Of a DNA stretch of 64,000 bases, positions 1-64,000 are shown piece after piece. This DNA comes from an uncultured Anaerolineae bacterium (lineage in GTDB: Bacteria > Chloroflexota > Anaerolineae > JACIWP01). Position 1 is the first letter of the stretch; each line of letters opens with the position of its first letter. The position numbers and the translations under genes were made by a program. Location of the stretch: positions 1-64,000 of the forward strand of contig CALIBQ010000012.1 in the NCBI GenBank assembly GCA_938049385.1, given 5' to 3'. The notes beneath the pieces were generated by a model. That model worked only from the letters and a program-made list of their open reading frames with translations. It had not been told where the DNA came from and made no database searches.

Positions 1-2
1 TT

Positions 3-134
3 GTGGAGCGCTGTTTTGCTTGGATGGACAACTGCCGTCGTTTGGTAGTTCGCTATGACCGTGATGTGCATATGTATAAAGCCTTTTGCTTGATTGCCAT
101 CATTCTATGGTGCATCGATCGAATTATGAAATAG
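3..134 (+). mobile_element. IS5-type transposase, 3' end only
   Basis: Reading from base 3 gives 43 codons and a TAG stop. The peptide begins VERCFAWMDNCRRL, continues with RYDRD and ends in LWCIDRIMK. The V-E-R-x-F-A-W-(M/L)-D-x-x-R-R-L block followed by a hydrophobic tail is the C-terminal signature of IS5-family DDE transposases; its Glu is the usual third catalytic residue. The rest of the gene lies outside the window. The reading frame stops three bases before the stop codon of the neighbouring minus-strand gene, so the insertion-sequence end must be close to position 137-141. Whether the complete element is functional cannot be judged here. Confidence 0.75.
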
Positions 135-137
135 GTT

Positions 138-860
138 CTAGGCATCATACACGTCGCCCAGGCCCGTGTTGCGGGCCAGCACGGTCCAGGTAATCACATC
201 ACCGACCGCCGCAAGCTGGTTCGCCGGCTGTTTCTGCACGACCAGGTTGCCGCGCTGAACAGTGATCGCGTCCGAGTATCCGATATCTCGATATGCAGTG
301 CCGTTCGAGAGGTAATCTGCGGTAACCTGCAGGCTCAGGCCGGAGGCGACCTGACAGTTGGTGGCAAGCCGGAGGACAATCTGCACCTGGTTACCGGCAT
401 CTAGGTCATACGTTCCCTGATCCAGGGTGTAGATCAGCTCCTGGCCGACCGCCTGCACGCTGAACGGGACGGCTCCCTGGGCGTCGGTGACGCTCTGCGT
501 ACCGAGGTAGATAAAATTGGCCGGCAGTGTGATCGTGACGGCCAGCGCCTCAGCGGGGCGCGTGGGATGATTGTTGGCGATCGTCAGCGTGACAGCCTGC
601 CCAGGGTCTGAGACATTGAAATAGGCCGGCAGTACAGCGCTGATGTCCAACCACCCATCCAGGGGCTGTTGGTTCGGTTGTACAGGCGGGAGGGCGGGCG
701 GCGCCGGCGCGCGTTCACCGATAGGCGCGAGCAGAGAACGTTCTGCCGGTGCCGCAGATGTATCCGCTTGTGCGAACAGGAAGAGGGGGAGTACGGCCAG
801 CAGAAGGCCGGCGACCAGCAAAACTGCGCTCATCCGCCAGAAGCGAGGTGAGAGAACCAT
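138..860 (-). pseudogene. DUF11-type secreted surface protein, truncated at its 3' end by an insertion sequence
   Basis: 240 codons remain. The N-terminus has a signal-anchor-like hydrophobic stretch (about residues 9-32) followed by a Pro/Ala-rich linker. A beta-rich adhesin-like module (about 60-200) and the start of a second module with VVQKQP, VGDVITWTV and NTG follow; these phrases are typical of DUF11 (conserved repeat) domains of cell-surface proteins. The frame ends at ...GDVYDA followed by TAG, exactly where the transposase fragment on the other strand finishes. A DUF11 module normally continues for several more strands, so the gene is probably cut by the insertion. The start at 860 is chosen because a GGAG-type ribosome site lies just upstream; longer starts at 902 exist. 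Likely exported to the cell surface; function unknown. Confidence 0.6.
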
Positions 861-915
861 GACGCCGCTCCTCCACAGCATTTGGTATTTCGATGATTTC
901 ACCGCATGCCGCCAA

Positions 916-1308
916 CTAACGCCGCTTGCTTGTGATCAACCATTCCAACAGGAAAAAGATCAGCGCAAAGAGGACGGCGCTGACCACGTTCAACAGCCGG
1001 ATAAACTGAAGCCAGGCGAGGGTGGCGGCCAGAAGCCCAATCCAGGCGCTCCAGCGGATAGGCCGCCAGGAAGACGCCGGCAAACGCCGGGACGAAACCA
1101 GCCGGCGGTTCACCCACAGCATGAACGGCGCGACCAGGCCGGCCGCCCCACAGAACAACAGGAGAAAAAATAGCGCCAGGGGCAGTCCCTCTGGTGGAAG
1201 GCGGTAGGTCAGATACACCAGCGCGGCTGTGCTGGCGACCGCAATAGTGATTGCCAGGAGGCTTTGACGTAGATAAAGCGAATTGCCTTCCGCCGCAGTG
1301 TGGTGCAT
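916..1308 (-). CDS. small four-helix membrane protein, unknown function
   Basis: 130 codons with about four hydrophobic segments (roughly residues 14-35, 42-62, 85-100 and 104-122) separated by short Arg-rich loops, so an inner-membrane protein with several positive loops. I do not recognise a family. The size and layout resemble ATP synthase I-like or DUF-type small membrane proteins, but nothing specific supports that. A strong GGGGGGAGGAG stretch directly precedes the ATG, and a good promoter lies upstream at 1330-1358. The gene downstream on the same strand is the truncated surface protein, 55 bp away, and could be co-transcribed. Confidence 0.6.
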   Translation of the reverse strand: MHHTAAEGNSLYLRQSLLAITIAVASTAALVYLTYRLPPEGLPLALFFLLLFCGAAGLVAPFMLWVNRRLVSSRRLPASSWRPIRWSAWIGLLAATLAWLQFIRLLNVVSAVLFALIFFLLEWLITSKRR

Positions 1309-1329
1309 CTCCTCCCCCCGTCTAGCGAG

Positions 1330-1358
1330 ATTATACTCAAAACGGGGCGAAGTGTAAA
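1330..1358 (-). promoter_or_regulatory. promoter of the small membrane protein
   Basis: On the minus strand TTTACA (1358-1353) and TATAAT (1335-1330) are separated by 17 bp, 22 bp upstream of the start codon at 1308. This is a near-consensus housekeeping-sigma promoter. Confidence 0.6.
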
Positions 1359-1389
1359 GTATTTATGACAAAACTGTCAGAAAAATTCC

Positions 1390-3171
1390 TTATCTGTTGG
1401 ACACAGCCAAGATTGGCCGGCCGTCCAGGTGTGCCGGCAGGGGCAGGCCCCACAGCCGGCACAGCGTGGGCAGTACGTCCACGATACGCATATTCGCCTC
1501 GCGCCCGTGTGGAATACCAGGGCCGGCCGCCAGGAACACGCCGCGCACCGCCTCCGGCGCGTACGGCCCTTCGTGGCCGGCGCGCCACCGGCTGTGGTTC
1601 GGCTCTACCCAGGGCCGGTTGGTAGGGCATTCCCCGCGCGCATCCTCATGTGCCAGCGCACAGCCGGGGCGCAGGGCCAGGATAATATCCGGCAGCGCGG
1701 GCACCAGTGGGCCGGCATGCCAGGCCTCGCGCGGCCGCGCCCATTCGACGACCGGCTCTCCAGTTTCGGGGCTGCGCAGTGCTTCCAGCTCCTTTATCAG
1801 CCGGCGGCGCAGTTCCTCGTACGGTTGGCCCGGCTCGACAAGGCCGGCCGGCTCCCGCCCCCGCACGTTCAAATATATGCCCCCATACCCCAGGCAGAAG
1901 GCGCGCGTGCGGCGCCAGTCTATACGCCCGTCGGCGCGCAGGACTAGGTATCCCTCGTCCGCCAGCCAGCGGTTAAGATGCACCCAGTAATGCGCCGGCG
2001 CCGCGCCGTGATCGCTGGCGACCATGATGACAGCATCCTCGCCGGCGGCCTCCATCAGCCGGCCCAGTGCCCCATCCAGCCAGCGGTACGCCTCCGCCGA
2101 GCGGCCGGCCGCGTCCGGCCAGAAGAAATGCTGGACGCAGTCGGCCGTGAACAGGTGCAGTGCTAGAAAGTCCGCATCATCTTCCGCCAGCAACTGCTCC
2201 GCCAGACGCAACTGCTCCTCCCAAGCGGTATATGCGCCGGCCAGGAATGGTTCCGCCGGCAGAAGGCCCTCCTGATAGCCGGCCTGTTCCATCGGAAAAC
2301 TGGCTGTTGGGAACAGCCCATACCGCTCCGCAAGGCGCGTTGCAAAGTCAGGGGGCGAGGAGAGGGGCAGGGCCGGCCGGCGGGGGTCATGGTGCATTAC
2401 CGAGCGATAGAGCACCAGCGGCTGGCGCGAGAGCAGGCAGAAGCGGCAGATGCCGGCGGCGGAGCGCTCGCCGGCGAATGTCAGGGAGACCCAGCCGCTC
2501 CATGCTCCCTCCGTAACAAGCGCCTCTGTCCGAATGGCAGGGCTTTGGATGCGAACCCCATCAGGTGCCTCTAGGATGGCCAGGGGTGCGCCGGCACAGC
2601 CGGATGGCGCCTGAAGCTCCCCGCACCAGCCGGCGTTCGCCGGGCGAAGGATATGCACCGCAGGATGCCGGCGTACTCCTGCCGGCAAAGCCTTGGGTTC
2701 TACCGTGTAGAGGGCGGGAACGCCGAAGGTGCCGAACAGGTCAGGCGTGCCGAAGCCGCTGAGCACACGGCCGGCCCCTTTCGGCGGCGGGAAGGTGCCC
2801 GGCAGATAGAGCAAGTGGCTCTTCAGCCCGTGCTCCTGCAGGAGCTCGTTCAGCAGGGGAACCCGCCGGCGGGTATAGTAGGTTTCCCCTGCCGGCCCCC
2901 GCTCGATATCATACAGCCCTAACGTTGGGTAGTAAGCGGAAGGGGCCTTGACGATGAAGTCCAGAATGCCGTGTTTGGCCGGCCAACAGCCGGTCAGCAA
3001 GGACGTCCACGCCACCGGCGAGACGGGCGGATAAGTGGTGGTCATGGGGGCGAAGAGGCCGCGCTCCATGAGCCGGCGGAAATGCGGCAGTTGTCCTTCC
3101 CCGGTAAGCTGAATCAGGATGTTCGGGTCCAGCCCATCAGCGGCCAGCATGCATACACGCGGTCTGATCAT
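1390..3171 (-). CDS. type I phosphodiesterase / nucleotide pyrophosphatase family protein (AlkP superfamily)
   Basis: 593 residues. It starts MIRPRVCMLAADGLDPN, where the first metal-binding Asp of the AlkP superfamily sits in an ...DGLDP... context. The nucleophile region follows as PPVSPVAWTSLLTG, with the Thr/Ser expected to be phosphorylated, and then HGILDF. Further on, SDHGAAP (about residue 388) and a late HEGPYAPEAVRGVFLAAGPGI carry the remaining Asp and His metal ligands. The family hydrolyses phosphodiester or pyrophosphate bonds in nucleotides, phospholipids or phosphonates, and the substrate cannot be told from sequence. No clear signal peptide is seen, so it may be cytoplasmic. 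Start 3171 (ATG with AGGTG upstream) is preferred over 3369 because the extra N-terminal 66 residues look non-coding. It is divergent from metG. Confidence 0.85.
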   Translation of the reverse strand: MIRPRVCMLAADGLDPNILIQLTGEGQLPHFRRLMERGLFAPMTTTYPPVSPVAWTSLLTGCWPAKHGILDFIVKAPSAYYPTLGLYDIERGPAGETYYTRRRVPLLNELLQEHGLKSHLLYLPGTFPPPKGAGRVLSGFGTPDLFGTFGVPALYTVEPKALPAGVRRHPAVHILRPANAGWCGELQAPSGCAGAPLAILEAPDGVRIQSPAIRTEALVTEGAWSGWVSLTFAGERSAAGICRFCLLSRQPLVLYRSVMHHDPRRPALPLSSPPDFATRLAERYGLFPTASFPMEQAGYQEGLLPAEPFLAGAYTAWEEQLRLAEQLLAEDDADFLALHLFTADCVQHFFWPDAAGRSAEAYRWLDGALGRLMEAAGEDAVIMVASDHGAAPAHYWVHLNRWLADEGYLVLRADGRIDWRRTRAFCLGYGGIYLNVRGREPAGLVEPGQPYEELRRRLIKELEALRSPETGEPVVEWARPREAWHAGPLVPALPDIILALRPGCALAHEDARGECPTNRPWVEPNHSRWRAGHEGPYAPEAVRGVFLAAGPGIPHGREANMRIVDVLPTLCRLWGLPLPAHLDGRPILAVSNR

Positions 3172-3344
3172 GGTCAGCACCTGCGGCAGAGAGTTCCACC
3201 TCGTCTCCCGACCTATTCCCCGCGCACAGGGAGGGGGCACTACTGTGGTGCCGGCGGAAGCCCCTCGGGCGCTTCCGCGTCGGGCGGAGTAATTTCTCCG
3301 CATCCTCATAGAATTCCGATTTCCCATTCCCGCGCCATCTATGG

Positions 3345-3350
3345 TACAAT
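3345..3350 (+). promoter_or_regulatory. possible -10 element for metG
   Basis: TACAAT lies 44 bp before the metG start codon in the 222-bp divergent gap with the phosphodiesterase gene. The -35 region is poor (TTCCCA about 18 bp upstream), so only the -10 is supported. Confidence 0.35.
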
Positions 3351-3393
3351 AAAGCAAGTTTCTGCGCAATGAAACCGGAAGGAGTACGGAGGA

Positions 3394-5151
3394 ATGCCTG
3401 AGAAAATCGCCGTCTTCACCGCCTGGCCCTATGTCAACGGCAATTTACATATCGGACATCTCGCCGGCGCCTATATTCCCGCCGACATCTTCGTCCGCTA
3501 TCAGCGCATGCGCGGCCGCGATGCCGTCCTGCTCTCCGGCAGTGACACCCACGGCACGCCGGTGGAACTGCGCGCCGAGCGCGAAGGCGTCAGCCCGCGT
3601 GTCATCGTGGACCGCTATCACAACCTGGACCTGGAAGCCTATATCCGTATGGGCGTCTCCTACGATCTGTACACGGAGACCGATACGGAGAACCACTGGC
3701 ATGTCGCCCAGCAGATGTTCCTGCGTCTGCTGGAGCAGGGATACTTGTATCGCGATTCCATGCAGGCGTTTTACTGCGAGAACTGCAAGCGCTTCCTGGC
3801 GGATCGCTATGTGGAAGGCACCTGCCCATACTGTCATTACGACAGCGCCCGCGGCGATCAGTGCGATAACTGCGGCCGGCTCTTGGACGCCCTGGAGCTG
3901 ATCTCTCCGCGCTGTAAAATCTGCGGCTCGACGCCGGTGGTGCGCTCCACCGAGCACTTCTTCCTGGACCTGGAAAAGCTGACGCCGGCCCTGCGCGACT
4001 GGCTGGAGGATGATAAGGAGCACTGGCGCCCGAATGTGCTCAATGTCTCGCGCAACATGGTGCGCAGTGGGGAACTGCGCGGCCGGCCGGTGACCCGCGA
4101 CATCGGCTGGGGCATCCCAGTGCCGGTGCCTGGCTTCGAGAACAAAACCATCTACGTCTGGATGGAAGCGGTCACCGGCTATCTGTCCGTCACGGTGGAG
4201 CTGGCGCAGATCGAGGGGGACCCGGAGGGCTGGCGCCGCTGGTGGACGCCCGATGTGCGCTCCTACTACTTTATCGGCAAGGACAACATCACCTTCCACA
4301 CTATCATCTGGCCGGGCATGCTCATTGGGCACGGCGGCCTGGTCCTGCCGTATGATGTGCCGGCCAACGAGTACCTGATGGTGGGCGGCCGGCAGTTGTC
4401 CAAGAGCCGCAACTGGGTCATCGAGGCGCTGGACTACCTCCAGCGCTACGACCCCGACCCCCTGCGCTACATGCTGACCATCAACAACCCGGAGAAGTCG
4501 GACTCCAACTTCACCTGGGAGGAGTTCGTCCGACGCAATAACGATGAGCTGGTGGCGACCTGGGGCAACCTGGTGAACCGCGTGCTGACCTTTGTGTACC
4601 GCAAGTTCGATGGGAAAGTGCCGGCGCCCGGCCCGATGGATGCCCAAGATGAGGCTCTGCTGAACCAGATTCGCGCCGGCTTCGAACCCATCGGCCAGCT
4701 CATCGAAGAATGCAAGTTTAAGGCGGCCCTGACCGAAATTATGACGCTGGCGCAGAACGCCAACCGCTATCTGAACGAGAAACAGCCCTGGGCGCAGATC
4801 GAGAGCGACCCGCAGGCCGCCGCCACCACCCTGTACGTCTGTCTGCAGGGCATCACCTGGCTGCGCACCATGCTGACCCCGTTCCTGCCCTTCACCTGCC
4901 AGCAGTTGCACGAGATGCTGGGCTTCGACGGCAGTCTCATTGGCCGCATTTACATCGAGGAGCGGCAGGAAAGCAAGCGCTCGCACCGCGTCCTGCGCTA
5001 CGATAAGAGCAACCTGGTGGGCAAATGGGAGCCGGAGCGGCTGGAGCCGGGACAGCAGTTGCGTAAGCCGAAGCCCCTCTTCCGCAAGCTGGACGAGAGC
5101 GTGGCCGAGGAAGAGACACGCCGCATGCTGGAGTCCGCCGGCCTCGCCTGA
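3394..5151 (+). CDS. metG: methionyl-tRNA synthetase
   Basis: Charges tRNA-Met with methionine in the cytoplasm. 585 residues. The class I HIGH motif is intact at residues 19-22 (NLHIGH). A knuckle insertion at about 128-180 carries four CxxC pairs (CENC, CPYC, CDNC, CKIC), i.e. the two-zinc form of the connective domain. The KMSKS loop reads QLSKSRNW (about residue 333). An alpha-helical anticodon-binding domain follows with the expected Trp/Asn pattern. The protein ends soon after this domain and lacks the C-terminal tRNA-binding OB fold found in some bacterial enzymes; in that case the fold is supplied in trans or absent. GGAGGA sits 3-8 bases upstream of the ATG. No T-box or SAM riboswitch is visible upstream. 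Confidence 0.97.
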   Translation: MPEKIAVFTAWPYVNGNLHIGHLAGAYIPADIFVRYQRMRGRDAVLLSGSDTHGTPVELRAEREGVSPRVIVDRYHNLDLEAYIRMGVSYDLYTETDTENHWHVAQQMFLRLLEQGYLYRDSMQAFYCENCKRFLADRYVEGTCPYCHYDSARGDQCDNCGRLLDALELISPRCKICGSTPVVRSTEHFFLDLEKLTPALRDWLEDDKEHWRPNVLNVSRNMVRSGELRGRPVTRDIGWGIPVPVPGFENKTIYVWMEAVTGYLSVTVELAQIEGDPEGWRRWWTPDVRSYYFIGKDNITFHTIIWPGMLIGHGGLVLPYDVPANEYLMVGGRQLSKSRNWVIEALDYLQRYDPDPLRYMLTINNPEKSDSNFTWEEFVRRNNDELVATWGNLVNRVLTFVYRKFDGKVPAPGPMDAQDEALLNQIRAGFEPIGQLIEECKFKAALTEIMTLAQNANRYLNEKQPWAQIESDPQAAATTLYVCLQGITWLRTMLTPFLPFTCQQLHEMLGFDGSLIGRIYIEERQESKRSHRVLRYDKSNLVGKWEPERLEPGQQLRKPKPLFRKLDESVAEEETRRMLESAGLA

Positions 5152-5172
5152 GACACTCCCCAGGAGGAACCC

Positions 5173-6684
5173 TTGTCCGCACGCGCCTGGCCGCACTGGG
5201 TCATCCTGCTCATCCTGGCCGGCTATCTGCTCGCGGCGGTCTGTTATGCCATCTGGACGCCGGCCTGGCAGGTACCGGATGAGCCGGCCCATTACAATTA
5301 CGCCCGCTACCTGGCGGAGAACGGGCGTTTCCCCATCTTACAGGCCGGCGATTATCCCCATGCCTACCTGGAGGAGATCAAGGCCAAGCGCTTCCCTCCC
5401 GACATGTCGGTTGACCCCATCCGCTATGAGTCCCATCAGCCGCCGCTGTACTACATCTTGGCCGCCGGCGTCTATGCCCTGTTCACCGGCGCTCCTCTCG
5501 TCGTGCGGCTGACCGCCATGCGCCTGCTTTCGGTGCTGATGGGCGCCAGCACCCTTCTCCTCGCCTATGTGCTCGTGCGAGAGAGCTTCCCCGGCCGGTC
5601 GCACCTGTCCTGGGGCACGGCGGCTTTTATGGCCTTCCTGCCCATGCACATCGCCATCACCGCCGGCGTGAACAACGACGCCTTGGCAGAGCTGATGCTC
5701 GCCGCCATCTTGCTCTGGTTACTGCGCTACCTGCGCCGGCGGCCTGGCCGACAGGCCCCGATGCGCGTGCGGGACTGGCTTCCCCTTGGTCTCCTGCTGG
5801 GCCTGGGCCTGCTGACCAAGACCTCGGTATATGTCGCACTGCCCATTGCCGCGCTGGTCATCCTGTGGGGGGAGGGCCGGCTGGCAAAGGGGGGCCGGCG
5901 GCTGTCGGCGGTGCTCTGGGGATGGCTCGTCAGCTTCGGCATCGCCCTGCTCATCGCCCTGGCCTGGTACGTGCGCAATGCCCTGACCTACGGGGGGCTG
6001 GATATCCTGGGCCTGGGCCGGCATGATGCCATCACCACCGGACAGCTCCGCACCGCCGAATGGCTGGCGGCGAACGGTCTTGCGGCGCTCATCCGGAGCC
6101 TCGTCCGCACGACCTTCCAGTCCTTCTGGGGACAGTTCGGCTGGATGGGCGTCCTGCTGGACAGCCGGCTGTACGCCCTGCTGGCGCTCTTGAGCGGCCT
6201 GGCGGCCTTCGGCGGCTTCTGGTGGCTGGTGCGACTGCTCCGCCGGCAAGCTCATCTGCATCCCCAGGAGGCTCGGGCGCTGATAGTGCTGGGGTTGAGC
6301 GCCCTGCTCACGGTGCTGGGCTATCTCTGGTACAACCTGCAGTTCGTCCAGCATCAGGGGCGCTATCTCTTCCCTGCTCTTATCCCCATTGGGCTGGCGT
6401 TCGCCGCCGGCCTGTACCAGGTTACTTCTCCAGCCGGCGCGCGCCCCACTGCTCTGCTGCTGGCCGGCGGGACGGCCGCTCTCATTATCCGGGGCATTAC
6501 TGCCGGCGATCTATCGCTATTGTGGACAGCGCTATTGGCCGGCCTGACGCTGGCCTTCGCTCTGCTCGGCTGGCGGGGAAGCCCCCGCGCACGGGCGTTC
6601 GCGCTGGCGGCGGCATATGCCGGCCTGTGGCTTCTCGATTGGGTATGCCTCTTCGGTTTCATCGTGCCGGCGCTGGCCAGCTGA
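5173..6684 (+). CDS. polytopic membrane protein, DUF2142 / glycosyltransferase-39-like
   Basis: 503 residues with about eleven hydrophobic segments. After the first helix it reads WQVPDEPAHYNYARYL, the acidic D-E-P-x-H motif in the first extracytoplasmic loop that marks GT-C fold polyprenyl-phosphate-sugar transferases and DUF2142 proteins. YESHQPPLYYIL, another conserved piece of that group, follows at about residue 85. Probably transfers a sugar from a lipid carrier to an envelope acceptor outside the membrane, but donor and acceptor are unknown. The start is TTG at 5173 with AGGAGGA seven bases upstream; no ATG is better placed. It begins 21 bp after metG, so the two are likely co-transcribed although functionally unrelated. 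Confidence 0.75.
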   Translation: MSARAWPHWVILLILAGYLLAAVCYAIWTPAWQVPDEPAHYNYARYLAENGRFPILQAGDYPHAYLEEIKAKRFPPDMSVDPIRYESHQPPLYYILAAGVYALFTGAPLVVRLTAMRLLSVLMGASTLLLAYVLVRESFPGRSHLSWGTAAFMAFLPMHIAITAGVNNDALAELMLAAILLWLLRYLRRRPGRQAPMRVRDWLPLGLLLGLGLLTKTSVYVALPIAALVILWGEGRLAKGGRRLSAVLWGWLVSFGIALLIALAWYVRNALTYGGLDILGLGRHDAITTGQLRTAEWLAANGLAALIRSLVRTTFQSFWGQFGWMGVLLDSRLYALLALLSGLAAFGGFWWLVRLLRRQAHLHPQEARALIVLGLSALLTVLGYLWYNLQFVQHQGRYLFPALIPIGLAFAAGLYQVTSPAGARPTALLLAGGTAALIIRGITAGDLSLLWTALLAGLTLAFALLGWRGSPRARAFALAAAYAGLWLLDWVCLFGFIVPALAS

Positions 6685-6723
6685 TTCCCCTGGGCACAGC
6701 GCCGCTGTGTCCCTACCTCACCA

Positions 6724-8418
6724 CTATTTCATGATCAGCGGCAGGTGCACCACCAGCCGGCGGGGCGTGGCGGTGGCGGAGGGCGTCGCGGTCGGGGAAG
6801 CCGTGGCGGTAGGAAAAGCTGTCTCCGTAGCGGTCGGGCTGGGCGTGATAGTGGGAGTTGGCGTGGGGGTCCAGGTTTGTGTCGGGCTTGGCGACGGCGC
6901 GGCGGTATCGGCGGGCGTGGGCGTGCTTGGAGGCGTGGCGGTTAGTGTCGGGGATGGGGTGGGTGTTGGGGAAGCGCCGGCCGGCGTGGCAGTTGGCACA
7001 TCCGCCGGTAGCCAGTATTCCACCACCAGCTTGGGCCGCAGGGTCTGGGTGGGAGCCTCGGAGGAATAGAAGCTGTAGCCCACGTTCACATCCACATGCG
7101 GCTTGAGCAGGAGGCCGAAGTTCTGGTTCGGGTACCAGACCCAGTGCTGGACCATATCGCGCACGTTGAAGGCGTACCAGGCGCCGGCGGCCGGCATGTC
7201 CACCCAGTCGCTCTCCCGCTTTTGAAAATCGCGGTCCGGTGCCCCGCACCCTTCGGTGTGCCATGGGACGCCAGGCGCCGCCTGCCGCCAGGTGGCCAGC
7301 CGGCGGTCCCAATCACGCAGGACGCGGTGGCTGGTGGCGTCCAGGTAACTGGAATTGCTCTGGTGAAAGGCGTACAGATACAGCGTGGCCGACGTCACCA
7401 GGGCGTGGCTGGGGATAGAGCGCAGGTCGAAGTGAAGCAGGGGGTTGCTCTCATCCCGGTCCACAAAACCGGTCTCGTCCTTATCCTGCCAGCGCAGGTG
7501 CAGGCTGATGGATTCGCTGAAAGAGATATCGGGCGCGCGGCGGTATAGATAGGTGTCGCTGACGCCGAAGTAGCCGTTCAGCCCCTGCTGGAAGGTTCCT
7601 CGGTAGAGCGGGCCGTCAGGCCGGCGGGTGGGCGTCGCGGTCGGCGTGGGCGGCACATCGGTCGGCGTCGGCACCGCCGGGTCCAGGGTATAGGTTACCA
7701 CGAGCTGAGGACGCAGTTCAGGGTACGGCGCTTCGGAAGAATAGGCGTCATACTGCACGTCGCGGCGCTGGCCGATGTACGCCAGCAGTTTGGCCCCATG
7801 GTTCCACTGCGGCTGTTCCACCCAGTATTGGACCGCCTCGGTGACGTCCCAGGTATAGCGGGCCTGGGGAGGATTGGTCAGCAGGAACAGCGCCCAGCTC
7901 TCCCATTCCTCCCGGCGGTCGTACCAGGTATCATTGGCGCCGGGGGTGGCCCAGGCCTCGCCGGCGCGCGGGCGGTTCCAGGTCGCTTCTCGCGCTTCCC
8001 AGGTGCGGCTTAGGACATGGAAGCTGACCAGCAGGTCATCGGTGATGTTCCGGCTGAAGGTGACCAGTTGAAACGCGGCGGAGAGGACGCGTGCATTGCG
8101 CGGCAGGTCGCTCAGGTCGAAGCGAATCAGGACGCCGGCCTGTTCTGGCAGTCGCGTATGGTCGTTGCAGTGCAGGCGCAGGTAGGTCTGCCCCTCGAAA
8201 TTGTCATTGGGGAAAGCGCGCTGGATGGTGACGTCGGCGGCGCCGGCGTAGCCGTTCAGCCCCTGGCGGTAGACGCGGGTATACACCGGCGTCGGTGCGG
8301 CATGGGACGATGTGGGGCCGGCGGCGGATGACGGCAGGTTGAGGAGCAGGAGCAGGCCGGCGAAGGCCGCGCAGATTCCCGCGGCCAGAGCGAGGTGGAA
8401 CCAGCGGCGACCGAGCAT
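6724..8418 (-). CDS. secreted protein with two DNRLRE-type modules and Thr/Pro linkers
   Basis: 564 residues. It begins MLGRRWFHLALAAG and a hydrophobic stretch to about residue 30: a signal peptide or anchor. Two homologous modules of about 200 residues follow. Both contain VYRQGLNGY/TFQQGLNGYFG near the start, a LRFDL/LHFDLRSIP strand, an alpha-helix-like WDVTEAVQYWV/FNVRDMVQHWV stretch, and end in YSSEAP...LRP.LVV.Y. This is the pattern of DNRLRE or disaggregatase-like beta-sandwich domains found in cell-surface proteins. Between and after the modules are low-complexity Pro/Thr/Ala linkers (PTPT repeats). The protein ends RRLVVHLPLIMK. Start 8418 is preferred over 8508 because of the signal peptide and a GGAGGG site. 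Probably exposed at the cell surface; binding target unknown. Confidence 0.75.
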   Translation of the reverse strand: MLGRRWFHLALAAGICAAFAGLLLLLNLPSSAAGPTSSHAAPTPVYTRVYRQGLNGYAGAADVTIQRAFPNDNFEGQTYLRLHCNDHTRLPEQAGVLIRFDLSDLPRNARVLSAAFQLVTFSRNITDDLLVSFHVLSRTWEAREATWNRPRAGEAWATPGANDTWYDRREEWESWALFLLTNPPQARYTWDVTEAVQYWVEQPQWNHGAKLLAYIGQRRDVQYDAYSSEAPYPELRPQLVVTYTLDPAVPTPTDVPPTPTATPTRRPDGPLYRGTFQQGLNGYFGVSDTYLYRRAPDISFSESISLHLRWQDKDETGFVDRDESNPLLHFDLRSIPSHALVTSATLYLYAFHQSNSSYLDATSHRVLRDWDRRLATWRQAAPGVPWHTEGCGAPDRDFQKRESDWVDMPAAGAWYAFNVRDMVQHWVWYPNQNFGLLLKPHVDVNVGYSFYSSEAPTQTLRPKLVVEYWLPADVPTATPAGASPTPTPSPTLTATPPSTPTPADTAAPSPSPTQTWTPTPTPTITPSPTATETAFPTATASPTATPSATATPRRLVVHLPLIMK

Positions 8419-8563
8419 GCACCCTCCGGGCAGATGAGTTGGGGATAGTGTACAGCATCTTGAGAGGATGTCAAGGGGTGGGGAAAAGGGCAGATTTGCC
8501 AAATCCATGGGATTCCGCTAATCTGTGCTTGCTTCATATTTCTCGCTAAATGGGGACAATTGG

Positions 8564-9196
8564 ATGCTGTCGTCCGCGATGGCGCTCGCATTGGTCTTTG
8601 TACTGTGGGCCGGCATGCACAGCCTGCTGGCCAGTCTGCCGGCCAAGGCGCTGGCACGCCGGCTCCTGGGTCCCGCTGTTGACCGCTGGTACCGCCCCGT
8701 CTACAGCGGCTTCGCACTGCTGAGCCTCCTGCCCCTGCTCTGGCTGCTACATGTCCTGTCGGATGCGCCTTTGTACAATGTGCCGGCGCCCTGGCGCTGG
8801 CTGATGCGCGCTGGCCAGCTCCTGGCCGCCGCCGGTTTCGCTGGTGCCGGCTGGCAGATGAGCGGACTGCGCTTTCTGGGAGTGACCGCCCTGTTCCGCC
8901 AGGAGCCGGCCAGCCCGTCAGGGCTTCAGCTCACCGGCTTCTACCGCTGTATGCGCCATCCCATCTACACCTTCTCCATGCTCTTCCTCTGGCTGAACCC
9001 GGATATGACCGTCAACCGTTTGCTCCTGACGGCGCTGGTCAGCCTGTACTTTTACCTTGGTTCCATCCATGAGGAGCGCCGGCTGATCGCGGAATTCGGC
9101 GAGGCCTACCGGCAGTACCAGCGGCAGGTGCCGCGTTTTCTCCCCAGATTCGGCTGTCCGAAGCTTCGGCAACCCCAATCCCAACCTGGAGCGTGA
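8564..9196 (+). CDS. isoprenylcysteine carboxyl methyltransferase-like membrane protein
   Basis: 210 residues from the ATG at 8564, or 223 from a GTG at 8525. Five or so membrane helices. Near the C-terminus it reads YRCMRHPIYTFSML and then HEERRLIAEFGEAYRQYQRQVPRFLP, the R-H-P-x-Y and E-E-(8-9 residues)-Y-x-x-Y-x-x-x-V-P-R-x-x-P signature of the ICMT/phospholipid methyltransferase (PEMT-like) fold that binds S-adenosylmethionine at the membrane surface. The substrate in bacteria is generally unknown; related proteins include NnrU and steroid-reductase-like proteins. ATG 8564 is chosen because GGGGAC lies just upstream, while the GTG has no ribosome site. The MFS gene starts 4 bp after its stop, so the two are probably translated from one message. 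Confidence 0.7.
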   Translation: MLSSAMALALVFVLWAGMHSLLASLPAKALARRLLGPAVDRWYRPVYSGFALLSLLPLLWLLHVLSDAPLYNVPAPWRWLMRAGQLLAAAGFAGAGWQMSGLRFLGVTALFRQEPASPSGLQLTGFYRCMRHPIYTFSMLFLWLNPDMTVNRLLLTALVSLYFYLGSIHEERRLIAEFGEAYRQYQRQVPRFLPRFGCPKLRQPQSQPGA

Positions 9197-9200
9197 ACCC

Positions 9201-10520
9201 ATGCATGAGCTCAGAGAGAAGGCGTACAAGAAGGTCGTCAATGCCTGGTGCATGTACGACTGGGCGAACTCTGCCTTCGCCACCACCATCATGGCCGCGG
9301 TCCTGCCGCCGTTCTACAGCACCGTCGCCGGCGCCACTCTGCCGGGCAACCTGGCCACTGTCTACTGGGCTTACACCACCTCTATCGCCCTCTTGATCGG
9401 GGCGGTCATGGCGCCCATCCTGGGTGCCATCGCCGATTTCGCCGGCATCAAAAAGCGCCTGCTGGCCATTTTCGCCGGCATCGGCATCCTTTTCACCGGT
9501 CTGCTCTACCTTGTTTCTACCGGCGACTGGCTGAAGGCCTCGGTATTCGTTATCCTGGCGGAAATCGGCTTCGGCGGCTCCATTATTTTCTACGATTCCC
9601 TGCTCCCGCACATCGCCCGCCCGCAGGATATTGACCAGGTCTCCACGCGCGGCTATGCTATGGGCTACCTGGGCGGTGGGCTTCTGCTGGCCGTCAACCT
9701 GGCCATGATCATGTTCCCGAAGGTCTTCGGCCTGCCCAACACGGAGATGGCCATCCGCGTCAGCTTCCTGACGGTGGCGGTCTGGTGGGCCGTTTTCTCT
9801 ATCCCGCTGTTCCGCTATGTGCCGGAGCCGCCGGCCAGCGGCGATCCATCGTTGGGGGTCAACCCGGTCGTAGGCGGCTTCCGCCGGCTGGCCCAGACCT
9901 TCCACGACATCCGCCGCTACCGCGAGCTGACCAAGTTCCTCGTCGCCTTCTGGCTCTACAACGACGGCATCGGCACGATCATCAAGATGGCGACCATCTA
10001 CGGCGCCGAAATCGGCATCGGCACGACCGATCTAGTGGGCGCGCTCCTGCTGACGCAGTTCGTAGGGGTACCCTTCTCCATCCTCTTCGGCCGGCTGGCC
10101 CGTAAGTTGGGGACGAAACCCTCCATCTTCCTGGCCTTGGGGGTCTATACCCTGATCTCCATCGCCGGCTATTTCATGAGCACCGCCTGGCACTTCTGGG
10201 TGCTGGCCGGCGCGGTCGGGCTGGTGCAGGGCGGCAGTCAGGCCCTCAGCCGCTCCCTCTTCGGCACCATGGTGCCCAAGACCAAGACAGCCGAGTTCTT
10301 CGGCTTCTACGACATCAGCTCCAAGATCGCCGGCATCGCCGGCCCCTTCCTCTTCGGCGTGGTGGGACAGCTCACCGGCTCCAGCCGGCTGAGCATCATC
10401 TCCCTGATCGTCTTTTTCATCGGCGGCATGCTCCTGCTGACCACTGTGAACGTGGAAGAGGGGCGGCGGGCGGCACGCGAGGTAGAGCTGACGGCGGCAG
10501 TGGCGCCGGCATCGCGGTAA
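9201..10520 (+). CDS. MFS transporter of the UMF1 (Atg22-like) family
   Basis: 439 residues, twelve predicted membrane helices. The N-terminus reads KKVVNAWCMYDWANSAFATTI, and the W-x-x-Y-D-W-A-N-S-(A/V)-(F/Y) block is diagnostic of the UMF1/Atg22-like branch of the major facilitator superfamily. It also contains GAIADFAGIKK (the MFS loop 2-3 D-x-x-G motif) and, in the second half, GGSQALSRSLFGTMVPKTKTAEFFGFYD, which is conserved in this family. Yeast Atg22 exports amino acids from the vacuole; bacterial substrates are undetermined. Start ATG with TGGAGCG upstream, four bases after the methyltransferase-like gene. A bidirectional terminator follows at 10527-10557. Confidence 0.85.
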   Translation: MHELREKAYKKVVNAWCMYDWANSAFATTIMAAVLPPFYSTVAGATLPGNLATVYWAYTTSIALLIGAVMAPILGAIADFAGIKKRLLAIFAGIGILFTGLLYLVSTGDWLKASVFVILAEIGFGGSIIFYDSLLPHIARPQDIDQVSTRGYAMGYLGGGLLLAVNLAMIMFPKVFGLPNTEMAIRVSFLTVAVWWAVFSIPLFRYVPEPPASGDPSLGVNPVVGGFRRLAQTFHDIRRYRELTKFLVAFWLYNDGIGTIIKMATIYGAEIGIGTTDLVGALLLTQFVGVPFSILFGRLARKLGTKPSIFLALGVYTLISIAGYFMSTAWHFWVLAGAVGLVQGGSQALSRSLFGTMVPKTKTAEFFGFYDISSKIAGIAGPFLFGVVGQLTGSSRLSIISLIVFFIGGMLLLTTVNVEEGRRAAREVELTAAVAPASR

Positions 10521-10526
10521 ATCCGA

Positions 10527-10557
10527 ACGGGCGGGGGAAGCCCCGCCCGTTATTTTT
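10527..10557. terminator. bidirectional terminator between MFS and HAD genes
   Basis: Perfect 10-bp stem ACGGGCGGGG / CCCCGCCCGT with a GAAG tetraloop, followed by TATTTTT on the plus strand. It lies between two convergent genes and overlaps the last codons of the HAD gene. Confidence 0.8.
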
Positions 10558-11302
10558 CCACCCGCAGGTCGTGCACCGATTCGATAATCACGTCAGCGTA
10601 AGGCTCCAGGTCCTCGCGCCGGCTGATGCCGCTGGTCACGCCGACACAGCCGGCGGTGCCGGCCGCTCTGCCGGCCAGCATGTCTGCTGGCGAATCCCCC
10701 ACCATAAGGGCCTGTGCCGGCGCGATGCCCATGCGCTCGCAGACGGTCAGGATGCCGTCGGGTGCCGGCTTGGGCGCCATGACATCCTCTTCGCCGGCCA
10801 GCGCGTCCACCATGGGCCAGACGCCGGCCAGCTCCAGCATCTGGCGGGTGCGATCCCGCTTATCGGTGGTTACCACGGCGATGCGCAGGCCGGCCCCGCG
10901 CAGTTCCTGAAACAGCCGCGCCAGGTCCCCGATGGGGTACGATAGTTCGCTGAGGGCCGGCCAGGTGAACCCTTCGGTAGCCTCCTGCACGATGGCCGTG
11001 GCCTGTCCCCAGGGATGCCCATGCCGGTACAGCACCGAGGCCAGGATAGTGCGGATTTCTCCCGTCGTTGCCAGCGCGAGGGGCCCCATCGGGTCGATGT
11101 CGGTACCGTTGCAGGAGACTCCCATGCTGGCGTACAGCTCCTGGACCAGCGCCTCGTCGGCGCCGGCGAGCTCCTTCAGCCGGGCGATGTAGCGCAGGAA
11201 CAGGTACATCCACATCGCTTTGAAATCGAAGAGGGTGCCGTCCTTATCGAAAAGCACGGCGGAGACATCGAACGTGCGGCTGCCGGCGAACACCTTTGGC
11301 AT
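10550..11302 (-). CDS. HAD-family phosphatase, phosphoglycolate-phosphatase-like
   Basis: 250 residues. Motif I is VLFDKDGTLFDF (residues about 15-26), where the D-K-D-G-T form is common in one HAD subgroup. Motif II is VVTTDKRDR, and motifs III/IV are the Lys of APKPAPDG and MVGDSPADMLAGRAAG. An alpha-helical cap lies between I and II, as in the PGP/Gph subfamily. Likely removes phosphate from a small metabolite in the cytoplasm; substrate unknown. Start 11302 (MPKVFAG) is preferred over 11413, because the longer start would run into the hairpin-rich mobile element whose left end is at 11342. Confidence 0.85.
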   Translation of the reverse strand: MPKVFAGSRTFDVSAVLFDKDGTLFDFKAMWMYLFLRYIARLKELAGADEALVQELYASMGVSCNGTDIDPMGPLALATTGEIRTILASVLYRHGHPWGQATAIVQEATEGFTWPALSELSYPIGDLARLFQELRGAGLRIAVVTTDKRDRTRQMLELAGVWPMVDALAGEEDVMAPKPAPDGILTVCERMGIAPAQALMVGDSPADMLAGRAAGTAGCVGVTSGISRREDLEPYADVIIESVHDLRVEK

Positions 11303-11341
11303 ACTGACCAGTTTCCCTTCCCATGTAAAATTTCGAAACCA

Positions 11342-11626
11342 GAGGGTGTGGAAAAAGCCTGGCCCTTGAAAGGGCGGCTGTGTTTGCGAACACCTCGCCT
11401 GGTGCTGAAGCACCAGGCTTACGGTACCAAGCCCCTGTGGGGCTTCGCTTCCTCAGCCGGCGGCTTCCAGCCGCCGGCGAACTTCCGACAAGCGAGCGAC
11501 CGACCTCCGGGGCCAAGTCGAGAGCGGCCAAGAAGGTCCGGAAACCCCAACTCCCATCCCCTTCCTCGTGTAGGGGGATGGGATGTTTTGGGCCATAGTC
11601 CCCTACAGCACTCTTTCAACACCCTC
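11342..11626. mobile_element. 285-bp MITE-like element (copy D) with terminal inverted repeats and 7-bp target duplication
   Basis: It begins GAGGGTGTGGAAAAAG and ends CTTTCAACACCCTC, giving inverted ends related to those of the elements at 26254 and 62876. Directly outside both ends is the same 7-mer, GAAACCA (11335-11341 and 11627-11633). The body is a string of tight hairpins: CCTGGTGCT-GA-AGCACCAGG, AAGCCCC-TGT-GGGGCTT and GCCGGCGGCT-TCC-AGCCGCCGGC. There is no convincing coding frame, so it would need a transposase supplied elsewhere. The stretch 11398-11535 is repeated at about 41551-41690. Confidence 0.75.
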
Positions 11627-11810
11627 GAAACCATCTTCTATGATATGCGATTCTCGCCCGGGTTGTCAAAACCGGGCAGGCTTTTGCCGTACCGTGCGCC
11701 GGCTGAGGCAAGAGCCATCTGGCGAACGACGGTCATCTGCACAGATGCCGGCTGTGCCGGTGCGGTGCCGGCAATGTTGGGAAAATTGCGCATGAATTTT
11801 ATGTATAGTA
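11627..11810. other. intergenic, no feature recognised
   Basis: Between the MITE-like element and the LysM promoter I see no conserved frame, hairpin or operator that I can name. Confidence 0.5.
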
Positions 11811-11839
11811 TTGACTTGAGGGCACTGCTGGTGTATAAT
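11811..11839 (+). promoter_or_regulatory. strong promoter of the LysM gene
   Basis: TTGACT (11811-11816) and TATAAT (11834-11839) are separated by 17 bp. The predicted start of transcription is near 11846, leaving a leader of about 80 bases before the AAAGGAGG ribosome site. Confidence 0.75.
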
Positions 11840-11924
11840 AGAACTTGACGAAAACGGTTATTGGGTTCTGGCGCAAGGTCTCGCTTACCCGCTGTGACGT
11901 GCCCGACTTGAAAGGAGGCAAACG

Positions 11925-12344
11925 ATGACATTCGGCAGGAATCGCAAAGTGCTGGTTTCCCTGGCATTGGTGCTGGTGATGCTCCTGGGAATGGGTTCCA
12001 CCATTCAGGCCGCCCCGCCGGCCAGCGCCTCGTGTTTTTATTACACGGTGCGCTGGGGGGACACGCTGAGCAGTATTGCCTGGCGCTTCGGCGACAACAT
12101 CTGGAACCTGGCGGCGCGCAACGGCATCGCCAACATCAACTACATCTACGCCGGCCAGGTGCTGTACGTCTGCTCGTTGTATCCGGCGCCGGCCCCCTCG
12201 CCGGCATATCACGTGGTGCGCTGGGGTGAGACGCTGTGGTCCATCGCGCGGCTGTACGGGACCACGCCCTGGGCCATCGCCTCGCTCAACGGCATCTACA
12301 ACCTCAACCTGATTTACGCCGGCCAGGTACTGCGCGTGCGGTAA
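11925..12344 (+). CDS. secreted protein with two LysM domains
   Basis: 139 residues. An N-terminal signal peptide (KVLVSLALVLVMLLGMG, then AQAA-like cleavage around residues 30-36) is followed by two LysM repeats. The first reads YTVRWGDTLSSIAWRFG...AARNGI...YAGQVLYV and the second HVVRWGETLWSIARLYG...ASLNGI...YAGQVLRV. LysM domains bind N-acetylglucosamine-containing glycans such as peptidoglycan. There is no catalytic domain, so this is a wall-binding protein rather than a hydrolase. It has its own strong promoter, a strong AAAGGAGG site and a rho-independent terminator, so it is probably expressed abundantly as a single-gene unit. Role beyond wall binding unknown. Confidence 0.92.
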   Translation: MTFGRNRKVLVSLALVLVMLLGMGSTIQAAPPASASCFYYTVRWGDTLSSIAWRFGDNIWNLAARNGIANINYIYAGQVLYVCSLYPAPAPSPAYHVVRWGETLWSIARLYGTTPWAIASLNGIYNLNLIYAGQVLRVR

Positions 12345-12365
12345 ACCCATCTTTTTTAACCCTCA

Positions 12366-12396
12366 GGGGCCGGGGTGCACCCGGCCCCTTCTTTTT
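12366..12396 (+). terminator. rho-independent terminator of the LysM gene
   Basis: 9-bp GC stem GGGGCCGGG / CCCGGCCCC with loop GTGCA, followed by TTCTTTTT. Confidence 0.85.
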
Positions 12397-12479
12397 ATCC
12401 CCGCCCCTGCGCCGGCAGTGTACAACTGAGTCTGATCCAAGGCGCCATGCAGGAATGTTGTTCGCCTGTACATCCATTC

Positions 12480-12508
12480 TTGACAAATCCGACAGTTAGT
12501 GATATAAT
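12480..12508 (+). promoter_or_regulatory. consensus promoter of the first flavoprotein gene
   Basis: TTGACA (12480-12485) and TATAAT (12503-12508), spacer 17 bp: a perfect consensus. The leader to the start codon at 12646 is about 130 bases. Nothing else is recognised in the 12397-12479 gap. Confidence 0.75.
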
Positions 12509-12645
12509 TAACAATGTCAGGTGAAGTATATAGCAATATCAACGAGGGCATTTTGCGCTCAGGCCCGGTGACAGCATGTGAAGGTGGTTGACAGCCCGTG
12601 CATCCGCACGCGCTGATATTTGAAATATCAAGGGAGGAAAAAACG

Positions 12646-14166
12646 ATGGCACAGAAAGAGATTTCCCGTAAGATGTTCCTGAAAGGCACGGCGGCGGTGG
12701 GCGCCACCACTGCGGCGGCCAGCGCGCTGGCAGGATGCGCGCAGAAACCCGCCGGCGAGAGCGCTGTCCCCGCCAAGTGGGACCGCGAGACCGAGGTATT
12801 GATCATCGGCACCGGCTTCGCCGGCCTGGCCGCCGCGCTGGAAGCTCACGGCGCCGGCTCCCAGGTGCTGGTGCTGGAGAAGATGGAAGTACCCGGCGGC
12901 AACTCCGCCATCAACGGCGGCGTGTACGCGGCCTGGGACTCCCGCATCCGCCGCAAGTTCCCCGACCTGCCCGAAGACTCCGCCGAGATCATGATGGAAG
13001 ACATGCTGAAGGCCGGCCAGCGCCTGAACTGGCCCGCCCTGGTGAAAAAGGTGGCGACCGAGTCGGTGGACGGCATCGAGTGGCTGCTCGATCTGGGCAC
13101 CCCGTTCCAGGAGAAGATCGTGCAGGCCGGCGGCCACTCCCGCCCCCGCACTCACACCACGGTGAACGCTTCCGGCAGTGATGCCATCAAGGCCATGCTG
13201 AAGAAGGCGGAGGAGCTGAAGATCGAGATCCTCTACGAGCACAAAGTGACCCGCCTCATCCGCGAAGGGTGCGGTAAGGGCCGCGTGCTGGGCGTCGAGG
13301 TCGAGACCGGCGAGCAGAAGAAGTACTTCAAGGCTAAGAAGGCGGTCATCATCGCCACCGGCGGCTTCTGCAGAAACGTCGAACTGCGCGCTAAGTTTGT
13401 GCCCTGGCTGACGGCGGAATTCCCCAGCACCAACCATCCCGGCGCTACCGGTGAGGTCATGGTGGAAGCCATGCGCATCGGTGCCGCCGCAACCCAGCTC
13501 GACTGGATCCAGCTCTATCCCTTTGCCGATCCTGCGACCGGCATCCTGGACCGGCCGGCAGTCATCCCGTTCAACGCGCCGGCTTACTGCATCTACGTGG
13601 CCAAGAACGGCAAGCGCTTCGTGAACGAGCTGGCCGACCGCAAGGTGTGCGCCGATGCCCAGCTTTTCGGGGTCAAGGAAAAGCCCACCTTCACCATCTT
13701 CGACGATTCCAAGGTGGATGAGTTCTTCAATCGCGAACATATCGCAGATGGCATCCAGAAGGGACGCATCATCCGGGCGGACACCCTGGAGGAGCTGGCG
13801 CAGAAGGCCGGCATTGACGCCGCCGCCCTGAAAGAGACGGTCGCCCGCTACAACGAGATGGTGGACAAGGGCGTGGATGAGGACTTCGGCAAGCCCAGCA
13901 TGAAGGCCAAGATCGAGAAGCCGCCCTTCTACGCCATCCCGCAGTGGCCCTCTGTGCACCACACCATGGGCGGCCTGCAGATCACCGATAAGGCCCAGGT
14001 GCTGGACCTGGACGGCAACGTCATCCCCGGCCTGTATGCCGCCGGCGAGGTCACCGGTGGTGTGCACGGCGCGGTGCGCCTGGGAAGCTGTGCCTTCGTC
14101 GACTGCATCGTGATGGGCCGCACCGCCGGCAAGAACGCCGCCGCCGCCGAGACGCCGGCCGCGTAA
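12646..14166 (+). CDS. exported FAD-dependent reductase, fumarate/urocanate reductase family (paralogue 1)
   Basis: 506 residues. N-terminus: SRKMFLKG, a hydrophobic stretch, then SALAGC. This reads as a twin-arginine-type signal (RK instead of RR) combined with a lipobox, so probably a lipoprotein outside the membrane. FAD is bound by VLIIGTGFAGLAAALEA and EKMEVPGGNSAINGG. The catalytic features of flavocytochrome c/fumarate reductase are visible: STNHPGATGE, GKRFVNELADRK, VHHTMGGL and AAGEVTGGVHGAVRLG, which supply the expected His and Arg residues. There is no heme domain, so electrons must come from another protein, most likely the pentaheme cytochrome encoded next. Start 12646 is supported by GGGAGGA. 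The substrate may be fumarate, urocanate, an acrylate derivative or a steroid-like compound and cannot be decided. Confidence 0.88.
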   Translation: MAQKEISRKMFLKGTAAVGATTAAASALAGCAQKPAGESAVPAKWDRETEVLIIGTGFAGLAAALEAHGAGSQVLVLEKMEVPGGNSAINGGVYAAWDSRIRRKFPDLPEDSAEIMMEDMLKAGQRLNWPALVKKVATESVDGIEWLLDLGTPFQEKIVQAGGHSRPRTHTTVNASGSDAIKAMLKKAEELKIEILYEHKVTRLIREGCGKGRVLGVEVETGEQKKYFKAKKAVIIATGGFCRNVELRAKFVPWLTAEFPSTNHPGATGEVMVEAMRIGAAATQLDWIQLYPFADPATGILDRPAVIPFNAPAYCIYVAKNGKRFVNELADRKVCADAQLFGVKEKPTFTIFDDSKVDEFFNREHIADGIQKGRIIRADTLEELAQKAGIDAAALKETVARYNEMVDKGVDEDFGKPSMKAKIEKPPFYAIPQWPSVHHTMGGLQITDKAQVLDLDGNVIPGLYAAGEVTGGVHGAVRLGSCAFVDCIVMGRTAGKNAAAAETPAA

Positions 14167-14191
14167 TGTGATCTCACTGCCGGTAACCTAC

Positions 14192-14226
14192 AGCCTGGGG
14201 AGCCTGGGCCGGCTCCCCAGGCTTTT
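14192..14226 (+). terminator. terminator of the first flavoprotein gene
   Basis: 12-bp stem GCCTGGGGAGCC / GGCTCCCCAGGC around TGGGCC, followed by TTTTC. The cytochrome gene therefore starts a separate transcript. Confidence 0.85.
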
Positions 14227-14264
14227 CTCGCGCCGGCACGTTCGGAAACACCGCACCGGTCGAT

Positions 14265-14293
14265 TTGACATTCTCATTGTTTGGTGATAAATT
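14265..14293 (+). promoter_or_regulatory. promoter of the cytochrome gene
   Basis: TTGACA (14265-14270) and TAAATT (14288-14293) with a 17-bp spacer, 55 bp before the start codon. Confidence 0.55.
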
Positions 14294-14348
14294 ACGCGAG
14301 ACTTATAATACTAAGTATATAACACACAGACCTGATGGAGATATGACA

Positions 14349-14864
14349 ATGAACGCACCAACAACCCCACCATCCCCCAAGGGGCTAAAGGGATTTATCG
14401 CCCGACGGGGTATCGCCTGCACCATCGTTATCGCCCTGTTCATCCTGCTGGTGGCCGCTAACGCCGTGTACGCGCTCTGGGAGGCAAGCTACAATCCCTC
14501 GTTCTGCAGTCTCTGCCATATCATCCGCCCCTATGTGGATTCCTACCATACTTCCGAGTATCTCGACAACATCCACCAGCAGGCCAACGTGGGATGCAAG
14601 GACTGCCATGTCACCACGCCGATCGGGGCCCTCCAGGAAGTCGCCGCCTACGTGACGGGGAATTACGAAAATCCTCTCAAGGAAAGGAAGATAGGCACCG
14701 ATGTGTGCCTGAAATGTCACCGCTCCTATGAATCGCTGGCGGAGCGCACCGCGCATTTGAACCGGAACCCCCATGAGAGCCACTGGCCGAACCTGCGCTG
14801 TACCGTCTGCCACAAGTCGCACCGGCCGGCGGAAAACTACTGCGCCCAGTGTCATCAGGACTAG
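14349..14864 (+). CDS. membrane-anchored pentaheme c-type cytochrome, NapC/NirT/NrfH-like
   Basis: 171 residues. One N-terminal transmembrane helix (about residues 22-42, TIVIALFILLVAANAVYAL) is followed by an extracytoplasmic part with five CxxCH heme sites: CSLCH, CKDCH, CLKCH, CTVCH and CAQCH. The single anchor plus closely spaced hemes is the plan of NapC/NrfH quinol dehydrogenases, which pass electrons from menaquinol to periplasmic reductases. Most of those have four hemes; this one has five and is short. It lies between two flavoprotein genes of the fumarate-reductase family, so it is the natural electron donor for one or both. Start 14349 is chosen over 14343 because GGAG is then eight bases upstream. 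Confidence 0.88.
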   Translation: MNAPTTPPSPKGLKGFIARRGIACTIVIALFILLVAANAVYALWEASYNPSFCSLCHIIRPYVDSYHTSEYLDNIHQQANVGCKDCHVTTPIGALQEVAAYVTGNYENPLKERKIGTDVCLKCHRSYESLAERTAHLNRNPHESHWPNLRCTVCHKSHRPAENYCAQCHQD

Positions 14865-14977
14865 GCGGCACACTGCCAGCGCGCATTCGGATGTCGTGCG
14901 GAACGCGCTGGGCCGGCCCGCCGGCCCAGCCGGATGAAATACACGATAAAACATGGTTACAACATGAGGAGGCGAAG

Positions 14978-16504
14978 ATGTCCAGCAAAGTATCACGCAA
15001 GCAGTTCCTGAAGGGCATGGCCGTGGGCGGCACCATGACGCTGGCGGCGAGCACGCTCGCCGGCTGTCAGAAAGCCATGCCCAGCGGCCCCGTCCCTTCC
15101 AAGTGGGACGAAGAGGCGGATGTAGTGGTTGTCGGTACCGGGTTCGCCGGCCTGGCGGCGGCCATCGAGGCCAAGAACGCCGGCGCGGCTGTCAAAGTGA
15201 TTGACAAGATGGAGACCCCCGGCGGCAACTCCATCATCAACGGCGGTGACTTCGCCGCCCCCGGCAACTGGTACCAGAAGGAGCAGGGCATTGAGGACTC
15301 GCCGGAGCTGATGCTGAAGGACATGCTCAAGGCCGGCCTGAACCTCAACCACGTGGACCGGGCCAAGGTCCTCACAGAGAAGGCCCTCGAGGCGGCGGAA
15401 TGGGCCCGCGATTACATCGGCGCGGAATTCTACCGCCTGACCTTCCACGGCGGTCACTCCGTCCCGCGCACCGTTCAGCTTGTCAAAGGCGGCTCTGAGC
15501 TCATCAACAAGATGCTCAAGAAGCTCCAAGAGCTGGGCGTGACCGTGGAGACCCAGCGCAAGCTGGAGCGCCTGATCGTGGATGAGGCCGGCCGCGTGGT
15601 CGGTATCGAAGCGCGCGACGGGTACACCTTCGGTGATGAGACCAGCGGCAAGACCATTTACATCAAGGCCAAAAAGGCGGTCGTGCTGGCCACCGGCGGT
15701 TTCTCCCGCGATATCAAGATGCGCATGATCCACGACCCGCGCCTGACCGAAGCTTTCGAGAGCACCAACCACCCCGGCGCCACCGGCGAGGCCCTGCGCG
15801 CCGCCCTGAAGATCGGCGCCATGGATGTGCACATGGACTGGATCCAGCTCGGCCCTTGGGCCAGCCCGGATGAGCCTGGCTTCGGCTATGTGCCGCTCTT
15901 CTGCGAGCGCGTGGTCGGTTGGGCGCCCATGATCAACCCCAAGACCGGCAAGCGCTTCATCAACGAGACCGGCAACCGCAAGGTGCGCGCCGATGCCATC
16001 ATCGAGATCGGCGTGCCGGTGATCATCGTGGCGGACACCTACGCCACGGAGAAGAACGTGCCGGCCAACGTTATCGAGAACGGCCTCAAGATCGGCGCTA
16101 TCAAAAAGTTCGACACCCTGGAAGAGGTCGCCAAGGAATACGGCATCCCGTGGGATGCCTTCAAGGCGGAAGTCGAGCGCTGGAACCAGTTCGTTGAGAA
16201 CAAGAAGGATGAAGATTTCAACTGCATGATCTTCCAGGACGCCAAGCCGCTGGGCTTCCAGCCGCCGTTCTATGCGGCCCGCCTGTGGCCGAAGGTGCAC
16301 CACACCATGGGCGGCCTGGTGACGGACGTGAACGGCCGCGTCATCAACCAGGACTTCCAGCCTATTCCCGGCCTGTATGCCGCCGGCGAGGTGACGGGCG
16401 GTATCCACGGCGCCGTGCGCCTGGGCGGTGTGGCTATGGCTGACTGCGTCGTCTTCGGCCGCATCGCCGGCAAGAACGCCGCCGCCGAGACGCCGGCCGC
16501 CTAA
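14978..16504 (+). CDS. exported FAD-dependent reductase, fumarate/urocanate reductase family (paralogue 2)
   Basis: 508 residues, clearly paralogous to the gene at 12646 over its whole length. N-terminus VSRKQFLKG, hydrophobic stretch, then STLAGC: the same RK variant of the Tat motif joined to a lipobox. FAD-binding VVVVGTGFAGLAAAIEA and DKMETPGGNSIINGG; catalytic region STNHPGATGE, GKRFINETGNRK, VHHTMGGL and GEVTGGIHGAVRLG. It differs from paralogue 1 around the substrate pocket (for example WIQLGPWASPDEPGFG against WIQLYPFADPATG), so the two may reduce different substrates. It follows the cytochrome by 113 bp with a GAGGAGG ribosome site and no visible terminator between, so co-transcription with the cytochrome is likely. 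Confidence 0.88.
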   Translation: MSSKVSRKQFLKGMAVGGTMTLAASTLAGCQKAMPSGPVPSKWDEEADVVVVGTGFAGLAAAIEAKNAGAAVKVIDKMETPGGNSIINGGDFAAPGNWYQKEQGIEDSPELMLKDMLKAGLNLNHVDRAKVLTEKALEAAEWARDYIGAEFYRLTFHGGHSVPRTVQLVKGGSELINKMLKKLQELGVTVETQRKLERLIVDEAGRVVGIEARDGYTFGDETSGKTIYIKAKKAVVLATGGFSRDIKMRMIHDPRLTEAFESTNHPGATGEALRAALKIGAMDVHMDWIQLGPWASPDEPGFGYVPLFCERVVGWAPMINPKTGKRFINETGNRKVRADAIIEIGVPVIIVADTYATEKNVPANVIENGLKIGAIKKFDTLEEVAKEYGIPWDAFKAEVERWNQFVENKKDEDFNCMIFQDAKPLGFQPPFYAARLWPKVHHTMGGLVTDVNGRVINQDFQPIPGLYAAGEVTGGIHGAVRLGGVAMADCVVFGRIAGKNAAAETPAA

Positions 16505-16534
16505 TTCGCAAACCCCCTTGGTCTACTCACGAAA

Positions 16535-16560
16535 ACAGGGGAGCCATCTGGCTCCCCTGT
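16535..16560. terminator. hairpin between convergent genes
   Basis: Perfect 11-bp stem ACAGGGGAGCC / GGCTCCCCTGT with loop ATCT. It lacks a long T-run on either strand but sits just after the second flavoprotein and just before the end of the convergent peptidase gene. Confidence 0.55.
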
Positions 16561-16584
16561 CTCGTTCTCGATACAAAACGGCGC

Positions 16585-17607
16585 TTAATTTCCTAGTTCG
16601 ATCGGCTGAGCGACCAGGCGCAGGAGCAGGTCCAGGGCAGCGCGCACATCGCGCTGGTCCACCATCTCCGACGGGGTATGGGCATAGCGCGTAGGGACGG
16701 AGAGGACGCCGGCCGGCACCCCCTCGCGGCTGACCTGCAGGGCATAGGCATCGGTCGTCCCGCGCCGCAGTACCTCCAATTGATAGGGGATGCCCGTCCT
16801 TTCCGCCATCTGTACCATATGCCGGCGCAGTCCTGGATGCGCGATCATGCCGCTGTCCTTGACCTTGATGGCCACCCCCTTGCCCAATTCCACGGCCATC
16901 TTCTCTCCTTCCGGCACATCGCCGGTGGTGGTGATATCCACGGCGATGGCCACGTCCGGCTCCACGCCGTAGGCCGAGACCGCCGCGCCGCGCAGTCCGA
17001 TCTCCTCCTGCACCGTAAACACCACATAGAGGTCGTAGATGCTTTCCTTCACCTGGCGCAGGAACTCCACCAGCACGGCACAGCCGATGCGGTCGTCCAT
17101 AGCCTTGCCCACCCAGCGCGTGCCCTGGGCGAAGAAGGGGCGGTGGAAGCCGGCCACATCCCCGACGCGCACCGGGCAGTCCGCCGGCGAGGTCGCCCCC
17201 ACATCAATGAACAGCTTTTCCAGCGGCGGGATTTTGTCCTCCCGCCAGCGTTCCTCGATGCCAATAACGCCCAGCGTGCCGTTCTCGAATACCACCCGGC
17301 CGCCCAGGAGGGTCAGCGGGAACACCCCGCCCACAGGATGGAAGCGCAGGAAGCCCTTCTCGTCAATATAGCTGACGATGAGGCCAATTTCATCCATGTG
17401 GGCGGCCAGCATCAGCCGGCCAGCGGCCGGCGATACACTGGCGCGCTTCAGGGCAATCAGGTTGCCCAGCGCATCCACCCGCTGTTCATCCACATACGGC
17501 GCAATGCGCTCCGCAATCAGCTTCCGCACCCTGCCTTCCGCCCCTGATGGGCCGTATGCCTCGGTCAGTTCTCGGACGATCTCTTCCACGGTGTATGCCT
17601 CTCTCAC
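16585..17607 (-). CDS. M42 family metallopeptidase (third gene of the peptidase operon)
   Basis: 340 residues. The co-catalytic dinuclear metal site of M42 aminopeptidases can be read: LAAHMDEIGL (first His and Asp), GKAMDDRIGCAVLVE (bridging Asp), FTVQEEIGLRGA (catalytic Glu plus metal Glu), VAIDITTTGD (Asp) and RYAHTPSEM near the end (last His). These enzymes form dodecameric shells and remove N-terminal residues from peptides in the cytoplasm; specificity varies from Glu/Asp to hydrophobic. Start is GTG at 17607 without a clear ribosome site, so the exact start is uncertain. It lies 20 bp after the next M42 gene, in the same operon. Confidence 0.9.
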   Translation of the reverse strand: MREAYTVEEIVRELTEAYGPSGAEGRVRKLIAERIAPYVDEQRVDALGNLIALKRASVSPAAGRLMLAAHMDEIGLIVSYIDEKGFLRFHPVGGVFPLTLLGGRVVFENGTLGVIGIEERWREDKIPPLEKLFIDVGATSPADCPVRVGDVAGFHRPFFAQGTRWVGKAMDDRIGCAVLVEFLRQVKESIYDLYVVFTVQEEIGLRGAAVSAYGVEPDVAIAVDITTTGDVPEGEKMAVELGKGVAIKVKDSGMIAHPGLRRHMVQMAERTGIPYQLEVLRRGTTDAYALQVSREGVPAGVLSVPTRYAHTPSEMVDQRDVRAALDLLLRLVAQPIELGN

Positions 17608-17627
17608 ATGTCACGTGATGCGATGGG

Positions 17628-18680
17628 TCACAGGTCCAGGTTCGGCCAGGATTCCAGCAGCGGCAGGGCGGCGCGCAGCAGCGCGACGGCGTTCTCCAGG
17701 TCATCCAGGCTGAGGACGCACGCCGGCCCATGGATGTACCGGCTGGGGACGGAGAGCGCGACACTGGGGACGCCGGCTCGCGTCAGGTGGATAGCGCCGG
17801 CATCCGTTCCGCCGAGCGCCGGCTCCTTGAATTGATACGGCAGGCCCTGCTTCTCGGCCGTGTCCACCAACAACTGCACCAGCCGACGGTCCGCCACGAA
17901 GGTGCGGTCCGCAATGGTGATGGCCGGCCCCTTGCCCACGCGCGTCACCGGGCTTTGGTCCTTCTCCTTGGGCAGGTCGTCGCAAATGGTGCCCTCCAGG
18001 ACGATGGCCACATCCGGTTCCAGCGCATAGCCCGCCACACGGGCGCCGCGCAGACCGACCTCTTCCTGCACGGTGAACACGCCGGCGATCTCCACCGGAT
18101 ACGGTTCTCCTTGGAGGACTGCCGCCAGCACCGCGCAGCCGGCGCGGTCGTCGAAGGCCTTGCCGCGTACCAGCCGGCTCTCCCCCTCCAGCCCGTGAGG
18201 GCCGAAACGGGTGGCGAACACGGCATAGTCCCCGATCTTGATGCGCTTCTCCGCGGCATCTTTGCTGGTAGCGCCAATGTCAATATACATCTGCTCCACT
18301 GGCACGACGCGCTCGCGCTCTTCCGGCTTGAGCAGATGGATAGGCTTCACGGTGATAACGCCGGGCACCCGCTCGCGCCCGATGAGCACCCGCTTGGCCG
18401 GCAGGAGGCGGGGGTCAATGCCGCCCACCGGCTGAAAGCGGAGCAGGCCGTCCTTTTCTACATGGGTGATCATGAGGCCCACTTCGTCCATATGGGCGGC
18501 CAGCATCACGCGCACTGGGCGGGGCACGCCGGCGCGCGCCCGTTTGATGGCGATCAAGTTCCCCAAACTGTCCGTGCGCAGTTCATCCACATGCGGACGC
18601 ACCGCCTCCGCCAGGATACTGCGCACCTCCTCCTCACAGCCCGAGACGCCAAAGGCATCGCTGAGTCGTTGTAGCAACAC
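17628..18680 (-). CDS. M42 family metallopeptidase (second gene of the peptidase operon)
   Basis: 350 residues. Metal-site motifs: LAAHMDEVGL, GKAFDDRAGCAVLAA, FTVQEEVGLRGA, VAIVLEGTICDD and SRYIHGPACV. The internal PDZ-like insertion typical of M42 lies between the first two. GTG start with GAGAGGAT upstream. It differs from its neighbours around the fourth ligand (VLEGT rather than VD/IDxT), a position known in the family to vary with substrate preference. It is 12 bp downstream of the first M42 gene and 20 bp upstream of the third, so the three are almost certainly one transcription unit. Confidence 0.9.
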   Translation of the reverse strand: MLLQRLSDAFGVSGCEEEVRSILAEAVRPHVDELRTDSLGNLIAIKRARAGVPRPVRVMLAAHMDEVGLMITHVEKDGLLRFQPVGGIDPRLLPAKRVLIGRERVPGVITVKPIHLLKPEERERVVPVEQMYIDIGATSKDAAEKRIKIGDYAVFATRFGPHGLEGESRLVRGKAFDDRAGCAVLAAVLQGEPYPVEIAGVFTVQEEVGLRGARVAGYALEPDVAIVLEGTICDDLPKEKDQSPVTRVGKGPAITIADRTFVADRRLVQLLVDTAEKQGLPYQFKEPALGGTDAGAIHLTRAGVPSVALSVPSRYIHGPACVLSLDDLENAVALLRAALPLLESWPNLDL

Positions 18681-18692
18681 GGCATTATCCTC

Positions 18693-19790
18693 TCACATGG
18701 GCAGGGGAAAATTCAGCCGGCGGACGAAGGCCTCGTCCAGCGTGCTGATGAAATGGGCCAGCAGACGGCCGGCGCGCCGGATATCCTTCAGCGAAATCAC
18801 CTCGACCGGCGAATGCATGTTCTGTGTCGGGATGGACAGCACGGCCGTCGGGATGCCCTCGCGTGCCACCTGTATCGCCCAGCCGTCGGTCCCGCTGTGG
18901 CCGGGCATCGGCTCGATCTGATAAGCGATCTCCAGCGCCTTGGCCGCCTCCACCAAGGCATCATGTAGGACTGGATGCACGTTCGGCCCAATGGCGATGA
19001 CCGGCCCGTCCCCCAGCTCGAACGCCTCCTCATCGGAAAGCCCTGGCCCTTTCCCAAAGGTCACATCAATGGCGATGGCCGCGTCCGGGGCGATACCGTA
19101 GGCGCTGACGATGGCGCCGCGCAGGCCGACCTCCTCCTGCGTTGTGGCGACCGCATACACATCCCAGGTATGGTGCATGGTCCCCAGGTGCATCAAGCAG
19201 GCGGTGGCGACGGCGACAGAGGCGCGGTTGTCGAAGGCTTTGCCGGCCACGCGCTCATTCTCCAGCTCGACGGCCGGCACGCGAAACGCGATGGGATCGC
19301 CGACCGCCACCAGCTTCTGCGCCTGTTCCTGGTTCAGCCCCACATCCACATATAATTCATCCATCGGCATGGGCTTACTGCGGTCCTCTGCCGGTACCAG
19401 GTGAGGCGGCCGCAGGCCGATGACGCCGGGGAGCGCCTGCCGGCCGAAAACCGTTACCTCCTGCCCCGGCAGAACTCGCGCGTCAATGCCGCCCACGCTG
19501 GTGAAGCGCAGGAAGCCTTCCTCGATGCCGGTGACCATCATGCCGATCTCGTCGCAGTGCGTCGCCAGCATGATGGAGCGGGCCGGGGCATCCGCCGGCC
19601 GCTGGCCCCGGCGCAGGCCAATGAGATTGCCCAGGGCATCCGTGCGGAATTCATGCACGTAGGGTTCCCAGTAGGAGCGGATGAGCACCTGGACAGGGCC
19701 TTCAAAGCCGGCAACCCCAGGAGCTTCACTGAGGGCTTTCACGATCTCCAACAGTTCCACCGATGGCTTTTCCTTATTCACTGTCAGCAT
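18693..19790 (-). CDS. M42 family metallopeptidase (first gene of the peptidase run)
   Basis: 365 residues. Metal-site motifs: LATHCDEIGM, GKAFDNRASVAVA, ATTQEEVGLRGA, AIAIDVTFGK and QNMHSPVEV. The Asn after the bridging Asp and the Cys next to the first ligand set it apart from the other two copies, so the three are old paralogues rather than recent duplicates. ATG start with GAGGAC six bases upstream; the first 17 bases overlap the end of the preceding unknown gene, suggesting translational coupling. Confidence 0.9.
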   Translation of the reverse strand: MLTVNKEKPSVELLEIVKALSEAPGVAGFEGPVQVLIRSYWEPYVHEFRTDALGNLIGLRRGQRPADAPARSIMLATHCDEIGMMVTGIEEGFLRFTSVGGIDARVLPGQEVTVFGRQALPGVIGLRPPHLVPAEDRSKPMPMDELYVDVGLNQEQAQKLVAVGDPIAFRVPAVELENERVAGKAFDNRASVAVATACLMHLGTMHHTWDVYAVATTQEEVGLRGAIVSAYGIAPDAAIAIDVTFGKGPGLSDEEAFELGDGPVIAIGPNVHPVLHDALVEAAKALEIAYQIEPMPGHSGTDGWAIQVAREGIPTAVLSIPTQNMHSPVEVISLKDIRRAGRLLAHFISTLDEAFVRRLNFPLPM

Positions 19791-20115
19791 CCGTGTCCTC
19801 GGGCGGGCGGTGAGTAAAAAATGCGGGCATGTTCAGGTCCGCCAGGCTTTGCAGGATGGCGCGGCGGCTGGCCTCCAGGTAGTGGATGTTCATGACGTCT
19901 TCCCACAGCTCCTGCCGCCGGCTGAGCCAGTGGGGGCCGGCGGAAAACAGGTTGTTGAGATAGCGGAACAGGCTGGTCTGAATCTGGTTTTCGACCTCAT
20001 CCAGCCGGCGGTGCAGGTACAACCGCTTGGAAGCGCGGTTCATCTGTTCCACATCGGGTCGAACGGGAGCACGTCGAGCGCGCGGACCGCTGGGACGATT
20101 TCTTTCTCCGACCAT
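19774..20115 (-). CDS. small protein of unknown function at the head of the M42 operon
   Basis: 113 residues, basic N-terminus (RNRPSGPRARRAPVRP), a helical and amphipathic middle part with RRLDEVENQIQTSLFRYLNNLF, and an acidic tail ending DTDADSE. No signal peptide or membrane segment. I do not recognise a family. AGGTGG lies upstream of the ATG. It overlaps the first M42 gene by 17 bp, which supports it being a real translated gene of the same operon. It could be a partner or regulator of the peptidases, but nothing in the sequence proves it. Confidence 0.6.
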   Translation of the reverse strand: MVGERNRPSGPRARRAPVRPDVEQMNRASKRLYLHRRLDEVENQIQTSLFRYLNNLFSAGPHWLSRRQELWEDVMNIHYLEASRRAILQSLADLNMPAFFTHRPPEDTDADSE

Positions 20116-20184
20116 ATATCCACCTTATCAGGAATCTTGCGCGGTCATCTTATCATCATCGGGGGGAGATGTCAAAGCGCTGGG

Positions 20185-20245
20185 GCAAGGGCGTTGGAAA
20201 GGCTTGCCGGGCAGTGGAAACTGCGGGTCTGCACCAGCCCGCATA
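20185..20245 (+). repeat. degenerate left end of the hairpin-rich element (copy E)
   Basis: CAAGGGCGTTGGAAAG followed by GGGCAGTGGAAACTGCGG corresponds to the left terminal repeat and first hairpin of the elements at 26254 and 62876, with several changes. No right end is present. The rest of the 364-bp gap 20116-20479 holds the channel-gene operator and promoter. Confidence 0.45.
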
Positions 20246-20250
20246 AAGCT

Positions 20251-20266
20251 CGTGATATGTATCACA
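20251..20266. promoter_or_regulatory. CRP/FNR-family or Rex-like operator upstream of the formate/nitrite channel gene
   Basis: CGTGATATGTATCACA is a near-perfect dyad: GTGAT-ATGT-ATCAC. It matches TGTGA-N6-TCACA (CRP type) at all but one base, and the 18-mer around it matches TTGTGA-N6-TCACAA (Rex type) at all but two. Its centre is about 57 bp upstream of the predicted transcription start, a typical class I activator position. Confidence 0.55.
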
Positions 20267-20280
20267 GTCCTTTGGTGATG

Positions 20281-20308
20281 TTGACAATTTCAGGATTTGG
20301 AGTATATT
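20281..20308 (+). promoter_or_regulatory. promoter of the formate/nitrite channel gene
   Basis: TTGACA (20281-20286) and TATATT (20303-20308) with 16 bp between. The leader is about 165 bases. Confidence 0.6.
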
Positions 20309-20479
20309 AGTCGTCGACAATTGGGCGCGCATTGAGAATCATAGGTAGACCGGGCCAGCGTTCTCAGCAGTTCGTTGCGCCCTCGCAGTGTGGGTGCCGG
20401 CCTTTCCTTGTCTCGCAATTTTGCCAGCGTGGCAATGCATTTCACGCTCATATATCTCGCCAGTTCGGAGGAATTTGCC

Positions 20480-21331
20480 ATGTCCACAGAAACGTTTCGC
20501 TTCGATGCGTTCCTGCCGCCCGAAATGGCCGGCCGTGCGGAGGCCATCGGCGTGCGCAAGGCCAGCATGTCCGCCTCGGTGATGTTCGCCCTGGCGATCC
20601 TGGCCGGCGCGTTCATCGCTTGCGGCGCCATCTTCGCCACCACGGTCGCCGCCGGCGCCGGCGATGTCCTGCCCTACGGCGTCGTGCGACTGCTCAGCGG
20701 CTTGGTCTTCTGCCTCGGCCTTATCCTGGTTGTCGTGGCCGGCGCAGAGCTTTTCACCGGCAACAACCTCATTATCATGGCCTGGGTCAACGGCAAGGTA
20801 ACACTGCTCCAGCTTTTGCGCAACTGGGTCATCGTCTATGTCGGCAACTTCGTGGGCTCCATCCTCACCGCCGCCATCATGTTTCTGACCAAGCAGTACA
20901 CCTTTGGCAAGGGAGCTGTGGGGATAGCGGCATTGAACACCGCCAACGCCAAGTGCAGTCTGGACTTCATCCAAGCCATCGCCCTGGGCGTGATGTGCAA
21001 TGCCCTGGTGTGTCTGGCGGTCTGGCTAACCTTCAGCGGCCGCTCCACCACCGATAAAATCCTGGCCATCATCTTCCCCATCAGCGCCTTCGTGGCCGCC
21101 GGCTTCGAGCACAGCATCGCCAACATGTACTTCATCCCTGTGGGGCTGTTCATCAAGAGCAATGCCGCGTTTCTCAGCTCCATCGGCAAAAGCGCGGCTG
21201 ATTTCGCTAACCTCACCTGGGCGAACTTCTTCCTGCGCAACCTGCTCCCTGTAACTATCGGGAACATCATCGGCGGGGCCGGCCTGGTGGGCCTGGTGTA
21301 CTGGTTCATTTACCTGCGGCCGAAAGAGTAA
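20480..21331 (+). CDS. formate/nitrite transporter (FNT) family channel
   Basis: 283 residues, six membrane helices with the inverted three-plus-three repeat of FNT pentameric channels. Family landmarks: GAFIACGAIFATT in helix 1, GAELFTGNNLIIM (the FNT G-A-E-L-F-T-G-N signature) in the second, NWVIVYVGNFVGS, LGVMCNALVCLAVWL (signature C-N-x-L-V-C-L-A) and FEHSIANMYFIP carrying the conserved His-Asn of the central pore. Transports formate, nitrite or hydrosulfide across the cytoplasmic membrane; which one cannot be assigned. Start 20480 has GGAGGA seven bases upstream; the longer frame from 20375 would cover the untranslated leader. A redox-type operator upstream suggests control by oxygen or redox state. 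Confidence 0.92.
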   Translation: MSTETFRFDAFLPPEMAGRAEAIGVRKASMSASVMFALAILAGAFIACGAIFATTVAAGAGDVLPYGVVRLLSGLVFCLGLILVVVAGAELFTGNNLIIMAWVNGKVTLLQLLRNWVIVYVGNFVGSILTAAIMFLTKQYTFGKGAVGIAALNTANAKCSLDFIQAIALGVMCNALVCLAVWLTFSGRSTTDKILAIIFPISAFVAAGFEHSIANMYFIPVGLFIKSNAAFLSSIGKSAADFANLTWANFFLRNLLPVTIGNIIGGAGLVGLVYWFIYLRPKE

Positions 21332-21359
21332 AGGGGAAAGAACGCTTGCGGGGCCTACG

Positions 21360-21401
21360 CATACAGCGGCCTTCCGGATACACCTGGAAGGCCGCTGTAT
21401 G
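21360..21401. terminator. long bidirectional hairpin between convergent genes
   Basis: Perfect 16-bp stem CATACAGCGGCCTTCC / GGAAGGCCGCTGTATG with a 10-base loop, between the channel gene and the convergent ABC ATPase gene. No T-run is present. Confidence 0.6.
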
Positions 21402-21402
21402 T

Positions 21403-22146
21403 TCAGGGCCGCGTCTGTGCGGCGGCCAGCAGTTCCTGATAGAGCTGGGCGGCGAAGTGCACCACATCGGGGTCTTCCGGCCGGCGCTCCGCCGGCGAGC
21501 GCGCCAGGGTGAAGGTGCGGACGATTTGGGCCGGCGATCCCTGCATGATGATCACGCGATGCGCCACCAGCGCCGCCTCCTGCACCTCATGGGTGACAAA
21601 AATAATCGGGCGCGGGGAACTGCGCCATTCCTCCACCAGCAGACGCACCAGCTCCAGCCGCAGGAGCACATCCAGGGATTTGAAAGGCTCGTCCAAGAGC
21701 AGTAGCTCCGGGTCCACCGCCAGGGCACGCGCCAATGCCGCCCGCTGACGCATGCCCCCGCTGAGCTGGTGCGGATAGTGGTCGGCGAAGGGCTCCAGGC
21801 CCATGTGCGCGATGAGCCGGTTCGCCGCCTGCCGGCGTTCTTCCTCCCGCACGCCGCGCGCCTTCAGCCCGAAGGCAATATTCTCCCGCACCGTGCGCCA
21901 CGGCAGGAGCCGCGGTTCCTGAAAGACGTAGCCGAGGCGTGCCGGCCGGCGTATCTCGCCGGCGTCCGGCGCCAGCAGGCCGGCGATCAGGTTCAACAGG
22001 GTGGTCTTCCCACAGCCGGATGGCCCCAGGATGCACAATATCTCTCCCCCCTTGACTTCCAGGTTCCAATCGTGCAGGACCGGCCGGCCGGGGAAAGATT
22101 TGCTGACATGCCGCATGGTCAGGATGGGGACATCTGCCGGCACCAT
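21403..22146 (-). CDS. ABC transporter ATP-binding protein, NitT/TauT (SsuB/TauB-like) family
   Basis: 247 residues. Walker A GPSGCGKTT, Q-loop YVFQEPRLLPW, signature LSGGMRQRAALARAL, Walker B ELLLLDEPFKSLD and H-loop THEVQEA. The F-Q-E-P-x-L-L-P-W and LSGGMRQR forms are typical of importers for nitrate, sulfonate, taurine or thiamin-precursor-like substrates. Start 22146 (MVPADVP) leaves GGGAGG six bases upstream; two ATGs further up overlap the permease stop. Last gene of a binding-protein, permease, ATPase operon. Hydrolyses ATP on the cytoplasmic face. Confidence 0.9.
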   Translation of the reverse strand: MVPADVPILTMRHVSKSFPGRPVLHDWNLEVKGGEILCILGPSGCGKTTLLNLIAGLLAPDAGEIRRPARLGYVFQEPRLLPWRTVRENIAFGLKARGVREEERRQAANRLIAHMGLEPFADHYPHQLSGGMRQRAALARALAVDPELLLLDEPFKSLDVLLRLELVRLLVEEWRSSPRPIIFVTHEVQEAALVAHRVIIMQGSPAQIVRTFTLARSPAERRPEDPDVVHFAAQLYQELLAAAQTRP

Positions 22147-22157
22147 CTTCATCCTCC

Positions 22158-22922
22158 CTACCGCGCCCGCTTCCAAGCCTCGGCCCGGCGCTGGAGGGTC
22201 CGCACCAGGCCGGCCTCCAGCAGTGCCAGCAGGGTCACGGTGACCAGCACCCAGGCGAAGACGCGCGGGGTTTCCAGGTAAATGCGGGCGAGGGCCAAGG
22301 CATACCCCACGCCGGCATCGCTTCCCAGCAGTTCGCCCATGATGCCGACGCGCACCGAGAGGCTGGCGGCGACCTGCAGGCCGGCGAAAAGGTGCGGTGT
22401 TAGGGCCGGCAGGTAGACATCCTCGAACAGGGTGCGGCCGCGGGCGCCGTACGCACGGGCCATGGCCAGCAAATCCGGGTCCATCGCCCGCACCCCTTCA
22501 TATACATTAGCGAAGACCACCGGCGCGCTGACCACCACGCTGGTGAAAATGGGCGTCACAGAGCCAGTGCCGAACCAGACCAGGGCCAGCACCAACCAGG
22601 AGATGGGCGGGGCGCTCATCGCCAGGCTGACCGCCGGCTGGATAAAGGGATGCCAGCGCGGCCGAAATCCCACCAGCAGGCCGGCAGTTCCCCCCACCAG
22701 CACGCTGATGCCAAAGGCGATCAGGATGCGGGCCAGGGTGATGCCGGCCTGCCGGAACAGCTCTCCGCTAGCCGCCAGTTGGGCCAGGGCTTGCGCGGTT
22801 TCCAGCGGCGAAGGCACCAGCACCGTGGGATAGTAGGCCGCCAGCGCGCTCCACATAGCCAGGAGCGCCGCGGTCCCAAGGGCATAGCGCCAGGCTCGCT
22901 CAACCGGAGATATAGAAGTCAT
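22158..22922 (-). CDS. ABC transporter permease, NitT/TauT (SsuC/TauC-like) family
   Basis: 254 residues, about six membrane helices. The EAA loop that contacts the ATPase reads ARAYGARGRTLFEDVYLPALTPHLFAGLQVA, close to the A-x-x-x-G-(9 residues)-P motif of BPD_transp_1 permeases. The VPSPLETAQALAQL sequence after the first helix is also typical of the NitT/TauT group. Start 22922 overlaps the end of the binding-protein gene by 23 bp. The longer frame to 23399 is a shadow of that gene. Confidence 0.9.
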   Translation of the reverse strand: MTSISPVERAWRYALGTAALLAMWSALAAYYPTVLVPSPLETAQALAQLAASGELFRQAGITLARILIAFGISVLVGGTAGLLVGFRPRWHPFIQPAVSLAMSAPPISWLVLALVWFGTGSVTPIFTSVVVSAPVVFANVYEGVRAMDPDLLAMARAYGARGRTLFEDVYLPALTPHLFAGLQVAASLSVRVGIMGELLGSDAGVGYALALARIYLETPRVFAWVLVTVTLLALLEAGLVRTLQRRAEAWKRAR

Positions 22923-23913
22923 CTCCCGGCAGTTTGCCCCCGTAAATAGCCGGCGACAGCTTCGCCAGCTCGTTGAAGAAGAACTCGATCTCTTTGCGGG
23001 CGTCTTTGGCGGCGACCCATTCGAAGGTGATGTGAGGGAGCGACGCTTCCATGGCCTGCGCCGGCATCTCCGGGATGTACTGCGTGCCCAGGGCGGCGGC
23101 CTCTTTCGGATGGTCGCGCACCCAGGCGACGGCCTCCGCATGCGCGCTCTGCAGGCGTTTGATGACCTGCGGATGCTCCTTGACCAGGCCCGGGAGCACG
23201 GCGACGCCGGCCATAGGCAGGCGCGGGGGCTGTCCGGTCGCGGCCGCCCATTCGGCCTGATAATCAATGACGCGGTGCAGGGTGATGCCGGCGCCTTTGG
23301 CCTTGAGCAGTGCCAAGGTGGCGGATGGCTCGGAGAGCACGGCGTGCCGCGCTTGGCCGGCGGCCAGCAGGTTGGCGGCCTCCGGCGCGGCGGTGACATA
23401 GCGGGCAGTGATGTCCTTACCCAATGCCATACCCCGATACTGGAGGAGAAGCTGGGTCATCAGGTCCGGCAAATCCCCCTGGAACGGGATCAGCACTTCC
23501 TGGCCGCGCAGGTCCTCCCAGCCCTGAATTCCTTCGTCGGTGCTGACCAGATACAGGATGCCCCAGATATACACGTTGGCGAGCTGGACCCCCAGCCCCT
23601 TATTGTACAGTGCGGCGGCCACATTTACCGGCAGGCCGGAGATTTGCGCCTGACCGCTGGTGATGCGGGCGCGCATCTCGTCGGCGGTTTTCCAGAGCAG
23701 GAACTCGGCGCTGTCGGCCAGGCCGGCGAAGGCGTTGTCATGCACCAGCTTGGCCAGCGCGATGGATGGGGGAGAGGCCGGCGCCTGGATGGCCAACTTC
23801 TCCAGCTTTTTCCCCGCTGAACATCCCGCCAGCACGGACAGCCCACTGCCGGCCAGCACGACCCCGCCGGCGGCTAAGCCCACCTGTCTCAGAAAGCGGC
23901 GTCGTGAGTACAT
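22900..23913 (-). CDS. ABC transporter substrate-binding lipoprotein, NMT1/TauA-like
   Basis: 337 residues. The N-terminus MYSRRRFLRQVGLAAGG has a full twin-arginine motif (SRRRFL) followed by a hydrophobic stretch and the lipobox SVLAGC, so a Tat-exported lipoprotein. The mature part has the alpha/beta type II binding-protein pattern: APASPPSIALAKL at the ligand-cleft start, SGQAQISGLPVNVAAALYNKG, and DLRGQEVLIPFQGDLPDLMTQLLL. This fits the NMT1/SsuA/TauA group that captures nitrate, sulfonates or pyrimidine-like ligands. Its position beside a formate/nitrite channel hints at anion or nitrogen supply, but that is only context. Confidence 0.85.
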   Translation of the reverse strand: MYSRRRFLRQVGLAAGGVVLAGSGLSVLAGCSAGKKLEKLAIQAPASPPSIALAKLVHDNAFAGLADSAEFLLWKTADEMRARITSGQAQISGLPVNVAAALYNKGLGVQLANVYIWGILYLVSTDEGIQGWEDLRGQEVLIPFQGDLPDLMTQLLLQYRGMALGKDITARYVTAAPEAANLLAAGQARHAVLSEPSATLALLKAKGAGITLHRVIDYQAEWAAATGQPPRLPMAGVAVLPGLVKEHPQVIKRLQSAHAEAVAWVRDHPKEAAALGTQYIPEMPAQAMEASLPHITFEWVAAKDARKEIEFFFNELAKLSPAIYGGKLPGDDFYISG

Positions 23914-23941
23914 GGTGTATCACCTCTGCTAGCATGATGGG

Positions 23942-24577
23942 TTATGACGATTGCCGGATCAGGAAAAACGAAAGGGTCGCCAGTCTGGCGGCCAGGTCTT
24001 CGTTGAACACCATCACCCCTGTGGGGACCCGCAGGGAGACTGGGGCGAAGTTCCAGATAAGGTGGATGCCGGCGGCGGCCAGGCGGTCAGCGATGGATTG
24101 GGCCTGTGCGGCCGGCACCGCCAGGATGGCCATGCGCACGTCATTCTGGTGGACAAATGTCTCCAGCTCCTCCAGCGGGAGCACGCGGATACTGCCGATC
24201 CGCTGTCCGATCTTCGAGGGGTCAATGTCGAAGGCGGCGACAATCTGAAGGTGGTAGCGGGCGAAGCCTGGGTAGGATGCCAGGGCGCGCCCCAGGTTTC
24301 CCACCCCGATGAGGATGGCTTTTTTGGGTTCGTTGAGGCCGAGGATTCTCTCCAGGTGGGCGGCCAGTTCGTAGACGTCGTAGCCGACGCCTGGCCGGCC
24401 GAATTCCCCCAGGTAGCTCAGGTCTTTGCGGGCCTGGGCCGCCGGCACGCCGGCCTCTTCCCCCAGCTCGTCGGAGGAGATAATGCTCTGGCCCTCGTGC
24501 ATGGCCTGGAGGAGCCGGCGGTAGTAATGGGGCAGTCGCATGAGACACGGCTTTGGCAGAAGCACTGACCCGGCCAT
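23942..24577 (-). CDS. rex: redox-sensing transcriptional repressor Rex
   Basis: 211 residues. An N-terminal winged helix with RLPHYYRRL and SDELGEEAGVPAAQARKDLSYLGEFGRPGVGYDV (residues about 30-65) is the Rex DNA-binding signature. It is followed by a Rossmann domain with ILIGVGNLGRALASY, FDIDPSKIG and a C-terminal swapped helix. Rex binds operators when NADH/NAD+ is low and leaves them when NADH rises, controlling fermentative and anaerobic respiratory genes. Start 24577 has GGGGAGG six bases upstream. Its own promoter is overlapped by a Rex-type dyad. Located between a transport operon and a tRNA gene. Confidence 0.95.
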   Translation of the reverse strand: MAGSVLLPKPCLMRLPHYYRRLLQAMHEGQSIISSDELGEEAGVPAAQARKDLSYLGEFGRPGVGYDVYELAAHLERILGLNEPKKAILIGVGNLGRALASYPGFARYHLQIVAAFDIDPSKIGQRIGSIRVLPLEELETFVHQNDVRMAILAVPAAQAQSIADRLAAAGIHLIWNFAPVSLRVPTGVMVFNEDLAARLATLSFFLIRQSS

Positions 24578-24600
24578 CCGAAACCTCCCCGCAGGTGCAT

Positions 24601-24618
24601 TCGTGCGGAATTGCACAA
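24601..24618. promoter_or_regulatory. putative Rex operator in the rex promoter
   Basis: TCGTGC-GGAATT-GCACAA: half-sites TTGTGC and GCACGA on the gene strand, spaced as in the Rex consensus TTGTGA-N6-TCACAA. It lies immediately downstream of the rex -10 element, where bound protein would block transcription. Confidence 0.6.
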
Positions 24619-24647
24619 ATTATACCGCTGATTGGCCGGCTCGTCAA
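24619..24647 (-). promoter_or_regulatory. rex promoter
   Basis: On the minus strand TTGACG (24647-24642) and TATAAT (24624-24619) are separated by 17 bp. Confidence 0.7.
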
Positions 24648-24659
24648 ATGATACAAGAC

Positions 24660-24686
24660 AAAAAGCCCTCCGCGTTCGGAGGGCTT
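24660..24686 (-). terminator. terminator of the tRNA-Gly gene
   Basis: On the minus strand AAGCCCTCCG-AACG-CGGAGGGCTT followed by TTTG, directly downstream of the tRNA. Confidence 0.8.
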
Positions 24687-24692
24687 CGATTA

Positions 24693-24767
<75 letters not shown>

Positions 24768-24782
24768 CCGATGTCAATATTT

Positions 24783-24811
24783 ATTATAGTCAAAATCCAG
24801 GGTCTCGTCAA
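24783..24811 (-). promoter_or_regulatory. promoter of the tRNA-Gly gene
   Basis: On the minus strand TTGACG (24811-24806) and TATAAT (24788-24783), spacer 17 bp, 15 bp before the tRNA. Confidence 0.7.
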
Positions 24812-24905
24812 ATCGCTGATTTGCCCCAGATGTTTCGCCCGGCGACCGCGCTCCGGAGAGGGTACTGGGGTAAGATGGGAAACTGGCGCTGGGGCTGAAA
24901 GAAAG

Positions 24906-24929
24906 AGCGCCCGCCGGCCGGCGGGCGCT
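24906..24929 (-). terminator. palindromic terminator of the ferritin-like gene
   Basis: A perfect 24-bp palindrome (AGCGCCCGCCGG and its complement) followed on the minus strand by CTTTCTTTC, 28 bp after the ferritin-like stop codon. Confidence 0.7.
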
Positions 24930-24956
24930 TGTACCATACGCCGCTTCGCGGGACAG

Positions 24957-25508
24957 TTACCGCAGGAATTTGGAGACGAACGGAGAGGTCTCCCCACGGC
25001 GCATGAAGTGCCCGGATGGCCCCTCTCCCAGGAACTCGGAGAACCAGGATTCGTGCTCGATCTCCTCGTTGAGGATCGCCAATGCCAGGTCATAGGTGCG
25101 GTGATCCTTGCCGGCGGTCAGGTTGCAGATCTGGGTGTAGCCGTGCACCGCACAGCGTTCGGCCTGCACGAGGACGTTGAGCATTGCTTTGATGTCAGTA
25201 GGGTCAGCAGGAAGAGCGGCCGGCGGACAGGCAGAGAGGTCATGGAAGACCTTCATGTCCTTGGGGAGTTCCCCACCCAGCTCATAGATGCGGGGCACCA
25301 GCGCCTCAAAGTGATTGCGGTCCTCGATGCGAGCTATCTCGGCGATCTCTTTGATGCCCTCACCCTCAAGACCGATCAGGTTCACGCGCAAGAGGGTGTA
25401 GTAGTAATAGGTGGTAAGTTCCGCGGATGCGTTGCGGACCAACAAGTCCAGCAACTGGTTCAGGTCAATGCCGGCAGCTTCTACGACTTTACGTGCTACT
25501 TTTGCCAT
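24957..25508 (-). CDS. DPSL/ferritin-like oxidative-stress protein
   Basis: 183 residues, an all-helical ferritin-like fold. Ligand-type residues appear as SAELTTYYYYTLLR (first Glu), RIEDRNHFEAL (Glu-x-x-His), QAERCAVHGYTQIC (Glu plus His) and NEEIEHESWFSEF (Glu-x-x-His). The pair of Cys residues around the second helix pair (DLSACPP and ERCAVHGYTQIC) is the mark of Dps-like (DPSL/thioferritin) proteins of archaea and anaerobic bacteria, which use peroxide to oxidise and store iron as a 12-mer shell. Start ATG with a strong TAAGGAGGA. The Fur/PerR gene lies upstream on the same strand, 222 bp away. I favour DPSL over bacterioferritin because of the length and the Cys pair. Confidence 0.8.
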   Translation of the reverse strand: MAKVARKVVEAAGIDLNQLLDLLVRNASAELTTYYYYTLLRVNLIGLEGEGIKEIAEIARIEDRNHFEALVPRIYELGGELPKDMKVFHDLSACPPAALPADPTDIKAMLNVLVQAERCAVHGYTQICNLTAGKDHRTYDLALAILNEEIEHESWFSEFLGEGPSGHFMRRGETSPFVSKFLR

Positions 25509-25730
25509 GGTGATTCCTCCTTATAGCGCATATTGGATTTGACTACAACTTGACGATGTTTCCTTTGCGAAGCGCATACCTTGATGTATCAGTGACTCCA
25601 ACCACCCCCTTTCGATGTGTGCGGGCCGGCAATCCCATGAGCCGGAACATCCTCATCGTGCATTATTGACATCGATAGAAAACAAAAACTTATAGAAAAT
25701 GAATTTCCATCATAAGCAAAAAATAAAAAA

Positions 25731-26174
25731 CTACCCTGTTTTTTGGCGGCACTCCGGGCACAGACCATAGAAATCAAGCCGATGACTGATGATCTCAAAC
25801 CCAGATGCTTGGGCCAGCTCCTGCTCCAGGCTTGCGACAACGTCCCGGTCGAAGTCAATGATTTTCCGGCAGCGGATGCAGATAACGTGCGGATGCGGAT
25901 ATGGCTTGTTGCCGTCGTAGCGGTTATCATCGTCGCTGAATCCCAACTCCAGCACCTCGTCGAGATCTTTCAATACATTCAGCGTCTTATAGATGGTCGC
26001 CAGGCTGGTGGTCGGAAACTGCTGGCGTAGCTGATCGTACAGGTCTTTGGCGCTGGGATGGCCCTGACTCTCGCTGAGCAGACGCAGAAGCGCCAAACGC
26101 TGGGGTGTGAGGCGATACCCCAGCCGGCGTAGCTTGTCTTTCAACTGCTGAAAGCGCTGCTCGGCATCAGCCAC
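25731..26174 (-). CDS. Fur/PerR family metal-dependent regulator
   Basis: 147 residues. N-terminal winged helix with LGYRLTPQRLALLRLL, SAKDLYDQL and TSLATIYKTLNVLKDL. The dimerisation domain shows PHPHVICIRCRKIIDFD with the first CxxC, and the second CPEC at the C-terminus (LCPECRQKTG), forming the structural zinc site. The regulatory-site His/Asp pattern (PHPHVICIRC and DFYGLCPEC) fits PerR or Fur. Its position upstream of a DPSL gene and a PerR-box-like promoter site favours peroxide sensing, but metal selectivity cannot be proven. GTG start. Confidence 0.88.
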   Translation of the reverse strand: MADAEQRFQQLKDKLRRLGYRLTPQRLALLRLLSESQGHPSAKDLYDQLRQQFPTTSLATIYKTLNVLKDLDEVLELGFSDDDNRYDGNKPYPHPHVICIRCRKIIDFDRDVVASLEQELAQASGFEIISHRLDFYGLCPECRQKTG

Positions 26175-26201
26175 TGCACTGCATCCTTTCGGAAACTGAT
26201 T

Positions 26202-26241
26202 TTCTATTAATTATAATACCATACTTTGGCGGAGATGGCAA
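26202..26241 (-). promoter_or_regulatory. promoter of the Fur/PerR gene with a PerR-box-like site
   Basis: On the minus strand TTGCCA (26241-26236) and TATTAT (26218-26213) are 17 bp apart. Overlapping the -10, positions 26216-26202 read TTATAATTAATAGAA, matching 13 of 15 bases of the PerR box TTATAAT-N-ATTATAA. This suggests self-repression. Confidence 0.5.
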
Positions 26242-26253
26242 ATATGGTTACTT

Positions 26254-26443
26254 GAGGGTGTTGAAAAAGCAGGTATTGACTCATCGCCTGGCAGTTGAAA
26301 CTGCGGCTGTGTGCCTGCGAAGTCGGCCTACGCCGACTTCGCGAAGCCTGCGCAGGCAGGCTTCGCAGTTGTTGCCGCGGCTTCAGCCGCTGGGCAGCTT
26401 CCACAGATTGTATGTTTGGACTTTTTCAACGTTCAACACTCTC
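26254..26443 (+). mobile_element. 190-bp MITE-like hairpin element (copy A)
   Basis: Ends are GAGGGTGTTGAA and TTCAACACTCTC. The body is a row of tight stem-loops: GCAGTT-GA-AACTGC, CGAAGTCGGC-CTAC-GCCGACTTCG, GCGAAGCCTGC-GCAG-GCAGGCTTCGC and GCGGCT-TC-AGCCGC. Flanking 7-mers GTTACTT and ATTACTT differ at one base and are probably an aged target duplication. The copy at 62876-63038 is the same element in the opposite orientation. No gene is inside. Confidence 0.75.
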
Positions 26444-26510
26444 ATTACTTTGATGCACTCGACCAGCATTTCTGCCTCCAATGCTTGTCCATGCCCCTTG
26501 TCACCTCAAT

Positions 26511-26539
26511 TTGCACATTTCCCCCAAACCGATTATAAT
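26511..26539 (+). promoter_or_regulatory. promoter of the tRNA-Val gene
   Basis: TTGCAC (26511-26516) and TATAAT (26534-26539) with a 17-bp spacer, 12 bp before the mature tRNA. Confidence 0.7.
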
Positions 26540-26551
26540 ATAAGTCAGCAT

Positions 26552-26625
26552 GGGCGGTTAGCTCAGCAGGCTAGAGCGCCACGTTGACATCGTGGAGGTC
26601 GTAGGTTCGAGCCCTATACCGCCCA
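26552..26625 (+). tRNA. tRNA-Val (anticodon GAC)
   Basis: Acceptor GGGCGGT / ACCGCCC, D-arm with AGCTCAGCAGGCTAGAGC, anticodon stem CCACG / CGTGG around TTGACAT (anticodon GAC), T-arm GTAGG-TTCGAGC-CCTAT. CCA is not encoded (ACC then T). Confidence 0.95.
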
Positions 26626-26632
26626 CCTGTGT

Positions 26633-26669
26633 ACAGCGCCCGTGGCGCCGGCCGCGGGCTGTATATTTT
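26633..26669 (+). terminator. possible terminator after tRNA-Val
   Basis: ACAGC(G)CCCG pairs with CGGGCTGT with one bulge, followed by ATATTTTA. It would separate the tRNA from the thrS leader, although no clear second promoter is seen. Confidence 0.4.
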
Positions 26670-26673
26670 ACCT

Positions 26674-26920
26674 GCGATGACCGGGACGAGTACGCCGGCC
26701 CACCGCCCACAGGGAGGAGAGGCCCTGGACTGCAAGCCTCTCCGGCAGTGCCGGCGGAAAACCACCCGCGAGCAGACGCCCTAACGGGCCTCGCCCAAGT
26801 AAGGCGCTCCGGCTGGCCCCGTTATCGGCCGCATGAGGATGCTGGCCGTCCGCCGGCATCGAAATTGGGTGGAACCGCGGGCCCTCTCGCCCCAATATGG
26901 GTGGAGGGCCCGTTACATTT
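26674..26920 (+). promoter_or_regulatory. T-box leader of thrS with Thr specifier ACC
   Basis: The antiterminator box is exact: TGGAACCGCG at 26870-26879, preceded by AAATTGGG. Stem I shows an AGTA (26688-26691) / GGAAA (26756-26760) specifier-loop pattern closed by CGCCGGC / GCCGGCG. The triplet right after GGAAA is ACC (26761-26763), a threonine codon, matching the downstream gene. An attenuator stem CGGGCCCTC (26878-26886) / GAGGGCCCG (26904-26912) followed by TTACATTT shares bases with the T-box. Uncharged tRNA-Thr would favour the antiterminator and allow thrS transcription. Confidence 0.85.
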
Positions 26921-26954
26921 ATGCAGAATGTCCAGCGAAATAGGGGGTGACCAT

Positions 26955-28742
26955 ATGGACAATCATCAGGACGAGAAACTGCACCGCATCCGACACTCCG
27001 CCGCGCACGTCATGGCCGGCGCGGTGCTCGAGCTGTTCCCAGGCGCCAAATTTGGCATTGGGCCGGCCATCGCTGATGGTTTCTACTACGATTTCGATCT
27101 GCCGCGCCCGCTCACGCCCGAGGACCTGGAAGTCATCGAACGGCGCATGCGCGAGATCATTCAGGAGGGCTATCTCTTCGAGCGCAAGGTCGTTACCCCG
27201 GAGGAAGCGCGGCAGATTTTCAAGGACCAGCCCTATAAGCTGGAGCTGATCGAGGGACTGGTCTCCGGCCGCGAGAACGAGGATGGCGAGGTGGTGCAGG
27301 GGCCGGCGCAGGAGATCACCATCTATCGCCACCATAACTTCACCGACCTGTGCAAGGGGCCGCATGTGGAAAGGACCAGCGATATCCCCCTGGACGGCTT
27401 TAAGCTCCTGAAGACCGCCGGCGCCTACTGGCGCGGGGACGAGCGCAATCCCCAGCTCCAGCGCATTTACGGCACCGCCTGGCTCTCCAAAGAGGAACTC
27501 GACGCCTATCTCGAGCGGCTGGAGGAGATCGAGCGGCGCGATCACCGCCGGCTGGGCAAGCAGTTGGATATCTATTCCATTGACCTGGACATCGGCCCGG
27601 GGCTGGTGCTCTGGCACCCCAACGGCGCCATCATCCGCCATGAGATCGAGACCTTCTGGCGCAACGAGCACCTGAAACGGGGATACAGCCTTGTCTACAC
27701 GCCGCATATCGCCAGCGAGCGCATTTATGAGATCAGCGGCCACCTGGAAGCCTACGCCGATATGATGTACGCGCCGATGGAGATTGAGGGCCGGCCTTAT
27801 CGCGTTAAGCCCATGAACTGCCCCGGCCACATCAAAATCTTCAAGAGCCAGCTCCGCTCCTACCGCGACCTGCCCATCCGCTACGCGGAGCTGGGCACCG
27901 TCTACCGCTTCGAGCGCTCGGGCGTACTGCACGGTCTCCTACGGGTGCGCGGCTTCACGCAGGACGACGCCCATATCTTCTGCCGGCCGGACCAGCTCCA
28001 GGAAGAAATCAACGGCGTGCTGGACCTGATCGATCACTTGATGTCCACCTTCGGCTACCGCTACAAGGCCTATCTCTCCACCCGGCCGGAAAAGTACATC
28101 GGCACCGATGAGCAGTGGGAGTTCGCCACGGAGAAACTACGCGCCGCGTTGGAACAGCGGGGCAAAGAGTATGAAGTGGACGAGGGCGGCGGCGTCTTCT
28201 ACGGCCCCAAGATCGACATCAAGCTGTGGGATGCCCTGGGACGCGAGTGGCAGGGGCCGACCCTGCAGTTGGACCTGAACCTGCCGGAACGCTTCGACGT
28301 CAACTACATCGGTGAGGACGGCAAGGAGCACCGCGTCATCATCCTGCATCGAGCGGTGCTGGGGTCCATGGAGCGCTTCATCGGCGGCCTGCTGGAGCAT
28401 TACGCCGGCAACTTCCCGCCGTGGCTGGCCCCGGTGCAGGCGGTGTTCATCCCTATCGCCGACCGCCACAACGCCTACTGCTTTGCCCGGGCGGAGCTAC
28501 TGCGGCAGGACGGCCTGCGCGTCCAGGTGGATGACTCCAGCGAGCGCATGAGCGCCAAGATCCGCCAGGCCCAGCTTCAGAAAGTCCCCTATATGCTGGT
28601 GGTGGGAGACCGCGAGCTGGAGGCCGGCGCGGTATCCGTACGCCTGCGGAGCGGCGAAGACCTGGGAAGTGTGCCGTTCGAAACGTTCCAGCAGCAGCTC
28701 CTGGAAGCGGTGCGCACCCGCCGGCATGAGCTGTGGAAATAG
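26955..28742 (+). CDS. thrS: threonyl-tRNA synthetase lacking the N-terminal TGS domain
   Basis: 595 residues, class II synthetase. It begins directly with the editing domain: HRIRHSAAHVM (the HxxxH of the zinc-dependent deacylase site) and TDLCKGPHV (Cys-x-x-x-x-His). The catalytic core follows with YTPHIA, MNCPGHI (zinc/threonine-binding Cys), RYAELGTVYRFERSGVLHGLLRVRGFTQDDAH (motif 2), GPKIDIK and HRAVLGSMERFI (motif 3). A C-terminal anticodon-binding domain is present. The usual enzyme has about 60 more residues of TGS domain at the N-terminus. Here the region upstream of 26955 is a T-box RNA, so the TGS domain is truly missing. GGGGGTG lies upstream of the ATG. Confidence 0.95.
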   Translation: MDNHQDEKLHRIRHSAAHVMAGAVLELFPGAKFGIGPAIADGFYYDFDLPRPLTPEDLEVIERRMREIIQEGYLFERKVVTPEEARQIFKDQPYKLELIEGLVSGRENEDGEVVQGPAQEITIYRHHNFTDLCKGPHVERTSDIPLDGFKLLKTAGAYWRGDERNPQLQRIYGTAWLSKEELDAYLERLEEIERRDHRRLGKQLDIYSIDLDIGPGLVLWHPNGAIIRHEIETFWRNEHLKRGYSLVYTPHIASERIYEISGHLEAYADMMYAPMEIEGRPYRVKPMNCPGHIKIFKSQLRSYRDLPIRYAELGTVYRFERSGVLHGLLRVRGFTQDDAHIFCRPDQLQEEINGVLDLIDHLMSTFGYRYKAYLSTRPEKYIGTDEQWEFATEKLRAALEQRGKEYEVDEGGGVFYGPKIDIKLWDALGREWQGPTLQLDLNLPERFDVNYIGEDGKEHRVIILHRAVLGSMERFIGGLLEHYAGNFPPWLAPVQAVFIPIADRHNAYCFARAELLRQDGLRVQVDDSSERMSAKIRQAQLQKVPYMLVVGDRELEAGAVSVRLRSGEDLGSVPFETFQQQLLEAVRTRRHELWK

Positions 28743-28748
28743 GATCGG

Positions 28749-28782
28749 GCGGCAGTCACCGCGAAGGTGACTGCCGCTTTTT
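28749..28782 (+). terminator. thrS terminator
   Basis: 12-bp stem GCGGCAGTCACC / GGTGACTGCCGC with loop GCGAA, followed by TTTTT. Confidence 0.9.
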
Positions 28783-28797
28783 ATTAAGGAGGCACTT

Positions 28798-29781
28798 ATG
28801 CCCAAAGTCGTGCTGGTGGACTATGATGAGGACCTGTTCAGCCCGCGCGGCGGGGAAGCCGAACTGCTGGCCGGCGCCGGCATCGCCTGGGAGGCCGGCC
28901 GCTGGCGCACCGAGGAGGAGGTCGTCGCCCACGCGCAGGCCGCCGACGTGGTCATCATCCAATCCCTGCGCCGCCTGCTGAACGCCCGTACCATTCCCCA
29001 ACTGCGGCGCTGTAAGGGCATCATCCGCGCCGGCATCGGCTACGACACGGTGGACGTGGAAGCGGCCACCACACACGGCATCCTGGTGGCCAACGTGCCG
29101 GAATACTGCCTGGAGGACGTGGCCGAGCATGCGCTGACCCTCATGCTGACCGCACTGCGCGGCGTGGCCGCCCAGGACCGCTCCATGCGGCGCGGCGAGT
29201 GGTCGCGCCAGTTCGCCCTGCCCACCCGCCGGCTGCGCGGCCTGACGCTGGGGCTGGTGGGATTCGGGCGCATCGCGCGCGCCCTGGTGGAGAAGTGTGC
29301 CGGCCTCGGTCTGCGCTGTCTCGCCTATGACCCGTACGTCAACCCCGAGATCGCGCAGGCGTACCAGGTGACCCTGACCGACCTGGAAACGCTCCTGCGC
29401 CAATCCGACCTCATCTCCATCCATGTGCCGCTGAACAAAGAGACCTGGCATCTTATCGGGGAGCAGGAGCTGAGCATGGTGAAACCGGGGGCGGTGCTGG
29501 TCAACACCAGCCGCGGCCCGGTGGTGGATGAGCCGGCACTGATACGCGCACTGCAGGACGGCCGGCTGGGAGCCGCCGGCCTGGACGTCTTCGAGGAGGA
29601 GCCGCTTCCGCTGGACAGCCCCCTGCGGCAGATGGAGAATGTGGTGATGACCCCGCACACCGCCGCCTATTCTGAGGACGCGGCGGTGGAACTGTACCAG
29701 CAGGCCTGCCAGGAGGCCATAGACATTATCGCCGGCCGCATCCCCAAGGGTGCGGTCAACGCCCACCTCCTGCAGAAATAA
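28798..29781 (+). CDS. D-2-hydroxyacid dehydrogenase (phosphoglycerate-dehydrogenase / CtBP-like)
   Basis: 327 residues. Rossmann NAD site LGLVGFGRIARALVEK (about residues 143-158) with the acidic residue in YDPYVN. The catalytic triad can be read as Arg in NTSRGPVVDE, Glu in DVFEEEPLP and His in MTPHTAAYSE. YCLEDVAEHALTLML before the NAD domain resembles CtBP and SerA-type enzymes. The protein lacks the ACT/ASB regulatory domains of classical SerA, so the substrate (3-phosphoglycerate, glyoxylate or another 2-keto acid) is open. Strong TAAGGAGG upstream. Flanked by terminators on both sides, so monocistronic. Confidence 0.88.
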   Translation: MPKVVLVDYDEDLFSPRGGEAELLAGAGIAWEAGRWRTEEEVVAHAQAADVVIIQSLRRLLNARTIPQLRRCKGIIRAGIGYDTVDVEAATTHGILVANVPEYCLEDVAEHALTLMLTALRGVAAQDRSMRRGEWSRQFALPTRRLRGLTLGLVGFGRIARALVEKCAGLGLRCLAYDPYVNPEIAQAYQVTLTDLETLLRQSDLISIHVPLNKETWHLIGEQELSMVKPGAVLVNTSRGPVVDEPALIRALQDGRLGAAGLDVFEEEPLPLDSPLRQMENVVMTPHTAAYSEDAAVELYQQACQEAIDIIAGRIPKGAVNAHLLQK

Positions 29782-29785
29782 AAAA

Positions 29786-29814
29786 GTGCCAGTCATCCCG
29801 CAGGTGACTGGCAC
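29786..29814. terminator. bidirectional terminator between dehydrogenase and sufB
   Basis: 10-bp stem GTGCCAGTCA / TGACTGGCAC. On the minus strand it is followed by TTTTTT, giving a good terminator for the suf operon. Confidence 0.8.
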
Positions 29815-29830
29815 CTTACCTTGCGAACGG

Positions 29831-31057
29831 TTACAGACCGGACAAGTCGGCGGTCTGGATGACGCGGTCCAGGTCCGCCTGAAGCTCCGCCGGCAGTCCC
29901 TCGATCTTCACGTTCAGGAAGCCCCGCACGATGATGGCCACGGCGTCATCCTTGCTGATGCCGCGCGCCATCAGGTACTCGATCTCCTCCTGCGCGATGC
30001 GCCCCACTGCCGCCTCATGGGACATATCCACGTCGGCGAAGCGGGTGCCCAGCTCGGGGATGGCGGAAATGGCACCGTCATCGCGCAGCATCAGGCCGCG
30101 GCATTCGAGATGGGCTTTGACGCGCGGCGCCTCACCCAGCAGATGGCCGCGGGCGATGATACGGCCGCCGGCAGAGATGGAGCGCGAGATAACCTCGGCC
30201 CGCGTTTCCGGCGCCTGCAGAACGACGCGCGAGCCGACATCAATATGCGACCCCGGCAGTCCGACGATGACACTGTTGAAGCGCGCCACCGCGCCCTTTC
30301 CGACCAGATAGGCCGTCGGATAGGTCTGAATGGTCTGCACGGGCTCCATCAACACGTAATTGGAGATAAAGGTGCCCCCTTCCTCCACCACGATGCTGGT
30401 GCGGGGCCGCACTTCCACGTTCTCGCCCCAATTGTGAATCATGGTGAAGGTCACTGTGGCGCCCTTCTTGACGTATATCTCCGTGATGCCCACATGCAGG
30501 GCGGTGCGGACGTTGAGGTCCACAGCACAGCCGGTAATAATGTGCAGTTCGGACCCCTCTTCGGCGATGATGAGGTTGTGCACCTTCTGGGCCAGGCCGT
30601 CCTGCCCGATGAAGAGGCACGCCTGCAGGGGGAAGATAGAGCGGGCGCCGGCGCGCGCCCGGATGAAATAGCCCGTGTCCAGATCCAGCTCCGCTGTGGC
30701 GGTGAACTTATCGGCATCCACCGGCACCGCTTTCCACCAGAAGTCGCGGATGTCGGGATAGCTCTGCAGAGCCTGGCGGATGTCCAGTATCTCCAGGTCC
30801 TGGATATTCTGCCGGCGGTGCACCACCGAATGGTCCATGACGATGAGCGAGCCGGCGCGCTGGCGCTCTGTGACGTCAATGCCGGCCTTGGTCATGCGCT
30901 GGCGCTGAGGTTCCGGCAGTTTGCTCAGGTCCTCGATAGGGGGACGTTCGCCGACCTCATCGCGATAGCGTCTCAGGTCTACATCCGGCCCAATGGGCGC
31001 CGGCTTTTCCAGCGCGCGGCGCGCTTTCTCTTTTATATCCTCTGCAACACGCGACAT
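29831..31057 (-). CDS. sufB: SufB/SufD-family iron-sulfur cluster assembly scaffold
   Basis: 408 residues. The C-terminal part is the right-handed beta-helix of SufB/SufD (AEEGSELHIITGCAVD, GATVTFTMIHNWGENVEVRPRT, VEEGGTFISNYVLM) and the terminal helical stretch reads MSHEAAVGRIAQEEIEYLMARGISKDDAVAIIVRGFL, the family hallmark (SHxAxxG...YLxxRG). It accepts sulfur and iron to build Fe-S clusters in complex with the SufC ATPase. Only one SufB/D protein is encoded, and no SufD, SufS, SufU or SufE is nearby, as in the minimal SufBC (SMS-type) arrangement of anaerobes. ATG 31057 is chosen because GAGGAG lies eight bases upstream; a GTG at 31066 is possible. Overlaps sufC. Confidence 0.88.
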   Translation of the reverse strand: MSRVAEDIKEKARRALEKPAPIGPDVDLRRYRDEVGERPPIEDLSKLPEPQRQRMTKAGIDVTERQRAGSLIVMDHSVVHRRQNIQDLEILDIRQALQSYPDIRDFWWKAVPVDADKFTATAELDLDTGYFIRARAGARSIFPLQACLFIGQDGLAQKVHNLIIAEEGSELHIITGCAVDLNVRTALHVGITEIYVKKGATVTFTMIHNWGENVEVRPRTSIVVEEGGTFISNYVLMEPVQTIQTYPTAYLVGKGAVARFNSVIVGLPGSHIDVGSRVVLQAPETRAEVISRSISAGGRIIARGHLLGEAPRVKAHLECRGLMLRDDGAISAIPELGTRFADVDMSHEAAVGRIAQEEIEYLMARGISKDDAVAIIVRGFLNVKIEGLPAELQADLDRVIQTADLSGL

Positions 31058-31791
31058 GTCACGCACTCCTCATAGCCGTGCTGGCGGATATTCTGCAGGA
31101 TTTCCCGCGGGTTGCCGGAACACTGGAGCAGTCCGTTGCAAAGCACATGACCGCGGTCTGCCTCGAGGTAATCGAGGATAAAGCCGGTATGGGTGATGAT
31201 GAGGCCGGAGACGCGGCGCTCATAGTGGTGATGGGTAGTCTTTTGGAGAAGCTCAGCGATGATCTGACCGATGAGCTGGATGTTCTCCAGGTCCACGCCG
31301 GATTCCGGCTCATCCAGCATGACCAGGCGCGGCGACTGCGCCCTGAGCTGGAGCAGTTCGGAGCGCTTGATCTCGCCGCCGGAGAAGCCGGCATTGACAT
31401 CGCGATCGAGATGCTCCGTCAGGTTGAGCCGGCGGGCCATGCCTTCAATATCTATCGTATCGCCGTTGCCGGCGGCCAGCCGCACCATATCCCGCAGACG
31501 CACGCCGTGCAGGGTGGGGGGCCGCTGGAACGCCATGCCGATGCCCAGCCGCGCCCGCTCATAGGGAGGCAGATGCGTGATGTCCTGGCCGTCGAACAGG
31601 ATGCGGCCCTGGGTGACGCGATAGCCAGAAAGCCCCATGATCGTGTTCAGCAGCGTCGTCTTTCCCGAGCCATTGGGGCCGAAAAGGATATGGGTCTCCC
31701 CTTCGGGGATGACCAGGTCAATGCCGTGGAGGATTTCTTTGTCTTCCACCGAAACGTGCAGGTCCTGGATTTCCAGCAGTGGTTTCTTCAT
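31033..31791 (-). CDS. sufC: SufC, ATPase of the iron-sulfur assembly complex
   Basis: 252 residues, ABC-type ATPase. Walker A FGPNGSGKTTLLNTIMG, Q-loop MAFQRPPTLHGVRLRD, SufC-specific signature FSGGEIKRSELLQL, Walker B PRLVMLDEPESGVDLENI and H-loop IITHTGFILDYL. The F-Q-x-P-P and SGGE-x-K-R-x-E-x-L-Q forms are those of SufC rather than of a transporter. C-terminal Cys pair ECVTC is unusual. GAGGTGAGC before the ATG. Translation is coupled to sufB by overlap. Confidence 0.93.
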   Translation of the reverse strand: MKKPLLEIQDLHVSVEDKEILHGIDLVIPEGETHILFGPNGSGKTTLLNTIMGLSGYRVTQGRILFDGQDITHLPPYERARLGIGMAFQRPPTLHGVRLRDMVRLAAGNGDTIDIEGMARRLNLTEHLDRDVNAGFSGGEIKRSELLQLRAQSPRLVMLDEPESGVDLENIQLIGQIIAELLQKTTHHHYERRVSGLIITHTGFILDYLEADRGHVLCNGLLQCSGNPREILQNIRQHGYEECVTCRVLQRI

Positions 31792-31929
31792 ATGCTCACC
31801 TCTTTGATGAAATCGCCGGCAAACATTATGCCTTCGTCATGGCGCGGCGCATGGCCGGCGAGTGCTTTGGCACCGTATTACTGCGCAGGTCTACCAGCAT
31901 GTCAGGTGCCATGTGCGCATCTCCTCATA

Positions 31930-32163
31930 CTATTCTCCATCATGTGCTTTGCTCAGCCAATCCAGCAGGTTCAGGATGCCCCATAACAGCAGGAGCAGGA
32001 GCACGCCGGCCCCCATGCAGAGCAACCCGCTCAACCAGGCTCCCCTGCCGTAAAAGGCGTAGATCAGCCCGCCGCCGACCACGAACAGGATGAGAATGCC
32101 GGCGGTGATGAGCCGGCGCTCTGTCTGGGCGCGGTGCCGGCGCGGGTCAAAGGGCTGGGCCAT
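31930..32163 (-). CDS. small two-helix membrane protein
   Basis: 77 residues: a basic start (PRRHRAQTERR), two hydrophobic helices (about residues 19-40 and 45-67) and a short acidic end. I do not recognise a family. It precedes sufC on the same strand with a 138-bp gap, so it could be co-transcribed, but there is no functional hint. Confidence 0.55.
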   Translation of the reverse strand: MAQPFDPRRHRAQTERRLITAGILILFVVGGGLIYAFYGRGAWLSGLLCMGAGVLLLLLLWGILNLLDWLSKAHDGE

Positions 32164-32325
32164 ATTCCCCCGCTGAAATATGCGAGAAATCTTATAAATA
32201 ATTATACACCGAAGCTAGTGAGAATGCAAATCATCGGACAAGGCTTTGTAAGGGTCCGAATAGCTTCCGTACACCGCTTGCCTGATGACCGAAGCCCAGG
32301 CGGCGCATGCCAAAAACTGATATCC

Positions 32326-32799
32326 TTATTCGGAGAACCGTCCCAGGGTCCCTGGCACAATGCGCAGGAGGTCCTGGGCACGCAAAAGGACGCCGGCCTC
32401 CGGCACACCAGCGCTGATAGCCACAAGCTCTTCTTCGAATATCCCCTCGTCCACCAGCACCTGTGCCCAGCGGTGGATGCCCACCGGCGAGACGGCACCC
32501 ACGGTCAGGCCGATGCGTGCAGTGATCTGCTCCGCCGGCAGAAGGCGCACCGCCGGGTCACCGAGAAACTGGCGCAGGCGCTTCAGGTCGAGCCGGCGGT
32601 GGCCGGGGATAAGCACTGCGATGAGCCGGCCCTGGCCGTCGGCCGCCAGCATGACCTTGACGATTTGAGAGGTGCGCACACCACGCTCTTTTGCCGCTTC
32701 CTCCGTGGTGAACACCGGCCGGCTGTGCGGCCGCAGGGTGTAGGCGATGCCGGCCGCCTCCAGCGCCTCGGTGACCGGGGTCTGGATGGGCGCGGTCAT
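32326..32799 (-). CDS. YbaK/EbsC-family aminoacyl-tRNA deacylase-like protein
   Basis: 157 residues. The family pattern is clear: EALEAAGIAYTLRPHSRPVFTTEEAA, then RTSQIVKVMLAADGQGRLIAVLIPGHRRLDLKRL with the conserved Lys, RLLPAEQITARIGLTVGAVSPVGI with the GxxxPxG-type glycine motif, and a final VDEGIFEEELVAISAGVPEAGVLL. Members hydrolyse mischarged aminoacyl-tRNA (Cys- or Ala-tRNA-Pro). It is the last gene of the TetR/ABC exporter operon, starting two bases before the exporter stop codon region, which points to co-transcription but not to shared function. Start 32799; the longer frame would overlap the exporter. Confidence 0.85.
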   Translation of the reverse strand: MTAPIQTPVTEALEAAGIAYTLRPHSRPVFTTEEAAKERGVRTSQIVKVMLAADGQGRLIAVLIPGHRRLDLKRLRQFLGDPAVRLLPAEQITARIGLTVGAVSPVGIHRWAQVLVDEGIFEEELVAISAGVPEAGVLLRAQDLLRIVPGTLGRFSE

Positions 32800-32800
32800 G

Positions 32801-34720
32801 CTAGACTGCTCCGGAGGGCGCCAGCGCTGGGCCGGCGCCGGGCGCGCCCTGCCCGGTGGGCAGTACCAGGCGCTCAATGGCCTCCAGCCGGCGGAACTGG
32901 CTCATGTACAGTTGATAGTAAAAGCCGCGCTTTTGCAGTAATTCCTCGTGGGTGCCCCGCTCGATAATTTGCCCCTCATGCACCACCAGCACCAGGTCCG
33001 CATGCCGGATAGTGGACAGGCGGTGAGCGATGACGAACGACGTGCGGCCCTCCATGAGCTTCAACAGTGCTTCCTGCAGGTGGATTTCCGTGCGGGTATC
33101 CACACTGCTGGTGGCTTCGTCCAGGATGAGGATGCGCGGGTTTGCCAAGATGGTGCGGGCGATGGCAATGAGCTGGCGCTGGCCCTCGCTCAGGTTACTG
33201 CCGCGCTCAGAGATGTCGGTCTGATAGCCTTCCGGCAGGCGGCGAATGAACTGGTCAGCGTTGGCCAGCCGGGCCGCTTCGATGACCTCTTCGTCGGTGG
33301 CATCCAGCCGGCCGTAGCGGATGTTTTCCATAATGGTGCCGGAGAAGAGGAACGGCTCCTGGAGCACAATGCCCAACTGCCGGCGCAGGCTCTCCTGGGT
33401 CACGTCGCGGATATCTATGCCGTCAATGGTGATGCGTCCGGCGTCCACGTCATAGAAGCGCGCCAGCAGGTTGACGATGGTGGTCTTGCCGGCGCCCGTG
33501 GGGCCAACCAGCGCGATGGTCTGCCCGGGTTTCGCCTCCAGGCAGATATCCTTCAGCACGGGCACCCCTGGGACATAACCGAAGTGCACATGGTCAAACA
33601 CGACGTGCCCTTGAATGGGGGGCATCTCGACGGCATCCGGTTTGTCCGCGATGTCCGGGCGCACATCGAGGAGCTGGAAGATGCGCTCCGCGCCGGCCAT
33701 GGCGGCCTGAAACTGGTTGTACAGGTCGGAGAGAGAGCGCACCGGCTCAAAGAAGTTCCGGGCGTAGGTGATGAAGCTGACGATGACGCCGATGGAAATG
33801 GCCTGGCGGATAGCCAGCCAGCCGCCCACACCGACCACCACTGCGATGGCGAGGGTGCTGATGGCGCTGATAGCGGGGGGCAAAAGGGCGATATAAGTCT
33901 CAGCCAGCGTGCCAGCCTTGCGCGCCCGGGCACTGGCTTGATTGAAGCGCTCGATGGTCGCCTGCTCGCGGCGGAAGGCCTGGATGGTGCGCACGCCGGC
34001 GATGGTCTCCTCGCTGACGGCGTTCAGCGCGCCAATGGCCCACTGGGTTTCGCGGAATGCCCGGCGCGAGAACCTGGCCAGGGATGCGGCCGTGAATAAC
34101 ATCAGCGGCAGGACCAGGACGGTCACAAGGGTCAGCGGCACGCTCAAGGTCAGCATGGCGATCACGATGCCGGCCAGCGTGAGGATGTTGGAAAGCAGTT
34201 GGGAGAGCACGTTCGAGATGCCGCGGTTGATAGCCTCCACGTCGTTCGTGATGCGGCTCATCAAATCGCCGGCCTCGTTCTGGTCGAAGAAGCGCAGAGA
34301 TAGGCTCTGCAGGTGATCGAAGATGTCCTGGCGGATGGTGCGCAGGATGCGCTGGCTGACGATGGTCAGCCAATAGCCCTGGATGAAGCCCAGCAGGCCG
34401 CCGGCCAGGAACACGCCCAGCATAATCAGCGAAAGGCGCGCCAGCAGTGTCAGGCTCCCGCGGGCGATGGCGGTGTCCACGGCATAGCCAAAGAGATACG
34501 GGTTGACCAGGTTAAAGCCGGTGGTGGCGACCAGCAGGATGCCGATGCCGACCAGGGAACCGATATGCGGTTTGAGATAGCGCATCAGCCGGCGGGCGGT
34601 GCCCTTCAGGTCTTTTGCGCTCTCGATGCGCAGGGGGCCGCCAGGACCGCCTGGGCCACCAGGTCGAGGGCCTCCCGGCCCACCGCGCTGGGCGAAAGCT
34701 GGATCAACTCGTTGTACCAT
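32801..34720 (-). CDS. ABC exporter half-transporter with the consensus ATPase site
   Basis: 639 residues. The N-terminus has a Gly/Pro-rich tract (GGPGGPRPGGPGGPGGP), then six membrane helices of the type IV exporter fold and a C-terminal ATPase. Walker A is GPTGAGKTT, signature LSEGQRQLIAI, Walker B ILILDEATSSVD with the catalytic Glu, and H-loop VIAHRLS with His. Its partner (34726-36531) has degenerate catalytic residues, so together they form a heterodimer like TM287/TM288 or BmrCD, exporting drugs or lipids. ATG 34720 is chosen with GAGGAG upstream; a TTG at 34729 overlaps the partner stop. The signature Glu (LSEGQ) is a known degenerate form of the motif that belongs to the partner site. 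Confidence 0.92.
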   Translation of the reverse strand: MVQRVDPAFAQRGGPGGPRPGGPGGPGGPLRIESAKDLKGTARRLMRYLKPHIGSLVGIGILLVATTGFNLVNPYLFGYAVDTAIARGSLTLLARLSLIMLGVFLAGGLLGFIQGYWLTIVSQRILRTIRQDIFDHLQSLSLRFFDQNEAGDLMSRITNDVEAINRGISNVLSQLLSNILTLAGIVIAMLTLSVPLTLVTVLVLPLMLFTAASLARFSRRAFRETQWAIGALNAVSEETIAGVRTIQAFRREQATIERFNQASARARKAGTLAETYIALLPPAISAISTLAIAVVVGVGGWLAIRQAISIGVIVSFITYARNFFEPVRSLSDLYNQFQAAMAGAERIFQLLDVRPDIADKPDAVEMPPIQGHVVFDHVHFGYVPGVPVLKDICLEAKPGQTIALVGPTGAGKTTIVNLLARFYDVDAGRITIDGIDIRDVTQESLRRQLGIVLQEPFLFSGTIMENIRYGRLDATDEEVIEAARLANADQFIRRLPEGYQTDISERGSNLSEGQRQLIAIARTILANPRILILDEATSSVDTRTEIHLQEALLKLMEGRTSFVIAHRLSTIRHADLVLVVHEGQIIERGTHEELLQKRGFYYQLYMSQFRRLEAIERLVLPTGQGAPGAGPALAPSGAV

Positions 34721-34725
34721 AAGCG

Positions 34726-36531
34726 TCAACTCCTCGCGATGGTGTCTGCCGCGTGCGAACCGCCGGCCGCCGGCGCCGCGATCTCGAACTCAGCCTGTTC
34801 GGCGTCGGAGTGCATCTGCGAATAATAGATATCCTGATACACCGGGTTCGCGGCCAGCAGGGAGAGGTGGGTCCCGATGCCCACAAGCCGCCCCCGCTCC
34901 AGCACAATGATTTTGTCGGCATGCAGTACGGAACTGATGCGCTGGGCGATGATGAAATTGGTGCGGCCGCGCCGCATCTCCGCCAGTGCTTGCTGGATTT
35001 TATACTCGGTCTCCATATCCACACTGCTGGTGCTGTCATCCAGGATGAGGATGCTGGGGTTCATGACCAAGGCACGCGCGATGGCGATGCGCTGGCGCTG
35101 TCCGCCGGAAAGGTTGCGGCCGCGCGCTTCCACCCAACTGTTGTACCCATCGGGCATGGCCATGATGAAATCGTGCGCCTGGGCGGCTTTGGCGGCGGTG
35201 ATGATTTCCTCATCCGTGGCATCCGGCCGGCCGAAAGCGATGTTGTCGCGGATGGTGCCCTCGAACAGGACGATCTCTTGCAGGACGATGCTGATGTGCC
35301 GGCGCAGGTCGTCGAAGCTCAGCTCGCGCACATCCACTCCATCAATGGTGACGCGGCCGGCGGTAACGTCGTAGAAGCGGGGGATCAGGTAGACCAGGGT
35401 GGACTTGCCGGCGCCCGTTGCACCCACGATCGCCACCGTCTCACCCGGTTCCGCCGCGAAAGTTATATCCTGCAGGACATCCTCACTGCCGGAGCCGTTG
35501 TAGCGGAAGTAGACGTGTTCGAACGCCACGTGGCCCTGTACGGCCGGCAGGCGCTTGGGCTGGGCCGGCTCCTTCACCGCCACCGGGAGGTCCAGGATCT
35601 CGAGAATGCGCTCCGCAGAGGCAGCGGCACCCGAGATGAAGGCAATCATCATGCTCAGAAAGAGCAGGGGGAACATGGTGCTCAGCACATAGTTGTTGAA
35701 GGCCACCAGCTCGCCCACGGTGAGCTGGTTGGCGATGACCTCACTGCCGCCCACCCACAGCACCAGCAGGGTGGCGGTGTTCATCAGGAGGAAGAGCACC
35801 GGGAAGGCGATGGACATCATCAGGCCGGCGCGCACCGCTTGCTGGTAGAGGTCCTGGTTGCGGTCCGCAAAGCGCTTGCGCTCGAAGTGGGCGCGCACGA
35901 ATGCCCGCACGACCTTGACGCCGGCTAGGTTCTCCTGGAGCACGGTGTTCAAAGCCCCCAGCTTCTCCTGGATGCGTTTGAAGAGCGGCCGTACTTTGCC
36001 GGCGAAAAGCACCATGAAGCCAAGCATCGCCGCCATAATGATCAAAATGATGTAGGCCAGGCTGGGCTTGGTCAGATAAATCATGATGACACTGCCTATG
36101 ACCATGAGCGGGGCACGGGTCAGCATGCGCATGCTCATGGAGACCAGCATGCGCACCATGTCCACATCGCTGGTAACACGCACCATCAACTGGCCGGTCT
36201 GCATGTGATCCAGTTCGGGGTACGAAAGGGTTTGGATGCGCGAGAAAAGCGTATGGCGCAGGTCATACCCGAAGCCCTGCGAAGCGCGAGCGGCGTAAAT
36301 GCCGGTGAGGGTGGCGAAGAGCACGCGCAGTGCCGCAAAGGCAACCATTAGCAGGGCGGAGGTCAGCACAACCTGGGTATTCCCCACACGGATGCCCTGG
36401 TCAATGGCGCGCTGAGCCAGGCGCGGGACCGCCAGGTCCAGCGGGACCGACAGGGCAGTGCAGAGGATGCCGGCCGCTACCATCCAGCGGTAAGGCTTAA
36501 GGTAGCGCAATACTTTCCAAAGGGCGTTCAT
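34726..36531 (-). CDS. ABC exporter half-transporter with a degenerate ATPase site
   Basis: 601 residues, six membrane helices plus ATPase. Walker A GATGAGKST and signature LSGGQRQRIAI are intact. Walker B reads ILILDDSTSSVD with Asp in place of the catalytic Glu, and the H-loop is IIAQRIS with Gln instead of His. These are exactly the substitutions expected in the non-catalytic half of heterodimeric exporters. It overlaps the upstream TetR gene by 35 bp and the downstream partner by a few bases, so the three are tightly coupled. Probably a multidrug or lipid exporter in the cytoplasmic membrane. Confidence 0.92.
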   Translation of the reverse strand: MNALWKVLRYLKPYRWMVAAGILCTALSVPLDLAVPRLAQRAIDQGIRVGNTQVVLTSALLMVAFAALRVLFATLTGIYAARASQGFGYDLRHTLFSRIQTLSYPELDHMQTGQLMVRVTSDVDMVRMLVSMSMRMLTRAPLMVIGSVIMIYLTKPSLAYIILIIMAAMLGFMVLFAGKVRPLFKRIQEKLGALNTVLQENLAGVKVVRAFVRAHFERKRFADRNQDLYQQAVRAGLMMSIAFPVLFLLMNTATLLVLWVGGSEVIANQLTVGELVAFNNYVLSTMFPLLFLSMMIAFISGAAASAERILEILDLPVAVKEPAQPKRLPAVQGHVAFEHVYFRYNGSGSEDVLQDITFAAEPGETVAIVGATGAGKSTLVYLIPRFYDVTAGRVTIDGVDVRELSFDDLRRHISIVLQEIVLFEGTIRDNIAFGRPDATDEEIITAAKAAQAHDFIMAMPDGYNSWVEARGRNLSGGQRQRIAIARALVMNPSILILDDSTSSVDMETEYKIQQALAEMRRGRTNFIIAQRISSVLHADKIIVLERGRLVGIGTHLSLLAANPVYQDIYYSQMHSDAEQAEFEIAAPAAGGSHAADTIARS

Positions 36532-37147
36532 CTGCGGTTACACCTCCGAGGTAAAGGGTGATGAGCTGAAGCGTGGTCTGCCAGATGGTGGAGAACTGTT
36601 CTTCGGAAATCAGCCCGCCGGCCAGGTAGGCCAGCGGGCCGTTGGCCATGGCTAGCACGACCAAGGCGGCCTGCGCAGGGTCACCCCCTGGCGCAAACTG
36701 CCCCTGCTCCATCCCAATTTGGATGACCTGCGTGAGATGCGCGACATGTTCATGGAAGCGCCGCTGGACTTCCTGCCGGCGCGGGTCATCGTGCGCCGCC
36801 GGCGTCAGGATCAGCCGATAAAAGGCCGGCTGTCGGCGCGCCATGTTGGCGTAGCAGTTCAGGTTCTCCCGCAGTACTTCCAGCGTCTGGCCGGCGCGGG
36901 CGCGCTCCAGCGCCTCCTGCCGGCGCTCCACGATGCGCGCCATCTCGCGCTCGCGCAGCGCGTCTAAAATGCCCTGCCGGCTGGGGAAATAGTTGTATAA
37001 TGTCATATGAGAGACGCCGAGGGTGTTGGCGATGCGTCGGATCGTCACACTCTCCGGCCCGCCCTCATGGATCAGGGAATGGGCCGCGTCCAGGATTTTC
37101 TGGCGCATCATCGCGACCTGTTCCGGACTGCGCGGGGGTCTGGGCAT
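36497..37147 (-). CDS. TetR family transcriptional regulator
   Basis: 216 residues. The N-terminal helix-turn-helix reads RQKILDAAHSLIHEGGPESVTIRRIANTLGVSHMTLYNYFPSRQGIL, the TetR signature. The C-terminal ligand domain is alpha-helical and not assigned to a subfamily. First gene of the operon with the heterodimeric exporter; it probably represses its own promoter, where the dyad TTTAC-N3-GTAAA sits just after the -10, and is released by a substrate of the exporter. AGGAG lies eight bases before the ATG. Confidence 0.92.
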   Translation of the reverse strand: MPRPPRSPEQVAMMRQKILDAAHSLIHEGGPESVTIRRIANTLGVSHMTLYNYFPSRQGILDALREREMARIVERRQEALERARAGQTLEVLRENLNCYANMARRQPAFYRLILTPAAHDDPRRQEVQRRFHEHVAHLTQVIQIGMEQGQFAPGGDPAQAALVVLAMANGPLAYLAGGLISEEQFSTIWQTTLQLITLYLGGVTADERPLESIALP

Positions 37148-37186
37148 ACCGCCGCTCCTTTCCCAATACGGAGGGAAGCGCTAAAA

Positions 37187-37199
37187 TTTACAACGTAAA
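37187..37199. promoter_or_regulatory. putative TetR operator
   Basis: TTTAC-AAC-GTAAA, a perfect 5-bp inverted repeat beginning two bases after the -10 element, covering the likely transcription start of the tetR operon. Confidence 0.6.
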
Positions 37200-37200
37200 A

Positions 37201-37229
37201 ATTATAACCGCCGGCGGCAGAGATGTCAA
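37201..37229 (-). promoter_or_regulatory. promoter of the tetR-exporter operon
   Basis: On the minus strand TTGACA (37229-37224) and TATAAT (37206-37201) with a 17-bp spacer: a perfect consensus promoter. Confidence 0.8.
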
Positions 37230-37342
37230 ATCCACGAAGCCAGGTAATGGCCATCTAGTGCGCCGGCCCATCGGAACGCTCCGCGCTGTGCCGGCGTCTA
37301 TATAATCAGGCACCAGCTTGTGGTGCGAAAGGGGAGAAGGAG

Positions 37343-40207
37343 ATGAGAGCACCGGATGATTGGCGACCCAGGATGGAGCAGGAAGATGAAGCGCCGGCCG
37401 GGGGTGGCGTGCCGGCCTGGCTGGTGGTGCTGGCTGTGGTCCTGCTGGCGGCCGCGGTGGTGCTGGCCGGCGTGGCCGGTTATATCCTGTTCCAGCAGGC
37501 CCAGCGCGGACGCATCACCCCTACACCCACCGGCCCGCTGATTGCTGTTGCCCCCACATTCGCGCGCCCCGGGGACATCGTCGAAGTGACGGGTAGGGGA
37601 TGGCCGGCGCTGGCCGCGGTGAAGGTCTCGCTGGCGCCCCAGGAACAGCCGGCCGCCACAACCCTGTACACCACCGCGCGGGCGGATGCCAGCGGACAGT
37701 GGAGCCTGCGCTTCGCCCTGCCGCCGACACTGCCCTGGTCCCTGCCGGCTGTCGTGGATATCCTGGCGCAGGCCGAGGGGCAGGCTGTCGAAGCCCGCGC
37801 CACCCTGCAGGTCGAGGCGGCTATCGGTGCGGCGACACCGACGCTGGCGCCCATCTGGACCGCGCCGGCGACCGTGGTGCCTACCGTTCCGCCGACAGAG
37901 GTCAGCCCGACCGCGCCGCCGTATACGCCGGCGCCCACCGCCACTTTCACTCTGGTACCGCCCACCCCCACCCCCATCGTCTTTCCGCCGACGGCGACGC
38001 CGACACGCCTCCCGCCCACACCCACGCCGCGCCCGCCAACCCCCACGCCCATTATCCCGCCGCCCACACCGACGGCGTTCTTCGGCTGGAAGGGGGAATA
38101 TTACGCCAACGTGAACCTGACCGCACCGGCGGCCTTGGTGCGTGATGACCCCTATATAGACTTCAACTGGGCCAGCGGCGCGCCCTGGCCGGGCCTGCCG
38201 GCGGATTATTTCTCCGCTCGCTGGACGCGCTCCATGTACTTTGATGCCGGCACCTACCTGTTCCGCATCACTGTGGACGACGGCGTGCGCTTCTGGATTG
38301 ACGATCAACTGATTGTGAATGAATGGTACGTCGGGGCGGCGCGCACCTTTGAGCGGGGCGTCTCCCTGTCCGCCGGCTATCACCTCCTGCGGCTGGAATA
38401 CTTCGAATCCGCCGGCGTGGCGCTCATCCGCCTGGCGTGGGAGCCGGCACCGCTGTACCCGGATTGGAAGGGGGAGTACTTCAACAACCCCGACCTGGCC
38501 GGCGCGCCTGTAGTGGTGCGCAATGACCCGGCGGTGGATTTCGACTGGGGCGAGGGATCACCGCGACCAGAACTGCCGGCCGACGGCTTCTCCGTCCGCT
38601 GGACCCGCCGGCTGTGGCTGGAGGAAGGCCCCTATCAGTTCCGCGCCCTTGTGGATGACGGCATGCGGCTGTGGGTGGATGGCAAGCTGGTCATCAATGC
38701 CTGGGTGGACGGCCCGGTGCGGGAGGTCAGCGGACACATCTATCTCGCCGGCGGCTCCCATGAAATGCGGGTCGAATATTACGAGCGCGTCGGCCGGGCG
38801 GTGATGCGGCTCTCCTGGGAACGCCTGGCGGCCTTCCCGGATTGGCGCGGGGAGTACTACGCCAATCCCACCCTGGCCGGCCCGCCGGCACTGGTGCGCA
38901 ACGACCCTGCCATCGATTTCGACTGGACGGCTGTCCCACCGGCACCGTTCATGCCCCGCACGAATTTCTCCGTGCGCTGGGTGCGCTGGGTGGACTTCGG
39001 GGCCGGCGGCTGGACGCGCTTCGCGGCCGGCGCGGACGACGGCCTGCGCATCTGGGTGGACGGCCAGCTCCTGCTGGACCAGTGGCGCGACCAGCCCTAT
39101 ACGGAATGGACGGTGGACCGTTGGATGGCGCAGGGCTGGCACGAACTGCGCGTGGAGTACTACCAGCGCGACGGTGCGGCGAGGGTGCGTCTGAGCTGGG
39201 GCGCCGTCATCCCACCATCCCCGACATCGGCACCACCCACAGCAACGCCCACGCAGGTCCCGTCCCCTTCGGCGACGTTTACTCCGACGCCGGCGCCCAC
39301 CCTCACCCCAACGCCCACCCGGACCGGGACAGTGGTGCCGCCTACCTCGACCTTTACCCCCTCGCCGGCCTGGCCCACAGTCACGCCCGAGGCCGCCGGC
39401 ATGCGCCAGCTTCGCCTCCAGCCCTGGGTGATAGAGCCAGGGGAAGCGGTGCTGGTACAGGGATTCGACTGGCCGGCCGGCAAGACGGTACTGCTGGGAT
39501 GGCGGGAGCAGAATGCCGGCCGAGAGGATATCGTCTGGCTGGCGGAGGCCCGCCCGGCTGATGACGGGCGGTTCAGCGTCTCGCTGAGCCCAGCGCCGGC
39601 CTCCCCAACTGCCAAAGGAGTGTTCATTGTGGCTCAGGAAGCGCCGGCGGGAGAAATGCGCTCCGCCTGGCTGACCTTCGGTGAGGCCGTCCCGACCAGC
39701 CCCCTCGTATTGGGAGAGCTGGCACCTGCCAGCGCAAAGCCGTATTTTCGTGTCTTTACCTCTGCGCAGGAATGGGAGCAGGCTCATCCCCTGCCGTCCC
39801 TGAAATCCCGCGAGGGGCCAGGTCTGCCGCTGCTGCGGAGCCTGCGACAGCTCCTGCCGGGGGCGCGGCCGCAGACATCCTCGCCGGCGTCGGTCTCCAT
39901 TGACTGGGCCAATTACGTCGTGGTGGAGGCGTACCTAGGGCCTATGCCGGCAGAGCAGTGGCAGTTCGAGATAGTAGGTGCGGCGCGTACTGCGCGGAAT
40001 GAGGTTATAGTCATTGCGCGGCTGGCCCCGCCGGCGCAAAGACTGCCCGGCGCCGGCCGCGAACTGCGCTCCATGTGGGAATATCCGGCGGCGGTGGCGC
40101 TCCTGCCGCGCGATGCCCTGCCGCAAGGGCCGGAGGTGCCCTTCCTGCTGATGACAACCCTGGGCCAGCGGCTGGAGACCGTGCGCGTGCGGCTGGTGAG
40201 CAGATGA
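37343..40207 (+). CDS. membrane-anchored surface protein with three PA14 domains
   Basis: 954 residues. One transmembrane helix near the N-terminus (about 25-49) with no cleavage site seen; the rest is extracytoplasmic. A beta-sandwich module (about 65-155) precedes a long Pro/Thr linker. Three consecutive PA14 domains follow, starting at [12 protein letters not shown] (about 248), [12 protein letters not shown] (about 373) and [12 protein letters not shown] (about 498). Each contains F-x-W/FDW, F-S-(A/V)-R-W and DDG-(V/M/L)-R-(F/L/I)-W-(I/V)-D. A second Pro/Thr linker, a module with [23 protein letters not shown] and a C-terminal domain of unknown type complete it. PA14 domains bind glycans, usually with a Ca2+-binding DD motif. 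Divergent from tetR. Confidence 0.85.
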
Positions 40208-40333
40208 CAGCTTGCCTGGCAGTTGAAACTGCACCCGCGCCGACTGGAAAGAGCCTGTGCGGGCAGGCTTCGCAGTGGTTGTCGTAACTTCAGCCGCAGG
40301 CCGGCGGGACCGTGGATCACTTTTCACCATCCT
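40207..40333 (+). repeat. degenerate hairpin-rich element remnant (copy F)
   Basis: GCCTGGCAGTTGAAACTGC, GCGGGCAGGCTTCGCAGTGGTTGTCG and CTTCAGCCGCAGG match successive parts of the 26254 element, but stems are broken and the ends are eroded (CACCATCCTCTC at the right). It lies directly after the PA14 stop codon. Confidence 0.5.
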
Positions 40334-40341
40334 CTCAAAAT

Positions 40342-40371
40342 TTGACATTTCCCCTGTGCATGGGGTATATT
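40342..40371 (+). promoter_or_regulatory. promoter of the thioredoxin reductase gene
   Basis: TTGACA (40342-40347) and TATATT (40366-40371), spacer 18 bp. The -10 is overlapped by an inverted repeat. Confidence 0.65.
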
Positions 40372-40392
40372 GTGCATACCCCATATGGGTAT
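40360..40392. promoter_or_regulatory. CsoR/CstR-like operator over the trxB promoter
   Basis: Two nested dyads: ATGGGGTAT (40360-40368) with ATACCCCAT (40376-40384), 7 bp apart and perfect over 9 bp; and ATACCCCATATGGGTAT (40376-40392). The second has the ATACCC...GGGTAT form of CsoR/CstR-family operators. They cover the -10 and the start region, where a repressor would act. Confidence 0.55.
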
Positions 40393-40426
40393 ATGGATAT
40401 CACGCGCAGGGCAAAAGGAGCGAGGA

Positions 40427-41410
40427 ATGGAACTGGAATTCAGTCTGCGGCCGACGGCGGAGGAAAGCGTCCCTGGGGAAGGGACTCCTGAGGTCGAGAA
40501 TATGGTGATATTGGGGGGCGGCATCGCCGGCTTCACCGCGGCGATGTATGCCGGCCGTTCCGGGCTGAACCCCCTGGTCATCGTGGGCAATGCCCTGGGC
40601 GGGCAGGCCGCCATGACCGAAATGATGGAAAATTATCCGGGCTTCCCCGATGGCATCGGCGGGGTGGACCTGGCGGAGCTGGTGCAGAAGCAGGCGGTGA
40701 AATTTGGCGCCCGGCTCGAACATGATGTTGCCATTGAGGTAGATTTTTCCGTGCGGCCGTTCATCGTGAAGACCTACGGCCGCACCATCAAGGCACGCAC
40801 GGTCATCATCGCCACCGGTGCGACGCCCCGCCGGCTGTTCGTCCCCGGCGAGGACAAGTTTATCGGCCGAGGGATTTCTTTCTGTGCCACATGCGACGGC
40901 TATTTCTACCGCAACAAGACGGTAGCGGTCATCGGCGGCGGCAACAGCGCCTTGGACGAAGGCTTATACCTGGCCCGTCTGGCCGAAAGGGTGTACGTGA
41001 TTCACCGCCGCGATCAACTGCGGGCGGAGAAAATCCTGCAGGAGCGCGCCTTCCGCAACCCGAAGATGTCTTTCATCTGGAACACGGTGGTGGAAGAGGT
41101 GCTGGGTGAGGACCACGTGACGGGCCTCAAGCTCCGCAACGTGAAAACCGGTGAGGTTTCCGTCCTGCCTGTGGACGGGGTGTTCGAATATATCGGCATG
41201 CAGCCGAACACGGAGATTTTCCGCGGCCAGATCGAGCTGGATGCCAACGGCTACATCATCACGGACAAGCGCCAGCACACCAATATCGAGGGCGTGTTTG
41301 CCGCCGGCGATGTTCAAAGCCCGGACTTCCAGCAGGCAGTTATCGCCGCCGGTACCGGTGCCGCCGCCGCCATCGAGGCGGAGCGCTACCTCGCCAGGCT
41401 CGAGGGATGA
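40427..41410 (+). CDS. trxB: thioredoxin reductase (NADPH or ferredoxin type flavoprotein)
   Basis: 327 residues. FAD site MVILGGGIAGFTAAMYAGRSGL, second nucleotide site VAVIGGGNSALDEGLYLA, and the redox-active pair in ISFCATCDGYFY. C-terminal FAD contact GVFAAGDVQS. This is the low-molecular-weight TrxB architecture. The NADPH-contact region reads HRRDQLRAEKIL, with HRR as in NADPH enzymes. An N-terminal extension of about 20 residues precedes the FAD domain. It reduces thioredoxin or a similar protein in the cytoplasm. The start has an AGGAG-type site. Control by a thiol- or copper-sensing repressor is suggested by the operator. Confidence 0.93.
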   Translation: MELEFSLRPTAEESVPGEGTPEVENMVILGGGIAGFTAAMYAGRSGLNPLVIVGNALGGQAAMTEMMENYPGFPDGIGGVDLAELVQKQAVKFGARLEHDVAIEVDFSVRPFIVKTYGRTIKARTVIIATGATPRRLFVPGEDKFIGRGISFCATCDGYFYRNKTVAVIGGGNSALDEGLYLARLAERVYVIHRRDQLRAEKILQERAFRNPKMSFIWNTVVEEVLGEDHVTGLKLRNVKTGEVSVLPVDGVFEYIGMQPNTEIFRGQIELDANGYIITDKRQHTNIEGVFAAGDVQSPDFQQAVIAAGTGAAAAIEAERYLARLEG

Positions 41411-41426
41411 ACTGTTCCCGATAAAA

Positions 41427-41690
41427 GGGCGTTGAAAAAGCCTGGTAGTTGAAACGGCGGTTGTGTTTACGAAGACAGCCGGCGCCGGCCGCCTTCGTAA
41501 ATGCTTCCGCGGCTTGTGAAAGTGCTGGGTTCCCACTCCATCTTGCACTTTGCCTGGTGCTGAAGCACCAGGCTTACGGTGCCAAGCCCCACAGGGGCTT
41601 CGCTTCCTAAGCCGGCGGCTTCCAGCCGCCGGCGAACTCCCGACAAGCAGTGACCAACCTCCTGGGCCAAGTCGAGCGGCCAAGTCGGGG
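41427..41690 (+). repeat. partial hairpin-rich element (copy C)
   Basis: Left end AGGGCGTTGAAAAAGCCTGG as in the other copies, then the same CCTGGTGCT-GA-AGCACCAGG, AAGCCCC-ACA-GGGGCTT and GCCGGCGGCT-TCC-AGCCGCCGGC hairpins as the element at 11342. No right terminal repeat is found, so it is probably truncated. It fills most of the 372-bp gap before the next gene. Confidence 0.65.
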
Positions 41691-41782
41691 CTTGCGCCGG
41701 CCGGCTTGCATCCGGCCGGCATTTCTGTTAAGATAGCCGGGTAGCTCCTTGGGCTTCTATTTACCTTAGTGGAGGGGGCAGA

Positions 41783-42727
41783 ATGTCCCGGCTTCGGCTT
41801 CCCCGGCTGATCCGCCCTTCGACGCGCGCCTTCTGGGAGGAAGGCCGGCGCACCCCTGGCTATTCCCTCTTCGACTTTCTGCACGGCTACGTGTACGGCC
41901 GCTGGGCCTATCTGTACATCGGCATCGCCACGGGCGAGCACTGGATCGCCCGCCGGCTTTCTCCATTGGTGCGTCGGGTGGGGAACCTGCTCACACGTCA
42001 GGCACAGCGTCATGCAGGGCCGGCAAGCTCTCCTGGTTTCGCCGATACCTATCACGGCAAAGTAGTGCCGCCGGCGGCCGCGCGCCAGCTCATCTCTGTC
42101 CAGCAGGATGTGACGCTGACTGAGCTGGAGCACATCATTCCTTACGCCATGGCACGCGACATCGTGCTCAAAAATCCAGACCACATCGCTGTGCTGGACT
42201 GTCCCTGCCGCGCTGCCCGGGCGAACCCCTGCCTGCCCTTGGACGTATGTCTCATCGTGGGGGAGCCGTTCGCCAGCTTTGTGGTGGAACATCACCCGCG
42301 CCGCGCGCGTTTTATCAGCCGGCAGGAAGCCGAGGAAATCCTGCATGCCGAACATGCGCGCGGCCATGTGCATCACGCTTTCTTCAAAGATGCCATGCTG
42401 GGACGCTTCTACGCCATCTGCAACTGCTGTTCCTGCTGTTGCGGAGCCATGCAGGCGATGCGCGCCGGCGTGCCCATGCTGGCATCTTCAGGCTATGTCG
42501 CTCGACAGCGGGCGGCAGAGGAATGCGCCGGCTGTGGCAGTTGTGCGGATGCCTGCCCTTTCCAGGCCATCGAGATGCGCGATGGCAGGGCATGGGTGCA
42601 AGAAGAGCTGTGCATGGGGTGCGGGGTATGCGTGGACCGCTGTCCGCAGGGCATTCTGGCGCTGGTCCGGGAGCCGGCGAAAGGCGAACCGCTGGAAATC
42701 CTCTCCTTGCTGTCAAATGGGGGATGA
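41783..42727 (+). CDS. Cys-rich iron-sulfur protein with a C-terminal two-cluster ferredoxin domain
   Basis: 314 residues. The C-terminal part has two 4Fe-4S motifs, CAGCGSCADACPFQA and CMGCGVCVDRCPQGI. Upstream lie an LDCPCRAA motif (about residue 139) and a run of Cys residues, ICNCCSCCCGAM (about 212-222), which could bind another cluster or a metal. An N-terminal hydrophobic segment (GYVYGRWAYLYIGIA) may associate with the membrane. I do not know the function; similar Cys-rich ferredoxin-like proteins occur in anaerobes, often near heterodisulfide-reductase or corrinoid enzymes, neither of which is seen here. GGAGGGGG precedes the ATG. It stands alone between the trxB gene and the cyclase operon. 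Confidence 0.8.
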   Translation: MSRLRLPRLIRPSTRAFWEEGRRTPGYSLFDFLHGYVYGRWAYLYIGIATGEHWIARRLSPLVRRVGNLLTRQAQRHAGPASSPGFADTYHGKVVPPAAARQLISVQQDVTLTELEHIIPYAMARDIVLKNPDHIAVLDCPCRAARANPCLPLDVCLIVGEPFASFVVEHHPRRARFISRQEAEEILHAEHARGHVHHAFFKDAMLGRFYAICNCCSCCCGAMQAMRAGVPMLASSGYVARQRAAEECAGCGSCADACPFQAIEMRDGRAWVQEELCMGCGVCVDRCPQGILALVREPAKGEPLEILSLLSNGG

Positions 42728-42734
42728 CAAGGGG

Positions 42735-42762
42735 TTGCGGCCAGCCTGCGGCTTGATATAAT
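42735..42762 (+). promoter_or_regulatory. promoter of the cyclase-SARP operon
   Basis: TTGCGG (42735-42740) and TATAAT (42757-42762), spacer 16 bp. The leader of about 120 bases contains the palindrome CAAGACGTCTTG; no known riboswitch is recognised. Confidence 0.5.
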
Positions 42763-42889
42763 TAGGTGTGGGTGACAATATCAATCTAGGCGAGAATCTG
42801 TATAAGATGCAGGTTCTTTTCGCAAGGGCGCGAAGGACAAGACGTCTTGCGCGCTCTTTTCATGCCGGCTAACGCCTCTGGGGAACGGG

Positions 42890-45800
42890 ATGTCACGCGT
42901 TTGCGGACAGTGCGGACATGATAATCCAGCGGAAGCACGCTACTGCGAGAGATGCGCCGCGCCTCTGGCCAATCTCTGCCCGGCCTGCGGCTTTGAGAAT
43001 CCCCCTGGTTTCAAGTTCTGCGGCAACTGCGGTGCGCATCTGGCCAGTGCGCAGTTGGGACGTGCGCCGGCCGATCAACTGCGCCGGCTCCAAAGCCTGA
43101 TGCCGGCGCAGTTGATGGAAAAGATGCTCCGTCAGGCCGAACACCTGCGCGGCGAGCGCCGCACGGTTACCGTGCTCTTCGCCGACCTGAGCGGCTTCAC
43201 ATCCATCTCGGAGCGGCTGGACCCGGAGGATGTGTATCAGCTCATGGACGAGGTCCTGCACGCCTTTGTGGAGGAGATTTACCGCTACGAAGGCACGGTG
43301 GACAAGTTTACCGGTGACGGCGTCATGGCCATTTTCGGCGCGCCGGTCGCTCATGAGGATGACCCGGAGCGCGCCGTGCGTGCGGCCGTCGGGATGCAGA
43401 ACGCGCTGAGTCGGCTGAACCGCTCCTTCGCCGGCCGCTACCACGTCGAGCTGAAGTGCCGCATCGGCCTGAACAGCGGGGAGGTGGTGGTCGGCGGGTT
43501 GGGTTCCGACCTGCGGCTGGACTACACCGTCATGGGAGATGCGGTCAATGTGGCGGCCCGACTCCAGCAGGCGGCGGAGCCGGGAGAAGTCCTGGTCAGC
43601 GAGGACATATTCCGGGCGACCGATCCGCTCTTCGCCTACGCGCTGGTGGGCGACCTGCGCCTGAAGGGCAAGACGGAGCCTGTGCGGGCGTACCGCCTGC
43701 TGGGGGAACGCGCCCAAAAGGGCCGCACGCGCGGCATTCGCGGGTTGGAGGCGCCGCTCATCGGCCGGCAAAGGGAGTTTGCCCAGCTCAAAGAGGCCGT
43801 CGAGAGCTGGATCACCGCCAGAGAAGGCGGCTTTATCCTCCTGACGGGGGAGGCCGGCATCGGGAAATCGCGCCTGACCAGCGAACTGCTCGCCGGGCTG
43901 GCCGGCCAGGATGTGGAGATTGTCCGCGCCGGGGCGCTCTCCCACACGGCCGGCATCGGCTGGTGGCTGATGCGCGAGCTTTTGCGGGGATATTTCGAAC
44001 TTGGGGAAGGAGACAGCGGCAGAGCGATCTGCGATACGGTGACTGGCCGGCTGGCGGAGCTGATGGGGCAGTCCGCGGATTCCGCACTGCCTTACATCCT
44101 CAACCTGCTTTCTCCGGAGGCAGTACCGGAATCGCACGCGCCGCGCATCGTTCATTTGACGCCGGCTGAACTCCAACAGCAAACCCTGCTGGCCCTGCGC
44201 GAGCTGTGGACGTGCGCGGCTCAGCGCCGCCCCCTGCTCCTCGTCCTTGACGACGTGCACTGGATAGACCGCCCCTCACTGGATGTCCTCCTGTTCCTGA
44301 TGGGCCTGGTGCCGAATGTGCCGCTCATCTTTTATGCCATTTCCCGGGCAGACGAAGGATATGTCGCGCGGGAGATATCGGCGCAGGCACAGGAGCGCAT
44401 CCCGGATCGCTTCCGGTCCCTGCACCTGGGTCCGCTTCCGCCGGCCGAGGTCGAGCACCTGTTGGACGAGCTTCTGGATGCGCCGGCACTGCCGGCGGAG
44501 TGGCGGCGGATCATCGTCTCCCGCGTGGAGGGCAACCCCTTCTTCCTGGAAGAGTTCGTGCGCATGATGATGGACCGCCGCCTGCTGGTCCAAGATGCGG
44601 CCGGCCGCTGGAAGGCTGAGGGCAATACCGCCGGCCTGGAGGATGTCCCACGCACGTTGCGGGGCTTGATCCTGGCGCGCGTGGACACGCTGGAGGAGCA
44701 GGCCCGGCATGTCCTGCAGTGTGCCTCGGTCATCGGCCGCACTTTCTCTCAACGTCTGCTGGCAGAGGTAGTAGATGCGCCGGCGGAACTGCCCCGTGAC
44801 CTGCGTCAGCTTGAACAGCGCGGCCTGATATTTCCGGAAGCAGACGCGGCAGAGGAGCGCTATGCCTTTTCCCATGCCCTGACGCAGGAAGCGGTATATG
44901 AAACCCTGCTGAAGAAGCGCCGGCAGGCCCTCCATCGCGCCGTCGGACAAGCGATGGAGCGGCTGTATCCCGACCGCATTATGGAGCAGGTGGAACTGCT
45001 GGCCCATCATTTCTATCTGGGGGAGGAGCCGGAGCGGGCGCTCCATTATGCCATCCTGGCCGGCCAGCAGGCCTCGGCGCGCTATGCCAATCGCGAAGCG
45101 CGCACCTATTATCAGCGGGCACTGGAGTTGGCGGATGCAGTGCCGGCAGTGCCGGCCCAGCGGATTGCCATCCTGGCCGGCATGGGCGATGTGGAGGGCT
45201 TCCTCGGCGCGTATGACGCCGCGCTGGGGATGTATCAGCAGGCCTATGCGCTGGCCGGCGCGCCCGAAGCCGGCCTTCCGCCGGCACAGCAGGCTGGCCT
45301 CCTGCGGAAGATGGCGCGCATCGAAGAGCGCCAGGGCAGTTACTCCCGCGCGGCTTCCCTGCTCCATTCGGCCCTGGACCTTCTCGATGGGCATACTGCG
45401 CAGGAGGCCGAGCACGAGCGGGCCCGGATATACAGTGACCTGGGATGGGTGGCCTTCCGGCAGGGCCTGACGGACGATGCCCGGGAATGGATGATGCGGG
45501 CGTTGAGCATCCTGGAGCCTTCGGATAACTGGCAGGACCTGGCCGCGGTGTACAACCGCATGGCCGGCATCAGCTATCAACTGGGCGATTGGGAGCGCGC
45601 GGCGGAGTATGCGCGCAAGGGCATGGAACTGCGCGAACGCATCGGGTACACCTACGGCCTCTCAATGTCGTACAACAACCTGTCGGTGATTTATATGGCC
45701 GGCGGCGACTGGGACCGCGGCATCCTCTACGCCGAAAAGAGCCTGGCGCTCAAACAGCAGATCGGGGATGTGGAGGGAGTGGGTATTTCCTTCAACAACC

Positions 45801-46456
45801 TGGGCATGGCGTACAAGGACCGGGGGGACCTGGATCGAGCGCGTCAGTACCTTCTGCAGGCCCTGGAAATCGCCCGCAAAATTCGCAACGCCAACCTGCT
45901 GGCCTCTGCGCTGGCCAACCTGGCCCATGTCTATCTGCTGGAAGGGAGCTGGGCGGATGGGGTCAGTTACGGCGAGGAAGCCCTGCGGGTGGCCGGCGAG
46001 TCAGGTTCAGTGGAACAACGGGTAGAAGCGCACTGTCTGCTGGCAGAGAGCTGGCTGTACGCCGGCGATCCGGAACGCGCCGCTCAGCATGCGGCGCAGG
46101 CCGCGGCCTTGGCCAGCGAGAGCGGCGCCTGTTACCTGCTGGCACTGGCGGCACGCGCAGAGGGGAAGCTGGCGCTGGGGCGAGGAGATGCGGACGGCGC
46201 GGTAGAGGCGTTCCAGCGGAGCACCGCCGGCTTCGCCGAGCTGGGGAACCGTCTGGAGCAGTACCGCTCTGCCGCTTGTCTGGGTCAGGCGTTGATCGTG
46301 CAGGGCCGCCTGGATGTGGGCCGGCGGCATTTGGAAGAGGCCCTGCGCGTCTTCGAGGAACTGGGCGCGGCGCGGGACGCCGCCGAAGCGCGCCGGCTGT
46401 CCCAGGAAATTGACTATCCCGCGAACAAGGACTGCGGCAAGGTAGTTTTCCGATGA
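42890..46456 (+). CDS. class III nucleotide cyclase / STAND ATPase / TPR signalling protein
   Basis: 1188 residues. A double zinc ribbon (CGQCG...CERC and CPACG...CGNCG, residues 5-46) is followed by a class III adenylate/guanylate cyclase domain (about 85-260). Its metal Asp residues sit in LFADLSGF and KFTGDGVMAIFGAP, and its transition-state Asn/Arg in DAVNVAARLQ. The Lys before TGDG suits ATP. Next is a STAND/AAA ATPase with Walker A GEAGIGKSRL (about 323) and Walker B LLLVLDDVHW, then a long array of TPR repeats (about 690-1150). A sensor or signal-transduction protein in the cytoplasm, possibly making cAMP in response to a protein or peptide signal. Its stop overlaps the next start (ATGA). 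Confidence 0.9.
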   Translation: MSRVCGQCGHDNPAEARYCERCAAPLANLCPACGFENPPGFKFCGNCGAHLASAQLGRAPADQLRRLQSLMPAQLMEKMLRQAEHLRGERRTVTVLFADLSGFTSISERLDPEDVYQLMDEVLHAFVEEIYRYEGTVDKFTGDGVMAIFGAPVAHEDDPERAVRAAVGMQNALSRLNRSFAGRYHVELKCRIGLNSGEVVVGGLGSDLRLDYTVMGDAVNVAARLQQAAEPGEVLVSEDIFRATDPLFAYALVGDLRLKGKTEPVRAYRLLGERAQKGRTRGIRGLEAPLIGRQREFAQLKEAVESWITAREGGFILLTGEAGIGKSRLTSELLAGLAGQDVEIVRAGALSHTAGIGWWLMRELLRGYFELGEGDSGRAICDTVTGRLAELMGQSADSALPYILNLLSPEAVPESHAPRIVHLTPAELQQQTLLALRELWTCAAQRRPLLLVLDDVHWIDRPSLDVLLFLMGLVPNVPLIFYAISRADEGYVAREISAQAQERIPDRFRSLHLGPLPPAEVEHLLDELLDAPALPAEWRRIIVSRVEGNPFFLEEFVRMMMDRRLLVQDAAGRWKAEGNTAGLEDVPRTLRGLILARVDTLEEQARHVLQCASVIGRTFSQRLLAEVVDAPAELPRDLRQLEQRGLIFPEADAAEERYAFSHALTQEAVYETLLKKRRQALHRAVGQAMERLYPDRIMEQVELLAHHFYLGEEPERALHYAILAGQQASARYANREARTYYQRALELADAVPAVPAQRIAILAGMGDVEGFLGAYDAALGMYQQAYALAGAPEAGLPPAQQAGLLRKMARIEERQGSYSRAASLLHSALDLLDGHTAQEAEHERARIYSDLGWVAFRQGLTDDAREWMMRALSILEPSDNWQDLAAVYNRMAGISYQLGDWERAAEYARKGMELRERIGYTYGLSMSYNNLSVIYMAGGDWDRGILYAEKSLALKQQIGDVEGVGISFNNLGMAYKDRGDLDRARQYLLQALEIARKIRNANLLASALANLAHVYLLEGSWADGVSYGEEALRVAGESGSVEQRVEAHCLLAESWLYAGDPERAAQHAAQAAALASESGACYLLALAARAEGKLALGRGDADGAVEAFQRSTAGFAELGNRLEQYRSAACLGQALIVQGRLDVGRRHLEEALRVFEELGAARDAAEARRLSQEIDYPANKDCGKVVFR

Positions 46457-49400
46457 CGCTGATTCAGACCAAAATCCTGCTTCCCAAACGCAGAAAGCAT
46501 ATTTTGCGGCGGGAAAGACTGCTCAACTTCCTGTATGAGCATCTGGACCGCCAGCTCATCCTGATTTCCGCCTCCGCCGGCTACGGCAAGACCAGCCTCC
46601 TGGTGGATTTTGCCAGCGATGCGGACTTCCCCATTTGCTGGTACACGTTGGACGAGACCGATCGCGACCCGCGGGTCTTTCTAGAGTATTTCATCGCCAG
46701 CATTGAGCGGGCGTTTCCGGGGAGTATGGCGGAGACGCGGCGCGCGCTGGCCGGCTGGGGCGGGGAGTTCAACCCCGACGCCTTCGCCGGCCTGCTGGTC
46801 AACGATATCGTGCTGAACATCCCCGACTTTTTCATGGTTGTGCTGGATGACTACCACCTCATCGACGACAGCGTCGCCATCAACCTTCTGCTGGACGCCT
46901 TTCTGCGCCGTCAGCCGGAAAACTGCCGGCTGGTCATCGCCTCACGCACCATCCCCACCTTGACGCCGCGCGGCATGGCCCTGCTGGTGGCGCGCCAGCA
47001 GGTGGTGGGTCTGGGGGTCAATCAGCTCCGCTTCACCTCGGAAGAGATCCAACAGCTCATCCGTCAAAACTACGGCCAGGAAATCACGCCCGAACAAGCC
47101 GAGGCGCTGGTCCGCGAGTCCGAGGGGTGGATCACTGCCATCTTACTGACCCATCACCGCATGTGGCAGGGGCTGATCGGAGACCTGGTGCGGGCGCAGG
47201 AGGGCGCCGGCAGTCTGTACAACTATCTGGCGTCCGAGGTGCTGGACCGCCTGGATCCCGCCCGCCAGGAGTTCCTGCTCCAGACATCCATCTTGCGGGT
47301 GCTTAGCCCGGCGATATGCGATGCACTGTTGGGGCGCTCAGACAGCCAGGCGATGCTGGAAGACCTGGAAGCCCGCAACCTCTTCACCATCCGGGTGGAA
47401 GAGGATGAGCAAGTGTGGTACCGTTATCACCGCCTCTTCCGCGAATTTCTGCAGGAGAAACTGCGAGAGCGCTCCACCGGCACTGAGCTGGCGCTCCATC
47501 TGCGGGCGGCACGCCTGCTGGAAAAAGAGGGGGATAAGACCGAGGCCATTCATCATTACCTGGAGGCCGGCGCGTACGAGGATGCCGCGCGCGTGATTGA
47601 GGAACTTGCTTCGGCAACGTATGATGCCGGCCGTATCGAGACGCTGCAGTCTTGGATCAATTCGCTGCCCGAAGAATTACTGCATCAACGGCCTCGGCTG
47701 GCGTGGTTTAAAGCGAAAATACTGTGGACACAGGACCGTGTCCAGGAATCGGTCTTTTATGCCGATGTTGCCCGAGAGGCGTTTGAGCGTTTGAACGATC
47801 CTGTCGGCGCCGCACAGGCTCTGATCGAAAAAAGCGCTGTTCTGCGAGTGCGCGGCCGGTACTCTGAGGCATTGGAAGCTTCAGAGCAAGCTCTCGCTCG
47901 TATGCAGTCCATACCGGAAGAGGCTCGCGCGAAGGCTTCCCTTACCCTTGCCGGCGCCTACCGCAACATTGCCCTGTGCCACTATCAGTTGGGAGACATC
48001 GGGAAGGGTATCCAGGAGCTTCGCAAGGCCCTACAGTTGTACGAGCAGACAGGCTATCTCCCCAACCTTGCACAAGCCCACAGCGATTTGGGGGTGCTCT
48101 TGCGCGCCTCCGGCAATACTGCCGGCGCACGGCATCATTTCGAGGAAGCGCTGGCCATCTGGGAGAAGGTCGGCAATCCGCTGGGCATGGCAACGGTGCT
48201 TAACAGCATTGGGGTTACCTATCACCACCAAGGGGAGTATCAAAAGGCCCTGGACATCTTCTCCATGGCCCTGCGGCGGGCGAGGGAGGCCGCCTCCGAC
48301 CGGCTGAGCGGCTTCATCCTGGCCGGCATCGGCGACGCGCATCTGGCGTTGGGCGAGGCTGAGCAGGCCATGGAGGCGTACAAAGAGAGCGAGGAGCTGG
48401 CGGAGCGCGCCGGCGACAACTTCCTGAAGAGCTATTTGATGGGTGTCCAGGCGATGGCCTACTTACTGCAGGGCAACGCTTCTCAGGCCCTACAGTTGGC
48501 GCGCGACGCCTTTGAACGCGCCACGGAACAGCACGCCCAGCGCGAAGCCGCCTTGTATCAGATCATCCTGGGTGCGGTCTATTCCGAGCTGGGCCGGCAC
48601 CCGCGCGCCGTGGACCTGCTCCAGCAGGCCGAGGAGGCTCTCCGGGCCGGCGGTGCCAATCAGGACCGCACGCGCGCCCTACTGCACCTGGCCATGGCGT
48701 ATTACCGCGCCGGCCGGCTGGAGGAGGCACTGCGAACGCTGGAACAACTCGCCGATGCCCTCCTGGAGCTGGGGCAGTATCACTTCCTCCAGGTAGATGC
48801 CCGTATAACTCGCCCTGTGCTGGAATATGCCGCGGCGCGTCAGGCAGGCGGCCGGCTCATCACAGACCTGGTGCGCTTGGCCGGCGCAGAACCAGTAAGC
48901 GCGGAGGAAGCGGAGAGTGTGGAAGCGCCGCCGGCCGCTGTTCCGCCCCTGCGCGTCTATCTGCTGGGCAAGACCCGTGTGTTCCTCGGCGACCAGGAGA
49001 TATCCGATAAAGCATGGCAGTCCATGAAAGCCCGCCAGTTGTTCTACTACTTCATCACCTATGGTCAGGACACCCGGGACCATGTGGCCACCCTGTTCTG
49101 GCCCGAATCTTCCACGGAACGGGCCGCCGGCTCGTTCTATGTGACGCTCCACCGCCTGCGCCGCGCGCTGTCTATTCAGGAAATTATCCTCTCCTCCGAG
49201 GAAGTGTACTATCTCAACCGGGCACTGACCATCTGGTGCGACCTGTGGGAATTTGAGCGCCTATTGAAGGAAGCGGAGACCCATCAGGCACAGGGCCGGC
49301 CCGACGAGGCGCATCAGCTTCGCGTGGAAGCGCTCAAGCTGGTGCGGGGGGAATTTTGCGCAGACCTAGCGGACATGGAATGGATCAGCCTGCGCCGGCA

Positions 49401-49707
49401 TGAGCTGACGTACATTTGTGACCAGCTCTTCCGCGAGGTCATCCGCTATCACCTCCGCCGGCAGGAATGGGAGGAGGCGCTCCGGTACGGCCAGCAGATG
49501 CTGGCACTGGACGCGTTCGACGAGGATGCCCACCGTCTGGTGATGTTCTGCCTGGCCCAAATGGGCCAGCGCTCCGCCGCCATGAAGCACTACCGCTCCC
49601 TGGCCCGCTCCCTGCGGCGGCATCAGGAAGCAGAGCCAGAACCGGAGACCACCGCATTGTACGAGCGCATCGCGTTGCGAGACCCGCATCTCTCGCTGGA
49701 ACTGTAA
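46453..49707 (+). CDS. STAND-type transcriptional regulator with TPR and SARP/BTAD domains
   Basis: 1084 residues. It opens like MalT/LuxR-type STAND regulators: LIQTKILLPKRRKHILRRERLL, Walker A ILISASAGYGKTSLL (about 35-49), Walker B FMVVLDDYHLID. TPR repeats fill roughly 440-800. The C-terminus (about 835-1075) begins PPLRVYLLGKTRVFLGDQEI, an OmpR-like winged helix, followed by a bacterial transcriptional activation domain with GEFCADLADMEWISLRRHEL and YHLRRQEWEEALRYGQQML. That pairing defines SARP-type activators, which bind direct repeats next to the -35 of peptide- or antibiotic-biosynthesis promoters. Translationally coupled to the cyclase protein. Likely DNA-binding activator of the genes that follow. 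Confidence 0.9.
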   Translation: MTLIQTKILLPKRRKHILRRERLLNFLYEHLDRQLILISASAGYGKTSLLVDFASDADFPICWYTLDETDRDPRVFLEYFIASIERAFPGSMAETRRALAGWGGEFNPDAFAGLLVNDIVLNIPDFFMVVLDDYHLIDDSVAINLLLDAFLRRQPENCRLVIASRTIPTLTPRGMALLVARQQVVGLGVNQLRFTSEEIQQLIRQNYGQEITPEQAEALVRESEGWITAILLTHHRMWQGLIGDLVRAQEGAGSLYNYLASEVLDRLDPARQEFLLQTSILRVLSPAICDALLGRSDSQAMLEDLEARNLFTIRVEEDEQVWYRYHRLFREFLQEKLRERSTGTELALHLRAARLLEKEGDKTEAIHHYLEAGAYEDAARVIEELASATYDAGRIETLQSWINSLPEELLHQRPRLAWFKAKILWTQDRVQESVFYADVAREAFERLNDPVGAAQALIEKSAVLRVRGRYSEALEASEQALARMQSIPEEARAKASLTLAGAYRNIALCHYQLGDIGKGIQELRKALQLYEQTGYLPNLAQAHSDLGVLLRASGNTAGARHHFEEALAIWEKVGNPLGMATVLNSIGVTYHHQGEYQKALDIFSMALRRAREAASDRLSGFILAGIGDAHLALGEAEQAMEAYKESEELAERAGDNFLKSYLMGVQAMAYLLQGNASQALQLARDAFERATEQHAQREAALYQIILGAVYSELGRHPRAVDLLQQAEEALRAGGANQDRTRALLHLAMAYYRAGRLEEALRTLEQLADALLELGQYHFLQVDARITRPVLEYAAARQAGGRLITDLVRLAGAEPVSAEEAESVEAPPAAVPPLRVYLLGKTRVFLGDQEISDKAWQSMKARQLFYYFITYGQDTRDHVATLFWPESSTERAAGSFYVTLHRLRRALSIQEIILSSEEVYYLNRALTIWCDLWEFERLLKEAETHQAQGRPDEAHQLRVEALKLVRGEFCADLADMEWISLRRHELTYICDQLFREVIRYHLRRQEWEEALRYGQQMLALDAFDEDAHRLVMFCLAQMGQRSAAMKHYRSLARSLRRHQEAEPEPETTALYERIALRDPHLSLEL

Positions 49708-49732
49708 GCCGGCAAATAGCGCCGGCTTTTTC
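49706..49732 (+). terminator. terminator after the SARP regulator
   Basis: AGCCGGC / GCCGGCT stem followed by TTTTTC directly after the stop codon, so the small genes downstream need their own promoter. Confidence 0.75.
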
Positions 49733-49762
49733 TATTACCCGCCCCGATTTTTCCCATCTCCG

Positions 49763-49822
49763 CAAATCTGCGCCGGAATGCCCAAATCTGTAAGGGGTTT
49801 TGTAATCCCCCCTGCGTATGAT
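49763..49822 (+). promoter_or_regulatory. activator-type promoter of the small-peptide genes with direct repeats
   Basis: CAAATCTG occurs at 49763-49770 and again at 49783-49790, 20 bp apart start to start. The -10 TATGAT is at 49817-49822, while the -35 region (GGGGTT) is poor. Direct repeats just upstream of a weak -35 are the layout used by SARP activators. Confidence 0.5.
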
Positions 49823-49905
49823 ATGGGTGTAAGCAGTTGAGGGAAGCGGCACACGAGGGTGATGGGAAACGCACACCGTACAAAACCATGATGGAGGTGG
49901 GTAAG

Positions 49906-50055
49906 ATGAAAGCCACGCACAAAGCCGCTCTGTATCGTCTGTTGAATGCGCGCAACGCTCGTGTCCTGTATCTGGTGCTGGTGCTGATTGCCCTGGTGCT
50001 GGGCGCCGGCGCGCCGGATGCGGTGGGCGTTGGTGGCGGCGGCGCGGGTGGATGA
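49906..50055 (+). CDS. 49-aa single-helix peptide with Gly-rich C-terminus, unknown
   Basis: Starts MKATHKAALYRLLNARNARV, then a hydrophobic helix (about residues 20-35, LYLVLVLIALVLGAGA), and ends PDAVGVGGGGAGG. The positively charged start and single helix suggest a membrane-inserted or exported peptide; the 14-residue Gly-rich tail would face outside. A GGAGG site lies before the ATG at 49906. I recognise no named family. Its position directly behind a SARP-like regulator and ahead of an NHLP-type gene makes a signal peptide or precursor peptide plausible, but this is inference. An upstream in-frame ATG at 49837 looks untranslated. Confidence 0.6.
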   Translation: MKATHKAALYRLLNARNARVLYLVLVLIALVLGAGAPDAVGVGGGGAGG

Positions 50056-50160
50056 TCGGGTGAAAGTGAGGCCCTGACGCGGCGCGGCGAAGAGGGCCGG
50101 CGATGTACGAAACGCTCACCCGCTTGCATCCTAGCCCGCGAGCGAGAGGAGGCAATCCCA

Positions 50161-50378
50161 TGACGGCAAAGACGTTGTCCACCCTGATTGGCACTGCAGT
50201 CATCGACGAGAATTTCCGACAAACCCTGTTAAGCGATCCCTGGTCGGCTTTGAACGGCTTCGATCTCACCCGCGAGGAAAAAGAAGCCATTGCCAGCATC
50301 GAGGCCAACAGCATTGAGCAGTTCGCCCTTCAGTTGGCGAGGTGGATTGCACAAACCGGGGATCGCGTGTATGGATAA
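50161..50378 (+). CDS. NHLP-clan (Os1348/Franean1_4349-like) small protein, possible RiPP precursor
   Basis: 72 residues beginning MTAKTLSTLIGTAVIDENFRQTLLSDPW, then ALNGFDLTREEKEAIASI. The pattern LIG-x-A-(V/L)-x-D-x-x-F-R-x-x-L-L-x-(D/N)-P-x-x-A-L-x-x-(F/Y)-x-L-(T/S)-x-x-E resembles the leader of nitrile-hydratase-like (NHLP) peptides and the small NHLP-clan proteins annotated in Chloroflexota as Os1348 or Franean1_4349 families. The tail AQTGDRVYG is short and lacks Cys or Ser/Thr clusters, so any modified core would be small. GAGAGGAGG precedes the ATG. No modifying enzyme is seen within the window. Confidence 0.65.
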
Positions 50379-50383
50379 TTCCC

Positions 50384-50902
50384 ATGCCCGATACTTCCTT
50401 CCCTGCGGCGTCGCAAACACGGGCGGGCATCCAGCCGGTAATTCTCATTGTCGATGACGAGCCCGATATCCGGGCCCTGATGGGGCGCATTTTGCGTGAG
50501 CGTGGCTACTCTACCGTCGAAGCCTGCGACAGGGAGGAAGCGCTTACGCATCTTGCGCGTTTGCCAATCAGCCTGGTCATCTGCAACCTGCGCATGCCCC
50601 GTCTCTCGGGCGCGGTGCTGTTTGACCTGATCCAGCGGGTGTGTCCGCCGCTGGCGGAGCGCTTCCTGTTCTGTACGGGAGATATTGCTTCCAAAGAGGC
50701 CTTGCGGTTCCTAAATCAGACGGGCCGGCCGTACCTGTTCAAACCCTTTGATGTGGGCCAGTTCGTCGAGCTGGTGGAAGAGACGGTCCAGGTCCCTATC
50801 GTCGTGGATGTTCGTCTGCGGATGGAACTGCTCAGGCTTGCGGACGACGTGGGGATGCCGCGTGCCGGCTGTCCCCGTCCCATTGTGGTTCAGCGTCGGT
50901 AA
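50384..50902 (+). CDS. atypical response-regulator receiver protein (phospho-acceptor Asp replaced by Asn)
   Basis: 172 residues. CheY-like receiver: VILIVDDEPDIRALM has the acidic pair, ICNLRMPRLSG occupies the phosphorylation loop with Asn68 where Asp is expected, LFCTGD has the Thr switch and YLFKPFD the conserved Lys. It therefore cannot be phosphorylated in the usual way. A C-terminal extension of about 45 residues (VPIVVDVRLRMELLRLADDVG...) has no recognisable DNA-binding domain. It starts five bases after the NHLP-type gene stop, so it belongs to the same transcript. Possibly a protein-protein switch. The start at 50384 lacks a strong ribosome site. Confidence 0.8.
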   Translation: MPDTSFPAASQTRAGIQPVILIVDDEPDIRALMGRILRERGYSTVEACDREEALTHLARLPISLVICNLRMPRLSGAVLFDLIQRVCPPLAERFLFCTGDIASKEALRFLNQTGRPYLFKPFDVGQFVELVEETVQVPIVVDVRLRMELLRLADDVGMPRAGCPRPIVVQRR

Positions 50903-50954
50903 GCCAGTTTCGCAACGTCCACTGCCCGGCCGGCTGCCGGCTTGGAGAGGTGAT

Positions 50955-51158
50955 ATGACCTCAGAATATGTGCGCGCCTGGTTGTACTTCGATCCTACAG
51001 CGCGAGAAGTGATTGTGTATTCCGCTGACGCTCCGGATTTGAGCGGCAAACCCCTGAAATGGGTGTGGGAGCAAGGCTGGCGGCTGAAGACCTACGCCCA
51101 GGACAACCGGGTGACCCTGGCGCGCCTAGAAGCCGCCCGCGAGGATTCCGGGGAATAG
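50955..51158 (+). CDS. 67-aa protein of unknown function ending the peptide cassette
   Basis: Begins MTSEYVRAWLYFDPTAREVIVYSADAP and ends LEAAREDSGE; soluble, mixed alpha/beta character, with no signal peptide or membrane segment. GGAGAGG precedes the ATG at 50955. It lies 52 bp after the receiver gene and before a strong terminator, so it is the last gene of the cassette. I do not recognise a family. Confidence 0.6.
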   Translation: MTSEYVRAWLYFDPTAREVIVYSADAPDLSGKPLKWVWEQGWRLKTYAQDNRVTLARLEAAREDSGE

Positions 51159-51183
51159 CTTTTCATATGGCAAGTGGGAGGCA

Positions 51184-51246
51184 AAGCACCTCCCCGGCCG
51201 CATGTGCCGGCGTGCACGCGGGGCCAGGGAGGTGCTGTTGTTTTTC
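51184..51246 (+). terminator. terminator of the peptide cassette
   Basis: AGCACCTCCC pairs with GGGAGGTGCT around a GC-rich inner hairpin, followed by GTTGTTTTT. Confidence 0.75.
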
Positions 51247-51249
51247 CTC

Positions 51250-51588
51250 TTACACCTGATAGCGCACGGCGGTGCCGCTGGCGCTGACCATCAGCATCGC
51301 GCCGCCGGAGCCGAGCTGGATGGTCTCGTAATCCAGGTCCACCCCGACCACAGCATTGGCCCCCAGCGCCCGCGCCTGGTCGGCCATCTCCGTCAGCGCG
51401 ATGTCCTTGGCCTTGCGCAGTTCCTCCTCATACGCCGCGGAGCGGCCGCCGACGATATCCCGGATGCCGGCCAGGAAGTCGCGAAAAATATTGGCGCCCA
51501 GGATGGCCTCCCCACTCACCAGCCCCAGATACTCGGCGATAGGTTTTCCCTCCAAGGTTGGTGTGGTGGTGATGATCATGTCTTTCAT
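51250..51588 (-). CDS. YbjQ/UPF0145 family protein
   Basis: 112 residues, just above the usual size for UPF0145 (about 105). Family features: [74 protein letters not shown] and [11 protein letters not shown]. Members form pentameric rings of unknown function. Downstream of the ABC-2 transporter on the same strand with a 37-bp gap, so probably the last gene of that operon. Confidence 0.92.
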
Positions 51589-51625
51589 CGGTTTCTCTCC
51601 TTAGTGAGATCATGGATACGGGCAT

Positions 51626-53314
51626 TTAATCGCCCGGCTGCCAGCGCTCCAGGCGCCGCCGGCCCAGTTCCCAGGCCGCGGCGACCGCTCCCAGCGCGAT
51701 GAGATATGTAGCCACCGCCGCGCCAAGCATCAACGGGACCAAAGGCGGGAGCCGCAGAGCCGTCTGCCACAGGGTCATGACCAGCCCGCTGGCCGGGTCG
51801 TCGGGGGCCAGGAGGATCATCAGGCCGGCGCTTAGGACGAGCTGAGCGGCCGCCAGGAACGCGAACAGGAACAGGCTGAGATAGGTGCCGGTCACCCCCA
51901 CCGAGCGGCGCGGATGATCCGCCAGGAACTGCGGGTCAATACTGCCGGCGGCGGTGCCGGCGAAAGCAAACAGGAGCGAGAGCACGCTGTTCTGCACCAG
52001 CGCCAGCCAGAACCAGGGTGCCGGCAGGGCCAGGAGCGCGCCCAGCACCGCCGTGACAACCACCGAGATGGCCAATAGGAACGGCGCGGTGGCGGCGGCC
52101 TTGGCCGCCATGAGCGCACCGGCCGAAAGGGGCAGGGAGCGCACCAGCTCGATGTTTTTCCCCTCCGCGCCGATGGCCGGCACATTGACCGCCAGGGCGA
52201 AGAACCAGGCGACGAACGGACAGAGCAGGGTCGCCGCCCAGAACTCGGCACCGAGCGGCAGGGACGCCCTCTGCTGAAAGCCCAGCCAGTAGATATAAAA
52301 GGCGCCCATGATGAGCGGCATGATGAGACTGCTCAACCAGCGGGGGTCGCGCCGCAGGATGGCCCAATCTTTGACGGCGATCTCGCGCGCCGGCCGCGGG
52401 TACAGGCGCGCCAGCAAGGGCAGTCTCTGCCGGCGTGTGACCGCCGGGTGTCCGATGGTGGGGCGCATCTCATGAAAGGCCGCCCGAGAGCGGTAGAAGG
52501 TAACGTCGTACACCCGATAGGCCAAGCCGATCAGCAGGAGAGCGCCGGCGAGCACCGCTGTGGCACTGAACACAAAGGCACCCCACTGCTGACTGCAGAG
52601 CGCTTCCAAGGATAGGGCCAGCCAGCTTGTGGGCAGCCAGCGCAGGGAATGGCCCAGGCGCGCCAGCGAGTCCGTATGTTCGACGAAGTAGGCGATCGGT
52701 TCAGCGCGCTGGGTGAGAATCATCCAGGCGAACCACAGCACGCCAAAAGTGAGGGTGAAGAGCACGGCTGAGAGATCACGCGCCCGCTTCGCCGGCAGTA
52801 CGCGCACGATGAGCATAATCAGGAGCATCGAGAGGGATACCAACATTGCCATTACCAGGAGGATGGCAGTGAGGAGCCAGGGATAATAGAACCAGGGGGC
52901 GCCAGAAGCCCAGCCGAAGCCAATGCCGGCGGCCAACCCCAACAGTCCACCGATCAAGATGGACCAGGTGGCCTCGGCCAGCTTCAGCAGGAAGATGTCC
53001 CGCCGGGCAATAGGAAGCGAGAGCAGAAGCTCCATGTCGGAGCGCAGGAAGAGCTGGTTCAGGTTTGTCCCGATGCCCCAAAAGAGGGCGATGGTGAACA
53101 GGCCGGCGAAAAAAGTGTTCAGCAGTGTGCCGGCGCCGGCGGGGAAAAATGCCAGCACCAGGGAGAAGAGCTCCTGCGTGCCCCGCACGACCATCACAAA
53201 GAGATAGATGGAAAGCCCGTACCACACCAGTCGGGGGATCACGCGCCGCATACTGCCCCGGAAGAGGGTGTTCTTCCAGATGGCAAACTTGCTCTGAAAC
53301 AGGAGAGCGAGCAT
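51626..53314 (-). CDS. ABC-2 type transporter permease, large membrane subunit
   Basis: 562 residues with about twelve to fourteen hydrophobic segments in two halves, the layout of ABC-2 permeases that pair with a separate ATPase (Bacillus YthB/EcsB or ABC-2_lan types). No sequence motif fixes the substrate. It starts four bases after the ATPase gene ends, so the two are co-translated. Probably an exporter of peptides, lipids or antibiotics. Confidence 0.75.
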   Translation of the reverse strand: MLALLFQSKFAIWKNTLFRGSMRRVIPRLVWYGLSIYLFVMVVRGTQELFSLVLAFFPAGAGTLLNTFFAGLFTIALFWGIGTNLNQLFLRSDMELLLSLPIARRDIFLLKLAEATWSILIGGLLGLAAGIGFGWASGAPWFYYPWLLTAILLVMAMLVSLSMLLIMLIVRVLPAKRARDLSAVLFTLTFGVLWFAWMILTQRAEPIAYFVEHTDSLARLGHSLRWLPTSWLALSLEALCSQQWGAFVFSATAVLAGALLLIGLAYRVYDVTFYRSRAAFHEMRPTIGHPAVTRRQRLPLLARLYPRPAREIAVKDWAILRRDPRWLSSLIMPLIMGAFYIYWLGFQQRASLPLGAEFWAATLLCPFVAWFFALAVNVPAIGAEGKNIELVRSLPLSAGALMAAKAAATAPFLLAISVVVTAVLGALLALPAPWFWLALVQNSVLSLLFAFAGTAAGSIDPQFLADHPRRSVGVTGTYLSLFLFAFLAAAQLVLSAGLMILLAPDDPASGLVMTLWQTALRLPPLVPLMLGAAVATYLIALGAVAAAWELGRRRLERWQPGD

Positions 53315-53318
53315 GGCC

Positions 53319-54080
53319 TTATCCCTCGCGCAGATAGGCGGCGATTTCGGCGACCTCTGGCCCGCCGGTCAGGGAGATGAAGAGCTCCTCCAGGCTGGCA
53401 TCGGCGCGGCCGCCGCCGGCACGCAGTTCTTCCAGGCTTCCGACCGCCACCAGCCGGCCCTGGTGGATGATGCCCACCCGTTCGCACATCTGCTCGGCGA
53501 TCTCCAGGATGTGGGTGGACATGAAGACGGTGGTGCCCTGCCGGCACAGCTCTCGCAGGATGTCTTTCACCAGCCGGGCACTGCGCGGGTCCAGGCTGTT
53601 GGTGGGCTCATCCAGGAAGAGCACCTTCGGCCGATGCACCAGCACACTGCATAAGGCCAGCTTCTTGCGCATGCCCTGGGAGTATGATTCAATCAGGTCG
53701 TCGGCGCGCTCCATCAGTCCGAACAGCTCCAGCAGGCGGTCCACCTGATGCGTGCGTGCCGGCTCCGGGATGCGGCGGAGGCCGGCGATGAAGTGGAGAA
53801 ACTCTCTGCCGGTGAGCTTGTCGTATAGGAATGGGTTCTCCGGCAGGTAGCCGATGGACCGTTTGACGTCCATGGCATTGTGAACCACGTGGAAGCCGTT
53901 GACCCAGGCGTCGCCGGCAGTGGGTTGGAGAAGGCCGGCCAGCATGCGGATGGTAGTGGTCTTGCCGGCACCGTTGGGACCGAGGAATCCGAACAGTTCG
54001 CCGGCAGGGACTTCGAGCTGCAGGTCGTTGACCGCGAGCAGATCCCCGAAGGACTTGGTGAGGCCCTGAATGCGGATCAT
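53319..54080 (-). CDS. ABC transporter ATP-binding protein of the ABC-2 exporter
   Basis: 253 residues. Walker A LGPNGAGKTTTIRM, Q-loop GYLPENPFLYDKLTGREFL, signature YSQGMRKKLALCSVL (SQG variant), Walker B KVLFLDEPTNSLDPR and H-loop STHILEIAEQMC. The L-P-E-x-P-x-L-Y/F and Y-S-x-G-M-R-(Q/K)-(R/K) forms are typical of CcmA/DrrA/YhaQ-type exporters. Start 54080 has AAGGAAGC upstream; the frame beyond it covers the promoter. Confidence 0.92.
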   Translation of the reverse strand: MIRIQGLTKSFGDLLAVNDLQLEVPAGELFGFLGPNGAGKTTTIRMLAGLLQPTAGDAWVNGFHVVHNAMDVKRSIGYLPENPFLYDKLTGREFLHFIAGLRRIPEPARTHQVDRLLELFGLMERADDLIESYSQGMRKKLALCSVLVHRPKVLFLDEPTNSLDPRSARLVKDILRELCRQGTTVFMSTHILEIAEQMCERVGIIHQGRLVAVGSLEELRAGGGRADASLEELFISLTGGPEVAEIAAYLREG

Positions 54081-54135
54081 GGGACAGCTTCCTTTCCTGC
54101 ATAACACGTGCACGAGGCGAAGGCAATCAATGTTG

Positions 54136-54165
54136 ATTATACTCGTCAGTGTTACGCGCCGGCAA
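54136..54165 (-). promoter_or_regulatory. promoter of the ABC-2 exporter operon
   Basis: On the minus strand TTGCCG (54165-54160) and TATAAT (54141-54136), spacer 18 bp. The divergent gap 54081-54431 also holds the sigma-factor promoter; nothing else is seen in it. Confidence 0.5.
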
Positions 54166-54272
54166 ATCAGCGAAGGGAACATTCTGCCGGCGTTTTTCGT
54201 CTCATGGGGGCGGAACTGCCGGCGAGAATGCCGGAGCCGGCAAAATTTCCCCGACAAAATTGTGAAAAGTAA

Positions 54273-54302
54273 TTGACAAACGGATTGCCCTTGCGCTATA
54301 AT
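54273..54302 (+). promoter_or_regulatory. promoter of the sigma factor gene
   Basis: TTGACA (54273-54278) and TATAAT (54297-54302), spacer 18 bp. The sigma factor gene is thus transcribed from a housekeeping-type promoter. Confidence 0.75.
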
Positions 54303-54348
54303 AAAACATACCTGTGAAATTCGCCGGGGCAATCTGGTGAGTATCAGC

Positions 54349-54372
54349 CAATGCCGCCGAAAGGCGGCATTG
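54349..54372 (+). other. 10-bp hairpin with GAAA loop in the sigma-factor leader
   Basis: CAATGCCGCC-GAAA-GGCGGCATTG lies in the 5' untranslated region, 60 bp before the start codon. It lacks a T-run, so it is not an ordinary terminator; it may stabilise the message. Confidence 0.5.
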
Positions 54373-54431
54373 TGTTCGCTCCATTTTTGGCATGCAGGTT
54401 ATCCATTCGGGGGATGGAACTGTAGGGACCT

Positions 54432-55712
54432 ATGACGAATAAGTACTTGGAAGAGCGGCCGCGCGAACTGTGGCCGGAGCCGGAGACAACTGAATACGAG
54501 GAGCTGGAGGAAATCCTGCCGGAGGCAGAGGCGGAGCCGGAGGACGAGCTCGCCGGCCCGCTCCACATGCTTCTGGAGAAGGCCGCTGAACGCGGCTATG
54601 TCACTACCGACGATATCCTGGAATTCTTCCCTGAGGCCGAGGAAGACCTCGCCCAGTTAGAGGACCTGTTTATTGAGCTGCAGGCGCGCAATATCCCGGT
54701 CTTCTCCGATGAGGAGGAAGCCCTGAACAGCGGCATGGGCTTTGCACCGGAAGGCGAGGTAGAGGCCAGCGCCGGGCCGGCCGAGGAGAACTTCGACCTG
54801 AGCAATATCCCGGCTACCGATACCATGGGCCTCTATTTCCACGAGATGGGCCGGGTTCCTCTGCTCACGCCCGAGGAAGAGGTGGAGCTGGCGCGCCTTC
54901 TGGAGGAAGGCCGGCGGGCCCAGCGGGAGCTACAGCGCAACGGCATGGACCCCCAGCGTCGCGCGGAGCTGGAGCGGGTGGTGCGCGCCGGCGAGCAGGC
55001 CCGTCAGAAGCTCATCCGCGCCAACACGCGCCTGGTCATCAGCATCGCCAAGCGCTACATCGGTCAGGGCGTGGCCCTGCCCGACCTCATCCAGGAGGGC
55101 AACCTGGGATTGATGCGCGCCGTGGAGCGCTTCGACTATCGGCGCGGCTACCGGCTGAGCACATATGCCACCTGGTGGATCCGCCAGGCCATCAGCCGCG
55201 CCGTGTCCGACCAGGGCCGCACCATCCGTCTGCCGGTGCACATGGGCGACAGCATCCGCATGCTGTACCGTGTGGCCCGGCAGTTGGAGCAGGAGCTTGG
55301 CCGGCCGGCGACCCCCGAGGAGCTCGCCGAGGCGATGCATCTGTCTCCGGAACGGGTGCGCTGGATGCTGCGCATCTCCCGCCGGACCCTCTCCCTGGAG
55401 GAGCCGGTCGGTGAAGAGGAAGAGACGGAGCTGGGCAGTTTCATCGAGGACGAGAGCACGCCGCCGCCGCCCGAGACGGTGGACCGCACCCTACTGCGGG
55501 AAAAGATCGAGGAACTGCTGGATACCCTGCCGGCGCGCGAGGCCCGCGTCCTGCGCCTGCGCTTCGGCCTGCATGACGGCCATTATTACACCTTAGAAGA
55601 GGTGGGGCGCAAGTTCGGGCTGACGCGAGAGCGCATCCGGCAGATCGAGGTGCAGGCCCTGAACCGCCTGCGCCATCCGCGGCGCAGCCGGCAGTTGCGC
55701 GACTTCTTATAA
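54432..55712 (+). CDS. primary-type RNA polymerase sigma-70 factor
   Basis: 426 residues. A region 1.1-like N-terminal part ([29 protein letters not shown]) is preceded by an acidic tail. Region 1.2 is [29 protein letters not shown]. Region 2 has [54 protein letters not shown] (core binding and -10 recognition). Region 3 is [11 protein letters not shown], and region 4 is [47 protein letters not shown] (-35 recognition). All group 1/2 elements are present, so it recognises promoters of the kind seen across this window. Whether it is the sole primary sigma factor or one of several cannot be told. The start codon follows a weak ribosome site (GTAGGGACCT). Confidence 0.92.
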
Positions 55713-55720
55713 TGATTGGA

Positions 55721-55750
55721 GGGCGCGCGGTTTTCCTGCGCGCCCTTTTT
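55721..55750 (+). terminator. terminator of the sigma factor gene
   Basis: 8-bp stem GGGCGCGC / GCGCGCCC followed by TTTTT. Confidence 0.9.
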
Positions 55751-55782
55751 CATGCCATCAAACTGATTCTGCGAGGAGGGGT

Positions 55783-56019
55783 ATGGCGAAACAGGAGGAG
55801 AAGCTCGAAGTCGAAGGCACGGTGATCGAGGCTCTGCCGAACACCATGTTTCGCGTGCGGCTGGACACGGGCCATGAGGTGCTGGCATATCTGTCCGGGC
55901 GCATGCACAAGTATTACATCCGTGTACTGCTTGGGGACCGGGTGCGCGTGGAAATGTCCCCATATGACTTGACGCGCGGGCGCATCACGTATCGGTATAA
56001 GAAGCCCAGCGAGGAATAG
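55783..56019 (+). CDS. infA: translation initiation factor IF-1
   Basis: 78 residues, an S1/OB-fold protein: [67 protein letters not shown]. This is the IF-1 consensus with the (G/E)-x-V-x-E-x-L-P-N-x-x-F-x-V start and the D-L-x-x-G-R-I-x-x-R end. It binds the 30S A-site during initiation. The usual ribosomal-protein neighbours are absent. GAGGAGGGG lies upstream of the ATG. Confidence 0.97.
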
Positions 56020-56069
56020 CGCCGGCGCGTATCTTCTATCCCCCATAGTTATCATCGAATCTGGCCAGG

Positions 56070-58310
56070 TCATCCGCCTTGGCGGCGCCTGGCATTCTTT
56101 TTCCCCATCTCCCGCATGGCGCGGTACACCTTTTCCGGCGTCGCCGGCAGGCTGTCTATCCATACGCCCACCGCATCGTGAATGGCATGGATGATGGCCG
56201 GCGCTGTCGGAAGGGTGGGCGTTTCCCCCAGGCCGGTAGCCCCGAACGGCCCGGTGGGGTCCGCCACCTCCACGTTGCGGTGGATCAGCTCGCGCGGCAT
56301 GTCCAGCACAGTGGGGATCTGATACCCCGTGAAGCTCTGGGTGATGATCTGTCCCTCCTGCTGGATGAACTCCTCAGTCAGGGCGAAGCCAACCCCCATA
56401 TGAATGCCGCCGGCGACCTGGCCGAACACGTTGGCCGGATGAATTACCCTGCCGAGGTCCGTCGAGGACACCATGCGCAGGATTTCCACCTCGCCGGTCT
56501 CGGTATCCACTTCCACTATCGCCGCCTGCGTGCTGTAGCTGTAGCTGATATGCGGCTCGCACTGTCCTGTCACAGGGTCATAGGGGGTGGTGGGCGTCAT
56601 CTCCCGGGCGCGATACACGTAAGAGGCGGTGATGACATCTTGGCCTTCTTCCGCCCGTAGAGCCTCATAATATGCTTCTAGGGCCTTCTGGCAGGCACGC
56701 ATGACCGCGTTGCCGGACATGTACGTTTGGCGCGATGCGGAACTGGAGCCGGCGTTGGGCACTACCGCGGTATCGAGCAGGGCCAGGCGGATTTTCTCGA
56801 TGGGCACATCCAGCGTCTCGGCGGCGATCTGGGTCAGCGTGGTCAGCACCCCCTGGCCCACCTCGGATGCCCCGATGCGGATAAGCACCCGTGCGATCTG
56901 CCCCTGCGGGTCCAGGCGCAGTTCCACATGTGCCTCAGATTTGTCGTCAAAGCCAAAGCTGTAGCCCACGTTTTTATAGCCGCAGGCGATGCCGATGCCG
57001 CGCCGTTTGTGGGGAGCAGACGGCGCTCCCAGGTCTGGTTTCTGCCAGCCGGCAGAGGTCCGGCGCCAGCCGGCGGCCAGCGCCGCTTCCTCCAACGTCT
57101 TCTTAATGCCCGTGCCGTGCCGCATGATGTTGCCGGTCACCGCCCGCATACCGTCCTCCAGCAGGTTGCGCATGCGGATTTCCACCGGGTCCATGCCCAG
57201 CGCCTCAGCCAGTTTATCCATCTGAAGTTCATAGCCGAACGGCGGCTGGGTGGCACCGAAGCCGCGCATAGCCATGGTCAAGATGTTGTTGGTGTAGACC
57301 GTGTAAGCGTCAATGCGGGCGTGCGGCACATAATAGGGGCCGGCCAGGAAGCTGGCGGCGTTCTGAAGCACAGGAATGCTGGTGGAAGCGGCGGAGCCGG
57401 CGTCGGTGATGCACTCCACCTCGACGGCCGTGAGATAGCCGTCGCGCGTGGCACCGGTGCGGTAGCGCATGTAGAAAGGATGGCGCTTGCCGTGGCCGCG
57501 CATGGATTCGGCGCGCGTGTAGACCAGCTTCACCGGCCGACGCAGTTTATAGGCGGCCAGCGCCACCAGGATTTGCAGGGAGATGTCCTCCCGGCCGCCA
57601 AAAGCCCCGCCGATGGCCGGCACAATCTCGTGCACCTGCTCCTCCGGCAGGGCAAGGGCGTGGGCGATCTGGCGCACGTCGTCATGGGGCCACTGAGCGG
57701 CGCAGATGACCGTCACCCGGCCCTGCTCATCTATATAGCCCAGGCCGGCTTCCGGCTGCATAAAGGCATGTTCCACGCGAGGCGTATAGTAGCTTCCCTT
57801 GACGATGACGTCCGCCCGGGCGAATCCCTCCTCGATGTTGCCGGCGCGGATGGGGATGTGATGCAGAATATTCGTGCCCCGTTCCTCATGCACCAGCGGG
57901 GCATCGGGGCGCATGGCCAGCCGGACATCGGTCACCACCGGCAGGGGCTCGTAGGATACTTTGACCAGGCCGGCGGCCCGTGCCGCGACCTTCTCGTTCT
58001 CCGCCACCACCAGGGCCACCGGGTCACCCACCGAATACACCTTGTCCTGCGCCAGCACCCGCTGGTCCATCAGGTAAATGCCGTACTCGTTGACCGGCAC
58101 ATCCTTGTGGGTGAACACCGCTACCACGCCGGGCACTTGCTCCGCCGCCTTCGTGTCAATGGCGAGGATACGGGCATGGGCATACTCGCTCCATACCACC
58201 TTGGCATAGAGCTGGCCCTCCATGTTGAAATCCTGGGGATATTTGCGACTGCCGGCGACCTTGGTGGCGATATCGTAGCGTTCGACGCTGGCACCGATAT
58301 AGCGGTTCAT
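56070..58310 (-). CDS. molybdenum hydroxylase large subunit (xanthine dehydrogenase / CoxL family)
   Basis: 746 residues. Family motifs: GAFGGREDISLQ (Mo-pterin contact), MRGFGATQPPFGYE (active-site loop), GSSSASRQTYMSGNAV and GATGLGETPTLPTAPAIIHAI (the G-E-x-P-x-x catalytic-Glu region). These point to a purine or aldehyde hydroxylase rather than CO dehydrogenase, whose active-site loop carries a Cys (AYRCSFR). It pairs with the 2Fe-2S subunit upstream (four-base overlap). No FAD-binding subunit is encoded nearby, so either it lies elsewhere or electrons pass from the 2Fe-2S protein to another carrier. It requires a molybdenum cofactor. Confidence 0.88.
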   Translation of the reverse strand: MNRYIGASVERYDIATKVAGSRKYPQDFNMEGQLYAKVVWSEYAHARILAIDTKAAEQVPGVVAVFTHKDVPVNEYGIYLMDQRVLAQDKVYSVGDPVALVVAENEKVAARAAGLVKVSYEPLPVVTDVRLAMRPDAPLVHEERGTNILHHIPIRAGNIEEGFARADVIVKGSYYTPRVEHAFMQPEAGLGYIDEQGRVTVICAAQWPHDDVRQIAHALALPEEQVHEIVPAIGGAFGGREDISLQILVALAAYKLRRPVKLVYTRAESMRGHGKRHPFYMRYRTGATRDGYLTAVEVECITDAGSAASTSIPVLQNAASFLAGPYYVPHARIDAYTVYTNNILTMAMRGFGATQPPFGYELQMDKLAEALGMDPVEIRMRNLLEDGMRAVTGNIMRHGTGIKKTLEEAALAAGWRRTSAGWQKPDLGAPSAPHKRRGIGIACGYKNVGYSFGFDDKSEAHVELRLDPQGQIARVLIRIGASEVGQGVLTTLTQIAAETLDVPIEKIRLALLDTAVVPNAGSSSASRQTYMSGNAVMRACQKALEAYYEALRAEEGQDVITASYVYRAREMTPTTPYDPVTGQCEPHISYSYSTQAAIVEVDTETGEVEILRMVSSTDLGRVIHPANVFGQVAGGIHMGVGFALTEEFIQQEGQIITQSFTGYQIPTVLDMPRELIHRNVEVADPTGPFGATGLGETPTLPTAPAIIHAIHDAVGVWIDSLPATPEKVYRAMREMGKKNARRRQGG

Positions 58311-58828
58311 GGCACTATCCTCCCCTGGCCCTCTTCGGCCGGCCGCGTGCCGTTCTCCTCGCCGGCCAGCCGGCGCGCCGCCAGCTCAATAGCATCTACA
58401 ATTTGGTAGTAGCCGGTACAGCGGCAGAGGTTGCCGGCGATGGCCTGGATGATCTGCTCCCGGCTGGGCCGCGGATGGGCATCCAGCAGGGCCTTGGCGG
58501 ACATGATGAATCCCGGGGAGCAGTACCCGCACTGCGAGGCATTGGCCTCAATGAACGCTTGCTGTAAGACGTGGAGCTGATCGCCCTGTTTCAGCCCCTC
58601 GATGGTCTCCACCCGGGCGCCCTGGACCTTCCAGGCCGGGTACAGACAGGAGACCACCGCTTTGCCGTCCACAATGACGGTGCAGGCGCCGCATTCCCCT
58701 TCCCCACAGCCGATCTTAGTGCCGATGAGGCCGAGCTGATCGCGCAGTAAGCGCGCCAGGGGGGTGGATGGGTCCAGGTCCTCCACCTGGACGGGGTGCC
58801 CGTTGAGGATAAAGCGCAGAGTTTCCAT
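58307..58828 (-). CDS. 2Fe-2S subunit of a molybdenum hydroxylase
   Basis: 173 residues, about the usual 160. The plant-type 2Fe-2S domain reads GCGEGECGACTVIVDG, followed by the second cluster domain with QCGYCSPGFIMSA and GNLCRCTGYYQIV. It passes electrons from the molybdenum centre. First gene of the two-gene unit, overlapping the large subunit by ATGA. A ribosome site GGAGGAGC lies upstream of the ATG. Confidence 0.93.
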   Translation of the reverse strand: METLRFILNGHPVQVEDLDPSTPLARLLRDQLGLIGTKIGCGEGECGACTVIVDGKAVVSCLYPAWKVQGARVETIEGLKQGDQLHVLQQAFIEANASQCGYCSPGFIMSAKALLDAHPRPSREQIIQAIAGNLCRCTGYYQIVDAIELAARRLAGEENGTRPAEEGQGRIVP

Positions 58829-58861
58829 AAGTAAGCTCCTCCATCGGAAGGATGCCGGCCC

Positions 58862-60709
58862 TCATCGGCCGGGGTATGTCAGGATGCCGGCCTGTCGGGC
58901 GTATATCCAATACCCGTGGCCGGGCCGCATGGTTTGCAGGGTGTTCAGGCCCGCCGGCAGGTCAGCGTAGTACGAGCGTGCCTGGCCGTCATGATAGCCC
59001 AGCACGATCTGGTACCTGTCCCCTAAAGAGGCCAGCGCGCTGGCCAGGGAGATTTCCCGGTCGGGGAGGTAGCCGGCCAGGTTCCAGCCGGCACACAGGG
59101 AGATGGGCGCATCGGCGGGGATGGGCTGGCCGGTGATACGCCATGTCCGCGCCTCGCGCATCTTGACCCAGTAGCCGCGTCCGCCCTGGAGCGACTGTAG
59201 GCTGTTGGTGTCCGCCGGCAGGCCGGCGTAGTAGGACAGACCGCCGATGCCGCACCGGAAGCTCAGGATGGCCTCCAGCGCCGAACCCAGCTCCGTGGTC
59301 AGGACGGGGATGCGGTCATCCACTGGCTGGACATTGAACGACACCAGGTTCCAGCCGGCCCGGAGCTGGAGCGTGACGGTGCGCAGAGGAAGCGGTGTCG
59401 GTGATGGCGTGAATGTCGGGGTAGCGGCCGGCGGGCGCGTTGGCGTCGGCGTGGGCGCCTGCATCTGTCGGGCGCGCTGGATAGCGGCTGGGGCGTTGAT
59501 CAGCCCATAGCCCAGCTCCTGGTTCCAGCCGGCGGTGTTGTACGGCGTGGTACCCACTTTCAGGGCGGTTTCTTTCATAATGCCGGCGACTTGATCGACG
59601 GTCAGCGCCGGCGCTGTGCTCCAGATGAGCGCCGCCAATCCCGAGACGTGTGGGGCGGCCATGGACGTGCCGAAGAGCGTGGAATAGCCGCCGCCAGGCG
59701 CCAGGCTGTAGATACCTGTGGTCTGGGTGCCGCCGGGGGCGGCGATATCTACTTCCACGCCGTAGTTGGAATAGGAGGGCCGGTGCTGACGGTCGTCCGT
59801 GGCGGCGACGGCCAGCGTCTCGCCGTACGCCGCCGGGTAGAGGAGCGCACCGCCCTGGTTGCCGGCGGCCGCCACGACCAGACATCCCTTTGCCCGGGCA
59901 TACTGCACCGCCTGCTGAAGGTTCGGGTCGTGGAAACTGCCCCCCAAGCTGAGGTTGATGACGCGAGCACCGTGGTCAGCGGCATAGCGGATGGCGCGGA
60001 TGATGTTGAAATAGGAGCCGTCCCCTTTGGCGTCGAGGACCTTGAGGGGCAGGATGCGCGCCTGCCAGGCCATGCCGGCGATGCCGATGCCGTTGTCCCC
60101 GACCGCGGCCAATATGCCGGCGACATGGGTGCCGTGGCCGTTGTCGTCCTGCGGGTCGCTGTCATCGTTGGCGAAGTCGTAGCCGGCCAGGAGCCGGCCG
60201 GCCAGCTCCGGATGGCTGGCATCCACACCCGTATCAATCAGGGCGATGATGATATTGTCGCCCTTTGCCAGGTCCCAGGCGGAGGGCATGCCGATCTGCC
60301 GCATGTCCCACTGCCGCCACCAGGCCGGGTCGTTGGGCTCGCCGGCGATGTGGGCGATGTAATTGGGGCCGACGTATTCGATGAGCGGGTTGGCGCTGAG
60401 CAGGTCAATCAGCTTCTCCTCCAGCCCGGGCTGGACGGCGACAAGCTGGAGGTCCAGGGCCTCTTCCACTTCCAGCGTCTGCATGCGGACGCTGAGCAGA
60501 GCCGAGGCCATCATCATGGGCGGCAAGCCCTCGCGGAAGCGCACGATCAACTGGCCGGGGACGTAGGCAGGGATTTCCGGCGCCGGCCGCGGGCCTTCTG
60601 CCTGGACTCCCTCCGCCAGGAGGAAGAGGGCGAGCAGTAGGCCGGCGATGAGGCGGACCGCCGGCGGTGTTCTGGCAGGTGCGTGACCAGGGTGAGGCTC
60701 TGACTTCAT
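58862..60709 (-). CDS. secreted subtilisin-like serine protease (S8)
   Basis: 615 residues. A signal peptide (LIAGLLLALFLLAEG) is followed by a propeptide (VPGQLIVRF to YVGPNY). The catalytic triad is in IIALIDTGVDASHPEL (Asp), NGHGTHVAGI (His) and FGTSMAAPHVSGLAAL (Ser), with AAAGNQGG (oxyanion Asn). After the catalytic domain comes a Pro/Thr linker and a C-terminal pair of repeats with RAGWNLVSFNVQP, CAGWNLAGYLPD and GYWVKMREARTWRITGQPI / GYWIYARQAGILTYPG, a module often seen in Chloroflexota secreted proteins. Digests proteins outside the cell or is wall-bound. Start 60709. Confidence 0.93.
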   Translation of the reverse strand: MKSEPHPGHAPARTPPAVRLIAGLLLALFLLAEGVQAEGPRPAPEIPAYVPGQLIVRFREGLPPMMMASALLSVRMQTLEVEEALDLQLVAVQPGLEEKLIDLLSANPLIEYVGPNYIAHIAGEPNDPAWWRQWDMRQIGMPSAWDLAKGDNIIIALIDTGVDASHPELAGRLLAGYDFANDDSDPQDDNGHGTHVAGILAAVGDNGIGIAGMAWQARILPLKVLDAKGDGSYFNIIRAIRYAADHGARVINLSLGGSFHDPNLQQAVQYARAKGCLVVAAAGNQGGALLYPAAYGETLAVAATDDRQHRPSYSNYGVEVDIAAPGGTQTTGIYSLAPGGGYSTLFGTSMAAPHVSGLAALIWSTAPALTVDQVAGIMKETALKVGTTPYNTAGWNQELGYGLINAPAAIQRARQMQAPTPTPTRPPAATPTFTPSPTPLPLRTVTLQLRAGWNLVSFNVQPVDDRIPVLTTELGSALEAILSFRCGIGGLSYYAGLPADTNSLQSLQGGRGYWVKMREARTWRITGQPIPADAPISLCAGWNLAGYLPDREISLASALASLGDRYQIVLGYHDGQARSYYADLPAGLNTLQTMRPGHGYWIYARQAGILTYPGR

Positions 60710-60743
60710 CCCCGCGCTTCTCGATATCTGGGTGCCGTGAACA

Positions 60744-60956
60744 TCATTCAACAGCGACAAAGCAGGTCTGGAGGATCAGCACGATGGCCAGGATGATAAT
60801 GATGACCCACAGCCACAGCCAGGAAAGGGTCGGCGGCCGGCGCTTTTTCTCCTCTTTGGGGCGGGGAAGCTCCGCCTGACAGCGCCAGCAGTGAATTTTG
60901 TCATCCGGGTTCCAGGTACCGCATTTGGGACATTTCACCTGTGCCCTCCAGGGCAT
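60744..60956 (-). CDS. small zinc-ribbon membrane protein
   Basis: 70 residues. A zinc ribbon CPKCGTWNPDDKIHCWRC (residues 9-26) is followed by a Lys/Arg-rich linker and one C-terminal transmembrane helix (WLWLWVIIIILAIVLIL). Function unknown; such proteins may recruit partners to the membrane. It lies 34 bp before the subtilisin start on the same strand. Confidence 0.65.
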   Translation of the reverse strand: MPWRAQVKCPKCGTWNPDDKIHCWRCQAELPRPKEEKKRRPPTLSWLWLWVIIIILAIVLILQTCFVAVE

Positions 60957-61094
60957 TGCGTGGCCGGCTGTACGCCCCCATTATAGGGCGTTTTGCATGG
61001 TGCGTCAAGGCATTTCCCGGGAGCACCGGAGAAGCCGCCGGCCCAGCGGCTCGAACTGCGGCCGGCACCGGCCGGCTACCAGGAAAGGGGAGTG

Positions 61095-62675
61095 TCAGGG
61101 GAAGAACAGGTCATCCTCCTCAATCACTGCCGATGGGGCCGCCTGTTCCAACGCCTGGCGGTACGGGAAATCCTCCCGCACGAACAACGCGACGAAGTCA
61201 TCCTCATACACCATGACCCAGCCAGGCTTGCACTGCATGAGGTTGTAGGGGGCACCCCGACTGTCCACCAGCGCCATGTCGGTGGGATACTCGTCCAGCA
61301 GGGTGTCCCAATCCCGGTGTCCGATCATGAAGCGCAGGTTCATCTGGTATAATTCTTCCGAGTAGACCGTTTCTCTCCTGCCGTCGAGCGAGACCTTGAC
61401 CGCCGGCCCCAGATGCCAGATGGCATATTCGCCCCAGTTGAAATGCACCGCCAGGTTGCCGGCAGGAACGTTGTCGCGGATGAGCTTGATAGCACGGATG
61501 GGGTAGAGCTTGGCATTCACAGGGATGGACGAGATTTTCCCGATGGAGAGCGCGACGCTGGCAACAGCGAATGCCACAGATGTGCCGATGACAAGGTACT
61601 GGAAGAGCCGGCTGGCCTGCCCGGGGCGCGTGTCCTGCGCACCGCGCCAGCGCACCCAAATGTCGTTGAGATGCTCGCCGGCGATAAGCACCGCGGCGCT
61701 ACCGAACAGCGGCAGATGCCGCACCGCCAGGAAGGGCGCCAGCGCCATTACCGCATAGATGATCATACATGGAACCGAGCGCCGGCGCCGGCTGAACAGC
61801 AGTCCGGGCAGGGTAACGCCTAAGCAGGTCAGGTACGCGACACCCACCCCGGACACCAGAGGCAGGGGTTGCCAATCCGCGATTTCTGGCCGCGAACCGG
61901 TCGCGGTGCGCAGTAGGAATGCCAGCAAATCAGGCCCGTACGGTGTGATCAGCGCGGCGGCCAGGCCAGCTAGCAGAGGCGTGATATGGCGGATGCCTTC
62001 ACGCAGTCGCCCGGAAGGGGCAATGTCGCGCTGAAAGCCGATCTGGAGCAGGCGGATGAAGGTCCATAAGCCGGCAACGCCCAGGCCGGCGAGCACCCCG
62101 CCGTGAGAGTTGATCCAGGCCCAGAATATCGGCACCAGGAGCCACAGAACCCGGGGGCCGCGCCGTTCCGCAGTCTGCAGAATGACAATGGTGAGGGTGA
62201 AAAAGAGCAGTGTAAAGAGATGCGGCCGCATTTCGATCAGGTGTAAGGCCATGGCAAACATGGCTATCATTATCAGAGAGGCAGTCACCAGCAGTGTGAA
62301 GCCGCGCCGGCGCAGTGTGGTCCAAATGACCGCCAGCGTGGCCAGGCCAAGGGTCATGCGCAGAAGGTTCAGCCCCAGCGGCCCAAGGAGGCTGTACGCC
62401 AATCCCATGGCCAGCTCTGCGATCACCTCGTGATTGATCCAGGTCAGGCCGGCGGTGAGATAGGAATATGGGTCAGTGCGGGCGATGCTCCCTGTCCGCA
62501 GGGCATCCAGCCCGAAGCGGACATGCCCCCAGAGGTCAGGGTCTTGTTGGGTTTGGACAAAGCGGAAGAGATATGCGGAGGCTACCAGCACGAGGATAGA
62601 GATGCGCCACCAGAGCGGCTCCCGTTCCGGGACGGACACCGATGGGTGTAGGGCATCAGTGGATTCAGACATCAT
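61095..62675 (-). CDS. polytopic membrane protein of unknown function
   Basis: 526 residues with roughly twelve to thirteen membrane helices. After the first helix it reads QDPDLWGHVRFGLDALRTGSIARTDPYSYLTAG, whose acidic and aromatic loop resembles GT-C-fold glycosyltransferase-like or oligosaccharide-processing proteins, but I see no diagnostic catalytic motif. A conserved-looking C-terminal soluble part ends VIEEDDLFFP. GGAGG precedes the ATG at 62675; the frame extends further upstream to 63014 through the MITE-like element, and that extension is rejected. The name hypothetical membrane protein is safest. Confidence 0.65.
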   Translation of the reverse strand: MMSESTDALHPSVSVPEREPLWWRISILVLVASAYLFRFVQTQQDPDLWGHVRFGLDALRTGSIARTDPYSYLTAGLTWINHEVIAELAMGLAYSLLGPLGLNLLRMTLGLATLAVIWTTLRRRGFTLLVTASLIMIAMFAMALHLIEMRPHLFTLLFFTLTIVILQTAERRGPRVLWLLVPIFWAWINSHGGVLAGLGVAGLWTFIRLLQIGFQRDIAPSGRLREGIRHITPLLAGLAAALITPYGPDLLAFLLRTATGSRPEIADWQPLPLVSGVGVAYLTCLGVTLPGLLFSRRRRSVPCMIIYAVMALAPFLAVRHLPLFGSAAVLIAGEHLNDIWVRWRGAQDTRPGQASRLFQYLVIGTSVAFAVASVALSIGKISSIPVNAKLYPIRAIKLIRDNVPAGNLAVHFNWGEYAIWHLGPAVKVSLDGRRETVYSEELYQMNLRFMIGHRDWDTLLDEYPTDMALVDSRGAPYNLMQCKPGWVMVYEDDFVALFVREDFPYRQALEQAAPSAVIEEDDLFFP

Positions 62676-62875
62676 AACCGCAGTCCCTCCTTTCCAACGC
62701 GGCGCGCTGTTGTTCATGACAGGGTGTGCGGCATGGGATACGCCTGTACGATCGGGCTGTCGCAGTGATGTTTTCAGCTCCGCTGAATCCATTACCTCGC
62801 CAGAGGGACTGGGACACGAGCGCCGGCGGTACCTAATTATAGGGATGTCCGTTAGGGAGGTCAAGGGCTTGGGGT

Positions 62876-63038
62876 GAGGGTGTTGAAGGGGTCCAAACAT
62901 ACAATCTGTGGAAGCGGCCTGGCTGAAGCCGCGGCAACAACTGCGAAGCCTGCACAGGCAGGCTTCGCGAAGTCGGCCTGCGCCGACTTCGCAGACACAC
63001 AGCCGCAGTTTCAACTGCCAAGCTTTTGCAACACCCTC
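62876..63038 (-). mobile_element. 163-bp MITE-like hairpin element (copy B)
   Basis: Perfect 10-bp terminal inverted repeats GAGGGTGTTG / CAACACCCTC. Internal hairpins match those of the 26254 element in opposite orientation: GCGAAGCCTGC-ACAG-GCAGGCTTCGC, CGAAGTCGGC-CTGC-GCCGACTTCG and GCAGTT-TC-AACTGC. The flanks show no clear target duplication. It lies in the 476-bp gap between the membrane protein and ssb; the rest of that gap shows nothing I recognise. Confidence 0.75.
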
Positions 63039-63151
63039 CTGTGATAAGGATGTTGAAAATCCCGGCCCACCGTTGACAGCGCGCCGAACTTGCAGTATGA
63101 TGCAGATACATCCATCATTCGTTTTGATGTTACAGCGAAAGGAGCAGTCAC

Positions 63152-63562
63152 ATGTTTCATCGGGTGATTCTATTGGGCAATTTGGGCGGTGACCCTGTCA
63201 TGCGCTACACACCGAACGGCACGCCGGTGACGAACTTCAACGTGGCCACCAACGAGCGCTGGGTGGATCAGAGCGGGGAGACGCAGGAACGCACCACCTG
63301 GTGGCGGGTGACGGTATGGGGCAAGCAGGCGGAGATTTGCAATGAGTATCTGTCCAAGGGCCGGCAGGTGCTGGTCGAAGGCACCCTGGTGGCCGACCCG
63401 AACACCGGCGGGCCGCGCATCTGGACCGACCAGAACGGCAACCCGCGCGCCTCGTTCGAGGTGCGGGCGCGGGTGGTGCGCTTTGTCGGCGGCCGCGGCG
63501 AGGCACCGGGGGTGGAGCCCGGCGTGGAACTGCCGGAGAGCGAAGAGGACCTGCCCTTCTAA
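63152..63562 (+). CDS. ssb: single-stranded DNA-binding protein
   Basis: 136 residues. OB-fold signature: MFHRVILLGNLGGDPVMRYTPNGTPVTNFNVATNERWVDQSGETQERTTWWRVTVWGKQAEICNEYLSKGRQVLVEGTL. It ends with the acidic tip PESEEDLPF, the conserved protein-docking tail. Binds ssDNA during replication and repair. AAAGGAG precedes the ATG. The linker between OB fold and tip is short. Confidence 0.95.
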   Translation: MFHRVILLGNLGGDPVMRYTPNGTPVTNFNVATNERWVDQSGETQERTTWWRVTVWGKQAEICNEYLSKGRQVLVEGTLVADPNTGGPRIWTDQNGNPRASFEVRARVVRFVGGRGEAPGVEPGVELPESEEDLPF

Positions 63563-63700
63563 CGCAGGTTCGGCACAGCGTGCGGCGCGCCGGCGTTGCG
63601 TAGGGAAATCGTCGGGTTCGCGTCCAGTTTTCTGCGCGCCGGCGCAATATACTGCAAGTGAATAATTGAATCAGTCTCTTCTTCTCCTCCTTTTCACATA

Positions 63701-63740
63701 GAGAGCTGAGGACCCCCCACGTCCTCAGCTCTCGTGGGTT
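63701..63740 (+). terminator. strong hairpin terminator downstream of ssb
   Basis: 13-bp stem GAGAGCTGAGGAC / GTCCTCAGCTCTC followed by GTGGGTTTT. The 140 bases between ssb and this hairpin show nothing else. Confidence 0.7.
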
Positions 63741-63759
63741 TTATGGAGGGTATACTACT

Positions 63760-63796
63760 GCGCCGGCGGCCAGGTCGCTTTCCTAGCCGCCGGCGC
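63760..63796 (-). terminator. possible terminator of the uroD-like gene
   Basis: 11-bp inverted repeat GCGCCGGCGGC / GCCGCCGGCGC, 36 bp after the stop codon on the minus strand; the T-run is weak. Confidence 0.4.
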
Positions 63797-63831
63797 ATCC
63801 TTTTACCACCCACCCGGCGAATTAGTATTTG

Positions 63832-63999
63832 CCGTACTCGCGCGCCGTCTGGATGAAGGCGTGCAGGTTCTCGGGCCGCGCATTGTCAATCACCGCGCCG
63901 GGTGCGATGAAGTACCCGCCGTCCTGCCCGACGGTGTCGATCAATTTCTTGACATGGTCGGCCATCTGCTGAGGCGTGCCGGCGTAGAAGAGGGAGACC
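63832..63999 (-). CDS. uroporphyrinogen decarboxylase / corrinoid methyltransferase-like protein, 3' end
   Basis: Only the last 55 codons are inside the window. They read VSLFYAGTPQQMADHVKKLIDTVGQDGGYFIAPGAVIDNARPENLHAFIQTAREYGKY. The G-T-x-x-x-(V/M)-x-x-x-(V/I)...D-G-G-Y-(I/F)-x-(A/S)-(P/S)-x-x-x-I-D-x-(A/V)-x-P-E-N block is the end of the UROD/MtaA barrel. In anaerobes such proteins are often corrinoid-dependent methyltransferases rather than heme enzymes. Role undetermined without the rest. Confidence 0.75.
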
Positions 64000-64000
64000 G

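Follow-up and report, generated by a model that had tools for sequence, protein, structure and literature searches.

Comparative analysis of Chloroflexota loci reveals a gene cassette of a SARP-STAND regulator, a short Gly-tailed peptide and an Os1348-type NHLP protein

Our comparative analysis of a 64,000-nucleotide stretch of DNA from an uncultured Anaerolineae bacterium (contig CALIBQ010000012.1; hereafter the window) and of related loci revealed a conserved cassette whose core is a SARP-STAND regulator followed by a short peptide and an Os1348-type NHLP protein. The cassette is previously undescribed, as no description of it was found in the literature searched, nor was any peptide-signalling system described there for the Chloroflexota, a phylum which is abundant and mostly uncultured. 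We propose, with a confidence just short of even, that the cassette forms a self-contained and self-regulated exported-peptide signalling circuit. More tentatively, it could represent a phylum-wide class in which STAND-TPR-SARP proteins act as sensor and activator, a Gly-rich tail serves as the exported signal, and peptide processing or export falls to DUF5317 as a new membrane protein that also serves cyclic-di-GMP modules. The cassette opens questions about peptide sensing by SARP-STAND proteins, the role of DUF5317 and NHLP-type proteins without RiPP enzymes, and the operator can be read from the sequence alone, which makes direct tests of each lineage's peptide possible.

A sequence-only reading of the window had drawn six consecutive plus-strand genes (42890-51158) as one unit. 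The ORF coordinates agree with this layout, including the ATGA overlap of two giant STAND genes at 46453-46456 and the sizes and places of four small genes of 49, 72, 172 and 67 aa. Both terminators that had been claimed are present on the plus strand, an intrinsic one after the SARP-STAND gene (49706-49728, fold -14.3 kcal/mol) and a strong one closing the operon within 51160-51246 (long GC stem with a T-tail, region fold -46.9 kcal/mol). As a single unit, the six genes held up only in part: the SARP-STAND, peptide and NHLP genes recur elsewhere, whereas the outer genes for the cyclase-STAND and the 67-aa protein are restricted to the genus, and the unit as drawn was rejected.

The gene order with varying neighbours, which that reading had proposed to look for in other Chloroflexota, does recur. 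Among 69 loci from 31 families, picked by the peptide alone, the SARP-STAND gene lies directly upstream of the peptide in 59, an NHLP gene is present at 63 and a DUF5317 gene at 59; SARP and NHLP genes occur together at 57 loci from 25 families, and the order is also found in other classes of the phylum. Co-conservation of the small genes with the STAND pair, as originally put forward, is thus seen for the SARP-STAND gene but not for the cyclase-STAND gene. The lineage restriction of the cyclase-STAND and 67-aa genes would suit unrelated small genes that merely happen to lie beside a regulator. However, such chance neighbourhood can be given practically no credence: it is refuted for the core by an order kept over 25 families and several classes, and both the SARP operators and purifying selection speak against it. 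Compared with a congener (83-95% nucleotide identity), the four small genes show dN/dS values of about 0.14, 0, 0.15 and 0.20 in gene order, which indicates that they are more than chance reading frames.

The SARP-STAND regulator (1084 aa; 46453-49707, plus strand) comprises a MalT-type STAND ATPase, a TPR array and a C-terminal BTAD at residues 929-1073, which scored 84.9 bits against PF03704 (cut-off 22.1). Its gene is one of three BTAD genes in the window's genome. To our knowledge, what SARP-STAND proteins sense is mostly unsettled. Before the small genes, where a SARP-style promoter had been suspected, we found a predicted SARP operator with a -10 box (49787-49822, plus strand), consisting of TCTGTAA-5 nt-TTTGTAA-11 nt-TATGAT with a 12-bp repeat and the TATGAT at 49817-49822. 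This pattern matched once in the window and never in 100 shuffles. The operator sequence is identical in the congener L064. In the window's genome it represents the sole site at up to three mismatches to the 22-nt form; the site is also unique in a second genome, G105. Across the peptide promoters, exact 6-mer direct repeats accumulate at spacings of 11 bp, with 110 found against 3.3 expected, and of 12 bp, with 132 against 2.7, but show no pile-up at 13-19 bp, and a direct repeat combined with a -10 box was detected in 48 of 66 loci (3.3 +/- 2.1 expected). The cassette promoters carry heptamers directly repeated at 11 or 12 bp, a spacing of one helical turn, as is characteristic of SARP targets; SARP and SARP-LAL proteins are known to use direct repeats of this kind as operators (PMC5930380, PMC10972967). 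A generic sigma-70 scan of the window did not detect the peptide promoter, which is to be expected since this promoter is taken to be activator-dependent. All sequence evidence marks the SARP-STAND gene as the regulator dedicated to the operon of small genes.

The closest parallel for such a regulator is found in the SARP-LAL proteins of Streptomyces (PimR, SanG, PolR), in which the same type of BTAD is fused to a large STAND ATPase and the target promoters carry heptameric direct repeats at 10-11 bp. PimR has a single target gene and a cyclase-like part, which recalls the cyclase gene of the window (PMC5930380, PMC3367932). In contrast to PimR, the SARP part of the window's protein is C-terminal instead of N-terminal, the cyclase is a separate, overlapping gene found in one genus only, the repeats are spaced by 11 or 12 bp, and a short-peptide operon takes the place of an antibiotic cluster as target. 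Our literature search yielded no paper joining SARP with Anaerolineae, or SARP with Chloroflexi and STAND.

The peptide of the window (49 aa; 49906-50055, plus strand; MKATHKAALYRLLNARNARVLYLVLVLIALVLGAGAPDAVGVGGGGAGG) is preceded by a strong Shine-Dalgarno sequence and has a basic N-terminal end, a single hydrophobic helix, a GAP motif and a Gly-rich tail, PDAVGVGGGGAGG and APDAVGVGGGGAGG being examples of such tails. M1, A36 and P37 are invariant in 40 family sequences and G35 is kept in at least 90%, while no Pfam or NCBIfam model matched the peptide. On average, 3.6 Lys and Arg residues precede the helix and 0.15 follow the GAP motif, and this asymmetry predicts an N-in/C-out topology. Because a Pro following Ala makes a poor signal-peptidase site, the common GAP form may remain held in the membrane. 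At loci without a match to the peptide profile, a Shine-Dalgarno sequence and a short hydrophobic, tailed peptide still lie between the SARP and NHLP genes, and some of these peptides have plain signal-peptidase sites. In the tandem pair of locus L091, the tail shows no amino-acid and four silent changes over 12 codons, compared with five amino-acid and seven silent changes over the 22 codons upstream of it. The tandem pair of L099 shows the opposite pattern with changes located in the tail, and in the other tandem pairs the tails lack the length or the age for a test of selection.

The third core member (72 aa; 50160-50378, plus strand) had rightly been called NHLP-type and belongs specifically to the Os1348 family, with 63.8 bits against NF038399 (cut-off 40) and 52.7 bits against PF14407 (gathering score 48). 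Its closest sequence match in the PDB is Os1348 itself (6lk7, profile E 7e-8), which is also its closest fold, as a weak match (E 0.79, TM 0.48); the borosin precursor SonA is the other nearest fold. These scores and folds would favour the NHLP protein as a RiPP precursor, with the short peptide as an accessory and the modifying enzyme encoded elsewhere. However, the protein ends right after its last helix without a core region, the C-terminal extensions of its relatives vary and share no common core, the helical domain being the conserved part, and no modifying enzyme recurs around the loci, in keeping with the earlier remark that no maturation enzyme is nearby. We therefore consider a precursor role very improbable and reject a RiPP cluster. 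The earlier suggestion was a good one that the product may be an unmodified signal peptide. Os1348 influences antibiotic activity in Pseudomonas (PMC7726476). The window's protein shares its NCBIfam domain family, but Os1348 of Pseudomonas sp. Os17 adjoins acetyltransferase, HEXXH-peptidase and efflux genes, none of which was found here.

The gene after NHLP encodes a stand-alone receiver (172 aa; 50384-50902, plus strand; PF00072 66.1 bits, cut-off 30.2). As previously noted, its phospho-acceptor Asp is replaced, by Asn68, although the acid pair, Thr and Lys are all kept; Asn occupies this site in eight of nine relatives from families f1, f29 and f42. The receiver is not the fixed member it had been taken for: it fills a variable signalling slot which in other loci holds a histidine kinase or an HD-GYP protein.

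The most common fourth member of the cassette is a DUF5317 membrane protein, whose gene sits between peptide and NHLP in most relatives. It was invisible to the sequence-only reading because the window's genus encodes its single DUF5317 away from the cassette. In all eight genomes that have a GAP peptide and whose cassette lacks DUF5317, this protein is encoded elsewhere, and it is missing from 12 genomes whose detected peptides all lack GAP. A strict in-trans association with the GAP motif is nevertheless weakened, as the copies in families f2 and f44 belong to a KWH-peptide module of their own, leaving truly isolated copies only in f1 and f7. A second DUF5317 module contains another short peptide and a membrane HD-GYP protein, and DUF5317 is also found alongside further short peptides in combination with HD-GYP or GGDEF-EAL proteins, which points to cyclic-di-GMP control by peptides. 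In locus L208, it is fused to an MFS exporter-like domain. Modelling gave a well-folded membrane protein (pLDDT 93) with no PDB match (best E 2.8) or PDB sequence relative. Numbered on the L002 protein, N102-G104, K135, D151, S166 and D169 are invariant in DUF5317. Profile searches linked DUF5317 to no other family, a search on plasmids gave no match and no paper on it was found.

In the proposed signalling circuit, a trigger would act on the STAND/TPR part of the SARP-STAND protein, a dedicated local activator, which would then bind the direct-repeat operator and switch on the peptide operon. The peptide would enter the membrane with its N-terminal end inside and its short Gly-rich tail outside, on the side where a conserved loop of DUF5317 is also predicted. 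Where GAP is present, DUF5317 may act on or with this junction in processing, including cleavage, release or export. The tail would serve as the signal. Its most likely sensor, whether direct or indirect, is the TPR part of the regulator, and this sensing would close an autoinducing loop. The output may run through NHLP and the following kinase, HD-GYP, GGDEF-EAL or receiver protein, and in many lineages probably reaches cyclic-di-GMP. No importer or exporter belongs to the cassette, and several lineages lack DUF5317 and the output gene, which speaks against the circuit.

The peptide might instead never be released and serve as a single-helix membrane subunit which binds and tunes a partner, DUF5317 where present, and reports the state of the membrane or envelope to cytosolic signalling proteins. 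The invariant GAP, in which Pro immediately follows Ala, fits a helix whose end is anchored, and the well-folded DUF5317 accompanies short peptides in modules of three kinds. We regard this as unlikely, since several lineages with peptide and NHLP have no DUF5317 anywhere in the genome, their peptides show ordinary signal-peptide ends and Gly/Cys tails, and tandem copies would be unusual for a stoichiometric subunit. Still less probable is a leaderless, bacteriocin-like or otherwise membrane-active weapon that is controlled by SARP in the manner of antibiotic clusters and has DUF5317 for immunity or export. Antibiotic genes are the usual SARP targets (PMC10972967), and the influence of Os1348 on antibiotic activity (PMC7726476), the cationic, hydrophobic peptides and the DUF5317-MFS fusion would fit. 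However, the short Gly-rich tails are neutral, the cassette closes with kinases, HD-GYP proteins or receivers and not with enzymes or exporters, and it is widespread and mostly single-copy, unlike a scattered arms-race locus.

The proposed exported-peptide circuit recalls SHP/Rgg and other RRNPPA systems, in which a short hydrophobic peptide gene likewise adjoins the gene of a TPR regulator; that the regulator controls the peptide is a prediction here. The RRNPPA peptides are exported, re-imported and bound by TPRs, while for the cassette an export topology is predicted. Furthermore, the regulator is a STAND-TPR-BTAD and not an HTH-TPR protein, DUF5317 and NHLP are added, and the host is not a Firmicute. 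As in Agr-type systems, a membrane protein adjoins a small amphipathic-hydrophobic peptide and kinase or receiver genes; unlike in these systems, the kinases are soluble, the regulator is SARP-STAND, DUF5317 gave no match to a solved fold and no link to another family in profile searches, and no sign of a cyclic peptide was seen.

The cyclase-STAND protein of the window (1188 aa; 42890-46456, plus strand) is an accessory member with a double zinc ribbon, a class III cyclase, AAA/STAND and TPR parts; read by eye, the usual metal and substrate residues of class III nucleotide cyclases are present. Its gene overlaps the SARP-STAND gene in all three genomes of the genus and is absent from every cassette locus outside it. 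Against TIGR03903, the TOMM system kinase/cyclase fusion protein, it aligns across the cyclase and STAND parts, but with 284.9 bits it stays far below the cut-off of 705.75, has no kinase domain match and is not accompanied by TOMM enzymes. The 67-aa protein (50955-51158, plus strand; dN/dS about 0.20) belongs to no family and is encoded only in the window and in congener L064. Outside the phylum, DUF5317 also occurs in Thermus, and Thermotoga maritima encodes both DUF5317 and BTAD genes; the T. maritima peptide TM0504 was reportedly linked by Johnson in 2005 (cited in PMC4187201) to cyclic-di-GMP and exopolysaccharide.

Our comparative analysis established a conserved gene order, an operator, a dedicated operator site in two genomes and purifying selection for the peptide cassette. 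In the window, the sequence-only reading had placed six ORFs, all of which were found with the coordinates and lengths it gave, as were the ATGA overlap of the two large genes (42890-46456 and 46453-49707) and the terminators, one after the SARP-STAND gene and a strong one at the operon end. In the first large protein a class III cyclase domain, which has the usual residues, is joined to a zinc ribbon, a STAND ATPase and TPRs; the second (SARP-STAND) has a C-terminal BTAD domain after a MalT-type STAND ATPase and TPRs. The NHLP-type call for the 72-aa protein proved correct, since it belongs by score to the Os1348 family (NF038399; score 63.8 bits, cut-off 40). Neither Pfam nor NCBIfam has a family that matches the 49-aa or the 67-aa protein. 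Between the window and its congener (L064, G002), dN/dS is well below 1 in each of the four small genes, and the NHLP protein is identical with differing silent sites. The minus strand shortly after the cassette (51626-54332) carries ABC permease and ATPase genes, which are not conserved beside it.

When the NHLP protein was used as query, one other named locus turned up: L002 in Chloroflexi MAG-37, where SARP-STAND is followed by a short peptide (MKKWLPTVYKLANSNTVRFVWILLVISALVLGSGAPEAFSGSGGG), DUF5317, NHLP and a receiver. A peptide profile (A1), built from 13 sequences and run on 396 genomes of the class, matched 120 of them at E <= 0.01, the weak matches including chance ones. Flanking DNA was examined for 60 of the best matches and then for further matches from a 400-genome phylum search. 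Among the 69 loci (31 families) picked by the peptide alone and with enough flanking DNA, SARP-STAND lies directly upstream on the same strand in 59 and NHLP downstream in 63, both occurring together at 57 loci spanning 25 families; several of the remaining cases are explained by contig or frame effects or by a position slightly past the distance limit used. The gene order that the sequence-only reading had proposed to look for recurs for SARP-STAND, peptide and NHLP; the commonest further member, DUF5317, which is not part of the window's unit, lies between or beside these genes at 59 loci. For the cassette core, chance neighbours were excluded. Using NHLP proteins without a profile-detectable peptide nearby as a second seed yielded 18 additional loci, 12 with SARP-STAND upstream. 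Nearly all of these 12 carry, between SARP-STAND and NHLP, a short ORF preceded by a Shine-Dalgarno sequence, with a hydrophobic stretch and a Gly- or Cys-rich tail (for example MKARIQFGLLKLADPRVVRVLLVGLTLALTLLAGSSVVYASPDGAGGT), so that the cassette design persists even where the peptide sequence does not. Two loci (L146, L147) encode a different, stand-alone Os1348-type subtype (MSQDAVSQIIGRAV...) with no SARP or peptide nearby.

Intergenic DNA between SARP-STAND and the peptide gene was scanned at 66 loci, with dinucleotide shuffles as control. Exact 6-mer direct repeats show strong enrichment at spacings of 11 bp (110 versus 3.3 in shuffles) and 12 bp (132 versus 2.7), and also at 22 bp, with no enrichment at 13-19 bp. 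At 48 of the loci a heptamer repeat precedes a -10-like box (3.3 +/- 2.1 in shuffles). Half-sites vary by lineage (GTGAGT, TTGAAGCC, AGCTAAA, GTAAGCAC) at constant spacing, and direct repeats of this type are known SARP and SARP-LAL operators (PMC5930380, PMC10972967). In genome G105, sites with 0 or 1 mismatch occur at the peptide promoter only, other matches not exceeding the reversed-pattern control; the window's genome has no second site within 3 mismatches of the pattern, which was derived from that very site. The regulator thus appears dedicated to the peptide operon.

M1, A36 and P37 (window numbering) are common to 40 aligned peptides, and G35 is nearly always present. Lys and Arg average 3.6 before the helix versus 0.15 in the tail, so that an N-in/C-out topology is predicted. 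The tail has a median of 8 residues after the GAP motif (41% Gly), and the genes have strong Shine-Dalgarno sequences. Some loci carry two or three tandem copies: in the L091 pair the tails are protein-identical with four silent changes, against five amino-acid changes upstream of the tail, L099 shows the opposite pattern, and the other pairs are uninformative.

At most loci, a same-strand signalling protein follows NHLP: a histidine kinase (bare or with PAS/GAF), HD-GYP, GGDEF-EAL or receiver. Of 12 kinase and HD-GYP proteins examined, 11 have no hydrophobic stretch resembling a membrane helix; the remaining one, L119, scores up to 2.05 on a 19-residue hydrophobicity scale. The window's receiver occupies this fifth slot. 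The noted loss of its Asp is a change to Asn that 8 of 9 orthologues (families f1, f29, f42) share while keeping the acid pair, Thr and Lys; it is thus a conserved feature and not gene decay.

We propose that the tail would be exported or released and sensed by the STAND-TPR part of SARP-STAND, that DUF5317 may act at the GAP junction, and that NHLP and the fifth-slot protein would form the output. As a whole, this mechanism is quite possible, though just short of probable. Its main rival is a regulatory peptide that would remain resident in the membrane; an antimicrobial role is less likely. The regulator resembles SARP-LAL proteins, but has their domains in the opposite order. In layout, the peptide next to a TPR-containing regulator recalls SHP/Rgg, and the membrane protein, peptide and kinase loosely recall Agr, whereas the receptor that defines RRNPPA systems is missing. 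For the NHLP protein, neither a conserved core nor a recurring modifying enzyme, as expected of RiPP systems, was found. Fold and profile comparisons found no relative of DUF5317, and our literature search found no paper on it or on such a cassette.

PF17248 was confirmed in the relatives' DUF5317 proteins. A confident structure model (pLDDT 93.4) has five membrane helices and no resemblance in the PDB; by charge, the conserved loop (helices 4-5) is predicted to lie outside. All 8 GAP-peptide genomes without a cassette DUF5317 have a copy elsewhere, and DUF5317 is absent from all 12 genomes in which every peptide detected lacks GAP. In families f2 and f44, the outside copy belongs to a second module, ordered short peptide ending KWH or KWR, membrane HD-GYP with MASE9, and DUF5317; its loci (L175, L176, L118, L177-L179; f44, f62, f2) lack SARP and NHLP, and its peptides have 26-35 aa with tails such as GATAKWH or GASAKWR. 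Across the phylum, DUF5317 occurs in SARP/peptide/NHLP cassettes, beside HD-GYP, beside GGDEF-EAL (with short peptides at L199, L210 and L121; tails AGMRW, GGAASEHWD) and fused to an MFS_3 exporter-like domain (L208:1-2037, 679 aa); about 12 other DUF5317 matches lie in open frames 600-740 aa long that may encode fusions of this kind. These contexts link DUF5317 both to cyclic-di-GMP proteins and to short peptides of the exported type. The window's genus also has an isolated DUF5317 gene directly after ftsH (L131:808-1425, contig C43 of genome G000; L182) with no peptide beside it; in the window's genome truD comes next. Among the control genomes, that of Thermotoga maritima, for which a signalling peptide has reportedly been described, contains both a DUF5317 and a BTAD gene.
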